Assembly (NCBI GenBank): GCA_001599915.1
Contig: BCIG01000021.1
Coordinates: 62,001-126,000, forward strand
Length of the DNA stretch: 64,000 bases
Direction: 5' to 3'
Source of the DNA: Symbiotaphrina buchneri
Taxonomy: Eukaryota > Ascomycota > Symbiotaphrinales > Symbiotaphrinaceae
Of the stretch, positions 1 through 64,000 are shown in pieces (the first letter of the stretch is position 1; each line of letters starts with the position of its first letter). The notes below the pieces were generated by a model. That model did no database searches. It worked only from the letters and a program-made list of their open reading frames with translations, and was not told the origin of the DNA. Position numbers and translations under genes: made by a program.

Positions 1-1690
1 TTTTATAGCTTTTATAACTCTTATAGCTTTTATAGCTTTTACAGTTTTTATAGCTTCTATAGCTTCTATAACTTTTTAATACCATGATTTTCCAGCTATA
101 TAATCAGTCAGTAAAACATATAATCATCTATCTTTTACTGGTAACAATAGCCTGATAAACAGTCCTATTCATAGTCAGTTAGAAAATACATTTTTAAAAA
201 ACTATATCAACTGGTATAAAGCTTATAATCTGAATAAGACTTACCTTTTTAATCAAGCTTATTAAGTCTTTGTTAAAAAAGTATATAAGGTATATCAAAT
301 CAAAAATGATATAAAAAAGAAAAAACAGGTTTATATAAGAATTCTGGCAGGTATTGCAACTAAGCTATAGAAGGAAGTCCTGGTCTTTTATGTTTAAAGA
401 TAGCAAAATAGCTTTAAAGAAACAATTTTTAATATTGATAACTATACAAGCCTTTATATTTTTGTTAACATAGTTAATCATGTTATATAAAGGTTTATCT
501 TGATAAAACTATGTTTTCTTTAATTATTCTTTAACTTTTTTATCTTATTTAACTTTAGATAATCTTTTAATTATTGTATTTTATTTTATATAATAAATTG
601 CTAGTAAAATTATAATATATAAACTTTATATACACTAGGATACTAATAAAAAAACATATTAAGTATAAAACAAGTATATTAAACCTTTTTTAGATTTCTA
701 TCTTAATTACAAATTTTAAACTAATCCTGTATTCTTAAAATGTTTATAGGCTTATACATCTTTATCAGGTTCTAGCTGCTATATTGTAAGCTGTAGAAAA
801 CCTTTAAAGTTATTCTTTTTTATAAACCTTTCTTTTAAATTATTATATTGTTTTATTTAATGTTTAACTTAATAGAAAAACTCTTTAATAAGATTAAAAT
901 CTAAAGAATAAAATAGAAGAAAAACAAGGTAAACATTTGTTTTAAGATATATATCATAAAGCTTTTGATTATAATAAATAAAAACATTATCTATGATCAG
1001 AACTGATTATAAGCCTGGAAAAGGTATATATTAAAAAACCTGATTCTATATAAAACAATTAAAACTTTCTATTATAATCATTAACTGTTTGATTATATAA
1101 ACAATATAATCATCTATAATATATATTAAAAGGATACTATAATGTTATGATTGTTTTATAGATTATCTAACTTATACCTGTATGTTATATAAAAACTATC
1201 TATATTTACAATCATTTATATGCTTATTAACTGTTATTTTATCAATATAGATGATTTAATCAAGCTTTTAATTAAACATATAAAGAGTTTACTTGTTTTA
1301 TAGCTATTAATCATACTTAAAGATATATTTATTAACAGTTATACAAGTTTACTTGATACTCTTTAAGAATTATAAGATGTTAAAGGTATTCAGTTTAATA
1401 CTAAACATATTCTAGAGTCAATATTGATACTTGTCCAGATATACAATTGGCTGATTTATAAGCTATAACAAGAAAACCTGTTATTAGAAGTCAGTAAGCT
1501 TGCTAGGTCTTCCTTTCTTGGTTAACTATAAGGCTATCAAGCTTCTCTATCAGTCATGACGATGCTGATATCGATATACAGTGTATTCTCTAAGCTTCAG
1601 GCCTTTTGTGATAGATAGAACGGTAAAGCTGTATCTTAGGAAGACTTCAAGGTCATAGAGCTTCGCTGGTAGAGTTTTAAATAGCATCTA
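1..1690. other. AT-rich gene-free tract, probably decayed repeat DNA
   Basis: The base composition is strikingly AT-rich compared with the gene island that starts near 1.9 kb, and no convincing open frame exists on either strand. The first 80 bases are a degenerate run of TTTTATAGC-like units. Tracts like this in Pezizomycotina usually are transposons degraded by repeat-induced point mutation (RIP). A short lysine-rich stretch near 280-370 hints at former coding capacity, but I cannot assign a family, and I treat it as a fossil. The change of composition near 1.5-1.7 kb is the island edge. Confidence 0.6.
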
Positions 1691-1899
1691 AGGCTTAACA
1701 CCAAAGATTTCAAGGATATAGCGATTCAGGTAAGTCGAACGGCTTTGATCATGCTCTTTTTGGATGGAAAATCGATGATTTAGGTGGGTTTGCAGGTAGG
1801 AAGGAAATGTTTTGATGGTAAAGGAGGCCAAGGTGCAAAAACGGGTGCTGGCTCCCTCCTCGCTTGCGAAACTGCCTAAAATTTCGCAAACGCGTATAA

Positions 1900-2060
1900 A
1901 GAACTTACCTTCGGTAAGGTAGGTAAGGTAAGGTACCTGAACAACAATGTCAACAATCAATCGGTAAACCTCGGTGAGACCAAGGTACCTCTATAATATA
2001 CGGTATGGTAAGGTAAGGTACGGACCGGTTCTTGTAACAGCCATTTCTTCTCATACCTTA
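1900..2060. repeat. AAGGT/ACCTT pentamer cluster upstream of the bL28m gene
   Basis: Tandem and dispersed GGTAAGGTA units are visible (for example 1912-1936 and 2008-2026). This is the first cluster of a motif family that recurs in most intergenic gaps of the window. It lies 170-330 bases upstream of the probable bL28m start codon. Confidence 0.8.
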
Positions 2061-2232
2061 CGATATCCGCTACCTTATGATACTGCTGCATTTTGCCCTG
2101 AGGACGCCAGCCCCTACCACAACCAGACCATATCGTCCAGCTTTACTTCTTCCTGCTGCAGTTGACCTGCTCCACAAACGGCACGCAAGAGGATCGGGAT
2201 CACGTATCGGCAGGGGCAATTCAGGCGTGGGC

Positions 2233-2952
2233 ATGCGTCTCCATCGACATACTCTCGCGGCATGCCGCCAATTTTCAAGCTCAACATCGTCTGCTAGCAA
2301 TACCACTCGTCTCCATAATTACTACGACAATATTCCAAAATACCCATATGGACCCTCTCAGACATATCGACAGTCCAACTATGGCCTCTATGGAGGGGTC
2401 CATGTTCAATTTGGTAACAAGGTCAGCGAGGAAGAAGAGAACAAGTCTCGTCGAAAATGGAGTCCCAACGTCCAATATAAACGACTCTGGTCGGTCAGTC
2501 TACAACGGTGGATACGCACTCGACTCACTGTGCGGGCGCTGAGGACAATTGACAAGGCCGGAGGGCTGGACGAATATCTTCTGGGGGAGAAATCCGCCAG
2601 AATCAAAGAGCTAGGCCCGGCAGGGTGGAAGCTCAGATGGCGGATCATGCAGACCGATGCAATCAAGCACAGATTCGCCGAGGAGAGGAGGAAGTTAGGC
2701 CTCCCCGACATAGGGGCAAACGTCGTTAACAGCGACGGGAAAGAGATAGACCATACCGGTCTTCAGGAAGGGATCGCCGCATATGATCGGGAGCTGGATG
2801 CAGTCGATGCACAAGCTGCCTCCCACGACAGTGCTGTGAAGGACCTAGCAGCGCCTCCGGGAGAGAGAAGTTGGCATGATAAAGAAAAAAGTCTGGAACG
2901 GGATGAAACACGGTCTTCTGTTGGAGCAGGTGTTTGCATTTACGGTCGTTAA
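2233..2952 (+). CDS. MRPL24: Mitochondrial large-subunit ribosomal protein bL28m
   Basis: Structural protein of the large mitoribosomal subunit. The frame is open from 2077, but I take the ATG at 2233 because it begins a typical arginine/serine-rich mitochondrial presequence (MRLHRHTLAACRQFSSST). The product is then 239 residues. The core carries the signature of fungal bL28m: a KYPYGPSQTYRQSNYGLYGG region, then RRKWSPNVQYKRLWS and a basic stretch RWIRTRLTVRALRTIDK, followed by a family-typical GGLDEYLLG. The C-terminal third is charged and variable, as usual for fungal homologues. No intron is needed. It is the outermost gene on the left, next to the AT-rich tract. The family call is from recognition of these motifs; the start choice is inference. 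Confidence 0.85.
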   Translation: MRLHRHTLAACRQFSSSTSSASNTTRLHNYYDNIPKYPYGPSQTYRQSNYGLYGGVHVQFGNKVSEEEENKSRRKWSPNVQYKRLWSVSLQRWIRTRLTVRALRTIDKAGGLDEYLLGEKSARIKELGPAGWKLRWRIMQTDAIKHRFAEERRKLGLPDIGANVVNSDGKEIDHTGLQEGIAAYDRELDAVDAQAASHDSAVKDLAAPPGERSWHDKEKSLERDETRSSVGAGVCIYGR

Positions 2953-3382
2953 TCCTGTCGGCATCGACGGCGGTCAGGATACTAGCTGCTAAAAGGATTA
3001 CACGGATAGTCACCACATATAATAGAGGTATCTCTGAAACCTCCAAATGGCGATATTCTTTGGTCGCTGCATTTATCGTGCGACCAGGATAACCCCGTGC
3101 TGAAATAGGTACCAGAGTCATGAAATTACTGTGGTATTTTGCCGGTTGTCGGGGCCGGCGATCTTGGCGCCGCGCCGCCAGTGCCAATGCAAGCTTGCGT
3201 CTTCGCATAGACCCTTGAACTCATACCTTACCGCACCTCCATAACAACTCATGACAACCAACCATCTCCCAAACCCGTGTCAACCATTGTAAAGCAGACG
3301 TTCCTGTCCAATCCGACCCCAGTTGCAATTTTCAGAGCTTTGACGGCACGTCTTTTATCGATAGCCTTCGATCGACCCTATA
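2953..3382. other. Intergenic gap between two same-strand genes
   Basis: This 430 bp stretch holds the 3' flank of the bL28m gene and the promoter of the thioredoxin-like gene. I see no coding capacity and only single copies of the ACCTT pentamer (near 3226). Confidence 0.5.
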
Positions 3383-4286
3383 ATGCGTCTTTCCGGGTCA
3401 ATCATCTGCCTGCTGCCAGTCTTAGCCGCTGCCCAGCAGCAGCAGAAGCCGCTCCTTGACACGGCGCAAGAATGGTTTGAGAGAATCTGGACGAAGCTGC
3501 CCTCTCCAGGCTCATCCTTCGATGCTGGCGCTGCAAAGGTTGCTGAGCACGTTGTGATACCATTGACGCTGCACAACTTTTGGTCTGTCTTGTCGCCCAA
3601 GCCGGGCAGCACAAATCACGGGCCGGAGGAGTGGTGGGTTTTCGTGACCGGTGGTAATCGTACATGCTTCGGCACCTGCACTCAAGCAGAAACCGCATGG
3701 AATGCAAGTACTTCCCAAAATCTAGCGCAAAACTTATATGCTGACCTTCTCAAAGGAGTCGGCTGCAGTTCTAGCAGCGGATCCTGCAAGGCCTAACCTT
3801 GCCATCCTCAACTGTGAAACTGAACCCGTTCTTTGCAACAGTCTGGCTGCTGGGCCTCCTTCTCTCTGGCATGTCCAGGTGCCTGTTTTCGAGGCAAACG
3901 CTCAAACACCAGCGGCCACCACCGTCAGATACCTCCCTGTCAATCGAACTTCCATCACGGCGGGTGAGTTTATCAGTACATACAAAGACGAGTCATGGAA
4001 GAATGTCGAACCCTATGAGGGTGTTATGCATCCCTTTGACGGAGTTTTGGCCAAGACCGGACTGAATATCGCTATGGGATACATTATCTGGTTCTTCGCG
4101 CTGCTTCCTAGTTGGACAATGATGCTTTTGATCAGCATGGGCAGTCGTACTTTCATGTGAGTACCCACAATACCTTCCCGACATGCGCCATGCCTGGAGA
4201 TCATGCTAATGCCTCAAGCAGGGGACGACGGATGCAGCGCCAGCAACCGGCGCCTGGCCAGGGCGCGCCGGCACGGCCGGCTTAAG
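3383..4286 (+). CDS. ER membrane protein with thioredoxin-like fold
   Basis: Probable exons are 3383 to about 3707, about 3769-4156 and 4223-4286. An N-terminal signal peptide (MRLSGSIICLLPVLAAA) is followed by a thioredoxin-like domain with WWVFVTGGNRTCFGTC; the two cysteines are spaced C-x3-C, not the classical C-x2-C. Near the C-terminus a hydrophobic segment (GYIIWFFALLPSWTMMLL) should span the membrane, and a short basic tail with RRMQRQQ follows. This layout resembles fungal ER thioredoxin-related membrane proteins of unknown role. The first intron has two in-frame options: a canonical GT-AG intron 3708-3768 (giving W-N-A-I-L) or a GC-AG intron 3704-3755 (giving W-N-E-S-A). I cannot decide between them. 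The second intron, 4157-4222, splits an ATG codon and has a clear CTAAT branch site. Confidence 0.65.
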
Positions 4287-4417
4287 CAGCACTGCCTAGG
4301 CCTCCCCTGATCGACCCCTGTGCCGACTGTATTCTTTGTTGAGATTTCTGATGATGCAAATTCCGCAATATCCGTCCATAGTCGACAATTTCAGGGCTGA
4401 TTACCATTCATCTTGCA

Positions 4418-5632
4418 TTATGTGTGCCTGAGGAAGTCGCCTTCTGTATCTTCGCCCTGAGCTCCGACGACGGCGAAACTACTGCTATCGCCAGCAACAA
4501 CGCATTTAATATCCCTGTTTTGCAGTGCCCCTATTTCTAACCATTCCTTGGCCGCGATCCATCCCGACCCCAGCTGTCCATTCCCATTCTGTCCGAAACC
4601 CCAGACACCGCAACCTCTGGTCAGGACGAGAATATGCCCGCTGCCAACGGCCACATCGACAACATCCGCCTGTCCCGCGACATCAGCAAGCATCACGCAG
4701 TCTTCTTCAGTAGCAGCTAGGTTTCCCCAAATGTAGAGGTCATTTGATTCAGCGATGGCCGCTGTTGTCCAACCCCCAGCAGCGATTTTCTTCGCTGGGA
4801 TTCCACCCAAATAATCAACCATGCAAGGTCTCCAATGAGGAGAGAAAGCTTCATCTGGTATACGGCCGAGGTGGTCGTGACGAGGATCTCCCCAGCTGAA
4901 GACGCGCCCATCATCAAACAGCAGCGTGAAGGAGTCCTCGTTTGCAACCAGCTGACGAATGCTCTCGTCTGGGCGAAGAGTGAGCAAGCATGCCACCTCT
5001 TGGCAATCGTAGGGCCCATCCTCGTGGGGCAGCCAGCTCTCAAAAGTTGACCACGAGGCAAACTGCATTACAATGGTTGATACACCGCATGTACTGCTCT
5101 CTCTGGCGGACGCAAGGAGCTCTTTCCGGAGGGCTACGGCGACTTTCTCATTCCCTGCAATGGCAGCATGCAACACCCGAGGCATCGGGCGGCCGTCGAG
5201 CCGGCTTACGGGTAAGTTGGAGACTATCAAGCCCGCGTCTGATTCATCCACCGAGTGCAACGTCCCTCGGCAGGTGAGTACAGCGCGAATACCATGGACG
5301 TCCCCTACTATCGAAGAGATGTCGTGCAGTATCTCTTTCGCTTCACAGTGGACATGATGGGCCTGGCGTCTGGCAGCACTATATCCGCCATATAGCAGCG
5401 TGCCGTCCACTCTCACTTGATTCAAAGGTCACTCACATGCCTCCATAGCAAGCCGCTTCATTGATCGACGTGGTGACTCACCAACAGTTTGGCTCCAGCC
5501 GACATAGAGGACCTCGATGGAATCCGCGGAGAGTATCTTGGTAAAGGCCAACAGGTCCGCGCCTTGTTCCCCGTGGGAGCTGAAAGTGAGCTGTTGGTGC
5601 GCATTGAAACCAGCAGCGTAGAGTCCCAGCAT
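4418..5632 (-). CDS. RCC1-repeat (ATS1-like) protein
   Basis: Two exons, 5482-5632 and 4418-5415, joined by a 66-nt intron with GTGAGT donor; the join gives WSQTVVRVDGTLLYGG, a typical RCC1 blade. The product is 382 residues. RCC1-like repeats are recognisable at the start (LGLYAAGFNAHQQL), in the middle (SFTLLFDDGRVFSWGDPRHDHLG) and near the end (HILVLTRGCGVWGFGQNGNGQLG). This makes a beta-propeller like those of chromatin or GTPase-exchange proteins, but RCC1 folds serve many roles and I cannot name a partner. Fungal proteins of this size are often annotated as Ats1-like. The start codon lies about 600 bp from the divergent VTI1 gene, with a pentamer cluster between them. Confidence 0.75.
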
Positions 5633-5754
5633 TCCTTCCCCATTCTCTCTTCGGAAAGCTCCTCACACGTCGTGCGACGATGAGGCTTGAGGATAGGAAT
5701 CTGAAATACAACGATTGTATGCAGAGAAGAGGGTGGAGAAGCTGTAGACGAAGT

Positions 5755-5880
5755 ACGTAAAGGTACCTTACCTAAGGTACCGAAGTATCTGTAATCTTGA
5801 CGCTACCTTACCTTACGTTACGGCACCTGACTTCTTCCCACGATAGGTACCTACCTAAGGTAGGTACGTTGACCGACAAC
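5755..5880. repeat. AAGGT/ACCTT pentamer cluster in the RCC1/VTI1 divergent promoter
   Basis: Both orientations alternate here: AAAGGTACCTTACCTAAGG near 5759 and a second palindromic block near 5845-5868 (GGTACCTACCTAAGGTAGG). The arrangement can fold back on itself. Confidence 0.85.
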
Positions 5881-6239
5881 GACCGACTATGAAGGCACCC
5901 TCTCGCCTGAATGAGAATGGCTCAGCTCGATGGCATCGTATCGTCGTCAGCCAGCAAGGAGATAACCGATCGGTTGCCGACTTGGAAATGGTTACCTAGG
6001 TATGGTTGTCGCATCGCCTCTCCATCCTCGAATCCCAGCTCGCCAGTCCACCTTCCGCTGTCTCTCATCCTGACACACAGCATTGCCCTGGAAGTCGGCC
6101 CAGATCAGCTTTCCTTCGTCGAGTACAAGCCCCTTAAGGCTTCATACACCCTCGCGACCACCCCGGCCTCCCCACGCCTACACAACTTGGCCTCACCTCT
6201 CGCGCTTGTGTTCGCCAGGCGGACATTCAAATCTGTATA

Positions 6240-7070
6240 ATGTCGAACCCGCTTGATACCGACGCAGGCTCTGAGCTGTTCGCCAGCTATGAAGCGGAGC
6301 TCAAGCTTGTCCAGGCCGACCTAAACCAGAAGCTCGACCAGATACCGGAGCTGTCAGGAGAGCCTCGGAAGGCTGCCGTGCGACAAGCCGAGCGCGCCCT
6401 GGAGGAAGCCCACGAGCTGGTATGTACTTTCCTGAAGTCGACTGCTGCGTACCCACTCAGCGCCATGGCGACGGATTTGAGCTAACATGGGCATCGGCCC
6501 TATCCCCCCAGTTGGATCAGATGCGCCTTGAGAAACAGAATATACCATCTTCCGGCCGTAACAAAGTCAACCAACGATTCCGGAACTTCGAGTCAGATAT
6601 AGACGCTTGCAAGAGGAAATTAAAGGCGCTCTCCGACGACCGCAAGGCCCTGTTTGGTGATCGCTACACGGATAACCCCAATGGCGACGTTCAACTCGAG
6701 CAACGCCAGCAGCTGCTCTCGGGAACCGACAGACTCGAAAGGAGCTCCCAACGGCTACGAGACACCGAGCGGATCGCGCAGGAGACAGAAAATATTGGAC
6801 GCAATACCCTGGCGGATTTACATACCCAGCGGGAGACCATCGAGCATACGCGCGGTACCCTCCTCGAATCGGAGGGATATGTGGACAGAAGTGTGAAGAC
6901 GCTTAGGGGGATGGCGCGTAGGTACTTACTCCTATGAGGCCCACCTCAGTCGCCGGGAACTGCTAACATATCCAACAAGGATGGCTACGAATCGGATAAT
7001 AACGGTTGCAATCATTACTGTGCTTGTTCTGCTGATTATAGCGGTTATCGTTAGCAAGTTTAGGCGTTGA
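6240..7070 (+). CDS. VTI1: v-SNARE Vti1
   Basis: Three exons, 6240-6419, 6512-6921 and 6980-7070, give 226 residues. The N-terminal Vti1 three-helix domain begins SELFASYEAELKLVQADL and continues LSGEPRKAAVRQAERALEEA. The SNARE motif follows around DRLERSSQRLRDTERIAQET, and the central stretch LHTQRETIEHTRGTLLE carries the conserved zero-layer glutamine. The C-terminal tail anchor is encoded by the last exon (IITVAIITVLVLLIIAVIV), ending SKFRR. Vti1 is a Qb-SNARE acting in Golgi-endosome-vacuole fusion. Both introns show GT-AG ends and CTAAC branch sites. The neighbouring DSC3 gene converges on it from the right. Confidence 0.95.
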
Positions 7071-7252
7071 ACCACCGGCCTTGGGAGCGGGAGTACTTCA
7101 AGAATCGCTACATGTCTATGCTTTGCAAAATCAAAAGCCTGCAGTATGTCCCACTTCATCCCTGTGCCACGCCTGAATGCCTGTTCCGAGCGGGTATCGT
7201 CCGTCCCAAAACGCCAACTCCTGAAATCAAGGTGCAATGTCGCACCAAAATA

Positions 7253-7653
7253 TCAACTCGTAAATCTCAACACGCTGAATGCTACGTTCACCAGAAACCC
7301 GGTGAAAACTGCGATTTGCTTCCTCTTACTCCATACCCCTTCCTCCCTGAGCAGCCAGACGACGGCTACGGGCCAGAAGAATCCAATGACGTTCCCCCAC
7401 AGCATATCATCAAGGCCGGATGGTTCCTCTTGTGCTTCCGCTGCTGAGCCCGGCCATGCCTCGTCAATCCATCGGTCTTCAAGAGCGCGGAGCTGAGCGC
7501 GGAGCTCGGCGCCAGATGGCATGGTATCAGGAGTATGGGTGTGCGATTGGAGTGCCAGAAATTGAGATCGCAGCGCTGCGATTTCGGCCGCGGTGAACCC
7601 GGCCGACAGCAGTCTATCGAAGCCTCGCGGCGCCGAGGTAGTTGTTGCCAGGA

Positions 7654-7699
<46 letters not shown>

Positions 7700-8113
7700 A
7701 GCGGCTGATGAACCAGGAGTTGAAGCAGGAGGAGCTGTGGCCGAAGCTTCTGCAACCGCAGCTTCGGCGGCCAGCTCAGATGGAGAGAGCTCATCGCCTA
7801 TCGAGCAGTGTATGTATATACGCTGTGGCGCCGTTTCCGCGCCATCACGGGCAGGTGCCTTACCCTTGGGGTCGGTATTCCGGATTATCTCCGTCAAGAG
7901 GGATGAATCTGAGAGTATTTTGCCCGCATGGATGAGCCGCAGGCGACGGTTTGCCACGTTGCTTGGTAGACGGGCGCGGATCTGTCGGACAAGAGCCAAG
8001 GTCGTCGTGGTCGCTGGGGAAGAGACGGTCAAGGGTAAGTCGGGCAGCGAAGCGGTGAATCGGATTGTAAGATAGATGGCGGGGAATCGGGGGCCCTGCA
8101 GCGGCTCCGCCAT
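7253..8113 (-). CDS. DSC3: Golgi Dsc E3 ligase complex subunit 3 (DUF2407)
   Basis: Single open frame of 286 residues from the ATG at 8113; the frame is open further upstream, but this start gives MAEPLQGPRFPAIYLTIRF, matching the ubiquitin-like N-terminus of Dsc3. The ubiquitin-like part includes VRQIRARLPSNVANRRLRLI and AGKILSD. A variable linker contains about 15 consecutive glutamines. The DUF2407 C-terminal region has FDRLLSAGFTAAEIAALRSQF, then two hydrophobic membrane segments (GNVIGFFWPVAVVWLL and IAVFTGFLVNVAFSVL). Dsc3 is part of the Golgi ubiquitin ligase that drives SREBP cleavage in fission yeast and Aspergillus. The polyglutamine tract is coded by a nearly pure CAG repeat and may vary in length. 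Confidence 0.88.
7655..7699. repeat. (CTG/CAG)15 trinucleotide repeat in DSC3
   Basis: Fifteen uninterrupted CTG units on the plus strand encode polyglutamine on the minus strand. It sits in the linker between the ubiquitin-like domain and the membrane part of Dsc3, where length changes would be tolerated. Confidence 0.95.
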
Positions 8114-8254
8114 TGCTGGCGACCGCTGACCCGTGGTGGCACGGTTAAGAAGCGGCGACAGGACAGGAGCAAAAGTGAGAAGAGAGAAGGAAGATGTGGA
8201 GTCCTTGGAAGCTTGAGTGAGCACTGAGCTGTGGATGCAGGCTGGCAGGGTTCC

Positions 8255-8480
8255 AAATATTACAGTACTTCGTAAGGTACAGTATGGCTACAAATACATA
8301 CCTATTGGTACGGTAAGGTACGTTCACCTCCGTACCTTACAACTGCGTCATGGCGGATTAGTACCCCGTACCTAACCAACCAAATTGTTATCGCAAATGA
8401 GGGTTAGTCCAGTGCCAGTGCAGGAATAGTCCGTGTGTACATATGTACCTGAGGTATGAGGGACTGACGGGAAAGGTACA
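8255..8480. repeat. Pentamer motifs in the DSC3/Dabb divergent promoter
   Basis: TAAGGTACAGTATGG, GGTACGGTAAGGTACG and CCGTACCTTAC occur between 8270 and 8340, with single GTACC units to 8480. It is the same motif family as in other gaps, but looser. Confidence 0.7.
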
Positions 8481-8671
8481 AATGCACCAGCCGAGCGCAT
8501 GGTTGATCTCATACTATTATTATCGATCCACGGTGATTGGTATCATTATCATCATTCAAAAGTAGCTGCCCTTCCTTCCTTTCCGTTCCGTCTTCTCCTG
8601 TTTCTGCTCTCCCGTCACTCGCGCCCCGAATCCCCTTCTTTTCCGGCCTATTGAAACATAATCCCACGGCA

Positions 8672-9139
8672 ATGGGCAAGATAGTCCACATTGTCTTATT
8701 TGAATTTAAGCCTGTTGTTGAAGGCGCAGTGGTCAAAGATGTGTGTTCTCTCCAGCCATTCTGGTCCCACAAATCTAGATCTAACTAATCAACCTTCTCG
8801 GGCCTTCAGGTGTGCGCACGAATGCTCAACCTTCGGAATGAATGTGTGCACCCCGAGACCCGGCAGCCTTATATCCTGTCCGCGTCAGGAGGTCGTGACA
8901 ACAGTCCCGAAGGACAACAAGTAGTTGCAGGCCCGTCAACCCTTTGCCTGAGCACCTCCGAGCTGACCAACATATGAACCCAGGGTGGCTTCTCGCACGG
9001 ATTTGTCGTCGAATTTGCCAGTGAAAAGGATCGTGAATATTATCTAGAAAAAGATCCCGCCCATCTTGCGTTCGTCCGGAGCTTGAGCGGCATTATGCAG
9101 AATGTGCGTGTCGTGGACTATGAGCCAGGAGTCTTCTGA
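8672..9139 (+). CDS. Dabb (stress-responsive A/B barrel) domain protein
   Basis: Three exons, 8672-8740, 8810-8920 and 8984-9139, all joined in phase 0, give 111 residues. The start MGKIVHIVLFEFKP is the typical first strand of the dimeric alpha-beta barrel domain. The later part, GGFSHGFVVEFASEKDREYY followed by LEKDPAHLAF, is the family signature, and the end NVRVVDYEPGVF is the last strand. Proteins of this size are single-domain Dabb proteins, often stress-induced; the enzymatic role of this one is unknown. Both introns are GT-AG. Confidence 0.88.
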
Positions 9140-9320
9140 GCTTTGTGAGGCCGTTGGGATTAGAGATGGGAGAGAGGGTCGCAATTGGTCGGCATGGCCG
9201 GCATAGTTGATAATAACGACTGATTATGACAAGCCCCAGAATCCTGAAAATGTCCAGATGCAAAACCACCAGCGCCAGTAGTACCATGCAACCGCGCCTT
9301 CCGATGCTTATATGATGGTG

Positions 9321-10174
9321 TCAAACCATAAAAGACTCTCCGCACCCGCATTGTTCCTCTGGCTGATATTAGCTCCGCTCTCGTTGAGGGATCACCAACA
9401 CTCACTGATATTCGGATTTCGGAACACAAAACGCCTGTTCAGCTTGTCTTCCACCCAATCCATCTCACTCCCTATTATACTGAACAACGCCTTGCTGTCG
9501 ATGAGGACCTTTACCCCGTCCTGCTCGACTGTCTCATCAAATGTTCCCGGCTTGTCGACATACTCGAGATGGTACGCAAGGCCAGAACAACCCCTGTTCT
9601 TCACTCCTACCCGGATGAGTTTCGGTTCCGGCTGAGAAAGGAGGTTCTTTAACTGCTTTGTCGCCGCTGGGGTAAGTGTCATAGCTGCTTTCCTCGGTCG
9701 GAGTTTACTCTGCCGCTTGCGTTGCGTTTGCGGCGCCGGGGCAGATCCTAAGTCAGGTTGACTTGGCTTCGGAGGATGAGTCTGCGCCGTGGGGTCTGGT
9801 TGCCGTGCTTGCTCCGCCGTGGGAGCTCTGCTCGATGTTTCGGCGGGGTCGGAAATGTGCGACTCGTGCTGACCCGTCATACGAGGAGGCCTAGTATCAT
9901 TGACCTCGGGGATGCTTCCGGTTATGGAGGCATCGGTAACACCGATATTGCGAGGCGGCGGTGGCTCCGTAGAAAGGGTCTCGGGTCGATGAGCTGTCGC
10001 CGTCTGAAGCTGTCGGCGTGTTGAAATGCATCGTAGGCTGCAAGAATAGAAACCAGCGTTCCGCCGCAAATACTGATGGGCGATAGGATAGGGCCTGGGG
10101 ATGCCGGAAGCCGATGACGTTAAAGAGGCGAGTGAACGTGGTAACGAAATGCGCACTGCCATGTTTCGATGCAA
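9321..10174 (-). CDS. ISA1: Mitochondrial A-type iron-sulfur carrier Isa1
   Basis: Two exons, 9406-10174 and 9321-9358, separated by a 47-nt intron. The second exon is tiny but essential: it supplies the C-terminal EQCGCGESFMV with two of the three cluster-binding cysteines. The first cysteine is in VGVKNRGCSGLAYHLEY. The A-type domain starts at AAMTLTPAATKQLKNLL and follows a mitochondrial presequence and a linker of roughly 110 residues rich in proline and threonine. Isa1 works with Isa2 and Iba57 in making [4Fe-4S] clusters in the matrix. The ATG at 10162 (MAVRIS) is an alternative start. The linker is longer than in yeast Isa1, but such N-termini are common in filamentous fungi. Confidence 0.93.
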
Positions 10175-10394
10175 CTGCTATAAGACAGGTTGCGTAAGAG
10201 GCTGCTTCCCAGAATCAAAGCTCCAATCTCATCCTCCGAGGTTATCAGTCGTGATTGAGGAGCGCAGAAGGAAGGAGGACGTGGATGTATGGGGATGAAT
10301 AATAATAATGGTGAGTGATTGAACCGTCTTAACTTCCGTCAGTCGAGCGCCACCAAACAAGCGGTGCACCACACTTTCGTACTCGTACCGCTTC

Positions 10395-10505
10395 GTACCA
10401 CAGTACTTTTGTTGGCACCTTAAGGTACCTAAGCAAACCAATGGCAAGCCGCACATTACAGAGCATCACCCACCGTACCTTACCTTACGCTAGACGATAA
10501 GGTAT
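10395..10505. repeat. Pentamer cluster upstream of ISA1
   Basis: CACCTTAAGGTACCTAAGC (near 10417) and CCGTACCTTACCTTACGC (near 10472) belong to the window-wide motif family. The cluster lies in the gap between the ISA1 start and the ARMH3 gene end. Confidence 0.75.
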
Positions 10506-10767
10506 TGACCGTTACAACTCCTATTCGCACCCCCTGACTTCGTACATTCTATTGGCAAGGCACACGACAACAGCAAAGAGATCTCCAGAAACACCCTGAA
10601 TCAGCAGATATTGCAGATCCTCCAAACCAGACTGCTACCCGCATTCGCGCTGAGGAGGATATATAAGGTAAAAACGCGGGTGAGGGGCCGGCAACCCATT
10701 TAATCTACCTTTCCGACATATCGTACACGACCAGCCTATCGAATTGCCAGCTCGCGAGCTAGCTACC

Positions 10768-13097
10768 TCATCGCTGGGCCAAGAGCTTCCGGACATCATC
10801 GACGGCCATCCTTGCCATCTTCTTCAAAAAATTTCGCTCGTCTGCCTCCCGATATTTCTCCCAGCTGTCCAAGCCATCCTTCGCTTGGATCGAAAGCGTC
10901 TCATATCCAGCCCTGATGACAGCGGTGACCTCCCTAGGGCTAAGATTATTCTTGCCGTGGCTGGTCTTTGATGACCCTAGCAGTGCGTGATAATGCTCGG
11001 ATACGGCGATCAACGTCCCAATCGAGTTTGAAGAGCGGTTTGACAGCTCATAGACATCTCGGAATGTAGCGAGCACATCTCCGGTCTCGACTAGTTTGTA
11101 GAATAGATCATCGTAATCAGACGCCCGTGGGAGGAAAGTGTCCCCGGAAGAAAGAGAAAGAGCAAGGACATTGACCAGCCCATCCAGTAAGCTGTAGATG
11201 TCGGCGACGTCTTTCAGATCAGGGGCGTACGTCGTCAGGAACCGTACAAACGACAAAAGGGAGCGCCAGGTCTCTGACCAGTGGAAGTCTGCACCCCAGC
11301 TGTTAGCTCAGGTTCCTTACGTGGTTATGATGGAAGCATTACCTAGCCGGGCGCGTGCGCGAGTTAGGTGGGATATCATGCGCAGAAGGATGTTTATGAA
11401 CAGCCTATGCTTCAGTCAGCAACAATGACTCCAGCACTGAGCTATGCTACCTCGCCACGCTTACAAGTAGAGGTGTACATCCAGTCTGCGACGCAAATTA
11501 TGATTGATTCCGTCTATCACAATGTCCAGGATTGCAGCGGCTATTGGGCGCTCTCCCCGAACGAATGGTAGATAAGGCTGCCTCTGACGGCATAATCTTA
11601 CACTCGTCGGTCGCTCGTCGCTGAAGATCCCTCTGCACGAGCTTGCATCTTCGACCAGAAGCCGGACTATAAGAAGGTTCAGATATGTATACATCGAAGA
11701 GCGAGCCGTGCGATGAGCGTGTTGGACGAAGTATGATGTCAAAGAGAGAAACGCGTTCAAGGGACGCTCCTTTTGCTTCTCGCCAGAAGAGATATTTATT
11801 AGATTGAAGCAGAATAGTTTGTTGGCGTTGACGAAGTCATAAGTCGCAAGCAGTAGAGCGCATTGACTACTAGGCCTAGAGAGGGTCAGAGGTCAAGCCA
11901 GAGGTCCAGGTCATCATTTAGAGTAAAGGGTCCCGTACAATTCGCTAAATTGGAGCTTCATTTCCTCGTCATTAGACGTCTGAGTTGGGGATCTGGTACT
12001 GGGGGTGCTAAGGCCACCCAAACCGAAGAATGTCAATGTGCTGTTCAAGCTCCACCGCTCAGGGAGATCATTTTGGACGGCTACATAATTGTCCCTGGCA
12101 GCGGAGCAAGCAAGTCCGATACCTCTGATGATTTTCTGGATAGTGCTCTCATTGACAAAGTCATCTAGCCGTGCTCTGTATGGGTTCTGGAATTCGAACT
12201 TGTTATAATTGGCAAGAAGTCCAAGCAATAGAAAGGGATCTATTGCATCAGATGGCTTGTCGACATCGTGAATATACTAGCAACTATCAGCAGCTGGAGC
12301 GGTGCATCCAGGTCTAGTGATTACCTTCATAAGAGCCGGGAACAGGTCCCGATGCATAAAACATGACAGAAGGCTTGTGTAATAACCACTTGCTGCCATG
12401 CAGAGAGCTACAACCACTGATTTCTCACGAATCTCCACTATTGCCCAACATTAGAGTTGGCAACTGGCATGACAGTTTGGATACCCACGTGTCCGTCCAT
12501 TCCTGATGGTAACTTCAAGCACCGTCACAAAATCAGCGAACGTCGAGTCAATTCGGTCCAACCCTGTCAGCAATGCAATGGTATCAGAGCTAGGGTTCGT
12601 GAATCTTTTCGTCAAGGTAGACCCTAGAAACACCGTTAAGGTCTTCTCCGTGAGTGCTTGAAGGTATATCGAGGGTTGTCTTGGCCTTACATCAAGAGCT
12701 ATAGCATCTGAGGGATGCGTGGCTCGCTGTATTTGTGCTACGCAGCGGGCAAAAAGTTGTCTCGTTTGGAGCTGCAAAAGCCAGCAGGTCAGCCACACGA
12801 TTGTTTATCAACGACCAGGGTATCAAGAGTCACCTGCAGGTGCAGCAGATCTTCCGCACTGAGTTCAGCCAATATGCGTCGCAGGGCAGCCGATTCCGGT
12901 TTGAGGAGAAAGAACTCCGTCCAGAAGCCTTCTGGCTTTTCGGGATCTTCAGCATCCTGGAAGGAGTCAGCGGGTTTTCGATGGCTTCCGTGGATTTCAC
13001 AGTGACTTCCAACCTTGAATAGAGAGCCATACAGCTGGACAATCTTGGGCTCAAATGTCTCAGGTCTGGCTTGCTGCACCAAAGGAGACGACTCCAT
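10768..13097 (-). CDS. ARMH3 (DUF1741, C10orf76-type) armadillo-like protein
   Basis: Eight exons give 645 residues: 12834-13097, 12691-12771, 12489-12642, 12325-12437, 11939-12276, 11465-11869, 11343-11404 and 10768-11288. Family landmarks appear in order: SRPETFEPKIVQL-like start (ARPETFEPKIVQLYGSLFK), LQTRQLFARCVAQIQ, TLTVFLGSTLTKRFTNPSSD, LLGLLANYNKFEFQNPYRAR, ALLLATYDFVNANKLF, VRLCRQRQPYLP, DGINHNLRRRLDVHLY and a C-terminal LSPREVTAVIRAGYETLS. The human family member sits at the Golgi and is linked to PI4KB and GBF1; function in fungi is not established. The second intron (12643-12690) is 48 nt and in frame with no stop, so its removal rests on the family sequence. An alternative start is the ATG at 13106. 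Confidence 0.85.
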
Positions 13098-13106
13098 AAC
13101 CCTCAA

Positions 13107-13863
13107 GACGCCGATGGTCGGACGCAGCCCTCACCGCTTGCTGCACTACACAGTACAGTCAAATCGATGCTGTTTACCGATGAGCCATGAAGGAAGGAGC
13201 TTGACGCGCTGCTCCGCCGTCATCAGGAAGATTTGGCAATTTGCAAGGCTGGCGCAATATAATTGAATTGCGAGTAGGTCATCGGCCCAAAGTCCCCATC
13301 AAGCGAGGCCCACACCTCTACCTTCGCGGGAGTTGACTGCAAAGGAAATGTGCCTTTACCACATCACCACTTTTCTACTTGAGTTATAAAAAGGTTACGC
13401 AGCCTAAGGTAGGCATATATATGAGCAAGAACTCCCACCTGGAGCAGCGCGAGCAGCATCCTGATCTTTTTGATTACTTTTTTCCAGGACTATCTCTGAC
13501 TCGTATATGTATCCGCTCCGGACGACAATATAACTACAACCACCTCGGGATGGACCAATGATACGTAACAACCCATAAACAACCTTTGCCATCTACCACT
13601 TGTTCTATCCCACCTATGCAGGACGATAGTAGCCATTTCACAAGCTCGTCACCACATCAATAAGGAATGCTGTTTTCAAGTTAAAGTGTCCACACTGCAC
13701 AGTCCCGGTTTTGTAAAGTCACCGCTCATGAATGCTAGCTTTCATGCTCGCCAGATTTGTGCTCAAGACATTTGATCGCTACTCCCCCGGAGAGACTTTC
13801 ACCATCATCGCAGCAAGTCGCTCTATGCACCAACAAGTCCATCACTCCTTTCGACATCCACTT
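13107..13863. other. Intergenic gap between ARMH3 and SEC31
   Basis: This 757 bp stretch is the ARMH3 promoter side and the SEC31 3' flank. One pentamer copy occurs near 13405 (CTAAGGTAGG). I see no gene in it. Confidence 0.5.
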
Positions 13864-16800
13864 CTAAGGGGTAGCTTTGCTCATGCTGATCAGACGTTTG
13901 ACGCCGACCTAGATAATCAGCTCTATTCACTAATAGGTGACCAGGAGACGCCTACCATCCAGTTACCACATTCCTCCATCTTATTCCTGTGGATATCCGT
14001 CTGTATAGCTTGTGCTGCCTCGTAGTTCTTGGCCAGCATAGCTTCAGACAGTTCTACGAGGCTTTGAATAGTATCTGGCTTTAACAGATCCTCATTGTTC
14101 AGGTGGTCGAAGAGGATGTTCAATCGTTTCTCAGTGTCGTTGACTTGGGCCTTGAAGGAATGCGGTGCTTTTGCCTTGACTCGTTGCATCTCCTTGTTGA
14201 GGGTCTCGTAGATTGGGTGAGCATTCGGGGGTATATGAGAGCGGTCACCGGGGGCTGGGCCTTTATTAGTATTACAACATGGTCTTCCTAGAGACTCATG
14301 ACTTACGATATTTTGGTGCCGCGACTGGAGGAGCTGCGGCCTTGCTCGGGTTCGTCGCTGTACTTGGCCTAGATTCTTGTGGAGGTCCCTGTTGTGGAAT
14401 TTGCGGAGGCGATTGAATCTGATTCGGGGCTGAGCCGGGGGGGTAGACGTTGGGCGCAGTTGACAGTGGCACATTTTGATTGTACTGTGCGTTGTACGTG
14501 CTCGACGAGAGCGCTCCTGACCGCGAGCTACCCGACGGCGCTGGTGGTGGCGGCAAAGAGCTTGGCGGAGGGGCTGAAGACGGAATATGCTGAGGCGCTG
14601 GACTGGGGGCATACCGGCTTGAGCGAGGTGGTCCAGAAGGAGGGGCATTATATGGCGAAGCACCCCTTGGGATGGTCGGCACAGAGCTCACCGTACTGCC
14701 GGGGATGGAGCCTGACGGAGGGGGCGGGGCATAAACGTTTGCTGCTGCAGAAGGAGGTCTTTCAGATGGCTGAAACGGTTGACTATAACCAGCCACAGTA
14801 GGAGTGGTCATCCGCGGAGGCGCAGGACCTTTGGGTGGAGGTGGCAAAGGAGGAGTGGCTCTCTGTTGAGTTGAATATGGTGCGCTCGGCGGCGGCGGAG
14901 AAATGATGTTTGGCTGGCTCGGGAAGACGCTCGGCATGCCAGGTGCGACGGCTGGAGTAGTCCTTCTTGATGGAGGAGGCTTGGCTACCATAGGCGTGTC
15001 GTTCCAGTTGGTCATGTTTGTAGCTTTCGAAGGAGGAGGAACCGACGGGGAAGCGTTAAACGATCTCGGAGGAGCCCCTAGCGCTTGCTGTGGATAAGCA
15101 CTGAATCTGTCGGGAGGCGGAGGTACAGTAGATAGCGGTGGCTGAGGTTGCGAGGCCGGGGCATATCCGCCTTGAGAATAAGCGGACGTGCTCGGAGGCC
15201 TATAGACACTTGAGGACTGTGAGAGTTGAGCCGCTGGAGCGTATGGGCTCGTAGGCAGAGGGTTAGAGGACAGTGACACAGGTGGTATAGGCTGATAGCC
15301 ACCAAAAGCCGGTTGAGCCCGTTGTACTGGCCGCGCAGCAGCCAACCCAGGCTGCCTTGCAGCAATGTGGGTGTCGGCTTTTCGAGTCGCCTGTTTGACC
15401 CGGTTCCGAGCAAGCTCGGCCTCTGGGTATTGAGGCGGAAGCAACTCCAGATATTTCTCAGCGACCGCCAGGTGTCCATGAGCAGCCACCACATCTGCAT
15501 ATTCCGTGTACATGTTGTACAGCAAGCCTAACTTCCACCCCGACGACTGTTGACGTTCCGTATCTTCAAACTTGGTCGCCTCCCTGAACACAGTGACTTT
15601 TTCGATGAAGTGCTGCAATGCCTCTGCATGAACTGAAAAGCCCGAAGACCCGTCGGTGGCTTCCAGAGCGTTCCGCTCTTGTTCATGTAACTCGTCGACC
15701 CATATAGAAACAACTTTCTCGAGCTTGGAACCAGCCATATAGCAGAACGCAGCATCCTTCCGGTAATGTCGCGACTCAGTCTTATCTGTACCCTCTTTGA
15801 TTTGGTCTTCCAAGCGTTCACCCAGAGATTCGCACAAGTCCGCGAACTCAGTTTCGTCGGCGTATGTGCATAGGGTAGCCAGCACTTCCTTCCAATCCTT
15901 CAGGTCGGCATTGTGCACAATGTCCCACAAGTTTTTGCCGACAACCGAGGCTAGTAGCCTCAGATAATTTGGCCCCTTTGCTTGTTTCGAGAAGTAGACG
16001 GCTTGCGCCTTCTCGATGCATTTCTGACCTCCACAGATTGCGACCATGAATGCATCCGACATCCTGTCTTCCTCGAGGCAGACATCTAGAGCCTTGTCGA
16101 ACTGTCCCAGAAGTAAAGCCCTTGTAATCCGCCGGTCCGCGTCGGATTCTGAGCCGGTGAATATTTGGAAAGGATTGTTCGTCTTTGCTCCTTTGGTCGC
16201 AGCTAGATCGGATAGAAACGTATCCGCATCTGTATTATTCTCGAAGAAAGCAGAAAGTCGATTGTTCCTGGTTTCGCCCTGAGCTTGTTTTTCATCATGG
16301 TCTTTGTTTCCATTTCCGTTCAATGCAAGATTAGCTACTCCATCAGTAGCTTCCTCGGGTTCGGAGAACCCTAGGGAATCCACCAAAGCCTTCCTCGGAT
16401 TAGCAGCTATCGGAGTTTCTATGACCTCCCAATCCGCTTTTTCGTCGGCGGACTTGGCCTCCGCCTTTCTTGACTCGCAGATGCTTTTGAGGTCACCTGC
16501 AGCAAGTGCCTTTTCAAAGCTTTCTGTGGCGGCTCCGATATTCGTATCGACGACGAAGCTTGATATCTGAATCTTCGATTTTCTGGGTTGTGAATCCGCA
16601 TCTGAACATCCGAAGCTGACAAGTTTGCCACCAAACCCAAACGAAGCTCCCACCGGCCGCTCGAGCCATCTAGGTGCCTTTGGTAAGGAAAACGTAGCAC
16701 CCTGAGGTTGCGTCTGGGCTTTCGCGAAGAAATCTTCGCCATCTAATGCTTGCGCCTGGGAAGCAGTCGAGGCCGCCTCCGGCTTAGTGTTCTGTATTGT

Positions 16801-17969
16801 GTGAACGGCTACCTTTCCGTCGAAGGAAGCGGTGGCAAGCAGACTTGGGTTGTGCGGATTGAACCTTGTCTCAAAAGTCCAGTTTGTGACTATTGGGAAT
16901 TCTCCTAGAGGGACACCAGTTCGAGTGCTCCAACATATTGTCCTATTGTCCTTTCCACAAGAGAGAAGGAGGTCATTGTCGAGAGGGCACCATGAGAGAG
17001 AGAGAACGCCCTGCTCGTGTGCTCGCAATGTCTTTTCCGGTGCATTCGAGTTCCTCAGATCCCACACGAGAATAAGGGGATCCGTATCATGAGGTATCGC
17101 CGTGGCAAGTTTCGTGGGCCTGTCCGGGTCCCATGCGACCGCGCTGACAGCCTTGCGGCCTAGATTGTTAAGAGTTAAGCTCTCCTTCTTGGCCTTAACA
17201 TCCCATACTGTTACGAAACCTCCAGAACTTCCAGTGACGAGTATGTGCGGGACCTTTTTGTTCCAGTCCAGCGCCTCAAAATCATCTGCTCTTGCAGCCA
17301 CATTGCCCAGGCGGAAAGGGTTGGCGACATTGTTCAGGTCGGATATGAAAAGCTAGAAGGACGCAGTTAGCTTGCTGCTGGCCACCAGACGAACTCGCCT
17401 ACCTCTCCCTTGGCTCCGGCGGTGGCAATCAGTTCCGACCTGAAAGGATTGAACTGTAGAGCTTTGATTGCGCCGCTATGCTTCGTTGTCCGCGACATGA
17501 AAGCATCACTGAGGCCGGTCAATAGCTTGAAATCCACAGGGGAGGTGGGACCAACCCAGTGCCATTGATCAGTTTATCTGCGTCCCATAAATCCAGAGCA
17601 CCATTCTCGAGGGCACCTGCAATTATGCCACGCTGATGATCGTTCGTAATCCGTCCCCACGCGATATCGTGGAATCTAAAAACAACCTGGTTAGCTCTAC
17701 ATTTCCAAATGCAACCGCAATGTTTTGGGCGAGTCGATATTGCTGAGATCATTCACTCACCGAGAATCCGTGCTGATGCTTGCGGCTGGCTGCAAATCTA
17801 CCCCTTGTTCGAAGTCATCGAGCGCGAGATTCCATAGTTCCAGTTTGGTCTCGTCAGAAAAATCCGCATCTACTGCCCCAGCCCTGGTACCAGTAGCTAT
17901 AAGAGGGAGTTGAGATCCGGGAGACCATGCGAACGTGGCTGTTCTGTTTATTTTGCGGATGCAGGCCAT
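13864..17969 (-). CDS. SEC31: COPII outer-coat subunit Sec31
   Basis: Six exons (17761-17969, 17556-17675, 17403-17508, 14307-17352, 13956-14260, 13864-13908) give 1,276 residues, the usual length. The N-terminus [19 protein letters not shown] and [13 protein letters not shown] are diagnostic. WD40 repeats follow: [57 protein letters not shown] helical solenoid region begins around [19 protein letters not shown], and a long proline-rich stretch of about 350 residues precedes the conserved C-terminal domain ([20 protein letters not shown]). Sec31 forms with Sec13 the cage around ER-to-Golgi vesicles; the proline-rich part contacts Sec23/Sar1. The last exon adds only 14 residues, [13 protein letters not shown] at the end. 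Confidence 0.96.
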
Positions 17970-18434
17970 GGTTTCCGCAGGGTCAAGGGAGGGTGCGGTA
18001 GACAGGACCCAGGAAGCCCCAATTCGCAGAGCTCACAAGACCAGCAAAATAGTAAGCAGAAAGTTTGGAGAGAGAGGGTAGTAGAGGCTCCTTCAATGCT
18101 TCTGGACTCGCTATTTCTTGAGTGTTGTCCTGCGCTGGGTATGTAGGAGGGGAGATGTTGACAGTTATGCTAGATCCAAGCTCCCAGTTACGGTCCATTT
18201 CACTACCTTCGTACAAAGGTGAGGCCGAGCTAAAAAGGCGGTAGCGACACTAGCGGAATCCAGCACCCATGACGAGGATCGCGAATCCTTCAAAAGTTGA
18301 CATAATATTTATATTTCGTACAAAGGACCCGGTGCCTCCTCTTCCGGTGCTCTGTTCCCGCCTCTCCAGGTGTTTGTTGTCATCAGCTATTGGTCCTTCA
18401 CTGCGACCTATGCGAGATTACCACATTCATCATA
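17970..18434. promoter_or_regulatory. Divergent promoter region SEC31 / RRM gene
   Basis: This 465 bp gap separates two divergent start codons. It is one of the few divergent promoters in the window with almost no AAGGT/ACCTT pentamers. I see no other feature. Confidence 0.4.
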
Positions 18435-18977
18435 ATGTCGGACGCCGCGCGCTTGCAATGCACGCTCTACGTGGGTGGACTGGATGATGCCGTGACCGCA
18501 GCCACGCTTCATGCCGCCTTCACACCATTTGGTGAAATCGCCGACATATCGCTTCCGAAGCCAGAAGCTCCCTCGGCGACAGAAAGCCATCGTGGCTACG
18601 GATATGTCGAATTCGATCTCGCCGAAGACGCGAAGGAAGCTATTGATAATATGGACCAGAGCGAGCTGTACGGAAGGGTCATCAAAGTGGCACAAGCAAA
18701 GCCGCAAAAAGAAGCCAACGAGGGCTTGGGCAGCAAAACCGCGGTCTGGGAACAGGTATGCTTGCTATACATATTCATTTCAGGCAAAGCAACGTACGAG
18801 AGCAGCAGAGATTTGCTGATGGTTCTGTTCGACTAGGAAGGATGGCTGGCGAAACATGCTGTCAGCGAAGAAGACAAAATACCCACAAATCACGCTGACG
18901 CGCCGGACACTGGGGCGCCAGAGGACCCAATGCAGGGGCTGGAGGGCTTGGATGTTGCAGGACCCAAGCTGGAGTAG
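18435..18977 (+). CDS. RRM protein related to the N-terminal domain of cyclophilin E
   Basis: Two exons, 18435-18755 and 18837-18977, give 153 residues. One RNA-recognition motif fills residues 8-85: RNP2 is TLYVGGL and RNP1 is RGYGYVEF. The layout TLYVGGLDDAVTAATLHAAF resembles the RRM of human PPIE/CYP33, but no cyclophilin domain follows; such isolated RRM proteins are common in Pezizomycotina. After the RRM comes KTAVWEQ, then EGWLAKHAVSEEDK encoded by exon 2, a conserved tail in the fungal group. A role in splicing is likely by family. An ORF extends upstream to 18390, but the ATG at 18435 (MSDAARLQCT) fits the family start. Confidence 0.85.
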
Positions 18978-19223
18978 GTCGATTTTTTACGACTCGTGGT
19001 CTTTATCCTTGCATCATCTGGCGCTTTGGGTGGAACTCTTCTCGGCGAGACTATTTTCATCTGTGGATACTGATTTGGCCATCAATGGGGCGCAACGCAA
19101 TGATTGCTCTGGCGTTATGGACACTAGCATCCATGATTTGAAATATGAATACAAAGTTCTGGAGCCTGCAGTCCTCCTCCAAAGGCCCTGCAAATTTGGG
19201 CTGCATCGAACCTGCTCCAACTT

Positions 19224-19758
19224 TTACTCGACGTTGCCACGCGACCTGGAGAGCCTCAGCTGCTTGTCGACGTAAAATTTCCGGCCGATTGAGTATGCGG
19301 CAGCACCCAGTGCAACACTGTATATATAAGCATTCACGATGTGGTTGTGTTTTCAGAAAGCTGACGTACCCAAGCACAATTCCTATATTTCAAAGGAAAA
19401 GGGAAAGATTAGTACATTGACAGACATTCGTGGCCAATCACTCACCAAGTGGGATCAACTCGGGAGGGATCCGCTTCAGGGTTCTGAGGCGTTGGGAGAT
19501 GGTATGAGCTGCAAGCAGGCGTCAGTCAACGAAAGTCGTCAAAGCCATTGACTCTAGGCCACGACTAATCCACCAAGAAGTAGATAGCCTGGCTCGATGC
19601 GACGGCACGCATACCTCTATGCTCTTCGTCCTATGCAGGTAAAAGGCAACGGGGTCAGTCTTATGCCAGAACAGGTTCGACCGCCGGACACTCACAGGAT
19701 TGGCAGCCATCTGGAAGCGACGGCCAGTCTGGAACTGCAATACACGAGAGGGATACAT
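19224..19758 (-). CDS. NDUFA4/B12D-type (MLRQ) respiratory membrane protein
   Basis: Five exons give 82 residues: 19696-19758, 19615-19630, 19446-19508, 19370-19382 and 19224-19317. The protein starts MYPSRVLQFQTGRRFQMAAN, continues with the fungal signature HTISQRLRTLKRIPPELIPL, has one membrane segment (IVLGVALGAAAYSIG) and ends RKFYVDKQLRLSRSRGNVE. It belongs to the NADH-ubiquinone reductase MLRQ family; the mammalian member NDUFA4 is now regarded as a complex IV subunit. Two internal exons are micro-exons of 16 and 13 nt, each flanked by good GT/AG sites and required for frame. It is divergent from COX12. Short proteins like this are easily missed because no single exon exceeds 32 codons. 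Confidence 0.88.
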
Positions 19759-20275
19759 GTTGGACAGATGTCTGGCACTCCGTTGACTCGGGAGGTGTAT
19801 GTTGGTTTGGCGGGTATGGTGAGTGAGGTAATTGGAGAGGGTTGAGAAGCACGAAGTACGGATACAATAGCCAGGGCGACGATGTTGTGCGGAGCTCGGT
19901 GTACTTTTCGTAGCTAGTACGCAAGTACCGACGGGGTACCCTACCACAGAATACAGCGCAAGTTGGGAAGTAAGCGATACTTCTAGGCTCATTCTGCATT
20001 GTACCTGTACTTCATACCTGTAGGGCCCGCAGCTTGGCAAATGGGAGGGTCACCAGCCTCCGCATGAGCCTCATGTCGTACGAGAGGACGGTGTGGCTGG
20101 TGCCGACTCGTTCCTTGGACCTTACCACCTTGAGGCACGAAGCCGAAAGAACCTCACCTCACCTCACCTCAACACCTCGCCTGTGCCCTCCTCTGCTCTA
20201 CATCACCCACACATCTCCATCTTTGCCATTGGCACACTAGAGCTCCCGTATCTGTTCCGTCTCAACACAGTCAAA
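19759..20275. promoter_or_regulatory. Shared divergent promoter of the NDUFA4-type gene and COX12
   Basis: A 517 bp gap drives two respiratory-chain genes outward. It contains GTACC units near 19910-20020 and a CTCAC pentamer repeat at 20154-20172 just before the COX12 leader. Co-regulation through this region is inference from the arrangement. Confidence 0.55.
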
Positions 20276-20926
20276 ATGGCCGACGACGAGGAACGTGTGA
20301 CTATGCCCTTCAAGTTCGTCACTGGTCAGTCTTCCGCCCTAACCCTTCTTGCTGTCCTTCAACAACTGACCTAAAACGTCATGCTTTCTAGCTGGTACGT
20401 CCTAGCCCACCACACATCAGAAATCCTACGCTGAGCCAGCGACCGGATCCCAATGACTTCTTCCTTCGGCGGCGCACTGCCTTCCGCACCGTTTCCAGTA
20501 CTCACCGTGCCCTGTGATTTTAGGCTTCGACGCCCGCTTTCCCAATCAGAACCAGTCAGTAATGTCTATCGAGACTGAACCTAGACAACACCATTGACTT
20601 GAATATCAAGGACCAAGCATTGCTGGCAGAATTACGTCGATTACCACAAGTGTATTCTGGCAAAAGGGGAGGATTTCAAACCCTGCAAACAAGTATGATC
20701 CCGTAGCCCTTACTCGACCAAGGGTCGTCTGACATCCTCAACCTAGTTTTTCCTTGCGTATCGTTCACTTTGCCCCAGTTCATGGGTAGAAAGGTGGGAT
20801 GAGCAAAGAGGTGCGTAGACATCGGTGCAACGTCACCTCCACTACCCGCCTAGGTACCATCTTGACCATCAGTCTAATTGCTTCCATGCAGAGAACGGAA
20901 CCTTCCCGGTCCGCCTGGACCAATAG
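20276..20926 (+). CDS. COX12: Cytochrome c oxidase subunit VIb (Cox12)
   Basis: Six exons give 87 residues: 20276-20324, 20392-20394, 20524-20554, 20611-20692, 20747-20810 and 20892-20926. The protein has the twin-cysteine helical hairpin: CWQNYVDYHKC is C-x9-C and CKQFFLAYRSLC is C-x10-C, as expected for Cox12/COX6B. Around them are GFDARFPNQNQTKH and WVERWDEQR. It is an intermembrane-space subunit of complex IV imported by the Mia40 route. The second exon is only 3 nt (CTG), preceded by TTTCTAG and followed by GTACGT. Including it changes VTGFDARF to VTAGFDARF, the form I recall for other filamentous fungi. Skipping it keeps the frame. Confidence 0.93.
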
Positions 20927-21254
20927 AGGAACATGTCGAATGGCTGAGAGGGCAGTTCGTACGATCCTCTCCCGACGGGGAGATTAGAACCTTGTGGGCT
21001 GTAGCAATAAAGTTATATTGCATGTATACAGATGCTTCCCTCTATGCAACATGCATGGTCAAGGACCGGTGAACGATACCTTGGCTGTGGTCCGCATACT
21101 CTCACTTGGACAAGCGTTGTTCTTTGGGACCAGACGTAGTATATCTACTGCCACATTTACAGTGCATAAAAGTACCGAACTCAATCTCAGCCATGGCGTT
21201 CCGGATGCAGGAACCCGGGAAAAGACATGCTCGGCCAACCTTACATAGCATCCA
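20927..21254. other. Convergent 3' gap COX12 / sphingosine-phosphate lyase
   Basis: A 328 bp convergent gap holding both 3' untranslated regions. I see no coding signal. Confidence 0.5.
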
Positions 21255-23129
21255 CTATGCTTTGTATAAAGTATCCAAGAATCCAGACGCTAGATCGACG
21301 ACGATGCTCTTGTTAGGCAGACTCCCAGCCACTCCATACAAGCTAGCGGCATCACCCCTCTCTCCCGCCTTCCTACCCTTCCCCTCAGCAAGCATTATCC
21401 GCTCCTTCTCACGTTCGGCCTCCACAACTGCCCTGAGATCCTCCAATAATTTGTCACATGCGGCAACGATTGGCATTGTCACCGCAACGTGGATGGCTGG
21501 AGGGTCTTGAAGCGCGTTAAGATGCCAGCCCTTGGCGCTCATGCCGTCAGCAATGTCGTAAGGGTCTAAGCTTGTAGAGGTGAAGGCGACCACGCTCACT
21601 AAGGGTCTCCCGATCACTTGGAGATCCGATGAGAGCGACGGGTCTTCCCTGACGGTAGACTCGATCTTTTTGGCGGTACCAACGATGGAGTGGCAAGCAG
21701 CGACGTAACCACTCTCGCCTTGCGCCATCAAGCTGGCCCAACAGCCTGCAATCAGGGCCCCAGGTCTGGAGCCAGCAATGCTAGGGGAGGCATATACCCC
21801 ACCCGACCAGTCCGGACATATAAAGTATTGATATGAGCGTAACTGCTGACTGCGGTACAGAATGGTGGAGTTTCCTTTCGGAGCGAATCCGTACTTGTGC
21901 GTATCGCAACTGATGCTGGTAACGCCCTTCAGCCTGAAGTCAAAAGGCTCACTAGGGAAGCCAGCTTTTTCGAGGAATGGTATCATGAACGACCCAAGGC
22001 AACAATCCACATGCAAAGGAATCTTTCTGCGAGCTGCGAGTCGGGAGAGACCAGATATATCATCAATGATGCCATGGGGGAAATTGGGCGCGGATCCGAC
22101 TAAAAGCACCGTATTCGAATTGATGAGGCGAGACACGGACCGTAAATCCACCTTGTATTCCGGAGCGGGACATTTGACGAGGTGCATGCGAATCTTGAAA
22201 TAAGAACAGGCCTTACGAAAAGCTGTATGTGCGGTTTCAGGTAAGATCCTTAAGGCAGTTGTCAGTAGAGCCTTCGCACCGAAAAGTAGATGAAAGAAGC
22301 CCACATCTCTGGTTCCGTTACACGACGTTCAATGTACGCCTTCTGCCGTGCGCTGAGGCAAGCCATGAGAATGGACTCCGTGCCTCCGCTGGTTGTGACG
22401 CCTGCTGCGCCATTCGGGGCGTTGAACAAGGCAAGCACCTATGAAGACCTCGGTCAATGAGGTCCCAAGAAGATCAGTGGTAAAGCCGCGCACACACCAT
22501 AGCAACAATCTCCGCCTCCATCTTCCTCACCCCGGGAAAGACGTCCGGATGGATAGGGTTCGCCACAGTAAACTTCCCAAACGCTTCAGTCTGGAGTTTG
22601 ACTAGGTCTTCGCCACCGTGATAAACCGCTCCACTGACATAGCCATCTTCCCACCTCGTGTGGTCCATCTGACTGAGGTTGTCAAGCTCCGCTCGAACCT
22701 GCTCCGACGTCCATCCCTCCTTTGGAAGGGTCAGGTAGCGGTTGATGCCTGGACCGGTGGGTACGAGCTTGCCCTCCAGCTTTGCTAAGCTCTCCGTGAT
22801 TTGTTTCTGCACTTGTTTGCGCACGCCTGGAATGCGTAGGAAAAGCCCATATGATATCCTTCTGACAGCCATGTATGCGTCTATCGCCGTCCCGATAAGG
22901 CCGCGGCCCTTGAGTTTGAGCAAACATTTGCGACCCCAGCGCAGTACAAAGAGAATGAAGATCACATTGCGCAACCTAGTGCGAATTAGTCGTTGATTTC
23001 GATACATGAAGTTAGTGCATGAAGGTACGATGCAACGCACAAGTCAATATTCAGGAGCAGCTTCCTGGAGGTGGTTCTGGCATTTTGGGCGATAAAGCCA
23101 TTCGGGAACGAGAGCGGCCCCGGAGCCAT
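21255..23129 (-). CDS. DPL1: Sphingosine-1-phosphate lyase
   Basis: Four exons, 23041-23129, 22498-22975, 22305-22438 and 21255-22248, give 564 residues. This PLP enzyme of the ER membrane splits long-chain base phosphates, the exit step of sphingolipid breakdown. The N-terminus MAPGPLSFPNGFIAQNARTT is followed by a membrane segment (LRNVIFILFVLRW). The catalytic region has YVSGAVYHGGEDL, GAAGVTTSGGTESILMACL (cofactor pocket), PLHVDCCLGSFMIPFLEKAG and the PLP lysine motif SCDTHKYGFAPKG. Introns are short; the third (22249-22304) has an atypical GTGGGC donor, but skipping it joins TEPEM to ILPETAHTAFRKA in frame, as the family requires. Exon 1 is found only by splicing; the first long ORF begins inside the intron. 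Confidence 0.93.
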
Positions 23130-23887
23130 CGCGATGTGCAGATGTGTTCAGGGTCAAACTTCAGGACGAGGTTCGGAGTCGATCAATATTGGTCAAGAGC
23201 ACACTGCTGTGGCAGCCATCATCGTCATCTAATGCAGTCGGTTTCTTAGGGATGGAAAGTTGCCTGCTCGCCTTCCGTCGCCCAAATTCGAGCTCGGCTC
23301 GGTAAGTGTCAGAGCACCCAGCGCTCCCGACCTGCTCGTTCCTGCACGTGCGGATGGACCAGTGGGAGGCACCAGGGTCTAGAGTGAGGTCATGATAGGC
23401 TACGGAAAAGGGATGCTTTCATGATGCATCAAAATCAATCTAACAAATACGAGTGGGCTGGTCTGTCCATTAACATCGAAATTTCCTCGCTGTAGGTTTC
23501 GGCACTATAACTTTGTAATGGGAGACTCTCTTTCACAGGCTTGTCTGCTAAGGCACCTGATCTGACACCTCCCTGATGAATAAACTTGGATGTCTGAGCA
23601 GCCCTATCCATTACCGCGCAATGCATTTGCCCCAGTTGAATCTTAGAAGAACAGGTTATACAAGTCTCGAGGCGTTGCAGAAGTAGCTACCATCGTGCCT
23701 GCGTTTCCGGTGACTGCGTCCTTACGAACCAGTAATGTCCGCATACTCGTCTGCAACCCCGGCCAGGCCTGCTGATGAACTGACGGCCATGCGGTTGCTT
23801 GGATATAGAAGATTATAGGGCCCTGCTCCAAGACGCGGCAGCCTTCCGCTGTTTCTTTGGTGTGTAGATATAGATCCTCCCGTGTCA
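23130..23887. other. Gap between the lyase promoter and the uL30m 3' end
   Basis: This 758 bp stretch has no convincing gene and no pentamer cluster. Short minus-strand frames at 23643-23913 look like the 3' untranslated region of the uL30m gene. Confidence 0.45.
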
Positions 23888-24148
23888 TCACCGTGGCCCT
23901 GGAGTCTCAACATAGAAGCCAGGGTCGGGTCTTCGCAATGCTTTGATTTCGGCTTTTGTGAGTGGCTTGTCCACTTCGGAAACTGCCACCAACTCCTTGA
24001 CAGCCATGATCTGGCCCGCAGTATCGGGGTTCACCGGATGATAGACTGTCCGCATACGCTTCCGCAAACCAAGTGCCTGCAATACTCCGGCCGTCTTCTT
24101 CGGAAGACCGATGGCTGAGCGGAGGAGAGTGATCCGAAAGAAAGCCAT
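23888..24148 (-). CDS. MRPL33: Mitochondrial large-subunit ribosomal protein uL30m
   Basis: Intronless frame of 86 residues. [20 protein letters not shown] is the conserved uL30 start (RITLxRSxIGxP), followed by [20 protein letters not shown], the ribosomal L30 signature, and [14 protein letters not shown]. It ends [10 protein letters not shown]. The length matches fungal mitochondrial L30 (yeast MrpL33 is 86 residues). It is divergent from SEC6. Confidence 0.92.
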
Positions 24149-24464
24149 CTAGATGGTAGGGTGAAGGAGGCGGGCCAGCTGCTCCGGCAGGAATACCAAG
24201 TACTGAGGGAGAGGTGCAGAGTCAGCACAGGCGGGAAGGACACAGGGAAAAAAGAAAAAGACGCGTCGGAGCAAAAGCGGATGTGCGAATACTTACACAG
24301 CAAAGGGTTCAGGCCGACCGAAGTGTCGCTACCTCCTTGTCGAACAAGTCATAGTGACGGATGGGCTTTTGGTGACAAAAAATCTTGAAGAGCTGCGTTT
24401 GCGGATTGAAGGTACTCGTATTGTGGAGTACGGTAATCCGCGATCCGCGGCTCGTGGGTCATCG

Positions 24465-24615
24465 GCCTTTCGCGTAAGGTACGGTAAGTCTCGAGAAATG
24501 TTACCGTAATTCACGGTAATTTGGAAGCTCTCCCCGCGACTCCAAGGGCTACCAGGTACTTTAGGGAGAGGATTCTCCACCACCTTACCTACCTTAGTAC
24601 TCCGTACCCTTATGG
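24465..24615. repeat. Pentamer cluster in the uL30m/SEC6 divergent promoter
   Basis: GTAAGGTACGGTAAG (near 24474), CACCTTACCTACCTTAGTAC (near 24580) and interspersed CACGGTAATT units. It is the same motif family, within 70-220 bases of the SEC6 start. Confidence 0.75.
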
Positions 24616-24682
24616 AATTGGGAGAGCTCACATGGGAGTGCAAATCGAGAGTTGATCAGATTAGCCTTATCGTCCTGCCAGC

Positions 24683-26929
24683 ATGGACGACGCTGCGAGC
24701 GTCACCGTGAAGCTGGCCGAACTGCTCAGGCACCCTGAAGATCTGGAAAAGATCCCGGCCCTCAAGTCGGAGTTCACCAGGAAGAAAGCTGCGGTGGACG
24801 CCCAGCTCAAGCTCGGCCTAAGAGAGCAGTCCGATCTTACCAAGGCAGGTATCAGCTCCATCACCAATGGACAAATGACAGTCGAAGCTATCAAAGAAGA
24901 GATGAAGAGGATTGATCGGCTCTGCGCGGAGGCTCAAAGTATGATCCGCGACTTTCCTCACATCAACCTGGTCGCTCAGACGCATCGCAACTTCTCCCAG
25001 GTGGAGGCGATGAAATCCAATCTAGACGCTTTCAATGATCGACTTGCTGCCGTTGAGAACCTGCTGCGCGAGGATGACATGGATCTCGAGAATCTGCCCA
25101 ACCTTCTCCCAGTCCACTTCGAATTGACTCAACTACGCAATATCCGGGACGACGCGATGGACCAGATCAGAAGGGCCGCTGATAAGTCCCTTGAACATAC
25201 CTTGGAAGAGTACTTCTCGCGCCTGGACGATGTCATCAGCTGGTTTGATGACCACGTTGGTAATGCTTGCATGAATCTGCTTCCCCTGGTTCAGGCCGAC
25301 AACCGGGGGACTGTCGTCCGTCTAGCATTGGTGATTGAGGAGGAGGAGAGCAATGACAAGAAGGTGAAGGCTTTACAAGAAGCACAGAAGGATTACACCG
25401 ACCTTGCTTCCCGCTTTCGGTTCGTGGGGTCCGGTCCAAAGCAATTGCGCGGTTATAAGGAGAAGTTTCTGCAATGCATCAAGGCAACTGCTGAGGCACA
25501 GATGAAGGGCAGCGAGGAACAGTTTCTCGAAGACCCTGACAAGTTGGAGAAAAGCCTGAAATGGTTTTTCAATGACCTTTATACGGTCAAGATCGGTATG
25601 GCGGGCTTGATGCCCGGGAAATGGAAGATATTGAAGACATATGGAGATATATATCACAAGCTCATGCACGACTGGCTTGTCAGATTGATCGACGACCCGG
25701 AGTTAAAGCCAGCTCACATGCTAGCGATCATACATTGGGGTCAGAAGTATTACGCAAAGATGGAGAAGCTAGGGTTCCCTTACTCATCATTGCAACCGCA
25801 ACTCATAGACGACCGCGAAGGCGAACTCGTGCGTGAATGGCGTCAACTTATCATCAAGTTCCTGAACGAATGGATCGATCGCATGTTAGCTAGCGATCAC
25901 AAAGCTTTCATCGAGCGGCAGTCGGATGCACTGGACAACGATGAAAATGGTTATTTCCGGACCAAGACTCTAGGCGATATGTGGCGGATGCTTCGTGAAC
26001 AGACTATAGCTGCTGGAAATTCGGATCGGCCGGATGTTACAGAAGGAGTTATTGATGCTATGTTCCTTGTCTTGAAATCTCGACAGACTATGTGGCAAAG
26101 ATGGGTTGCTGAAGAAGCTATGCGCTATGCCAGCCCTCAGAGCGATCAAGAGGGACTGCAGGTTCTTCAAGACTGGCTTATAGCCATTGCGAATGACCAG
26201 ATTGCCTGCATAGACGACAACGAACAGACAGACCAGTGGGGTTACCTCACACGTTTCAGACGAGATTTCGAGCCTCTTGTATCGCCAAAATACATGTTGC
26301 ATGCAAATGTTGAGCTCGACAAGCTCCGAGACGGTTATGTGGACCTCGGGACGCATTGTATCAGCACCTTTGTCAGCCTCGTATTTGCTGTTGACTTCCG
26401 CTCTGTTCTCCCCGAGTTTTTCACTTCAAGATGGTATTCCGAGTACGGTATGAAACGAATAACATCAACATTCGAAGATTATATCGGTGATTATTCTGAG
26501 GTGCTCCATCACAGCTTGGTGGACATCCTCATCGAGGAATTAGCCGATACACTTCTTATTCGCTATCTACAATGCGTTCGCAATAGAGGGGCGAAGTTCA
26601 AACGAGTTGATCCCTTCAATGAAAAGTTCAAAGACGACGTGATCACAGCCTTCGCCTTTTTCCAAAAGTTTCCGGAATTCCCTGCAATCAAGCAAAAGTG
26701 GCGGGTTGTGGACGGACTTGTGCGGCTGTTAGAAGCTGATAGAAGCAATGTTCCTGCGGTGTACGAGACTTTCAAGAGGGAGTATTGGGACACCCAGTTG
26801 AACTGGGTAGAAGCTGTCCTCAGGGCAAGAGACGATTTTGATCGAAACATGCTGAGTGCTGTGAAAGCCAAGGCAGCTGAGATGTCGGTCGAGAGGGGTC
26901 CCGACACGATAATGGGTAAGGTCAAGTGA
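24683..26929 (+). CDS. SEC6: Exocyst complex subunit Sec6
   Basis: Intronless frame of 748 residues, the normal length. The N-terminal coiled coil (VTVKLAELLRHPEDLEKI; IREMI-like segment SMIRDFPHINLVAQTHRNF) is typical, followed by LRNIRDDAMDQIRRA and the long helical-bundle region with DVISWFDDHVGNACMNLLP and MPGKWKILKTYGDIYHKLMH. The C-terminal Sec6 domain includes GDYSEVLHHSLVDILIEELA and FREYWD-like KREYWDTQLNWVEAVLRARDD. Sec6 is a core exocyst subunit tethering secretory vesicles at the hyphal tip. The absence of introns over 2.2 kb contrasts with its intron-rich neighbours. Confidence 0.96.
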   Translation: MDDAASVTVKLAELLRHPEDLEKIPALKSEFTRKKAAVDAQLKLGLREQSDLTKAGISSITNGQMTVEAIKEEMKRIDRLCAEAQSMIRDFPHINLVAQTHRNFSQVEAMKSNLDAFNDRLAAVENLLREDDMDLENLPNLLPVHFELTQLRNIRDDAMDQIRRAADKSLEHTLEEYFSRLDDVISWFDDHVGNACMNLLPLVQADNRGTVVRLALVIEEEESNDKKVKALQEAQKDYTDLASRFRFVGSGPKQLRGYKEKFLQCIKATAEAQMKGSEEQFLEDPDKLEKSLKWFFNDLYTVKIGMAGLMPGKWKILKTYGDIYHKLMHDWLVRLIDDPELKPAHMLAIIHWGQKYYAKMEKLGFPYSSLQPQLIDDREGELVREWRQLIIKFLNEWIDRMLASDHKAFIERQSDALDNDENGYFRTKTLGDMWRMLREQTIAAGNSDRPDVTEGVIDAMFLVLKSRQTMWQRWVAEEAMRYASPQSDQEGLQVLQDWLIAIANDQIACIDDNEQTDQWGYLTRFRRDFEPLVSPKYMLHANVELDKLRDGYVDLGTHCISTFVSLVFAVDFRSVLPEFFTSRWYSEYGMKRITSTFEDYIGDYSEVLHHSLVDILIEELADTLLIRYLQCVRNRGAKFKRVDPFNEKFKDDVITAFAFFQKFPEFPAIKQKWRVVDGLVRLLEADRSNVPAVYETFKREYWDTQLNWVEAVLRARDDFDRNMLSAVKAKAAEMSVERGPDTIMGKVK

Positions 26930-27371
26930 AGTTGCGAGAGGTGTGCTCCTGTCTACGACCTGCCGCTTTGCTCGGGCGTGCACCCATAGAAGTTTCAATG
27001 CCGGACACGAGACGACAATCGGGTCAGCTGTCTCCCAGGAGGCAGCGGCGACCAGTCTATGGGTCGTTTATCGCATTGGAAGGGGGACTTGTCCTGCCTC
27101 TCACCATGGCGCACCGACTGCATTCAAGGGAACGAGCCAAACCAGCCGTCCTCTGGGATCTCTTGCCAGGTCAGCATCTCACCCCGCAGCTGGTAGGTTC
27201 ACAAAACTCAGAGCTACCCAGCTTTCCCGTGTTACGTCTCGGGCATGCGAGCAAGTCTCACACAAGCAGAGATCAGGAAAGCCGAGACCAGTGCGATAGG
27301 CCACCATACATGCAAGCTCGTGAGCCATGAATCATTAGACCGCTGTCCCCGAAACGTGAAAATGCTATATA
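26930..27371. other. Convergent 3' gap SEC6 / RRP12
   Basis: This 442 bp gap has open frames on the plus strand without family resemblance; I read it as two 3' untranslated regions. It carries no pentamer cluster, unlike the divergent gaps. Confidence 0.5.
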
Positions 27372-30300
27372 CTACTTTCTACCATGCTTTCGAGGGCTCT
27401 TGCCAATGCGCCCATTCCTGGCCTTGCTGATCCCTAAACCCTTCCTTGCACTCCTTGCCCCTGATTTCGTAGTGGCCTGCTTCGGTACTAGAGTATGGCT
27501 TATCTCTTCATCAACATCCATCTCATCGTCCTTTGGCTGTCTTTTATTGCTGAATTTTAGCTTTCCCCTCTGACCTCTTTGGACAGCGTCCCCGCCCTTG
27601 ATAGCATCAATGTATGCATTGATCCCTCCTTCCAGTGTACCGTCCCCGGGCTCCTCCAATCTTGTGTTCTCGTATTCTATGGCCTCAGGATTGGTATCGC
27701 CAGCTTCGATGATCAACTTTCCGTCAACGTCGACCTTTGCCGCCGCTCCCTTCGTCTTTGCAGCAACTCTTGGCTTCTGTGGTTTGGTTGTAGATATGTT
27801 GGCGAAAGCTTTCCGGTCGAGCAAATCTAACGGCTCCTCTTCATCCTCTACGATGAATGACTTGCCGCCTCTATCTCCACCTCGTCGTCGCCCCAAAACC
27901 TCGTCATCGCTGACATCGGAGCCTTCATCCTCACTGCTTTGCGTGCCATACACTGCTTCGTCATGCTCGCTCTCGAACCTCCCTTTCTTGTCGACTTTAG
28001 CTGGAGCATCCTCTTGGCCAGCATCCTTCTTTCTCTTTCGTCGTTCCCTAGTCTTCCTGATATTGTGAATAAGCTTTTTATCGGCTTCGGGACACCACTT
28101 CTCAACGATGTCTACCCCGAATCGACGGATCATACGCTCCAGGATATGTTTCACTTTGGATCTGAAATGGGCGGTATGCTCGTGGCTCCATACCATCAAA
28201 TTTGGTATAAGAGTCTCCAAGCGAGGGGGCATTAGAGTTGTAGGAAGTGATATGACCGACACCTTAACAAAACCGAGCACAGAGCGAACAATTTCTCGAT
28301 TGTTGGAAGTAAGAAACAGATCCATGGTCTGCACCATATCGGTAAGTGCTTCGGCAGACATTTGTTCTACGCAACGGTTAGTCACCAAGCATTGCTATGA
28401 AGGGTTGAAGACACGAATTACCCCGAAAATGGTACAGCACACGCGTCATAGCAGTGATAGAAGCACTAATCATATGAGGAGTGGAGCCCGCCAGGCCGGC
28501 AGACAATATCGTGAAATATTCCTCCAAGGACGCTTGTGCATCAGGGGCGTTGTCAGGCATGTGACTGACTTTGGAGTTCTTAATGGTTCCGCCTTCTTTC
28601 ATCTTTTCCCCCATCTGGACCAGGAGGTCGAAAGCTGCGGTCCTGGCTTTCTCGTTCACCTCTTTAGCCGAAATGACGACCTCTGATATAATGGACGGAA
28701 TGAAATGCAGGTCCGACTGCGGTAGGAATCTGACAACTTCTGAGATGGCTACCAGGCGATCCTGAAGAGGGTTAGAAGAGCGATCGCATGATATGAATGT
28801 ACATACCCGCCGCGCCGGCGACGATGTTTTGTCACCGGATTGAAGAAGTAACTGTTGCAGTTCCGAGTTGCGTTCTTTTAAAGCCACAGATCCATTATCG
28901 GACTCCGCCAAACGCGGTATTAACTTATAGGCTTTCTTCTGTAACTGAGGGTCATCGTCTTTGCCGATGATGACTGCCGCGACATCGAACAGGCTTCCGA
29001 AGCACTCCCGTGGCAGGTAAATGGAGATAGCAATGAGGAGGTCCATCAAAGTATGACTCATAGGAGGCATATTATTCTTTGTGTCTTTCTGCTTCTGCTT
29101 TTCTGCCTGCGTCTGCGGCATGGATTCCTTGAGGGATAATTCCAGCATGTCTCGAACGCGCTTGAACGTCTGTATAAGTTCCTGTTTGAGCCGTCAGTAA
29201 GAAAGCGAAGGAAGACGTCAATGAAAGAAAAGGCTGAAGGCGCACCGCGTCCGAGGTAATACTTAAGTAAGTGTCGATACATTGCAGGATGTGACCTCGA
29301 AGATGAGGTAGTGTCTGACTGTAAACATTGAAAAGCACTGCAAGGAGATTTCCTGCAAAGCCGGCCAAATGAGAGAGATTCTGCCGGGCACCCGCTTTAG
29401 AGACACGCCTCTGGATCACAAGATCGTCCATATCCCCGCCAGTCTGCAGAATCTCTTTATTGGACACGACGAGCCTCCCCAATGCTCGGCACAAATCGAC
29501 TCGTAGATCTGTTTGCTGGTACAATAGGTTTGACAGAAGTTCAGCAAAGCTTTGATCGAAGGACTCAACCAGATCAAGCGGGAGGTCACAATAACCTGGC
29601 AGGAGTGCCCAAATCTGGTGCACCAAAGTTTCGAATATTTTGAATTCCATGGTCTTCTCCGCCTGGCCGTGATCCAGCACCCGTTGGTACATTAGCTCGC
29701 TCAATGGCACAAACTCGGACCTGAAATGGCTGAGATTTGCATTACCGACATTGTCACGAAGAAGTGGAAGCAGCCACGCCCGTCCAGGTCGATTAGGTTT
29801 CGCATCTACAAGATTCAGCGGCAGTAGTTTCAAGACTTCTTCCGGACCCATAGCTCGAATTGCCTTTCCAAGTACGACATCTGCCTCCCGTTTCCCATTG
29901 AAGGAGTCGTTACCTCGGAGCTCACCGACAGTCTTGACAACGTCGGAGAGGAAATATGTCGACCTCCAGCGGAACGCGTCAAACATTGCCCCTAGCACAT
30001 TGAATACTTCCATGCATGCGGCCTGGTATCTCACGCTCATCAGTTCTGTCGCGGAGTTTCCAAGTTGCTCCAAGACTTTCTCGTCAAAGACAGAGGGTTC
30101 CAGCACCGCCGTGGCGGGGACGCAGTTCACCATGAATGAAACAAGGCATTCTGAGGCCGACACTCTAATGTTGTGCGATGACGAAGCCAGATAGGTCGCC
30201 AACAAGGTGAACAGCTCCGGCAACTTGTGAAAGGTCTCTTCAGGATTGATTTGAGCGGCCACATCATAGCCACGAGAGAGGATCGCGATCCACGGTGGCA

Positions 30301-31280
30301 ACAACTGCGAATCATTTTGGGAGGGACGGAGCTCGGAAATGACTTCCATCAGCCTGGGAAGTTTTGTTGACGCGTACTCGTTGGCTGCCATCCCCTCAAA
30401 AATAAGCTCAAAGGCTTCAAAAGATGCTATAGTAAGGTATTCATGGCTTGACTTTGAGATCTTCAGCAATATCTCGCAAAGAGGCTCGATTCTTCGGCTT
30501 GGCCACCCTCCAGATGCTGACGCTATGGTCTTGACGAGATGGATAGCGTGAATCAGGCCGGGCTCATTCTCCTTCACTTGCCCCTGTCCACGAGATTTCT
30601 TGTTGGATTTCGCTGCAACGGCCACATCACTTAGACTTTTCAGTGCCGTTTCGGCACACATGTCTGCGGCCGGGTGGTCCAGGGAGGGGCTTGGCGGCGG
30701 ACTTCTGAGAATCTTTGTGAGAGCTTCCTGCGCTCTTTTCCGTACCTTGGGTCTGTGATCAACTGCAAGCCTGAGCAATCCGGCGGTGGCTCGGCGAGGC
30801 CCGATCTGAGACTGCGGTAACGCCCAAGCTGCAGAAACTTGGGCTATGAGGAGCGTTTCTAGGCATCCTATGGAGGAACGAAGCAAGGACGCCTCAACTT
30901 CTGGGTTGGCAAGCGCAGGGGCGAGATTGGTAAGGATTTGCGAGAATTTGGATCGTAGAAGTGCTTGCGGAGTGTGAGGTGTTACTAGATCCAGCAGATA
31001 GACGACCGGGGTGGCAAGGTCTTTGTTGAGAATGCCACTTGAGGGAGAGATAGCCTGGGTGAGGAGGGCCAGAAGAGCAGCAAAATATGCCGTGGGAGTA
31101 AATTGTGCCTTCTGCTCACGCAAGGTGTCTTCAACTGCTGAGAGCACAACGGCGGTCTAGACGGTATCCAGGCGGTCAGCGATCATAGGGTTAATCAAGG
31201 GTAGAGTCTGGAAGCATCACCTGCTTCTGATTCTGCAGGCGCGGCGACCTGTTCTTGTCGAGTCTCTCCTGTAGCGACAT
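27372..31280 (-). CDS. RRP12: Ribosome-export HEAT-repeat protein Rrp12
   Basis: Five exons (31221-31280, 29246-31156, 28807-29181, 28422-28761, 27372-28366) give 1,226 residues. Exon 1 encodes only MSLQERLDKNRSPRLQNQKQ. HEAT repeats follow, with NUC173-type landmarks such as TPTAYFAALLALL, GWPSRRIEPLCEILLKIS, LLPLRDNVGNANLSHFRSEF and CIDTYLSITSD. The C-terminus has FRSKVKHILERMIRRFGVD, KLIHNIRKTRERRKRKK and a highly charged, probably disordered tail with nuclear-localisation signals. Rrp12 accompanies pre-40S and pre-60S particles. The 45-nt third intron (28762-28806) contains no stop and stays in frame, so retained forms would add 15 residues. Confidence 0.94.
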
Positions 31281-31454
31281 GGCCGCCAGGTTCGTTGGTG
31301 TCTCGTGCTGTTGTCTTGTGTTGGCAGATATAAGAATGTTGTGTGCACTTCGAGCTAATAATAATAATTTCTGTCGAGCGACGAAATTTTGGCGCGGGCT
31401 CAGTATCTGCCTTATCGATAAGCAGGGACTATTAAGCAAGTCTTGAATTCCAAG

Positions 31455-31595
31455 TTCCCGAATCTTGAGGTAAGGTACCGTAAGCTGTATCTGTATGAGT
31501 AACGGAGTATATATACCTTACCTACCTTATACATACCTTACTTTACCCTAAGGTACCTTACCTACCTAGGTAAGGTACGCTTAACAACTCCGAAG
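31455..31595. repeat. Dense pentamer cluster in the RRP12/GET2 divergent promoter
   Basis: One of the densest clusters: ACCTTACCTACCTTATACAT followed by CCTAAGGTACCTTACCTACC and AGGTAAGGTACGC. Both strands of the motif alternate, giving self-complementary blocks. It lies between two divergent start codons (31280 and 31763). Confidence 0.9.
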
Positions 31596-31762
31596 CCCGG
31601 AAGTGGCTTTTGCACGATGACTTGCTAAGGAATCCGTTCGTAATTATCGACCGTAAGGGACTTCCACTTCTACGACATCATCTGCGAGAGAGACACAGAA
31701 ACGCCGGACCATCTCTGTCTTTTCAACCGGCTAGCAGCTTGTTGCAACGTGCAGCTTCGCCG

Positions 31763-32801
31763 ATGGAGGATTCATCCGTCGCAGCATCGGCTGCTAGCCC
31801 ATCCGCGCAACAAGAGCAGCTGCGTCTTCGCAAGCAGCGAAGAGAAGCCAAAATCAAGGCGGGAGGCTCAGCTAGACTGGATCGCATCACCTCCTTGACA
31901 GGTGCGAGGCGAGACAATGGTCAGTCACCATCCTGGACGGTGCCACATTGCAGCTCATCTAATGTCCCCAGAACTTCAGCCTCAGCAGACTGTCCAGCCG
32001 CCATCACGCAGTTCTCCAGCTCCAGCAATGGCCGTCCCCACAGCCGTAGCCGCTGCCGGTGATCAAGGGGTAGATGATCCGGAGGAGGTAGACATAAGTC
32101 AGCACCATTACAGCCCTAGCCGCTCTGTGCCTTCTTCGACTTCCGACTTGCGAAGTCAAATGGCAGAGTTGTTGCAAAATAGTGGCCCTTCTGGAAGGGA
32201 TTACCCAAGCCAGTTGTCTTCGGGGTCGCTCGAGGATTTTCCTGGCGTGGCGACGACAATGCAGGAGCCCACAGGTCAAGCGCCGGAATCAGAAGATCCG
32301 ATGGCGCGCTTGCTTCAACAAGTGATGGCTGGCCAAGGTGGAGGTGGCCTGCCTCCTGGGCTGGCAGATATGCTGGGCGGAGATCATGGGCAGACGCAGC
32401 AGCAGTTTCAGCCACAGACGCGCATTGCAGCTAACGTGTGGAGAATTCTCCATGCCCTGTTCGCGTTAAGTCTCGGAATCTACAGTGCAGCTACTACTTC
32501 CTTCGATGGGTCTCACTTATCACGGTCACATCAGACAACAAGCCTCATGAGCTATAACATCTTCTGGATATTTGTCACAGTACAGCTGGTATTCCAAAGC
32601 GGCAGGTTCTTCCTGGAGAGGGGGAGACTACCCAGCAGTGGGTTGTTGGGCAGCTTAGGTGAAATGCTTCCTGAACCCTATCGAGGATATGCGAGGATGT
32701 TCAGCCGCTACAGCATCATCTACACCACTATTGTGAGCGATGCGATGGTCGTGCTGTTCGTTCTGGGCTTGGTAGCTTGGTGGGATGGTCAAGCATCTTA
32801 A
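31763..32801 (+). CDS. GET2: GET complex receptor subunit Get2
   Basis: Two exons, 31763-31919 and 31972-32801, give 328 residues. The N-terminal cytosolic basic motif (LRLRKQRREAKIKAGGSARL, then DRITSLTG) is the Get3-binding signature of Get2/CAML-like receptors. A long low-complexity linker follows, then three membrane segments: VWRILHALFALSLGIYSA, YNIFWIFVTVQLVFQSGRFF and IVSDAMVVLFVLGLVAW. Get2 with Get1 receives tail-anchored proteins at the ER; the window also encodes one tail-anchored client type, Vti1. The frame continues upstream without an ATG to 31610, so I chose the first ATG (MEDSSVAASA). Confidence 0.9.
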
Positions 32802-32982
32802 TTGTACTCCGTGGTGTCCGGTATGGTGAGATGTTCAGTTATAGATCAATTTTCAACTCAAGCTTGCAGCTCTCCCGTGGCAGGAATATGATATGCCAGG
32901 CGGCGAGATGCGACTCCACAATAGACCAATCCAACGCCAACACCATGGAGATCTCCTCTTCAAAATTTATACGAAGGCTCGA

Positions 32983-33801
32983 TCATGCAGCTCTCGCCTG
33001 AGCAACCTCCCCACGAGCTTGAGCCAGTATCGCCGCTCGTTTCTTTTTCTTGGCGTTCATAGCAGCGGTCCGTTGCGCGTCCCTCGCGCTCACTTTCGCC
33101 TGCTCTTCGAGGCTGACGAGCTCTGCCCGCTCCTGTGGCGTCGGCGACAAAGTCGTAGCACCCGTTAACTCTAGAAGCCGCGCCAAGATTTCTGACTCTT
33201 TCTTGTGCTTTATGTCGACTGTTTCTACGCGCTCAGACGGGGCGAGGTCAAAGGTGGATGTGCCAGAACTTGTGGATGATACGGCGACCGGTGATGTAGT
33301 GGTAGAGTCTGACGAGGGTTCTGGAGCAAAGAAGACCGTCAAAGTGGCTGGACCTTCTTGGTTTGTTGTCCGATTTACTGTCATCGGGACCGCCGGGTTA
33401 TGGTACTTCAATCTCGGTAGGCAGCTGCGCCAGAACTTGCTGAATAGGTCTCAGCCAACCAACCTGTGCACACACTCCCTTCTTTCCCAGGGGCCCAACT
33501 CACCGTGGGCCTTGATGGCCATCGTATATCTTGTACGCAAAATCCATGTGTATCCGCTGTACATCCTTGGGAAGTAGAGCCGCTCCAGGGCCAACTCGCA
33601 CTGCAAGAAGCTTCAATCGCCGATTAACTGTCAGTTCGGCGCAAGATTCGTGGCATTTCAACTGTGATGGAGGGCTACCTTCTATGTAACCCCAGAACCA
33701 TCCATCAGCCTTATTTTATTCCGGAGAGGAGAAAAGGAAGAGGTGAGGGGGTCAGTACTTACCGACTTCAGCTTGCGCATTCGTTTGATAACATTCACCA
33801 T
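32983..33801 (-). CDS. MRP49: Mitochondrial large-subunit ribosomal protein mL61
   Basis: Three exons, 33763-33801, 33504-33610 and 32983-33439, give 200 residues. Exon 1 encodes MVNVIKRMRKLKS; the join gives LLAVRVGPGAALLPKDVQRI, then HMDFAYKIYDGHQGPRKFWR and LPRLKYHNPAVPMTVNRT, the L51/S25/CI-B8 domain of fungal mL61/Mrp49. The C-terminal half is a charged alpha-helical extension (ELVSLEEQAKVSARDAQRTA). The first intron is 152 nt, longer than usual here, with acceptor GATTGAAG chosen because it is the only one in the right phase that restores the family start. The gene is divergent from GEP3. Confidence 0.87.
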
Positions 33802-33949
33802 CTTGGGCGTCAACAGGGGAGATATGTAAGGCTTTAGGACCTGTCTCCTGCAATTGCCATATTCTGGTATCTGGCAAGAGTCAAGGTTACTCAAGACATG
33901 AACTCTTTTCAACCGCTCGTAAAGGAAAAAGTGATGATCCGACCCGAGT

Positions 33950-34145
33950 ACTTTTAAGGTTTAAGGTAAAGGTGCCCAGTACCGAATGTACCGGCAGTAC
34001 GTGACTAAGGTGCATAGATCTGAAGTACCTTAGGCTTGTACCTTACCTTACTCGTACCTTACCTATCGAGCTAAGGTAAGGTAAGGTATGTATCTGCATT
34101 ATCTTACATTAATCAATCACTGTACATACGTAAGGTACGTGCCTA
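33950..34145. repeat. Dense pentamer cluster in the mL61/GEP3 divergent promoter
   Basis: TTAAGGTTTAAGGTAAAGG, then GTACCTTACCTTACTCGTAC and CTAAGGTAAGGTAAGGTATG. The gap separates two genes for mitochondrial ribosome function. Confidence 0.88.
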
Positions 34146-34257
34146 ACTTTTCTGTAATTACAAAAGCTCGCCATTAAGGATAGCATTGTCACATGCGGAA
34201 GCTTGCGAAAAGTTGCAACCTCCGGAGCCTTCCCACGCCTACAGATACAGAAAGAAT

Positions 34258-36322
34258 ATGAGAAGATCACTCCGCAACTCTTCCGTTACGAAAAACATCG
34301 AGGCGTACTTGACAAATGCCCAGATACCGTCGTTCTTATGCCCGGCTGTACTCGCACGGGACCGCCTCACGCTTCCACATGTCTTTCTTCGCACACGTCC
34401 ACTCCACCAGAGCTTTTCGCTCGCATCAAGATCAGTTTCGACGCAACACCCTGAAGAACAATCTGAGATTCGAAACTTCGACACTGGCAGTGGGCAGACC
34501 GAGAGATTACTGCCCTCGGCCTGCCCCGGATGCGGTGCTGTGACGCAAACTGCCCATCCCCACGAGGCTGGATATTATACTACGACTAGACGCTCAATAA
34601 GCCAGGCGACGAAATCCGGCTCAGATCGGAGAAGGAATGGCCGCCGGTCTGAGGACGAGATCTATAATGCTTCGTTAGCGGAAGTTGACGAGAGCCTCCT
34701 GCAGAAGCTGGGCATAGAACAAACACCTCCAGATAGTAGTACAATCTTTGGACGAATCACTGTCTAAATATTTACTAAACCTTGCCATAGGATTGCTAGA
34801 CCCTCTCAGCATTCAGGAAGCTCCTATATGTGACCGGTGCCACAACATCATCCATCATCAGGCAGGGGTATCGGTTGTACATCCGTCCGTGCAATCCCTT
34901 CGAGACACTATAGCGGAGTCACCCTACAAACACAACCATATATATCATGTGTTGGATGCAGCTGATTTTCCACTTTCATTGATACATAACCTCGATATCC
35001 GCTTGAATTTTAACCCTTTGCGATCTAAGAACCGTCGCTCACGTTCGGAGAAGTACGTCAAGGGGAGAAAAACCGACATCAGTTTTATCATTGCTCGATC
35101 CGATCTGTTAGCTCCTACGAAAGAGAAAGTTGATCGAATGATGCCACAGCTTGTGCAGATCTTACGAGACGCGCTGGGTTCTAAAGGCCGTGATGTGCGA
35201 TTAGGGAATGTCAGATGTGTGAGTGCAGAGAGGGGTTGGTGGACCCGAGAGCTGAAGGAGGACATTTGGCGTCAGGGAGGCGCCGGTTGGATGCTTGGGA
35301 GGGTCAATGTTGGGAAAAGCAGGCTTTTCACTGAGGTATTCCCTAAAGGACGGAATAGGGCCACCGATGTCGACAGGCAACCGGTCCTCAGCCAAAACGG
35401 TCAGACGAACCAGATCGATAAGGATGCTATCGATTTCCCGGCTCATTCCTTACATCTAAAGGAGCCGTCCGTGAGGTTGGAAAAACTTGGATTGGAAGAG
35501 ACAGATCTACTGCCGCCCGCACAATCGGAGACAGCCTTTCCGACCATGCCAGTGATATCGTCCTTGCCTGGCACGACTGCCTCGCCTATAAGAGTACCTT
35601 TTGGCCATGGTAGAGGAGAGCTCATCGACCTGCCTGGTATAGATCGAGCCAGTCTCGCTCCGTATGTCAAGGAAGAGTGTCTTGAGGGGATCTTCATGCG
35701 GAAGCTTGCAAAGCCGGAGCAGCAAGTGATCAAGCCTGGTCAATCCCTGCTGCTCGGCGGACTAGTCCGGATTACACCCTCTTCTACTGGTACCGTCATC
35801 CTGGCGTACCCATTCCTGCCTCTCGAAGCCCATGTTACATCTACAGAGAAGGCACGGGGAATTCAGACACAAACGCTGCAATCCGGAGTGAAGACAATCA
35901 TGAAACCGGGTGCGGGCACAAGTATATCATCTGCTGGAACCTTCCCAATGAAGTGGGACGTCACAAAAGAACGCTCGGGTCCGCTCACTTTTCGTTCCGG
36001 TCTATCCAAAAAAGCTAGCGAGCTACCCTTCAAAGTACTAGGCATGGATCTGCTAATTGAAGGGTGCGGCTGGGTTGAACTGGTCGCACAGGTGCGCAGA
36101 AACCCGCTACTTGCTGAGGTTGACTCTGTGCAAGATGGCTCTGCTGTTGAAAGGCGTTCAGAGAAGGTCGAACGAGACGAGGAAGACGAGCTGGCGGAGA
36201 CATGCCCGGCCGTTGAAGTCTTCACCCCCGAGGGGAGATATGTTGCAGCCAGACGGCCACTGAATGCATGGACGAGAAACGCTGCTAGAGATCCACCGAG
36301 ATCGCGAAGGAGGGGTCAATGA
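34258..36322 (+). CDS. GEP3: Mitochondrial YqeH-type GTPase Gep3
   Basis: Two exons, 34258-34738 and 34791-36322, give 670 residues. The N-terminus is basic and serine-rich, fitting a mitochondrial presequence. A zinc-finger-like pair CPGCG and CDRCH is split by the intron-bearing region. The GTPase is circularly permuted as in bacterial YqeH: the NKxD-like part (FIIARSDLLAP) and SAERGWW come before the P-loop-like stretch MLGRVNVGKSRLFTEVFP, and the DxxG element LIDLPGIDR comes last. The C-terminal part has LLLGGLVRITPSSTGTVILA. Gep3/Mtg3 acts in assembly of the small mitoribosomal subunit. The P-loop here reads GRVNVGKS, consistent with G1. The first ATG in the frame is at 34258. Confidence 0.87.
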
Positions 36323-36469
36323 GGTCGCCAAAGGCTCCTAGTTTGACAATGCATTCTGCTATCCATCCACCTCTCCATGAAATATTCCTCAATGACTGGT
36401 TGTATAAGGCCATATTGGTCTACGTGATGGAACAGGACGGATCGTCATTTCTTACAGTGATTTCCTAAA

Positions 36470-36640
36470 GACTACCTACCTTACCTTAGGTAGAGACTCT
36501 AGAATCAAAGTCTCCTGGCGGAGTACTGAGTGAGGTATGGCCATAGATAAGCAAGGTATCTCTAAGGTAAGAATACGTGTAAAGGGTGGTAAGGGTAAAG
36601 TATTTTACGTAGGGTAAAAAAGGTGCTTGTAAGACACCTG
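36470..36640. repeat. Pentamer cluster in the GEP3/SDE2 convergent gap
   Basis: CTACCTACCTTACCTTAGG (near 36472), CTCTAAGGTAAG and looser GGTAAGGGTAAAG units. This gap is convergent, which shows the motif is not confined to promoters. Confidence 0.75.
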
Positions 36641-36872
36641 ACACTACACGGAGGATCGACCCACAGGTGCGGCGTGGAACGTAGGATCGTTATTCGTACC
36701 TAGACTCCAGAACCCACTCATTCAAATGATTTTACTCCGTGCCCTGTATCAAGGAGCCGATGCATAGACAAAGACAAATGCAGCTCCCATGTCGATCTTT
36801 ATAGAATGGCTCTATGGCCTCATCAACCCTGGCGCCACCCGTATCCCAAACGCCGCTCAATTCAGCCCCAAT

Positions 36873-37790
36873 CTATGCCCTTCCCTTGCCTTTCGCGGCC
36901 GATGTCTCACACTCCCCTGCGCCGACAGGGGATGCATCGTCATCCTCGTCACTCATGAAGTCGTCGTCTTCGTCGAAACCGAAGAGCCTTGCGCTGGCTG
37001 ACTGTTTCTGTCCAGCGTCTGACGGAGGTGTGGTCTCTTTTGAGCTGGAGCTTCCAACGATTTCGTCTCCGCTACTTTCGCCCATCTCTATGGATTCCTT
37101 CCCAGAGGTTTCAGCAGAGCTTGATAGTAGATTGTCCTTGTAATCGCCGGCTTCCATGGCCGCCAACACAGCCTCCCGGGTCTTCTCTTCCACCTCTTCT
37201 TTATCCTCGACCCATTTTCCATCCAGTCGACCTTTTGAGCCATTCCGGACCTCTTGCTCTCTCCTTTCTGCCATTTCAACTACTTGCTCCCATCGTTTGC
37301 GCCGTTCCTCCTTCTCTTTCTTGTCCATCTCGGGCTTAAGCGCGAGATATTCAGCCAACGCTTTCGCCTCCGTAACCGTTCGGAGCCGACGCCCATCCAG
37401 ATTACGGTTCGATCCATTGTCTTCACCTTGGTTCCTTTTCCTGCGGGAAGACATACGGCCACCAGCCGCCCTGAGCTGGGAACCAAACCCTCCCTTACCT
37501 CCACATAATGGGACGGAAAGGCGCAGTGGTAGAATCGCATCACTGGGGGAGGAGAGAAGGGTAGAGACTAGAGCTGAGGATTCAGGATCAATTTGCTTGT
37601 TTGAGTTGGTTGTAAAGATGAGTCGTGCATCGAGTTGCGGAATTCGGCGCAGAATCGCAGATGTGAGCAAGGAGATGGGTGATGCTTCCGAAACAGGCAG
37701 GGAGAGAGTCCGAGGCAAGCCCAGGCCAGAGAATCCCGTGACTAACACATTGACCGTTCGGTCAGCCATCGCAAGATCAGACGCAGCCAT
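36873..37790 (-). CDS. SDE2: Sde2-like ubiquitin-fold splicing/genome-stability factor
   Basis: Intronless frame of 305 residues. The ubiquitin-like N-terminus is followed by the diagnostic processing motif CGGKGGFGSQLRA: cleavage after the second glycine (residue 98) would release a Sde2 fragment starting with lysine (KGGFG). The next segment, AGGRMSSRRKRNQGEDN, and NRNLDGRRLRTVTEAKALAE are highly conserved in Sde2. The C-terminal half is acidic and disordered. In fission yeast, Sde2 is activated by this ubiquitin-like processing and joins the spliceosome to excise selected introns. MADRTVNVLV at residue 8 is an alternative start. The gene is divergent from RPS10. Confidence 0.9.
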   Translation of the reverse strand: MAASDLAMADRTVNVLVTGFSGLGLPRTLSLPVSEASPISLLTSAILRRIPQLDARLIFTTNSNKQIDPESSALVSTLLSSPSDAILPLRLSVPLCGGKGGFGSQLRAAGGRMSSRRKRNQGEDNGSNRNLDGRRLRTVTEAKALAEYLALKPEMDKKEKEERRKRWEQVVEMAERREQEVRNGSKGRLDGKWVEDKEEVEEKTREAVLAAMEAGDYKDNLLSSSAETSGKESIEMGESSGDEIVGSSSSKETTPPSDAGQKQSASARLFGFDEDDDFMSDEDDDASPVGAGECETSAAKGKGRA

Positions 37791-37894
37791 GAGAGTGTTT
37801 GTCGCCGTGTACGTATGGAGCCGTAGGATGGAGAAATAGTTTCGGTCTGGTGGGGCGAATCTTAATGAAGATGAAATGAAGCGCAGTGAGGATA

Positions 37895-37995
37895 CGGCAG
37901 CCGCCTTACATAAGGTAAGGTACCTTACCTACCATAAGGTAAGTTAAGGTTGTGTACCTTACCTACGTAAGATACCTTATCTTACGATACAGAAG
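37895..37995. repeat. Dense pentamer cluster in the SDE2/RPS10 divergent promoter
   Basis: CATAAGGTAAGGTACCTTAC, CATAAGGTAAGTTAAGG, GTACCTTACCTACGTAAG and ATACCTTATCTTACG. A perfect inverted array lies about 110-200 bases from the SDE2 start. Confidence 0.9.
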
Positions 37996-38210
37996 AATCC
38001 ACACCATTAGCGCAGCACCGGGTTGCCTTTGTTCTGGGCACACCCGACCTACGCTGTGTTATGTAATCAGGGCTATCCAGTATATTGCCCTACGGCCCAC
38101 TGATCCCTCAAGCGAGCGAGTCGAGCAATCTACATCCTCATCAGCCTACAGCTTCTGCCAAACCACAAGGAAAGCGTCTATCACCACCGACCGATCAAGG
38201 CACCGGCAAG

Positions 38211-38877
38211 ATGTGTGCACATCCGCTAATCCTGAATTGAATGAATGCTGACCTGTTATCTAGGCTTATCCCCAAGGCTGATCGAAAGAAGATCCACGAG
38301 TACCTCTTCCGCGGTATGGCCACTCAATTGTCTGACATAGGCTCGGTTTGGAAAAAAATCTAACGGATACGAACTACAGAGGGTGTGCTCGTCGCCAAGA
38401 AGGATTTCAACCTCCCGAAGCATGCGGAATTGGACACCAAGAATCTCTATGTGCGTCGCACTGCCGTCTCGGTCATTTCATTGGTGGCTGATTATATTTC
38501 AGGTCATAAAAGCATGCCAGTCCCTTACCTCGCGCGGTTATCTGAAAACTCAATTTTCCTGGCAATGGTACTATTACACCCTCACCCCTGAGGGTCTCGA
38601 CTACCTCCGCGAATGGCTTCATCTCCCTGCTGAGATTGTTCCTGCCACACACATCAAGCAGCAGCGTTCGCACGCACCGCCAAGAGGTATGATGGGAGGC
38701 GATGATCGCGATCGGAAGGGCGGCGCCGGCCGTGGCGGCCGTGACCGTGGCGATCGGGAAGGTGGCTACAGGAGACGCGACCAAGGCGAAGGAAAGGAAG
38801 GTGGTGCTCCTGGCGAATTTGCTCCTCAGTTCCGTGGTGGCTTTGGTAGAGGAAGGATCCCTCCTCCGTCTGCGTAA
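38211..38877 (+). CDS. RPS10: 40S ribosomal protein S10 (eS10)
   Basis: Four coding exons, 38211-38212, 38264-38313, 38380-38450 and 38503-38877, give 165 residues. The start codon itself is split: AT ends exon 1 (GCAAGAT then GTGTGC) and G begins exon 2, giving [17 protein letters not shown]. Then come [40 protein letters not shown] and [20 protein letters not shown]. The tail is rich in arginine and glycine, as in fungal eS10. The first intron is GTGTGC to CTAG with a TGCTGAC branch site. Any annotation starting at the first long frame would miss the N-terminus. Confidence 0.94.
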
Positions 38878-39471
38878 GGAGTTGTTGTCCAAGAGTTCGA
38901 GGGGCTGGACGGTAGCGTGTCTGGTCGAGTGAGAGAAATGCCGGGGTCGTGATGGTCGAAGATGGCAGATGACACTGCGGATTTACCAGAAAAGGAAGCA
39001 GCAATAAACAGTTGCGTCTTTCCACTTGTCGGCATTTGAGCAGCAAACTCCTTAGCTTCTTTCATGGTGACTTCGATCATACCGGATGGTTGTAAGATCA
39101 CGGGCAATCATCACGAGTCTTCAAACGCAACTTCAAGGGGAAACTGCGGTAGCAATCTCTGTCGATGCAGATTCAGAAGGTATGAGATACTGAAGGTGTC
39201 TGCTCTGTCGCCCCTCTCCTCCTTTTGCTATGTCCAGTTTCCAGGTGCTACCGTGTCAGTATTACTCCATGCCCTCGGCTTGCCTGTCCTTCGGCGTGTT
39301 GGTGTCGCCCAGAAATGCAAGCTTGGAGAGGAACTTCGATTGACAAAGTGCTAATTGGACGACTTTCGGCTTCGGAATCAATCCCTTTGCTACAGCATCA
39401 CGAATGAACGCCATCGGGGCAGGCTGGGCGACGGTCAATATTAGCTGTTCCAAAGGACACTGCCATGGCAC
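38826..39471 (-). other. Unassigned minus-strand locus converging on RPS10
   Basis: Two minus-strand frames look partly protein-like: one encodes MAFIRDAVAKGLIPKPKVVQ from an ATG near 39414, the other contains GMIEVTMKEAKEFAAQMPTS around 39060. I could not find splice sites that join them convincingly, and I recognise no family. It could be a small spliced gene, a degraded gene or chance. Strand and extent are therefore uncertain. Confidence 0.3.
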
Positions 39472-39734
39472 GGGTCAGTCCCCTCACAGCCTCCAAACCA
39501 TCTGCCGCCTGGTCTTGCCCATGCGAGCTGCAGAAGACTATAAGCTACTTGTATTTGTGCCTGCGGTATGCAGAGGCCGGCCTCTTACCACGATCACCGA
39601 TCCTGTCATTATCAGAATTCAGTAGCCACTTAAAGGATCAGGCTAAGGTATCTTCCACATGCCGAAAGGTCGATCTTCGCTTTTGGCCAGACATCGAAAC
39701 CCTTCGGGCTACAATACCGGTATTGCGAGGATGA

Positions 39735-39985
39735 CAGGTAAGATACATTACCTTAGCCTCCCGTCGGCAGGTACCTAAAGTACTTCGTACGGTAAGTTAC
39801 CGAATCTTACAATGCCCAACGACCAATTTATGTCTACGGGGACTGGAGACACGCTACCTGCCCGCCTACGGTACTTCGTATCTGGGGCTATCTTACGCTT
39901 ACCTTAGGTACCGAACTCGACCTCAAGACGCGCCCTCCACCCTCCCCCTGTGCGGCATTGTTGGCATCTCTCCATCTACCCCGTA
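39735..39985. repeat. Pentamer cluster upstream of the RasGEF gene
   Basis: Scattered GTAAGATACATTACCTTAG, GGTACCTAAAGTACTTCG, GTACGGTAAGTTACCG and CTTACCTTAGGTACCG units over 250 bases, 300-550 bases upstream of the start codon. Confidence 0.7.
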
Positions 39986-40286
39986 CCTTACGGAGTAGCT
40001 ATATCCTTCGTACAGTATTTGCGCAATAATGGTCCCAGAATCTCAGCCAGCGTTTGCATGATTCGCGGACTGGCGGACCTCGGTGCCTTCCATTTGGCTA
40101 GAAATCGTCCACGTCCTCTTACAATCTGCACAACAATTATGTCGTCGAGGACTGCGGTGCCAGCAGCCTGCTCTTTTGCCATCGGTCTGCAGGACGTACT
40201 GTGTACTCCTGCAACCCCGTTGGGCCTTTGTTCCCTTGGCTCTTGGACACAGCGACCAGAGTTAGGGTGTCAGTAGACCATTGATT

Positions 40287-43200
40287 ATGCCTCTCCGAGC
40301 ACCCTCCAATCCAGATACAACAGCCCGCGTCAATGCACCCCTGCCGACCCTCGTTCCAGCCTCTCGCCGCTTCAACCATGATGCCGCGGCTCTGAAACGA
40401 ACTAGCTCGACCATCTATCCTTCCCGTACAACATCCACATCCACCCTACCACAGGCACACCGGCATCGTCGAACTTCTACACCTACAAATCAGCGCCCCT
40501 CGCTTCAGGCGCGCACAAGTTCTAGCACTTCGGCCGGCTACGAGGAAATTTCGGGGGAGACGAGGAGAAGGCAACACGCAGCTGCTCCGTCCCGCTTCCT
40601 CGGAGATGGGGTCATGCGGGCCTCAGAAGGAGCAGGTCCTACTAAAGGTCCTGGCAGAACTGGCCCTCAGACCCTCGAGATCAAGGGCGAGTCAAATGGA
40701 GACTTTCAGCACCTCTCCAAACCCGAGTCTGCGACCTTTGATGTGAAGAAGATCACAGAGGTATGTGCTGACCCTTGAGGCCCAACAAAAAAGAACGTGA
40801 CATTTGGAAAAGAGAGCAGGACTAACATGCTTGGACAAAGCAGACGGTTGCAGCCGAGCCTGTGACTGAATTCAACGTAGCTGTGGTCGGGATCCCCAAC
40901 ACTGGCAAGACCACCTTTATCCAGCAAGCTCTTGATCTTAAGTCTCCTGCCGGTGGTGCAACAAAAAGAAAAAGAATATCACTCGATTCAGTCATCTATA
41001 CAGTCCGGTTGGTCGAGATACCTTCTCAGGCTGTGGAAATGAGGCAAGATCAGTCCTTGATTTGGCCACAGTATCTTGGTGTTGAGAGAGTCCCTGCGAT
41101 CCAGGGAGTGTTTATCTTGTATGACATTACGAACCAGCAAAGCATTGCCAGAGTGCCGGATCTTTTGGGTAAGCCACACAATTATGACTCGATCAACGGA
41201 TGACGATTAGATCTTTGTCATTACAAATACTTATTGAGAACCCAGATGCCGTCGGAAAGGCAGGACTTCCTTCGCTCCTCGTTGCTTGCAAGTGTGATGC
41301 ATCACCCGGTTCTAGACGTATCGATTCCGGTTTCATTGAACACGTCGGCCTCAATATCAGCGGCGTTGAGTCGTTGGAGACTTCACTAGCCGATCCTCAG
41401 AGCCATCGGCGATGCATAGCCATGATGTTGAGAATGCTTGTTGCTACCGAAGAAGGTGTGTTCGGTTCAGTTGCTTAGAGCCTTACCCATGCTCATCCGG
41501 CCCCTACCCGTTCTGTACACTCTTTCTTTTTCCATATGTCTTGTCGTGCTCCAGCCCCTTTCTCTGCTTTGATGCTAGAGGTCCTGCCTGTAATTCACCT
41601 GTTTCTCCTTGTACCTGTCAATGAAATGCCTTCCGCAGCTGCTACTGAGTATATCTCCATAACTTTTTAATCTAACAAACTCTGGAGGCATCGAACCACA
41701 CGCAGCTGCAACCCGCAGACGGGCTAACTCCACGGCGGATCTGGGTCGCACAATGTCACCCCGACCAGCGAGCAGGCATAGCAAGCACAGTCGTGCTAGT
41801 TCTGAATTCGCCGGATCGTTGATAAAGACGGTACCGCACGGTAATTCCACGACATCAGCAGGTTATAATGCTAGTCCGTACCAGAGACATTTCAAAGGGA
41901 TGCCATTGCAGCCCAGGGTACAGAATATAGGCGCTTCTGAGTCATCAACGCGCGGATCTCATAGCGCAGGGCTTTCGGTAATATCTGATATCCCCTTCAT
42001 TTCGGAGGCAACTGCCCCAGCATCGGTGCTTGAGGGGATCACAGGCCCCTTCCTCAGCGTCGAAGAAAAAGCAGAGAGCTGCAGAGAGGCCTGGGATGAT
42101 GTTCCCCTTCTCGACAGGGAAGCAGATACGTGTGATACGGTGACAACCGAATCAGGGCTTACGTTTGATGCCCTGGTTGATCGTTTGCTTAAAGAGCCGG
42201 TTTCAAAGTCGGACGGCAAATACTCAAGCATATTTTTGTGTCTTTACAGAAGATTCGCTTCACCAGGGAAGCTGCTCAATGCCATTTTAGATCGATTCGA
42301 TAAAGTGGGGGCGAGCGGAACACCGCTGCTGACTCGGATTAGTACTCAGATGCGTCAAGTAAGCAGCATAGCCCAGTGGATGGCAGAATATCCTGGTGAC
42401 TTTGCACATCCTCCGACTCGTCAACGAGTGGAGCGTTTTCTGTCCAAGTTAGCAGCCACTAGGGTATTTGCGGTCGCCGCTAAAGAGATGAGGCTTTCAT
42501 TCGACTTGCTTGTCGAAGACGACGATACACACTGGGCATTCAGCGATAGTGGTCGGGAGGACAGCTACTCGGTGGAACCTTCCACCCAAGTTTCAAGTCC
42601 TCCTCGCGGGGCGACTGCCGACAGTATGAGGGCGCCGACACAGGGAAGCAACACTCCGGATTCCAATTGTAGATCTAGAGAGGATCTTTCTTCTCTAACT
42701 AATTCCTCGACTGCCGGTCACATACCCAGTGTCTCGAGCAGCTCGCTCCAGGCAGCTCTCAGCGCATTGCAGAACGCTCAGCGTCAAGCCGAGCTGTTGA
42801 CTCCGATCCCTCGGACGCAGCTCACCAAAGTGCTGTGGCATCAATTCATGGACACTTCGGACGAAGCGATTGCCAGGGAACTTACTAGGGTCGACTGGAT
42901 CAAATTTTCCGCCGTCCGTGTCAGAGATCTTGTCAGACATGTCAGTCTATCTTCCGCCCAACGGGAGAAGTGCAAAGGTCTCCGCTATGTAAACGGCATG
43001 ATCAACCAGTTCAATCATGTCGCCTACTGGGTTGCAAACATGGTGCTGTTGCGAGATAAGCCCAAGCATCGAGCGGCTGTGCTCGAGAAGTTCATGGGAA
43101 TCGCGTGGGTATGTGGAGACGCTGTTGTCCAACTCGAACGCCGCTAACACTGCAAGAAACTGCGACATCTCAATAATTACAATTCCCTTGGCGCGGTGAT

Positions 43201-43781
43201 CGCAGGGATCCATGGCACTGCGGTGTACCGGCTCAGTCAAACCAGTGATTTGGTATCACCGGTAATCCAGAAGAACTTCATGCGGCTCGAGATGTTGATG
43301 GGTGCCCAGAAGAGCTACTTTGCTTACCGTCTGGCGTGGGAGAACTCGTTTGCTGAACGCATTCCCTTCCTTCCACTGCACCGCCGAGACCTCGTCTCGG
43401 CAGAAGAAGGAAATCCTACCTTTACAGACTCACAGCATGAGCGCATCAATTGGAGAAAGTTCGAGATCATGGGCGAAGTAATAGTCAGCATTCAAAGGAG
43501 CCAGGGACAACCGTACACATTGCTAGGGCGGGATGAAGGGGTGCGGTCAATGATACTTGACACCAAACTGACGAAGGACGATGATGTAAGTCAGCTGAAT
43601 TTGGCCTGATAAGGTTGCCTTTCATTCATAACCTCTCGCCCAGCTATTTGATGCTACCTATCACTCAGCCCTCTCATAGACTAACGCTCTTCACCAGATG
43701 CTATATGACCGGAGCGTCCAGCTGGAGCCGGCAGTGGGTACGGCACACGGGGTGAAGAAGTTTGCATGGTTTGCCCGGTAG
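40287..43781 (+). CDS. Ras guanine-nucleotide exchange factor with N-terminal GTPase-like domain
   Basis: Six exons (40287-40760, 40844-41168, 41246-41455, 41706-43108, 43157-43585, 43698-43781) give 974 residues. A disordered, serine/arginine-rich N-terminus precedes a small GTPase-like domain: P-loop FNVAVVGIPNTGKTTFIQQA and a G4-like LLVACKCD, but the usual DxxG of switch II is not evident. After a linker come the RasGEF N-terminal region (SGLTFDALVDRLL; LYRRFASPGKLLNAILDRF) and the catalytic Cdc25 domain (IARELTRVDWIKFSAVRVRD, FNHVAYWVANMVLL, VIAGIHGTAVYRLSQT). The 250-nt third intron was placed because it alone joins the two halves in phase; if it is not spliced, there would be two genes. 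The substrate Ras is unknown. Confidence 0.83.
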
Positions 43782-44213
43782 TTTTCCCCGCAGGATTGAG
43801 CAACAGCATGGAGAGTTCTCGTCTCCATGCTCCCAAACCCAAGACGTACGACCATCTTTCAAGAGCCATCTCGTGGATTATGATAGCATGACTATTGACA
43901 GATGACCGTACGAAGTTCTGATGTACAGAACCATATCATACCATTAGCCAGAAGTCGTACCAGGCAACAGGTCCATATGGATCTACGTCGATGCATTTCT
44001 AGCCGCAATAGCCCAGCAACACCCGTCGCCCTTTCGTGTGAATAATAGTTAGATCCATGTGGCTGGCGGTGGCGGGCGGTGGCGGTGCAGGATCGGCTTT
44101 TGCGATTTCCGCTGTGCTCCGCGGCATGGCGCAAGGCTGGGCTAAAGGTCCAGAAATTCTTGGATGACAACTGTAAGACTTATCCTGATCCTCCGAAGCG
44201 TACCCCGGATGCT
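43782..44213. other. Convergent 3' gap RasGEF / HIT-finger gene
   Basis: A 432 bp gap with both 3' untranslated regions. Open frames here overlap no family I know. Confidence 0.45.
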
Positions 44214-44839
44214 TCATGGAGGGGGATTGTAGTCTGGGGCAAACGAGAGCACCAGCTCCGAGAATGCCCTTATTGCTTCTCCGTCACCATCCTCACGGTT
44301 TTCGGCCTTCTTCAACGCCCCGATGGCGTCTCCGACACCCTTTTCCGGGTTCCAAAACGCGGATTGATGTCCACCTCTCCCGCGCCATCCCCCTCGGCCC
44401 CGACCGCGCTGGAAATGCCCTTGGCGGGGAAATTGCATCCTACCCTCGTCAGGGGGTCTCAAGCTTTTGGAGTATATCCTACGCAGCTGGTCGCGAAGGT
44501 TTGGATACTTGATAAAAAGCTGTTCCAGTTCCTTCGAGGCCCGTAACGCAGAGAATGGATCACTCGATAACTCTGCTGCTTCTCTCGCTGCACTACCGAC
44601 AAGGCTCTGCGGCTCGAGTGTGTTGGTGCCCGAAGTCCCGGCCGTCAAGGAACGGGCTGGTTCGGCATCTTCAGCATGGGAGGTCTTGTGGGTCTTGTAG
44701 CAAGATATCGAGCAGCTTCCCCAGCTTGTCAGATTCATGACGACTTGAAGCTGGATTTGGAGTGGACGTACTATGGCAGACTGCAATTTGGACACTTGTA
44801 TTTTGCCTGACTCTGGAGACATACCAGACAGGAGGACAT
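44214..44839 (-). CDS. HIT-type zinc-finger protein
   Basis: Two exons, 44772-44839 and 44214-44724, give 192 residues. The N-terminal HIT zinc finger reads MSSCLVCLQSQAKYKCPNCS, then CSISCYKTHK, so CxxC, CPxC, CxxxC and histidine ligands are all present once the 47-nt intron is removed. A helical region (ELEQLFIKYPNLRDQLRRIY) and an arginine-glycine tract (GHFQRGRGRGGWRGRGG) follow, then a conserved AFSELVLSFAPD at the end. Small HIT-finger proteins such as Hit1/ZNHIT3 take part in box C/D snoRNP assembly; the RGG tract suggests RNA contact. The unspliced frame hides the finger, since it lies in another reading frame. Confidence 0.82.
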
Positions 44840-45287
44840 CTCTCCTGCCACCCGTAATAGTACCTTGCCTAAGGTAAATTAAGATTTCCTCAAGGTAAAG
44901 CACCAGAATACTGTACCCCAAGTCATCTTTATGATGGGCGAGGAGGTCGAGTACGAACTTCGTAGTGAGAGTACACCTCGACCTGCGCGTATGGGAGGTA
45001 CCACCGTGTACACCACCGTACAGAGTACGACTATGCGAATTAGTCAGTCGGCCCGTCGGATTATCTCAGCCCCGTCACCAGTTTCATGATCCACCAATCA
45101 CTGCTTACCTTTTAAGGGGCGGACGTCATAAATCCTGCGATGCTGAGGATCAAATCTCTATCCGCCTTCTACCTTCGTACTACTCGTACAAAGCGTCTGC
45201 AACCAAACTGCGCGAGTCTGCGTCGTCAGTCTTTTTTCTCGTCTACATTTGAAAATTATCCTTCTATCCCACAAAGCTACGTCGGTC
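44840..45287. promoter_or_regulatory. Divergent promoter HIT-finger gene / NFU1
   Basis: A 448 bp divergent gap with a short pentamer cluster at 44866-44898 (TTGCCTAAGGTAAATT and TCAAGGTAAAGC) and GTACC units near 44995-45025. Confidence 0.5.
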
Positions 45288-46334
45288 ATGCCTCCCACAA
45301 CCGCGCCGAGAAGTATTCTGCGCACTGTTGCCCGACGGGCCGCGGTTCCCGTGCGAGCATCGCCTTTCACAGCCAGACAATTTCCAGATGCCGTAACTTT
45401 TTCATCCCTCACAACATCGGGCTCACGGGCAAGACCCAGGCTCCAACCGCGCTCGGTCACGTTCAGGGGCCCGCCAGGTGCACAATCGAGAAGGACCATC
45501 TTCATACAGACCGAGAACACACCGAACCCAGACGTACGTTCCTTCAAGACGTTCTCCGGGAAGACGATGTGCTAATGCCGAGACAGGCTCTCAAATTTCT
45601 TCCCAACACACGTGTCCTTCCCGAAGGAGTCTCGACATTCATAGAGTACTTGTCGCCTCGGTCCACCCTCGCTCCGCCGTACCCGTCTCCGCTAGCCGCC
45701 AATCTGCTAAACGTGGAGGGTGTCACTGCCGTTTTCTATGGCCCGGACTTCATTACTGTGACCAAGGCCAGTGACTCGAACTGGGCACACGTCAAACCAG
45801 AAGTTTTCAGTCTCATCACCGAGGCAGTCACGTCCGGGCAACCCCTCGTGAACAAAGTCGATGCGAAGGGCGCCGAGAGTGGTCAGGAAGGCGGCGAGCA
45901 TTATACGTTGAGCTATAATGAAGCTGATGATGAAGTTGTTGGCATGGTCAAAGAACTTCTCGAAACTAGAATCCGTCCGGCAATTCAAGAGGATGGGGGA
46001 GATATTGAATTCAGGGGTTTCGAGAATGGTCAGGTGTTGTTAAAGCTAAGGGGCGCCTGCAGGACCTGTGACTCGAGCACTGTGACTCTCAAGAATGGCA
46101 TTGAGAGCATGCTCATGCACTATGTAAGCGAGCCCTTCCACTCCATGAGCCCCTCGTGACTGACATGTTCGCCAGATCGAGGAGGTGCAAGGAGTGCAGC
46201 AGGTCATGGATCCGGAGGAAGAAATTGCCATGAAAGAGTTCGCCAAATTCGAGGAGAAGTTGAAGCAACAGAAAGGACCGGATGCTGTGGCATCAACCGT
46301 AGGCAAGGGTAGCCTTGATACGGTCGAGGCATAG
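45288..46334 (+). CDS. NFU1: Mitochondrial iron-sulfur scaffold Nfu1
   Basis: Three exons, 45288-45533, 45587-46123 and 46176-46334, give 313 residues. A presequence of about 70 residues rich in arginine and serine precedes the Nfu N-terminal domain, which starts RTIFIQTENTPNPD and continues ALKFLPNTRVLPEG and GVTAVFYGPDFITVTK. The C-terminal NifU-like domain has RPAIQEDGGDIEFRGF and the cluster-binding CRTC in LRGACRTCDSSTVTLKNGI. Nfu1 passes [4Fe-4S] clusters to enzymes such as lipoate synthase. ISA1, which acts upstream in the same pathway, lies 35 kb away in this window. Both introns are GT-AG and phase 0. Confidence 0.95.
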
Positions 46335-46614
46335 GGCAGATGACATTACACATGTGGATTCTTCGGTGTAGCTCTTGGCCACACGGAGTAGGTGACTATC
46401 GATAGGGAACGGATGTTTGTATTCCATAACATGATCTGATGTAGGGCGCCACGGGACGGCTTGGAAGAGGAAGATCTGTAAAGGGCAGCACGCCCGGGTT
46501 CTCTGGTTTGGAAACTGCAGATAGGATAGAGAGGCGAGTGAATTGATGGCAACTTAATTGCAAACTGCAAACCAGAAAGAAAAGAGGAAGCCGAATGTTG
46601 GGATGCTCGATATA

Positions 46615-47075
46615 TACATTAGGTACCTTAGTCTCAGCAAGTCCGCCAAAACTCTGTTTCGCTGCTTAGCAAACACCCGCCGAAGGATGGGAAATCTCTC
46701 ATGAAGATACCAGGCATCTACGAAGTAAGGTAGGAGAGTACAGCCGGTTTTTGATGGGTGATGTATTGTACCATTATTGATCATCATCGCGGAGAAGCAA
46801 GGTACCTACCTAAGGTAGGTAAGGTAGCTGAGGTACCTTGTTTTCCAGCACGTGACACAGGACATGTGCCGCACGGCCCGACGCTAGAAACGACGAGACG
46901 GAACCCGGTCGCCTGGAAGCGTGGGAAGGAGAAAATTGTGGGGTTGCCAAGTCGCGGTCACACTTCGCGGCGCACGTACCGTACCTGTTAGGTATTATTG
47001 CTACCATTTTTTGAGATAAGGTACTTACGGTACCTACCCTTAGGGACCTAAGGTAAGGTAGGGTAAGCAATCCGT
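46615..47075. repeat. Pentamer clusters, left part of the long gap
   Basis: AAGGTACCTACCTAAGGTAG at 46799, GTACCGTACCTGTTAGG near 46978 and GACCTAAGGTAAGGTAGGG near 47045. Inverted copies abut one another. Confidence 0.85.
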
Positions 47076-47329
47076 TGAAGACAAAATGACTATACTTTTT
47101 TTTCCTAACCCCTGTTCAACATATCAGTGGTGCTCAGCAGGGTCTGGGAGCTGCTGCATCTATGCAGTTCCATGTGTGGAAAGAACCGTCAGATCAACTT
47201 CTTTGCAGATGACCCTCCCGATAGCGGGCAGGCCAAGCTGGGGTTGCCCCTCGAGGCGGCCTCTCCGGACGCCAAGCCCAGCTGTTCCAAGACAGGTAGG
47301 TCATGTGGTCTGTGATGGTGTTCGTCTGT

Positions 47330-48145
47330 GAGCTACCTTACTTTGTACCTCAAGGGATGTAGGGTTCTGTACACCGTACAGCTTGGAAGTCGATAGCATG
47401 GAATCCATAAATAGGTACCTAAGCAAAAAGTACATTACCTAGCGTGATTGACCGCACATATCTCAGTGACCTGAATATTGGCGAGCGGGCTCCAATACTC
47501 GCCCCGACATTGGTCTGGTTGGAGAGGTCGCGTGTGTTGCTCAAAAGGCCTGTGTCTCTCCTCCGATCGGTGGTGGCTCTGGACTGGGACCCTTGGCTAG
47601 GAGCAGGGGTGTTGACGGGAGCAGGAGAGGGAATTATCCAATAGCATCGCGGGAGATGCGTCGAGAACTCTTCATTCGTACGAAGTACCTTAGTGTAGCT
47701 CGAGGTGGGTCGAGCGCATCACGGAGTGCCCACGCTCCATGTCATAAGGTACGAATACAGGTAAGTCAGGTAAGGGTTTCATTTCATGCACGGGAGTGAA
47801 AGAGAAGAGCCCTTGGGCTGCAGTACCATACAGGTATCTTTTGAAGGTAAGGTACGGGGCGATACCACATATGGCCAAGCCGCTGGTCCGCCTTTCTCCG
47901 CATTTCAACGGACGCTCAGATCCCATCCATCCCTTCTGCTTTGGTTCCCTTTTTCCTCTCCCGCCCTCTTCCTGCTTCCATCCATGGCTCTGTTCCCAAC
48001 ACATGGTGATGGACTGACGACTGCCTGCTTCTACCTTACTCACTTAGGTACCTTACCTGCAAGCGTGTCCGTGTAAAGCATAAGGTATCTACAGGTAGGC
48101 AAGGTACCTAAAATCTCAATTGATCTCGAATGTACCTTAAGGAGT
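47330..48145. repeat. Pentamer motifs, middle part of the long gap
   Basis: Looser copies: AAATAGGTACCTAAGC near 47409, CATAAGGTACGAATACAGG near 47744, CTTAGGTACCTTACC near 48043, CAAGGTACCTAAAATC near 48099. Confidence 0.7.
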
Positions 48146-48154
48146 AATATAGAA

Positions 48155-48183
48155 GCAAGCAAGGCAAGGCAAGGCAAGGCAAG
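48155..48183 (+). repeat. GCAAG/GCAAGG pentamer microsatellite
   Basis: Five or more tandem units of AAGGC are visible directly. It is a variant of the AAGGT unit found elsewhere in the same gap. Confidence 0.9.
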
Positions 48184-48454
48184 ACATTGTTCTTCAGGAA
48201 GGTACTAAACAAGTAAAGCTATTCGTAGCGCGTGGTTGCTGTGTGTCATGAGGCACCCATGTCACCTGTTCTGCCTTCCCCACTTGCTTGCAGCGACAGG
48301 CTTTCCGCGCCTGCCAGTGTCCGGATCCTCTCCTACGATGAATAATACGAACTGAAGTGACAGGTACGAACTTTGGCTCACAACAATAACAAAATGAACG
48401 ATGATAATCATGATACCCTCCATGCCCCCCTTTCTCCCACCATCTTGACGGGAC

Positions 48455-48905
48455 ATGGTTGCCTAAGGTAAGGTAGGGTAAGGCAAGGGTATCTGCGGCA
48501 CGCTATGAGAACCGAATCTAAGGGAAACCTGCCCTAGGTACCTTACCTTAAAGGTAGGGTACTGTACCTTACCTCTTTACTGCTTAGACCATAACCTTAC
48601 CCCAGGGTAACTAAAATAATCCCCCCAATTCCACTGGTCCTACCTTTAACTTCCCTTACCTTACCTGAAGGTACCTTACCTACAGCACTGCACCGCTCGG
48701 CACCGCACCGCACCTTCTAAGGTACCGCTTACCTTACCTTACCGGCTGCAACCTACCGCGCAACACTCGTACGACAAAAGTCCTTCTCCCTCAGCTCGGC
48801 TCAACATAATTTACCTGCACCTTACTCGCATCGCCGGACAGCCTTGGACTTGTCCTTAACCACCTTAACTTACCATACCTTAAACTTGTCCTTGTCCTTG
48901 TCCTT
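48455..48905. repeat. Pentamer clusters, right part of the long gap
   Basis: CCTAAGGTAAGGTAGGGTAAGG near 48461 (read in part), GTACCTTACCTTAAAGG near 48538, CCTTACCTTACCTGAAGG near 48653, CGCTTACCTTACCTTACC near 48726, ending in a CTTGTC hexamer run at 48884-48904. Confidence 0.85.
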
Positions 48906-50103
48906 CCTGCGCCCCGCCCCCCGCTCACGCCGGGTCGTCATCTCCATCAGCTAAATTGTGGGGAAAGCAGTCCCAGAAGCCAAGCAAAGCCAGAAAAGAC
49001 GCAACCCCCTCCCCCCCCCCCACCTGGCAAGGCAAAGCAAATCTCCCGCAGCTCTACGTACTCCTCTTGTGTTGCGCCTGTTCGTCGACACCTGAGACGT
49101 CGCTCGGCTGGCCGTTGTGGATCCGGGCCAGCTCGAGAGAGGAGGTATCGAGTACTTGAATCGCAATCGCTCGGGTGCTCACCCTGCTCCGCGTCTGGTG
49201 GCTGTGGCTGCTCGGTCCTATTGCCGCAAAGGCCCCCTTTTCCCCTACCGCGCGCGCCCACCATCTCCGCTCCAGTCTCGGAGCCCGGATAATTCGAGGG
49301 AAAGAGGGAGCCAGGATACGGAAAGGGTCGTCCTGCAGAAGTGCGCCGCCTCGTGGCTCGCCGACCCGCACCAAAGTTTGCTCGCGACATTCCGACAGCT
49401 CGTCACCTTTCTCTTCTGTCCTGCCCCGAACTCTACTATGCTCCTCGCCTCTGCTCGCCCTTACGATAACATACTCCCATTGTCGCCTTCGACGGCTGAT
49501 CAGCAACACCTGCATCGTCGGTCCACCCTCGGCACACTTCAGTCTCTTCCACCGTCCAACTAGACTTTGGCCTTGTGACGGTCTTGACCCCTCAACACAT
49601 CCGCTGGCACCGCTTTTCAAGAGGACGGAGTGTCGTCCATGGAGCTACCACATCCGCCAGCAGTCGCTCAGAACCTCGACAGAAACTGAGCGGCAATATC
49701 CATTCTCGCCATCCTCGCCCATCAGGCTGACGCGTCTCTACGACTGCATCCGAGTCTGATATCACGTTTATCTTATTGACGAACCCTGTTTTGGCCCAGC
49801 TCTCGCCATCTCATATCACCAGGCATCTCATCGCTGTGCGACCTGTCACCCGTGCCGGTTTGTCTGCCGTAGAATTGCTGAAACAGCGTAGATGGGTCCG
49901 GGCCTGCTGGACTTCTTGGACTCGTCATCAACTTCTTTCCCAGCCAAGGTATGTATATGTGTTCTGCTCTGTCATGCCTCGTCCCCTTTCTGATACCCTT
50001 TATCAGTAGACGGTGCAGCCGCCGTTCTACGCGTTGGAAACAGGCACAATAGACACAGACCCTGTCCACTATCTCACATCTAGCAAGGCTCAATTGCGCA
50101 GTC

Positions 50104-52936
50104 ATGGCCGCGACAGGTCCGCTATCTCAGGCTCAGAAAGCTTTGGGCTCATCCACGTCGCATCGTTCTTCCAACACTTCTATGTTTTTGGAGAAGACAA
50201 AATTGAACGCCAGACGGTCTACACCAGACTCAGAGGCCCTGGCCTCTTCAGACGACGAAGAAGAACAACTACCACAGACCAACCCGCCCCCTGTCTCAGG
50301 AGGACCCAGACCAGCTCGGCGTTCATCCTGGCTCAATGACGTACCGACAGTATCGCAGCGCAAAGGGTCATTCGCGACCGCCAGTACTTTCTCTCCGACA
50401 GACTCGCACCCCAATACGCCAGGAACGGATACTGCGGGTTGGGGCTCACCGTTCACCTCAGCCAATGGCTCTGCGTTGGGTAGAGTGCCATCGAACAGCG
50501 CCTCTTATCCTTGGGGAACGGCGATTTGGAACCCGGAGACGAGAAGGGAGCCTCCAAGCCGTCTGGCTGAGGTTCTCCCGTCGCCCACCACTGGCGGTCC
50601 TACGCCGCAAGGCGACGAGGGTCCGCTAAATACGGTTTACCAACAGGATCCTGAAGGCTCTCTACCATTTGCCATCCCGCTTCACCCGACCCCCAAGACC
50701 TATCGTTCTCAATCATACTCTGTCGGCCAATTGGATCCTGATTCGACTAATTCTCTATCCAATCAAGCTACGTCCGGCTATTTCACCGGCCGGTCAAAGC
50801 CCCTACCTTCGCCCGCGCTCAAACAACGGTCATCACGCTCCGGTATCGATGATGGTCCCATTCTCAGCCGTGTTTACGAGGTGCACGATGATACTGAGAA
50901 CACCAACAGTCCCGAACAAGGGGTCAGAATCCCGTCATCGCATTCACGTACCATGGAACAACTGACCATCGAAAACGCACTGCTGAGGCACGCTATGGAT
51001 TCTGGTATACGAAACCGAGCGGCATCCATGACCCTACCTTCCGGGGCCCTTCCGAACCGCAGCAGGGGGCCCACCAGCGGCATTCCTGGGTCGGTCCCGG
51101 AGGAAGTCGAGGAAGAGGAACATGCTCTGGAGGAATCTGACGACCTTAGTGAGATGCGGCACGTAAACCGGAGGTACGCCGGGAGGAGATATAGTGAGTA
51201 TAACGTTGAACCCGACTCCCTGTTTACGCCCATTACAGTCCAAGAAAACCATAAGCTCGACTCGATGAAGAAGAATCAGTGGCACACATCTCTCGGTTTC
51301 GGGCCTCAAGAAGGTTCGCAGAGCCGTCGCCATTCGTTCGCCGATGTACCTACCCGCCACACATCATTCAGTTCTGACCAACACGCCGCTCGTGGCGATT
51401 CGAGTCTAAGTCAAGGTCTTGGCCATGTCGGTGTATTGGCCAATCCTGGAGTATACGGGGATCTGTCAGACCGTCCACAGCAGGCGGGAAATAGTGAGTA
51501 TCATCATTTTCGTTTACACCGTTCCAGTGCAGAAGACGCTTTAGAACGTGAGCATTTACAAGAGCGCGATTTTGCAGCATCCTATTTCTCAGGCTTGAAC
51601 GTCCTTCAGAGAGGCGAAGGAGTTCATTCGCCTGCCGCGTCGCCTCAATCCGCTCAACACCCTTTATTCCCCTCGCAGAGCGTCTACGGCCGTCCATCTT
51701 CCCCTCCCAGTGCTTCATATCGACAACCATACGGTATACCGCAGCAAAACTCAGCGTCCTCCCAATTCCGAACGAATCAACTTCTATACGTGGTCACCTT
51801 TAAATGCTGTCGCGCAGAGGTCTTCTACGTTCAGGAAGGTGTAGGATTACAGGTCAAGCCTGGCGATCTCGTCATTGTAGAGGCCGATCGTGGGACAGAT
51901 CTAGGGACTGTTGCCCATGCAAATGTCTCTTGGGAAAAGGCCAAGGAGCTCAAAGAGCATTATGCACAGGAGCATTACAAATGGTTAATGATGTTTTCAA
52001 GACATGGTCAAGCTGGGAACACCGAGCGTCTCCCTCCGAGCGGATTAAAGAATGCTACGGCGTATCAGTCAAGTGCTATCGGCGGGATGGGACCTCCTCC
52101 CACGACCCAACAAATGCTGCAGGAGCCGTCTCTTGGCGAGCTTAGACCCAAGATGATCAAACGGCTTGCACAAAACCATGAAATACAGACTCTAAGAGAC
52201 AAGGAAGGAAATGAAGCAAAAGCGAAGCGTATTTGTCAACAGAAGGTCACCGAGCATCGGCTGAATATGGAGATCTTGGATGCTGAATTCCAGATGTGAG
52301 TGACATGATCTATCCTAGGTGGTGTGCCTAAGGATTAGACGCTAACCCCTGCCCAGGGATTGGAAAAAACTTACCTTCTACTATTTTGCGGATTCCTATA
52401 TCAATTTCAATTCGTTGGTCACAGACCTTTTCAAGGTCTACAAGACCAGGATATGGATGTCGGCAATCAACCCGGCTTCCTTCGCCACGCCTGCGGCTGG
52501 GCCCCAGCCAAGCGGCGTTGGCATCGGATCTTTCGATGGTGGCTCCAGCGGATCTGCAACACAACGTCAGGGACAAGAAGGTCAAGCCTACAACTCGTCA
52601 AGCTTGTACTCGACCGTCAGACACCAGGAATCTAGGTTGAACCCCTCTCGGGAACAACTCGGTCAAGATGCTCAGTCTTTCGTCGATCGATATGGGTCTT
52701 ATCCATATCTCACGACGCCGCAATCCGTGCGGCAAGGTCAGCAGTACTCGCCAGAGGTCCAACAAGAAGAATCATTCTCCACTTATAGTCCGATCAATTA
52801 TGATTCGTTGATTTCCAGGTTTCCTGCCCAGTACAGTGCTGGGACTGGTCAAGAGCCTGCCGATATCCGTACTTCGCACGCCCTCAGTGATCCTTGGCTC
52901 AAAGGATTTCAAGGCTTATCGCTGGGTAGCCAATAA
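50104..52936 (+). CDS. PSP1: PSP1 C-terminal domain protein
   Basis: Two exons, 50104-52295 and 52357-52936, give 923 residues. The first 550 residues are low-complexity and serine/proline-rich. The PSP1 domain follows: LLYVVTFKCCRAEVFYVQEG, LQVKPGDLVIVEADRGTDLG and KMIKRLAQNHEIQTLRDKEG. It ends after the intron with DWKKLTFYYFADSYINFNSL and VTDLFKVYKTRIWMSAINP, which completes the domain. A disordered tail with glutamines and tyrosines closes the protein. Yeast PSP1 is a high-copy suppressor of DNA polymerase alpha mutants; its molecular role is unclear, and the domain resembles bacterial PSP1/YaaT. The MAATGPLSQAQKALG start is the first in frame. Confidence 0.88.
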
Positions 52937-54158
52937 GGTCATCACGGCTATTCCCTCTTACATATTTCCGATGTTTACTCATGGTATGACGGCATTATCT
53001 TACAATAGTACGCGATGTCGATATACTCAGCCAGGGGGTTGTTGGAGTCTACGGTTGGAATTGCTTCACTATGAACCGCCTTTGCTGCCAGTGTCATGAA
53101 AGGTTGTCGAGGACTCCCTGGAATCCTTGGGGGAGGGGCCAGCCCAACACGCTCATCGTTACCTTGTTCCTCCTGCGATCTTCTAAATGAAGTCTTTCTC
53201 CAATACCGTTCGATCCCCTTTTATCAGGTATGTTGAGTGCAGGAAAGTACACACCACATACGCCTCCTTCGGTGCGATGATTTCACGCTATTTGGCCATG
53301 CACGGCAGTCGACCATGGCCGTGTTACTGACCTCATTCATAATTTCGTGGCAGAGGCCTACCAATGCAGCCGCTGGTGCTCATCAGACTCATCGTCAAAA
53401 GCTTCCACGGATGGCACCAGAGTTGGTGACGACGTTCGGTTTGAAAGCCTGCATCTCATCGAATGACTGCTTTCAAATTGACATTCGGACTTCGGTTAGT
53501 TCGAGAAAAAGGTTCCAGATGCCTTGCGATCTTTCGGAAGCTTTCCTTCTGGATTGAGAACGGCCGAGGTTTGGTCCGCGGAGGATCTGCTAGAAGATTT
53601 GGCTAGAAATTGAACAATTGCTGCTGTGAGCCGCGTGATAGATTACGACGTTGGGAATAGGAGTTCACTATCAGATGTCAAATGAGCTTGGAAATCAGAA
53701 AAGTGTCATGTGGCGTTGGTTAAGAAAATCTTCGCGAATTTAGAGATTGATAGTTTGCCAATGCCTTGTACAGACAGGTCATTGGGCACTTGGGAGGTTG
53801 CTGCTGCCGTCCAGCTGGGCGTTTAGACTCTGCTGAAGGTTGCCAAGGGTAGACCTGCATTGCTCAACGCAAATTGAATTTGTTTCTCATGGCGCTGAAA
53901 GTTCTGCAGCAGCGTGCCAGATTTGACATTTAGCGTGTAACAGCCATCCAGGGCAGACATCCGTGGTGTCTTTGCATTATCGTGATGCGTCCGGCCCTGG
54001 CTCCTGTCATATGCTAATGACAGCGTTGTCGAGATCCCGGATTGAGTCACGCTTCAGTGCATGAGCCACAAGCTGCTTGTGACGACCCTTCTTCGCCCCC
54101 CAATCCACCTTTGACTCTCTACAATCCAAGTAATTGTTCGCCCTTACTACCACGCCAG
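52937..54158. other. Intergenic gap PSP1 / coiled-coil gene
   Basis: This 1.2 kb gap contains short open frames (for example 53237-53557) without family likeness. I see no motif cluster. The left part is presumably the PSP1 3' untranslated region. Confidence 0.45.
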
Positions 54159-55087
54159 ATGGCAAAAGCGTCGAAGAGAGCCCGGCAAGGTATGTTGCGA
54201 CCGGCTGGTGACGCTAGCCTCGAATGACTTGGGTCGACACAGAAGACGACGGATTGGATGCACCAAGGGCCAAGAAGTCTGTAAGGACACAGAGTCCGAA
54301 GGCTACAGTGATGACCCCGGCGACAGCTGATGCAGAAGATTTGGGCCAGTCTGATACCAGGTAAGCATCAGAGCCATCCGATCGCTAGCCCTTTCTCACC
54401 AGGACAGCGACTACGCCCAAGTTATAGTGAGCACTATGAAAAGAGGCAGAGGAGAGGGAGGTCAAAATCTCGTAGGATCTCAGGGCAAGATCAAATCGGA
54501 CAGCTTGGATCTACAAAACCTCACAGAACATGAAAACAAAGCTATGTAGGAGACTATCTTTTCACCCATGTGCTCGCTTTGGACTAAAAATTGGCAGTGC
54601 CCAGGAGAAAATGGCTTTTGAGCATACATTTGCCTCGCTGTGTTCTTCAGTCCTTGAGAAATCACGTACTTTGACTGGGCACGAAATTGACAGGCATCCG
54701 CATCATAACAAAACGCTGAATGATTCTGTTACTCTCCAGGCACGAGCGAGCTCGATCCTGCAGCTGTCGGAACGGCTGCTCGACGCCTACACGAGTCTAT
54801 CGAGCCAATTCCGGGAGTCGTCAGACCTCAAGAAAGACTGGGAAGAGGATGGCCAAGAAGTGAAGCAGTATTTGGAGGCCGGAAGGGACGCCGTCAGACA
54901 TCAAATCGAAGAGATTATCATCAAGCCAGCACCGGGTGCAACACACGATGGCCAAACTGGGGTACAAGCGGAGGCATTGATACGTCTCGGCATTAGACCA
55001 ATCCCTGACAGCTTCCCCACTTGGACAGAGAGAGCGAGAGTAGCACGAAAAAGTGTAAAGAGGCTGACGAGGGCGTTGGGCCCTTAG
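54159..55087 (+). CDS. Coiled-coil protein of unknown function
   Basis: Four exons, 54159-54189, 54243-54360, 54408-54545 and 54598-55087, join in consistent phase to 258 residues. The N-terminus is basic (MAKASKRARQ, then PRAKKSVRTQSPK) and likely nuclear. The middle has SDYAQVIVSTMKRGRGEGG. The C-terminal half is helical with heptad-like leucines (QARASSILQLSERLLDAYTS and DLKKDWEEDGQEVKQYLEAG) and ends in a basic ERARVARKSVKRL. The layout recalls small kinetochore or chromatin coiled-coil proteins, but I recognise no family and claim none. The frame is open upstream to an ATG at 54042. Confidence 0.6.
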
Positions 55088-55364
55088 GAGGAAGACACTT
55101 GCACGACGGCTTGTCAGAGAAGTTGTTGAAAACGCACTGCAACCACAAATGGCGGCAAACAGATCAGGCGACGCTACAGAGAATAAGACAAGCTCAACTA
55201 CCTACTTCTCACGGGCTACAAGTGCTGTTGGATCCAGATCTCTCTGCTCTGTAGACAGCTGCTCGAAGGAAGTCGGTGCAAGGTCTCCATGGGAGCCGAG
55301 GAAGGGTGAAAGTTCAAAGCACCAGCTATGAAGCCGCAGAGTGAAGGAGGTTGCTTACATAAAT

Positions 55365-55425
55365 AAGATCGATAAGATATCCTAGGTATCTATGTACCTA
55401 AGTACCTAGGTACATGGACTCCGTA
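55365..55425. repeat. Short palindromic motif block upstream of RPL15
   Basis: CCTAGGTATCTATGTACCTA and AAGTACCTAGGTACATGG form self-complementary units around CCTAGG, a variant of the window-wide motif. They lie about 300 bases upstream of the RPL15 start. Confidence 0.7.
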
Positions 55426-55713
55426 CCTCTTAGTGAGCTGTAACTGGTAAGCCCTTTAGTTTAGGGCACGGCAGCCCTCATCCACACATCGCTGGACAAT
55501 TCCCGCTGTATCTGTAAAATTAAGCGAGCTCGCAACAACTTTGACCTCTGGGACCGCTGTTCTCTACTCCGCAGACGCCGACAATAGAGAGCATCACGAC
55601 CCGGACGACAAGCACCGCTCAACTTTCAAAGTCAGTAGACCCATTTTCCAGTCCGCAGCATTCTGCTCTGCTCTTTTGGGGGCGCATCGCAGTCCGACTA
55701 ACAGCTCGCTCAG

Positions 55714-56658
55714 ATGGGCGCTCTCAAGTACGTCGAGGAGCTTCAGAAGAAGAAGCAGTCCGACGTCCTCCGTTTTCTGCTTCGCGTCCGCTGCTGGGAG
55801 GTAAGAACCCTCCAATCTCGACTTTGACACCTGTCGTCGTAACTGTGCCGCACTGTCGACATCACTGCGCCGTGGCCGCAGACGAATGTCAATCTGCTAT
55901 GTGGCACCGCGGTTGTGTCTTGCTATACACTCGTTGAACACTGCTGAGAGTGCATCAATATAGCTCCGTCAACTGAACGTCATCCACCGTGCTTCCCGTC
56001 CCTCCCGTCCGGATAAGGCTCGCCGTCTGGGATACAAGGCCAAGCAAGGCTATGTGATCTACCGTGTCCGCGTCAGGAGGGGTGGCCGCAAGAGGCCCGC
56101 GCCCAAGGGTGCTACCTATGGTACGCCAGCTCGCCGTTGGGCTTCGCATGCTGTCCGCAGACAGGCTAATTGGGTCTCGTTACACAGGCAAGCCCACCAA
56201 CCAGGGTATCAATCAGCTCAAGTATCAGCGGTCCTTGAAGGCCACTGCGGAAGGAAGGGTTGGTCGACGATGCGCCAATCTCCGGGTCCTCAACTCCTAC
56301 TGGATCAATCAAGATTCAACGTACAAGTACTACGAGGTTATCCTTGTTGATCCCCAGCACAAAGCCATTCGCCGTGATCCGCGGATCAACTGGATCGTCA
56401 ACCCTGTGCATAAGGTACGCTCCTGGACATGGACACTGTGGGGCACTGGGTTACTGACCATATCTAGCACCGTGAAGAGCGCGGTCTCACCGCTACTGGC
56501 AAGAAGTCCCGTGGTTTGGGCAGAGGGCACAAGTTCAACAAGACCACTGCTGGACGTAGGAAGACTTGGAAGAGACACAACACCGGTACGCCCAACGACT
56601 ACGTTGAGAAGTCATATTCGCTAACACTTTTCCAGAATCCTACTGGCGCTACAGGTAA
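55714..56658 (+). CDS. RPL15: 60S ribosomal protein L15 (eL15)
   Basis: Five exons, 55714-55800, 55964-56120, 56188-56414, 56468-56585 and 56636-56658, give 203 residues, the normal length. The start [20 protein letters not shown] and [20 protein letters not shown] are nearly invariant in eL15. Further landmarks are [40 protein letters not shown] and [20 protein letters not shown]. The last exon encodes only ESYWRYR. The first intron of 163 nt sits early in the gene, as is common in fungal ribosomal protein genes. Confidence 0.97.
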
Positions 56659-57664
56659 AGAGACTGTGGGTCTTTCCGTTAGGTACTGTGGTGGACAGGA
56701 TGGCGTAGGAATCGTGCACACAATACGGGCTGGGCAGTGCGAACGATGTGGTAGCTGCACTATTACAATGGAGCATGACAAACAATTGCATATCTTCGCC
56801 CTATCTTGTCGGCTGGGATGCCTATCCATCGTGTGCATCTATCGAAAAAGGAGCCGCAGTAGGTCCCTCTTATCATGGACAAGCCTCGTCCATCGTCGAT
56901 TGACTCGAAAAGTGATCTGCCCTTCTGCTCCGAATTCCATTCGAAGCGCGGGGCAGTCGTCGTTTTCCCTCAAAGTGATATTCATGCAGGACCTTCGCTC
57001 CATTCTACCTACATTATTAGGTACCGGTCCGTAGTAACAACGCCCTGCCTAAGGTCCTTACCTGTACCGATAGGATACCTTACAGGCCAAGCGAGTAGAA
57101 GGTTGTGGTGCTCCGTCTCTCGCTGGTCAAATCGCCTAACCGCAACCTTACGTAAGGTATCTTAAAATAGGTAGATATTCGTATCCCCAGGATAGCTCCT
57201 AGTATGTAAGGTACTTTATTCTACCTCCGTACACCGGTAGCACGTACCTTAGCTCCTTACCTTGGGCCAGCCACCAAAACACGAAATGTCCGGCTCGGCG
57301 TATTAAGGTATTATCATTCGTCTTGCGTATGGCCCAGGAAGGCGCAGGCTTAGAAGCTCCAACACCGCTCTTGGACATCCACGCCGCCGTACGAGGCAGA
57401 GTGTCTGATGCTAGAGATATACAAACAAAGCTCGGGACCTTGTAACTCGCTCACATCCTCCACGATATCTACCTATGATAGCTTCGACTGTACTGTCGTC
57501 GTGCACGCCGCTTCGCTAGGTGGACCTTGGCTTCCGCGTGGTCCATACCTCGCCATCCGGCTGCAGCTTTCTGACTCAGGTCAGGCCACTTGTCAAGCTT
57601 CCATTTACAATGCGGATGCATGATCGCCTACTGAGGCTCGTATAGTCACTTACTTTGGAAGTCG
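56659..57664. other. Gap RPL15 / HUL4 with promoter and leader
   Basis: A 1.0 kb gap. The left part is the RPL15 3' flank. A pentamer cluster occupies about 57010-57270. The last 350 bases are probably the HUL4 promoter and leader; an upstream ATG frame at 57408 is likely untranslated. Confidence 0.5.
57010..57270. repeat. Pentamer cluster upstream of HUL4
   Basis: TTAGGTACCGGTCCG, CCTAAGGTCCTTACC, GATACCTTACAGG, CTTACGTAAGGTATC and CGTACCTTAGCTCCTTACC. The copies are more diverged than in other gaps. Confidence 0.75.
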
Positions 57665-60600
57665 ATGCCTTCGTGGCCAGCACGTTTGCTCCTGGGCTCT
57701 TCGGCCTCCCCAAATTCTCCTTCCGCATCCTCATCGTCCAACTCACACCACAGGTCTCGTCAGGAAACCGAGGATCCACGGGTCTATCCATATGGTGTTC
57801 CTACTCTTAATCCTTCAACTCGATCGGCCCATCCTCCCGCTGGATCCACGCCGTTGCGCCCCAACTCACGGCATGAACGAGCTCGAAGTCACCCTTTCCC
57901 CTCTATCCTGGGGCCTGGAAGGAAAGGTGACGGAGCGTTGCAGGTGGAGGATGAACTAACAACTGATTCTGCCGACGATGACAGCCCCATTGGACGAAGG
58001 AAAATCAGCCCGCTGGAACGATCGAGGGGTCCAGGAACCAAAGAACCAAAGGCTGCCGACAAAGACTTTATGACCGGAAGATGCAAGACTTGTGATTCTT
58101 TGGTCCGTTGGCCGAAGAATCTCAAGGTGTTCAGGTGCACCGTATGTCTTATGATCAATGATCTCGAGCCTCTGCGAGGCGGTGTCAACGGACCCCCGTC
58201 TCCCGCGGCGGTTGGGTCACAACGATTAGGCAACAATGGTATAGTATACCCGGCATCATCAAGTTATACCACGAGTGTTCCTTCTGACTTGCCAGTAATT
58301 ACAGAGCTGTCCGTTGAGAAAGCGCGGTCTTTAGTCGACAATTGTCTCAAAACATACCTCGAAACCCGATGTGCCTCGGAGAATGCTTCTCTTAGAATGC
58401 TTCCTCCCCCAACGGCATCACCTCCGCCCATGGAAGGCTATGAGTCTCCAGAGAATGGTAACAGCGTGTCCTCTGCAGCTGAGAGGATCGACCAGGGAGT
58501 GAGAAGTGCAAGGTCTTCCTCAAAGGCATCGCCAATTTACTTGTCGTCCCCACCCATTGACGTGCCCGGAGGACCATCGGGTACGCCGATAGAACGTAGA
58601 CCTTCCACGAGCTACGGTGTCTACTCGGCTTCTTTGCCTGAAAAGGTTGCCCCGGTCCTCGAGCCTGGGAGAATACCAGAATTACCGTTATCACAGCCGC
58701 CGGCCAGAAACCCCCCACAACCACCTTTCGTGATGGATGATGTACCTAGGAGGAAGAATAGAGCCAATCCTCCTCCACCTGAGCAAGCACAACCGTGGTC
58801 TGGCTCCCAGCATGCTGCCCGATCATCTGAAAAGGATTCACGAGAGAGGCCGACGTCAGAAATGGCCAGGTCAATTTTCAAGCCTTTAGAAGAGCATATT
58901 GTCGCATGCTTTGCTTCTTATCCAATACTCAATTCCTCATTCCCTACTGTACGGAGCGGTTCGAGCACCGAACCCGCCGATGAGAAAAATGCGTCAGACC
59001 TATTGAATGATGTTGATGGCCGTCAACAGGAGGAATCGCATGCCTATTTGCAGAATCTGGATGCCAAAACTCTTTTGCTCGGGGATTTTGCGGAGAATGG
59101 CTCCTGGTGGACCGGCGAAAGATCTCAACATGCAAAAGTACGAGATGGGCAGCATTATCATGACAAATGGACGGGACCTAATCAGGCGGTCAGTGTCAAA
59201 ACGCCTCGGATTGACTGGACAGAGTTAAATACATGGTATCAAGTCGTTTTGCGAGCCGGCGAGTCCTGGCACCAAGCGTTTAGTGAACTTCGCGCCGGTG
59301 CATCCGGAAGTTCTCTGTGCAATTTCTCGGAAACCATGGTGCAGCAAATCGAGAACGATCTCAGGGAAGCCCGGTGGCATACTCAGCGGACGCTTTTGAA
59401 GGCTACGGAGATGTTGTTGAAACGGCCTGGTCGTCCACTACAAACACCGCAGGACATTCGGTTCTTGCTTGTCCTGCTGGCGAATCCCTTGCTATACCCC
59501 TCTCGACCTTCTATTGCCGCTCCTCCTTCCGAGTCAGAGGGGCGATCCGCGACCCTAAACAACGATCCTTCTGCTAGTTCTAGGGAGCGCACTTCGGGAA
59601 CAATCAAGTCTTCCAGAGGCCCTGGCCATCACTCTGGTATCCTCAAGAGGATATTTGGGCTTCTCGCCAATCTGTCCAATGAATGTCATCACTACCTAGT
59701 GTCATGATTCTCACGTTATTCCGAAAGGCACTTTCGCAGGCTCGTGGAACTGGTCGGAAGCTTTGTGTCATATAGGCTTTCACGCCAGCATAACGGCAAG
59801 GGAGCCTCAATCGCCGATAACGTGAATGGCCTTATACCTGAGATTTCAGCGTCAGGTACTGGAGCGTCTGTGCAGTTACATGCAGCCTTATCGTCTGCGG
59901 GATCGTCCAAACAGCGAGGTTCAAGTACCAAAGGGATAACGTACGGTGAAGACTGGCAGATAAAGGCAGCCGCAAAAGTCATGTCCCTACTTTTCACGGC
60001 CAACAACATGGGCACTGCCGCTAAACCAGCATGCCAGCCCTTCTCTGCGTCCGACACTTCTCAAAGTGCGGGACTCGCAGCCATGCGACGGGCTCGCAGG
60101 CACGGACAGACGTTGCCCACAAGTGACTTTTACAACATGCTCCTGGATTATGTTGATCTTGTCGCTGACTTTGAGGCCTGGGAATCTCGCCGCAGCAAAT
60201 TCTCTTTCTGCGAATACCCCTTTTTTTTAAGCATTTGGGCCAAAATCAGAATCTTGGAGTACGATGCCCGTCGGCAAATGGAGGTCAAGGCAAGAGAAGC
60301 CTTCTTTGACAGTATAATGAGCCGCAAATTGGTCAGCCAATATTCAGTCCTGAAGGTGAGGAGAAACTGCTTGGTGGAGGACAGCCTTCGGAGCGTCAGT
60401 GAAATTGTCGCCACCGGTCAGGAGGAGATCAAGAAGGCATTACGGATTGAATTCGTTGGGGAAGAGGGAGTGGATGCTGGAGGTCTACGAAAAGAATGGT
60501 TTCTATTGCTTGTGAGGGAGGTCTTTGACCCTAATCATGGTACGCTCATCACTCTAACGATGCTTACGCCATGCTGATTGGCCAGGCATGTTTGAATATG

Positions 60601-61499
60601 ACGACGAATCAAGGTATTGCTATTTCAACCCGAATTCCTTCGAGACATCGGACCAGTACTTCCTCGTGGGCGTGGTCCTTGGACTGGCCATCTATAATTC
60701 AATCATACTGGATGTTGCGCTGCCTCCATTCGCTTTCAAGAAACTGCTGGCTGCGACAGTCTCTGGCAACACCACTGCATCTATGGGCGCTAGGTCCCTC
60801 ACACTCGAGGACTTGGCTGAATTCCGCCCCTCCCTTGCGAAGGGTCTGAAACAACTTTTGACTTTTGATGGCAACGTTCAAGAAACTTTCTGCCGAGACT
60901 TCGTGGCGGAAGTAGATCGATATGGTCAAATCTCTCAGGTCCCCCTCTGCCCAAACGGTGAGAACCGGGCAGTGACAAATTCAAATCGTGAAGAATTCGT
61001 GGATCTCTATGTACACTACCTGCTGGAAACGGCCGTTGCCCGCCAATTTGAACCCTTCAAACGTGGCTTCTATACCGTTTGCCGTGGTAACGCGCTGTCT
61101 CTGTTCCGGCCAGAGGAGATCGAACTTCTTGTTCGAGGTTCAGATGAACCGTTGGAGGTTTCGTCACTGCGGGCCGTCGCTACTTACGATGGCTGGAATG
61201 CGTCCAATCCCAGTGAGACTGAGAACGTCATTAAGTGGTTCTGGAACTTCTTCGAGCGAATTCAACCGTCGGAGCAAAGGAAACTTTTGGGATTCATCAC
61301 AGGAAGCGACCGAATTCCAGCTATGGGTCCCACGAATCTCATAATTAGAGTTACATGCCTTGGGGAAGACGTTGTCCGATTTCCCATCGCTCGTACTTGC
61401 TTCAACATGATAGGTCTATACAGGTACACAACCAGCGAGGAGCTGGAGAGCAAGCTGTGGCGTGCTGTGATCGAAAGCGAAGGTTTCGGTTTGAAATGA
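57665..61499 (+). CDS. HUL4: HECT ubiquitin ligase Hul4, interrupted by one in-frame TGA
   Basis: Exons 57665-60539 and 60586-61499 form one frame of 1,263 codons. A disordered N-terminus is followed by a zinc-ribbon-like pair in CKTCDSLVRWPKNLKVFRC and TVC. The middle helical region has GILKRIFGLLANLSNECHHY. The HECT domain runs from about LRIEFVGEEGVDAGGLRKEW to the C-terminal FGLK; the catalytic cysteine is in FPIARTCFNMIGLYRYTT (codon at 61398-61400). At 59705-59707, codon 681, a TGA follows ECHHYLVS and precedes FSRYSERHFRRLVELVG in the same frame. The family seems to have tryptophan there (TGG), so one base differs. All else looks intact. Without read-through the product would be 680 residues with no HECT domain. 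Confidence 0.85.
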
Positions 61500-61825
61500 A
61501 TGATCTTTCGGGGTTTCACAGGACCATCAACGGCGCAGGGTGCAAGGTCTAGGTTTGGCGTGACTACTTTCGGCCATGAAGTCTGGGGTCGACATTGACA
61601 TTGATAGATACCCTTCAGAACCCAATAAAATGTGTCCAAGTTTACGTATAATACCACTCACTGATTGGGTTCGCCTACTTGACCCCCCTGGTGCCTGTCA
61701 AGTCCCAACTTGTAGCTACTATGTAGTATTTCTTGATCAACATGTTGTTTCTATGCCCTGGTTGATGTTAGAGTTAAGGTAAGTATGATCTCATTTATTT
61801 AATTTTTAAATGTGAGAATAAATTA
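61500..61825. other. HUL4 3' flank
   Basis: The 3' untranslated region of HUL4 and transition to AT-rich DNA. I see no gene. Confidence 0.5.
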
Positions 61826-61980
61826 TTACCAGGCTTGCTGTTGGTATGGTATATACCACCGAATATGAGTATACCACACCAGTGATAAATGTGGTCTGGT
61901 ACCAAACTTTGGTACCATTGGTACTTAGTTATGATACCATATTCTACCAGCGTTAAATATGGTATATACCAGATCACCAG
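61826..61980 (+). repeat. Repeat B, outer copy
   Basis: About 155 bp beginning CAGGCTTGCTGTTGGTATGG and ending CAGATCACCAG. It matches the start of the left palindrome arm (62400-62550) in the same orientation, so it flanks repeat A directly. Confidence 0.8.
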
Positions 61981-62399
61981 CAGGCTTGCCGTTAATATGG
62001 TATGGTATGGTATGGTATTTGGACCTTTTAAGCTTGTCTGCCAAGAAATTTGACTACATGTGGTAGTTCAGACCCCTAGTACCAGATACCACTAGTTACG
62101 AATACGAATACTACCACCAAGTATTTATTATATATTATTTATACTGTTTACTAAGCGCTTAGTAAGCAACTTTAAGCGAAACTTAATTTTATCTTGGTGA
62201 ATAATCAACCTTTTAGAATAATAAAAATACCCTTGTATAGCAAATTCTTTGCTGAGTAATACGTTTTTTTAAATTTCAAAATCTGATTAGGAATGGTTGA
62301 GATATTAGCATTTTCCTGTTCTGAAGTTCTACGGTGGCCAGGAACTGCAGGATAGCAACGAGTTGGAAGTGCAAAAAGGACTTGGGACAGCAGCTCGGT
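61981..62399 (-). repeat. Repeat A, copy 1 (minus)
   Basis: About 419 bp. Read on the minus strand it runs from GAGCTGCTGTCCCAAGTCC through ATCTCAACCATTCCTAATC and ATTCACCAAGATAAAATTA to CATATTAACGGCAAGCCTG. Two further copies in plus orientation occur at 62850-63236 and from 63684. It lies between two direct copies of repeat B. Confidence 0.85.
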
Positions 62400-62849
62400 C
62401 AGGCTTGCCGCTGGTATGGTATATACCACTGAATACAAATATACCACACTGGCGCTAAATGTGGTCTGGTATCAAAGTTTGGTACCAGTGGTACTTAGTC
62501 ATGATACCATATTCTACCGGCGCTAAATGTGGTATAATACCAGATCACCAGATCAAAAAGATAAGATAAGAAATTTTTTTCTTTTGGAAATGCTATTTTT
62601 GGAAGGGGTATAGAACTAGACCTCGGTAAGTTCCGTTTATGGATTTGTCAGTATACACTATACCTAATTGGGTTTAGTTTACAAAGTGGCTTACATTAGT
62701 GTGCATTAGTGTGTATTAGTGTGCATTAGTTTGCATTAGTGTGTTTCACTAATTGTTAGTGCTTATAAATACAAGGTAAGCTAGGTCCAAATAGGCAGGT
62801 CGGTTGCAAATTGTTCATATTTCGTAAAATCTTGTATTCTAACCGAGCT
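62400..62849 (+). repeat. Left arm of large inverted repeat
   Basis: A 450 bp arm made of repeat B (to about 62550) and a unique part containing TAAGATAAGAAATTTTTTTC and tandem GTGCATTAGT units near 62695-62745. It ends AACCGAGCT. Its reverse complement is found at 63237-63683, of nearly the same length. Confidence 0.9.
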
Positions 62850-63236
62850 GGCAGCAAGCTGCTGTCCCAAGTCCTTTCAGAGCTTGCAGATTGTTGCTAT
62901 CCTATAGTTTCTTGGCTATTGTATATAGAAAATAGTAATATCTCAACCATTCCTAATCGGATTTTGGATTTTCAAAAAGGGTATTACTTAGTAAAGAATT
63001 TGCTATACAACCATGTTCTTATTATTTTAAAAGGTTGATTATTCACTGAGATAAAATTAGGTTTCGCTTAAATTTGCTTAGTCAAGGTTTAACATGAATA
63101 CTTGGTGGTAGTAGTCGTATTCATAACTAGTGGTATCTGGTACTAGGGGTCTGAACTACCATGTGTATTCAAGTTTCTTGGTGGGCAAGCTTAAAAGGTC
63201 CAAATACCATACTATACCATACCAACAGCAAGCCTG
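62850..63236 (+). repeat. Repeat A, copy 2, in the centre of the palindrome
   Basis: About 387 bp from GGCAGCAAGCTGCTGTCCC to CCAACAGCAAGCCTG. It occupies the loop between the two palindrome arms, exactly at the GAGCT junction of the arms. Confidence 0.85.
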
Positions 63237-63683
63237 AGCTCGGTTAGAATTCAAAGAAAATATGAAATATGATCATATTCCAACCAACCTGCCTCTTTCT
63301 ACCTAGCTTACCTTGTATTTATAAGCATTAACAAATAGTACAACATACTAATACAAACTAATGCACACTAATACACACTAATGTAAGTCACCTTGTAAAT
63401 CAAACCTAATTAGGTATAGTACATGCTAATAAATATACAAACGGAACTTACCGGGCTCTAGTTCTGTACCCCTTCCAAAAATAGCATTTCCAAAAGAAAA
63501 AAAATTCTTATCTTATCTTTTTGATCTGGTGATCTGGTATTATACCACATTTAGCGCCGGTAGAATATGGTATCATGACTAAGTACCACCGGTACCAAAT
63601 TTTGATACCAGACCACATTTAGTGCCAGTGTGGTATATTCGTATTCAGTGGTATATACCATACCAATACCAACGGCAAGCCTG
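63237..63683 (-). repeat. Right arm of large inverted repeat
   Basis: A 447 bp arm, the reverse complement of 62400-62849. It starts AGCTCGGTTAGAATTC and ends ACCAACGGCAAGCCTG. Matching landmarks include TTCTTATCTTATC and the CACTAATGCACACTAATAC units. Confidence 0.9.
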
Positions 63684-64000
63684 CCTGCAGTTCCTAGCCA
63701 CTGTAGGACTTCAAAACAGGAAAATGTTAATATCTTAACCATTTCTGATCAGATTTTGAAATTTCAAAAAAGGTATTACTTAACAAAGTATTTGTTATAC
63801 AACCGTGTTTCTCTTATATCAAAATGTTGATTATTCACCAAGATAAAATTAGGTCTTGTTTAAAGTTATTGACCAAGTGTTTACTAAACACTTGGTCAAC
63901 TGTATAGGTAATACACAATAAATACTTGACGGTGGTATTCGTAGTCATAACTAGTGGTATCTGGTACTAGGGGTCTAAACTACCACATGTAGTTAAGTTT
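63684..64000 (+). repeat. Repeat A, copy 3, cut by the window end
   Basis: At least 317 bp, from CCTGCAGTTCCTAGCCACTG to CATGTAGTTAAGTTT. It is inverted relative to copy 1 and continues the palindrome outward. By comparison with copy 1, about 100 more bases should follow beyond the window. Confidence 0.85.

Follow-up and report, generated by a model that had tools for sequence, protein, structure and literature searches.

A predicted 3-nt micro-exon in the COX12 gene of the ascomycete Symbiotaphrina buchneri

The first intervening sequence of the Symbiotaphrina buchneri COX12 gene very probably consists, judging from the DNA and its homologues, of two short U2-type introns parted by a constitutive exon of 3 nt. 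The gene lies in a 64,000-nt stretch of DNA (hereafter the window) from a genome of 23.4 Mb in 82 contigs. An earlier note on this stretch had proposed that CTG at 20392-20394 is a micro-exon, and the proposal held: among the GT-AG solutions tried, this one alone restores a residue present in every homologue alignment printed there. The gene model, in window coordinates, is as follows.

20276-20926, + strand: COX12/COX6B gene, ATG at 20276 to stop at 20926, six exons
20276-20324, + strand: exon 1, coding part (MADDEERVTMPFKFVT + G), ending in phase 1 at ACTG/GTCAGT
20325-20391, + strand: intron 1, 67 nt, GTCAGT...CTGAC (20366-20370)...TTTCTAG
20392-20394, + strand: putative micro-exon CTG, 3 nt, from splice enumeration and homology
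20395-20523, + strand: intron 2, 129 nt, GTACGT...TACTCAC (20499-20505, candidate branch site by eye)...TTTTAG
20524-20554, + strand: exon 3, 31 nt, Gly codon end, FDARFPNQN, CA
20555-20610, + strand: intron 3, 56 nt, AAG acceptor
20611-20692, + strand: exon 4, 82 nt, from the genome protein search and the gene model
20693-20746, + strand: intron 4, 54 nt, from the gene model
20747-20810, + strand: exon 5, 64 nt, from the genome protein search and the gene model
20811-20891, + strand: intron 5, 81 nt, from the gene model and enumeration
20892-20926, + strand: exon 6, 35 nt with the stop codon, from the gene model and enumeration

The 87-aa product belongs to the COX6B family (Pfam PF02297: 92.7 bits, cut-off 26). 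Residues C32, C42, C53 and C64 are invariant in a five-sequence alignment and form the CX9C and CX10C pairs that we take to be the COX12/COX6B motif; NCBIfam yielded no family for COX12. Among the best candidates scored, a whole-genome protein search (E value up to 10) returned three pieces, all at the COX12 locus. The coding sequence of 264 nt is cut by five introns into exons of 49 (coding part), 3, 31, 82, 64 and 35 nt. For intron 3, homologous length was obtained from 20555-20610 only, out of three GT-AG solutions; its acceptor seems to be AAG in place of YAG, CAAG being common to all three.

Introns 1 and 2 are both in phase 1, and the CT of the micro-exon completes G/CT (GCT, Ala) while its G starts the following Gly codon G/GC (GGC). 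The spliced sequence thus reads GTCACTG-CTG-GCTTCGAC with the micro-exon and GTCACTG-GCTTCGAC without it. Splice enumeration reproduced both peptides given in the earlier note, VTAGFDARF on inclusion and VTGFDARF on removal of a single 199-nt intron, and its further statement that both forms are in frame, with the skipped one a residue shorter, was borne out by products of 87 and 86 aa that are each open to the stop codon. Lying between introns predicted at 67 and 129 nt, the 3 nt fall in the size class of an internal micro-exon (3-30 nt, with an intron on either side). Intron retention was discarded, since translation then stops early, after 32 aa when intron 1 or both introns are kept and after 20 aa when intron 2 is kept.

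How many ways there are of splicing this stretch was assessed by enumeration within 20276-20554, using GT-AG single excisions of at least 40 nt with donors from 20306 on, followed by second excisions under the same limits after each first one (644 two-step combinations, nested ones included). Proteins that start with MADDEER and end with GFDARFPNQN were kept, two-step products also having to be free of stop codons. This left 19 distinct proteins, one of 26 residues (the skipped form), one of 27 (the micro-exon form) and the next of 32. Exactly one solution tried places one residue between VT and GFDARFPNQN, namely exons 20276-20324, 20392-20394 and 20524-20554. No one-residue solution came from single introns whose GT or GC donor lies at 20296-20355.

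The same enumeration bears on two other readings. One is a single 199-nt intron (20325-20523) removed in one step, with the inner AG-CTG-GT arising by chance; its product keeps the reading frame up to the stop codon, and it is the sole solution found that lacks the extra residue. The other is a stwintron, in which nested introns are cut out in two steps and no exon lies between them. Stwintrons occur in Pezizomycotina and likewise need consecutive U2 splicing, according to passages of PMC6616335, but no two-step solution tried yields the 87-aa protein unless CTG serves as an exon, and a nested reading could yield the skipped product only. Among the solutions tried, none in which an inner intron lies within a splice element of an outer one, with no exon left between them, gives the full-length homologous protein, and we regard a stwintron here as barely credible.

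Homologues separate the micro-exon form from the product of the 199-nt intron. Both protein forms were searched against the PDB, and each matched 25 distinct sequences. The form with Ala scores higher in 21/21 chains spanning the site, each of which is named COX12 or COX6B and which are not independent of one another, by 0.9-5.0 bits (for example, 136.2 vs 131.2, 99.3 vs 94.3 and 95.7 vs 91.8); the gain is small, 0.9 to 1.8 bits, in the five budding-yeast-type chains. As a control, scores shift by at most 0.2 bits for the four matches that begin past the site, three of them COA6 chains and the fourth 9fq7, which is named COX6B. Pfam COX6B gives both forms the same 92.7 bits and cannot tell them apart, because the domain starts at residue 21, beyond the residue in question.

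The alignments agree with the scores. With Ala, all five printed alignments are gap-free; of the five printed without it, those to 8c8q and 6giq open a gap, that to 8ucj starts later, and those to 6hu9 and 6ymx, both budding-yeast-type chains, stay gap-free but pair VT with TV as mismatches. At the site, homologues read T-V-G-F-D (chains named COX12), T-A-P-F-D (bovine) and T-A-P-A-D (7jro, presumably a plant chain), and wherever a printed alignment spans the site, one residue, Ala or Val, fills the interval from Thr to Gly/Pro. We know of no filamentous fungus among the matched PDB chains. Two scans of bacterial and archaeal contigs gave 16 and 45 stretches with a pattern match and two of viral contigs gave 1 and 27, and none was confirmed as an encoding relative. 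The 199-nt intron would drop the residue that the covering PDB homologues possess; it would also oblige the spliceosome to ignore an inner acceptor and an inner donor that are both competent, each forming a shorter intron. Together with the rarity of such sites, considered below, this makes one-step removal quite unlikely.

The inner splice sites were scored against a rough yardstick of 85 introns predicted in this genome by a second intron finder (an earlier finder had yielded 12 only), a noisy set in which the donor, YAG and branch-site patterns are partly imposed. It holds no + strand intron at 19000-22000 of the window and therefore no COX12 intron. Against this set, donor 1 (GTCAGT) scores 6.41 (25th percentile 6.1), acceptor 1 (TTTCTAG) 5.25 (25th percentile 4.9, median 5.8) and donor 2 (GTACGT, at 20395) 7.2 (median 7.1), so that TTTCTAG/CTG/GTACGT lies within the range of the rough predicted introns. 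The signals named in the earlier note, CTGAC, TTTCTAG and GTACGT, are all present, but its word for the donor was too generous: GTACGT is an ordinary donor rather than a perfect one. TTTCTAG is usable and falls between the 25th and 50th percentiles. Acceptor 2 (TTTTAG) scores 2.98, under the 5th percentile of 3.6; this weakness does not discriminate between the readings because the single 199-nt intron uses the same acceptor. The A of the branch-like CTGAC lies 22 nt upstream of the final base of intron 1. Intron 2 contains no YTRAY branch site in its 129 nt; TACTCAC, picked out by eye as the best candidate, is one base from TACTAAC and has its A 19 nt upstream of the final intron base.

We then asked how often such an arrangement would occur by chance, using 40,000 sampled 199-nt windows from both strands of 264 kb of the genome; those that overlapped the site were passed over, though the denominator still counts them. 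By criteria chosen after the site had been seen, AGnnnGT with at least 45 nt on each side occurs in 32% of these genomic windows, falling to 2.5% when YAG and a donor-like hexamer are added (0.25% with the codon condition) and to 0.52% for YAG, a donor-like hexamer and an upstream branch site. YAG, donor, branch site and codons for Ala/Val then Gly coincide in 0.10% of windows (~1 in 970); when the intron was shuffled 40,000 times, the same combination appeared in 0.028% of the shuffled sequences. Summed splice-site scores equalled or exceeded the observed one in 0.23% of genomic windows and 0.105% of the shuffled sequences. An inner site with suitable codons would therefore have to be credited to chance at about 0.1% were the 199-nt intron correct. 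Within COX12 itself, introns 3-5 contain no AGnnnGT with at least 25 nt on each side.

Short introns and intron definition are the default in Ascomycota, as stated in passages of PMC6616335. On the micro-exon reading, introns 1 and 2 would each be paired across themselves, and such pairing would set no minimum on exon size. Splice sites 3 nt apart are probably not occupied at once, and hence we infer that the introns leave sequentially. The micro-exon is probably included in the mRNA, and constitutively. Were intron 1 removed first, the intermediate would read ...ACTGCTG/GTACGT, with an ordinary donor; were intron 2 removed first, intron 1 would then end TTTCTAG/CTGGC. Either order would give VTAGFDARF.

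Constitutive use has to be weighed against the possibility that the micro-exon is a regulated cassette, with the 87-aa and 86-aa forms both made in a ratio that shifts with condition. A length divisible by three and two open forms would suit a cassette, and there are fungal precedents: a regulated 20-nt micro-exon in Trichoderma virens, as described in part of PMC11121469, and 3-bp alternatively spliced micro-exons in Tuber melanosporum, as described in part of PMC10197012. Against this, the residue directly precedes the conserved FDARFPNQNQT, and ordinary splice sites with short introns favour constitutive intron definition; we consider a cassette unlikely. It is very doubtful that the micro-exon acts as a switch between two COX12 forms one residue apart through which splicing tunes respiration in this fungus. 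The skipped isoform is unsupported, its compatible frame being the one point in its favour.

If the constitutive reading is right, COX12 adds another example to the 3-nt exons already known in fungi and animals. Among the closest in kind, from the portions of the sources available (PMC10197012, PMC4986451 and PMC3689799), are the 3-bp alternatively spliced micro-exons of the NLR (NACHT-ankyrin) genes of Tuber melanosporum, credited to Iotti et al. 2012: like that of COX12 they are codon-sized and found in a filamentous ascomycete, whereas they are many, alternatively spliced and located in receptor genes, and that of COX12 stands alone, is probably constitutive and belongs to a conserved gene of respiration. 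The duplicated lipS genes of Dactylellina haptotyla are reported to contain two 3-nt exons (PMC5639578, in part); these fungal exons too lie outside the immune receptors, though in a different gene. The 3-nt micro-exons of Drosophila homothorax and troponin T and of mouse and rat NCAM (PMC7392893 and PMC8042270, in part) resemble that of COX12 in being internal and in frame, but are alternatively spliced as described there, unlike the constitutive exon proposed here. Stwintrons of Pezizomycotina, as set out in passages of PMC6616335, share with the COX12 pair consecutive short U2 introns and stepwise removal by intron definition; they differ in that one intron sits inside a splice element of its partner with no exon between, while the COX12 pair is predicted to have one.

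At the lower end of exon size, the basidiomycete Phanerochaete chrysosporium is reported to have P450 genes with exons as short as 6 bp (PMC1184071), and plants to have exons of 1 nt (PMC8831610). Passages of a 2024 paper state that, before its own 20-nt case, functional micro-exons were undescribed in filamentous fungi and that fungal micro-exons had previously been tested in Schizosaccharomyces pombe only (PMC11121469). Among the matches listed in our literature search, with most subscription journals outside its scope, there was no report of a micro-exon in COX12, and COX12 peptide strings gave no match in a literature text search. In plants, exons this short are often overlooked in annotation, as noted in part of PMC8831610, so the annotated COX12 of this fungus may well lack one residue, and those of orthologues may too. 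A 3-nt exon that is probably constitutive, in a small conserved gene, would make a clean natural substrate for studying how the spliceosome copes, under intron definition, with a pair of splice sites separated by 3 nt.

The end of exon 1 (20322-20326) and the micro-exon (20392-20396) both read CTG/GT. This would fit an origin of the micro-exon through a short duplication of the donor, for which the shared sequence is weak evidence because the identity is so short.

Several other genes were seen in the window. Downstream of COX12, on the - strand at 21255-22328, lies an ORF of the pyridoxal-dependent decarboxylase type (PF00282, 36.4 bits), which we take to resemble sphingosine-1-phosphate lyase; 24683-26929 on the + strand encodes the exocyst subunit Sec6 (PF06046, 551.8 bits), and a long - strand ORF at 14296-17301 has WD40-type matches within its first 182 residues. 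Elsewhere in the genome, the COX6B family search gave one further match, on contig 6 (184430-184606, 60.3 bits), which by eye looks like a protein similar to the assembly factor COA6.
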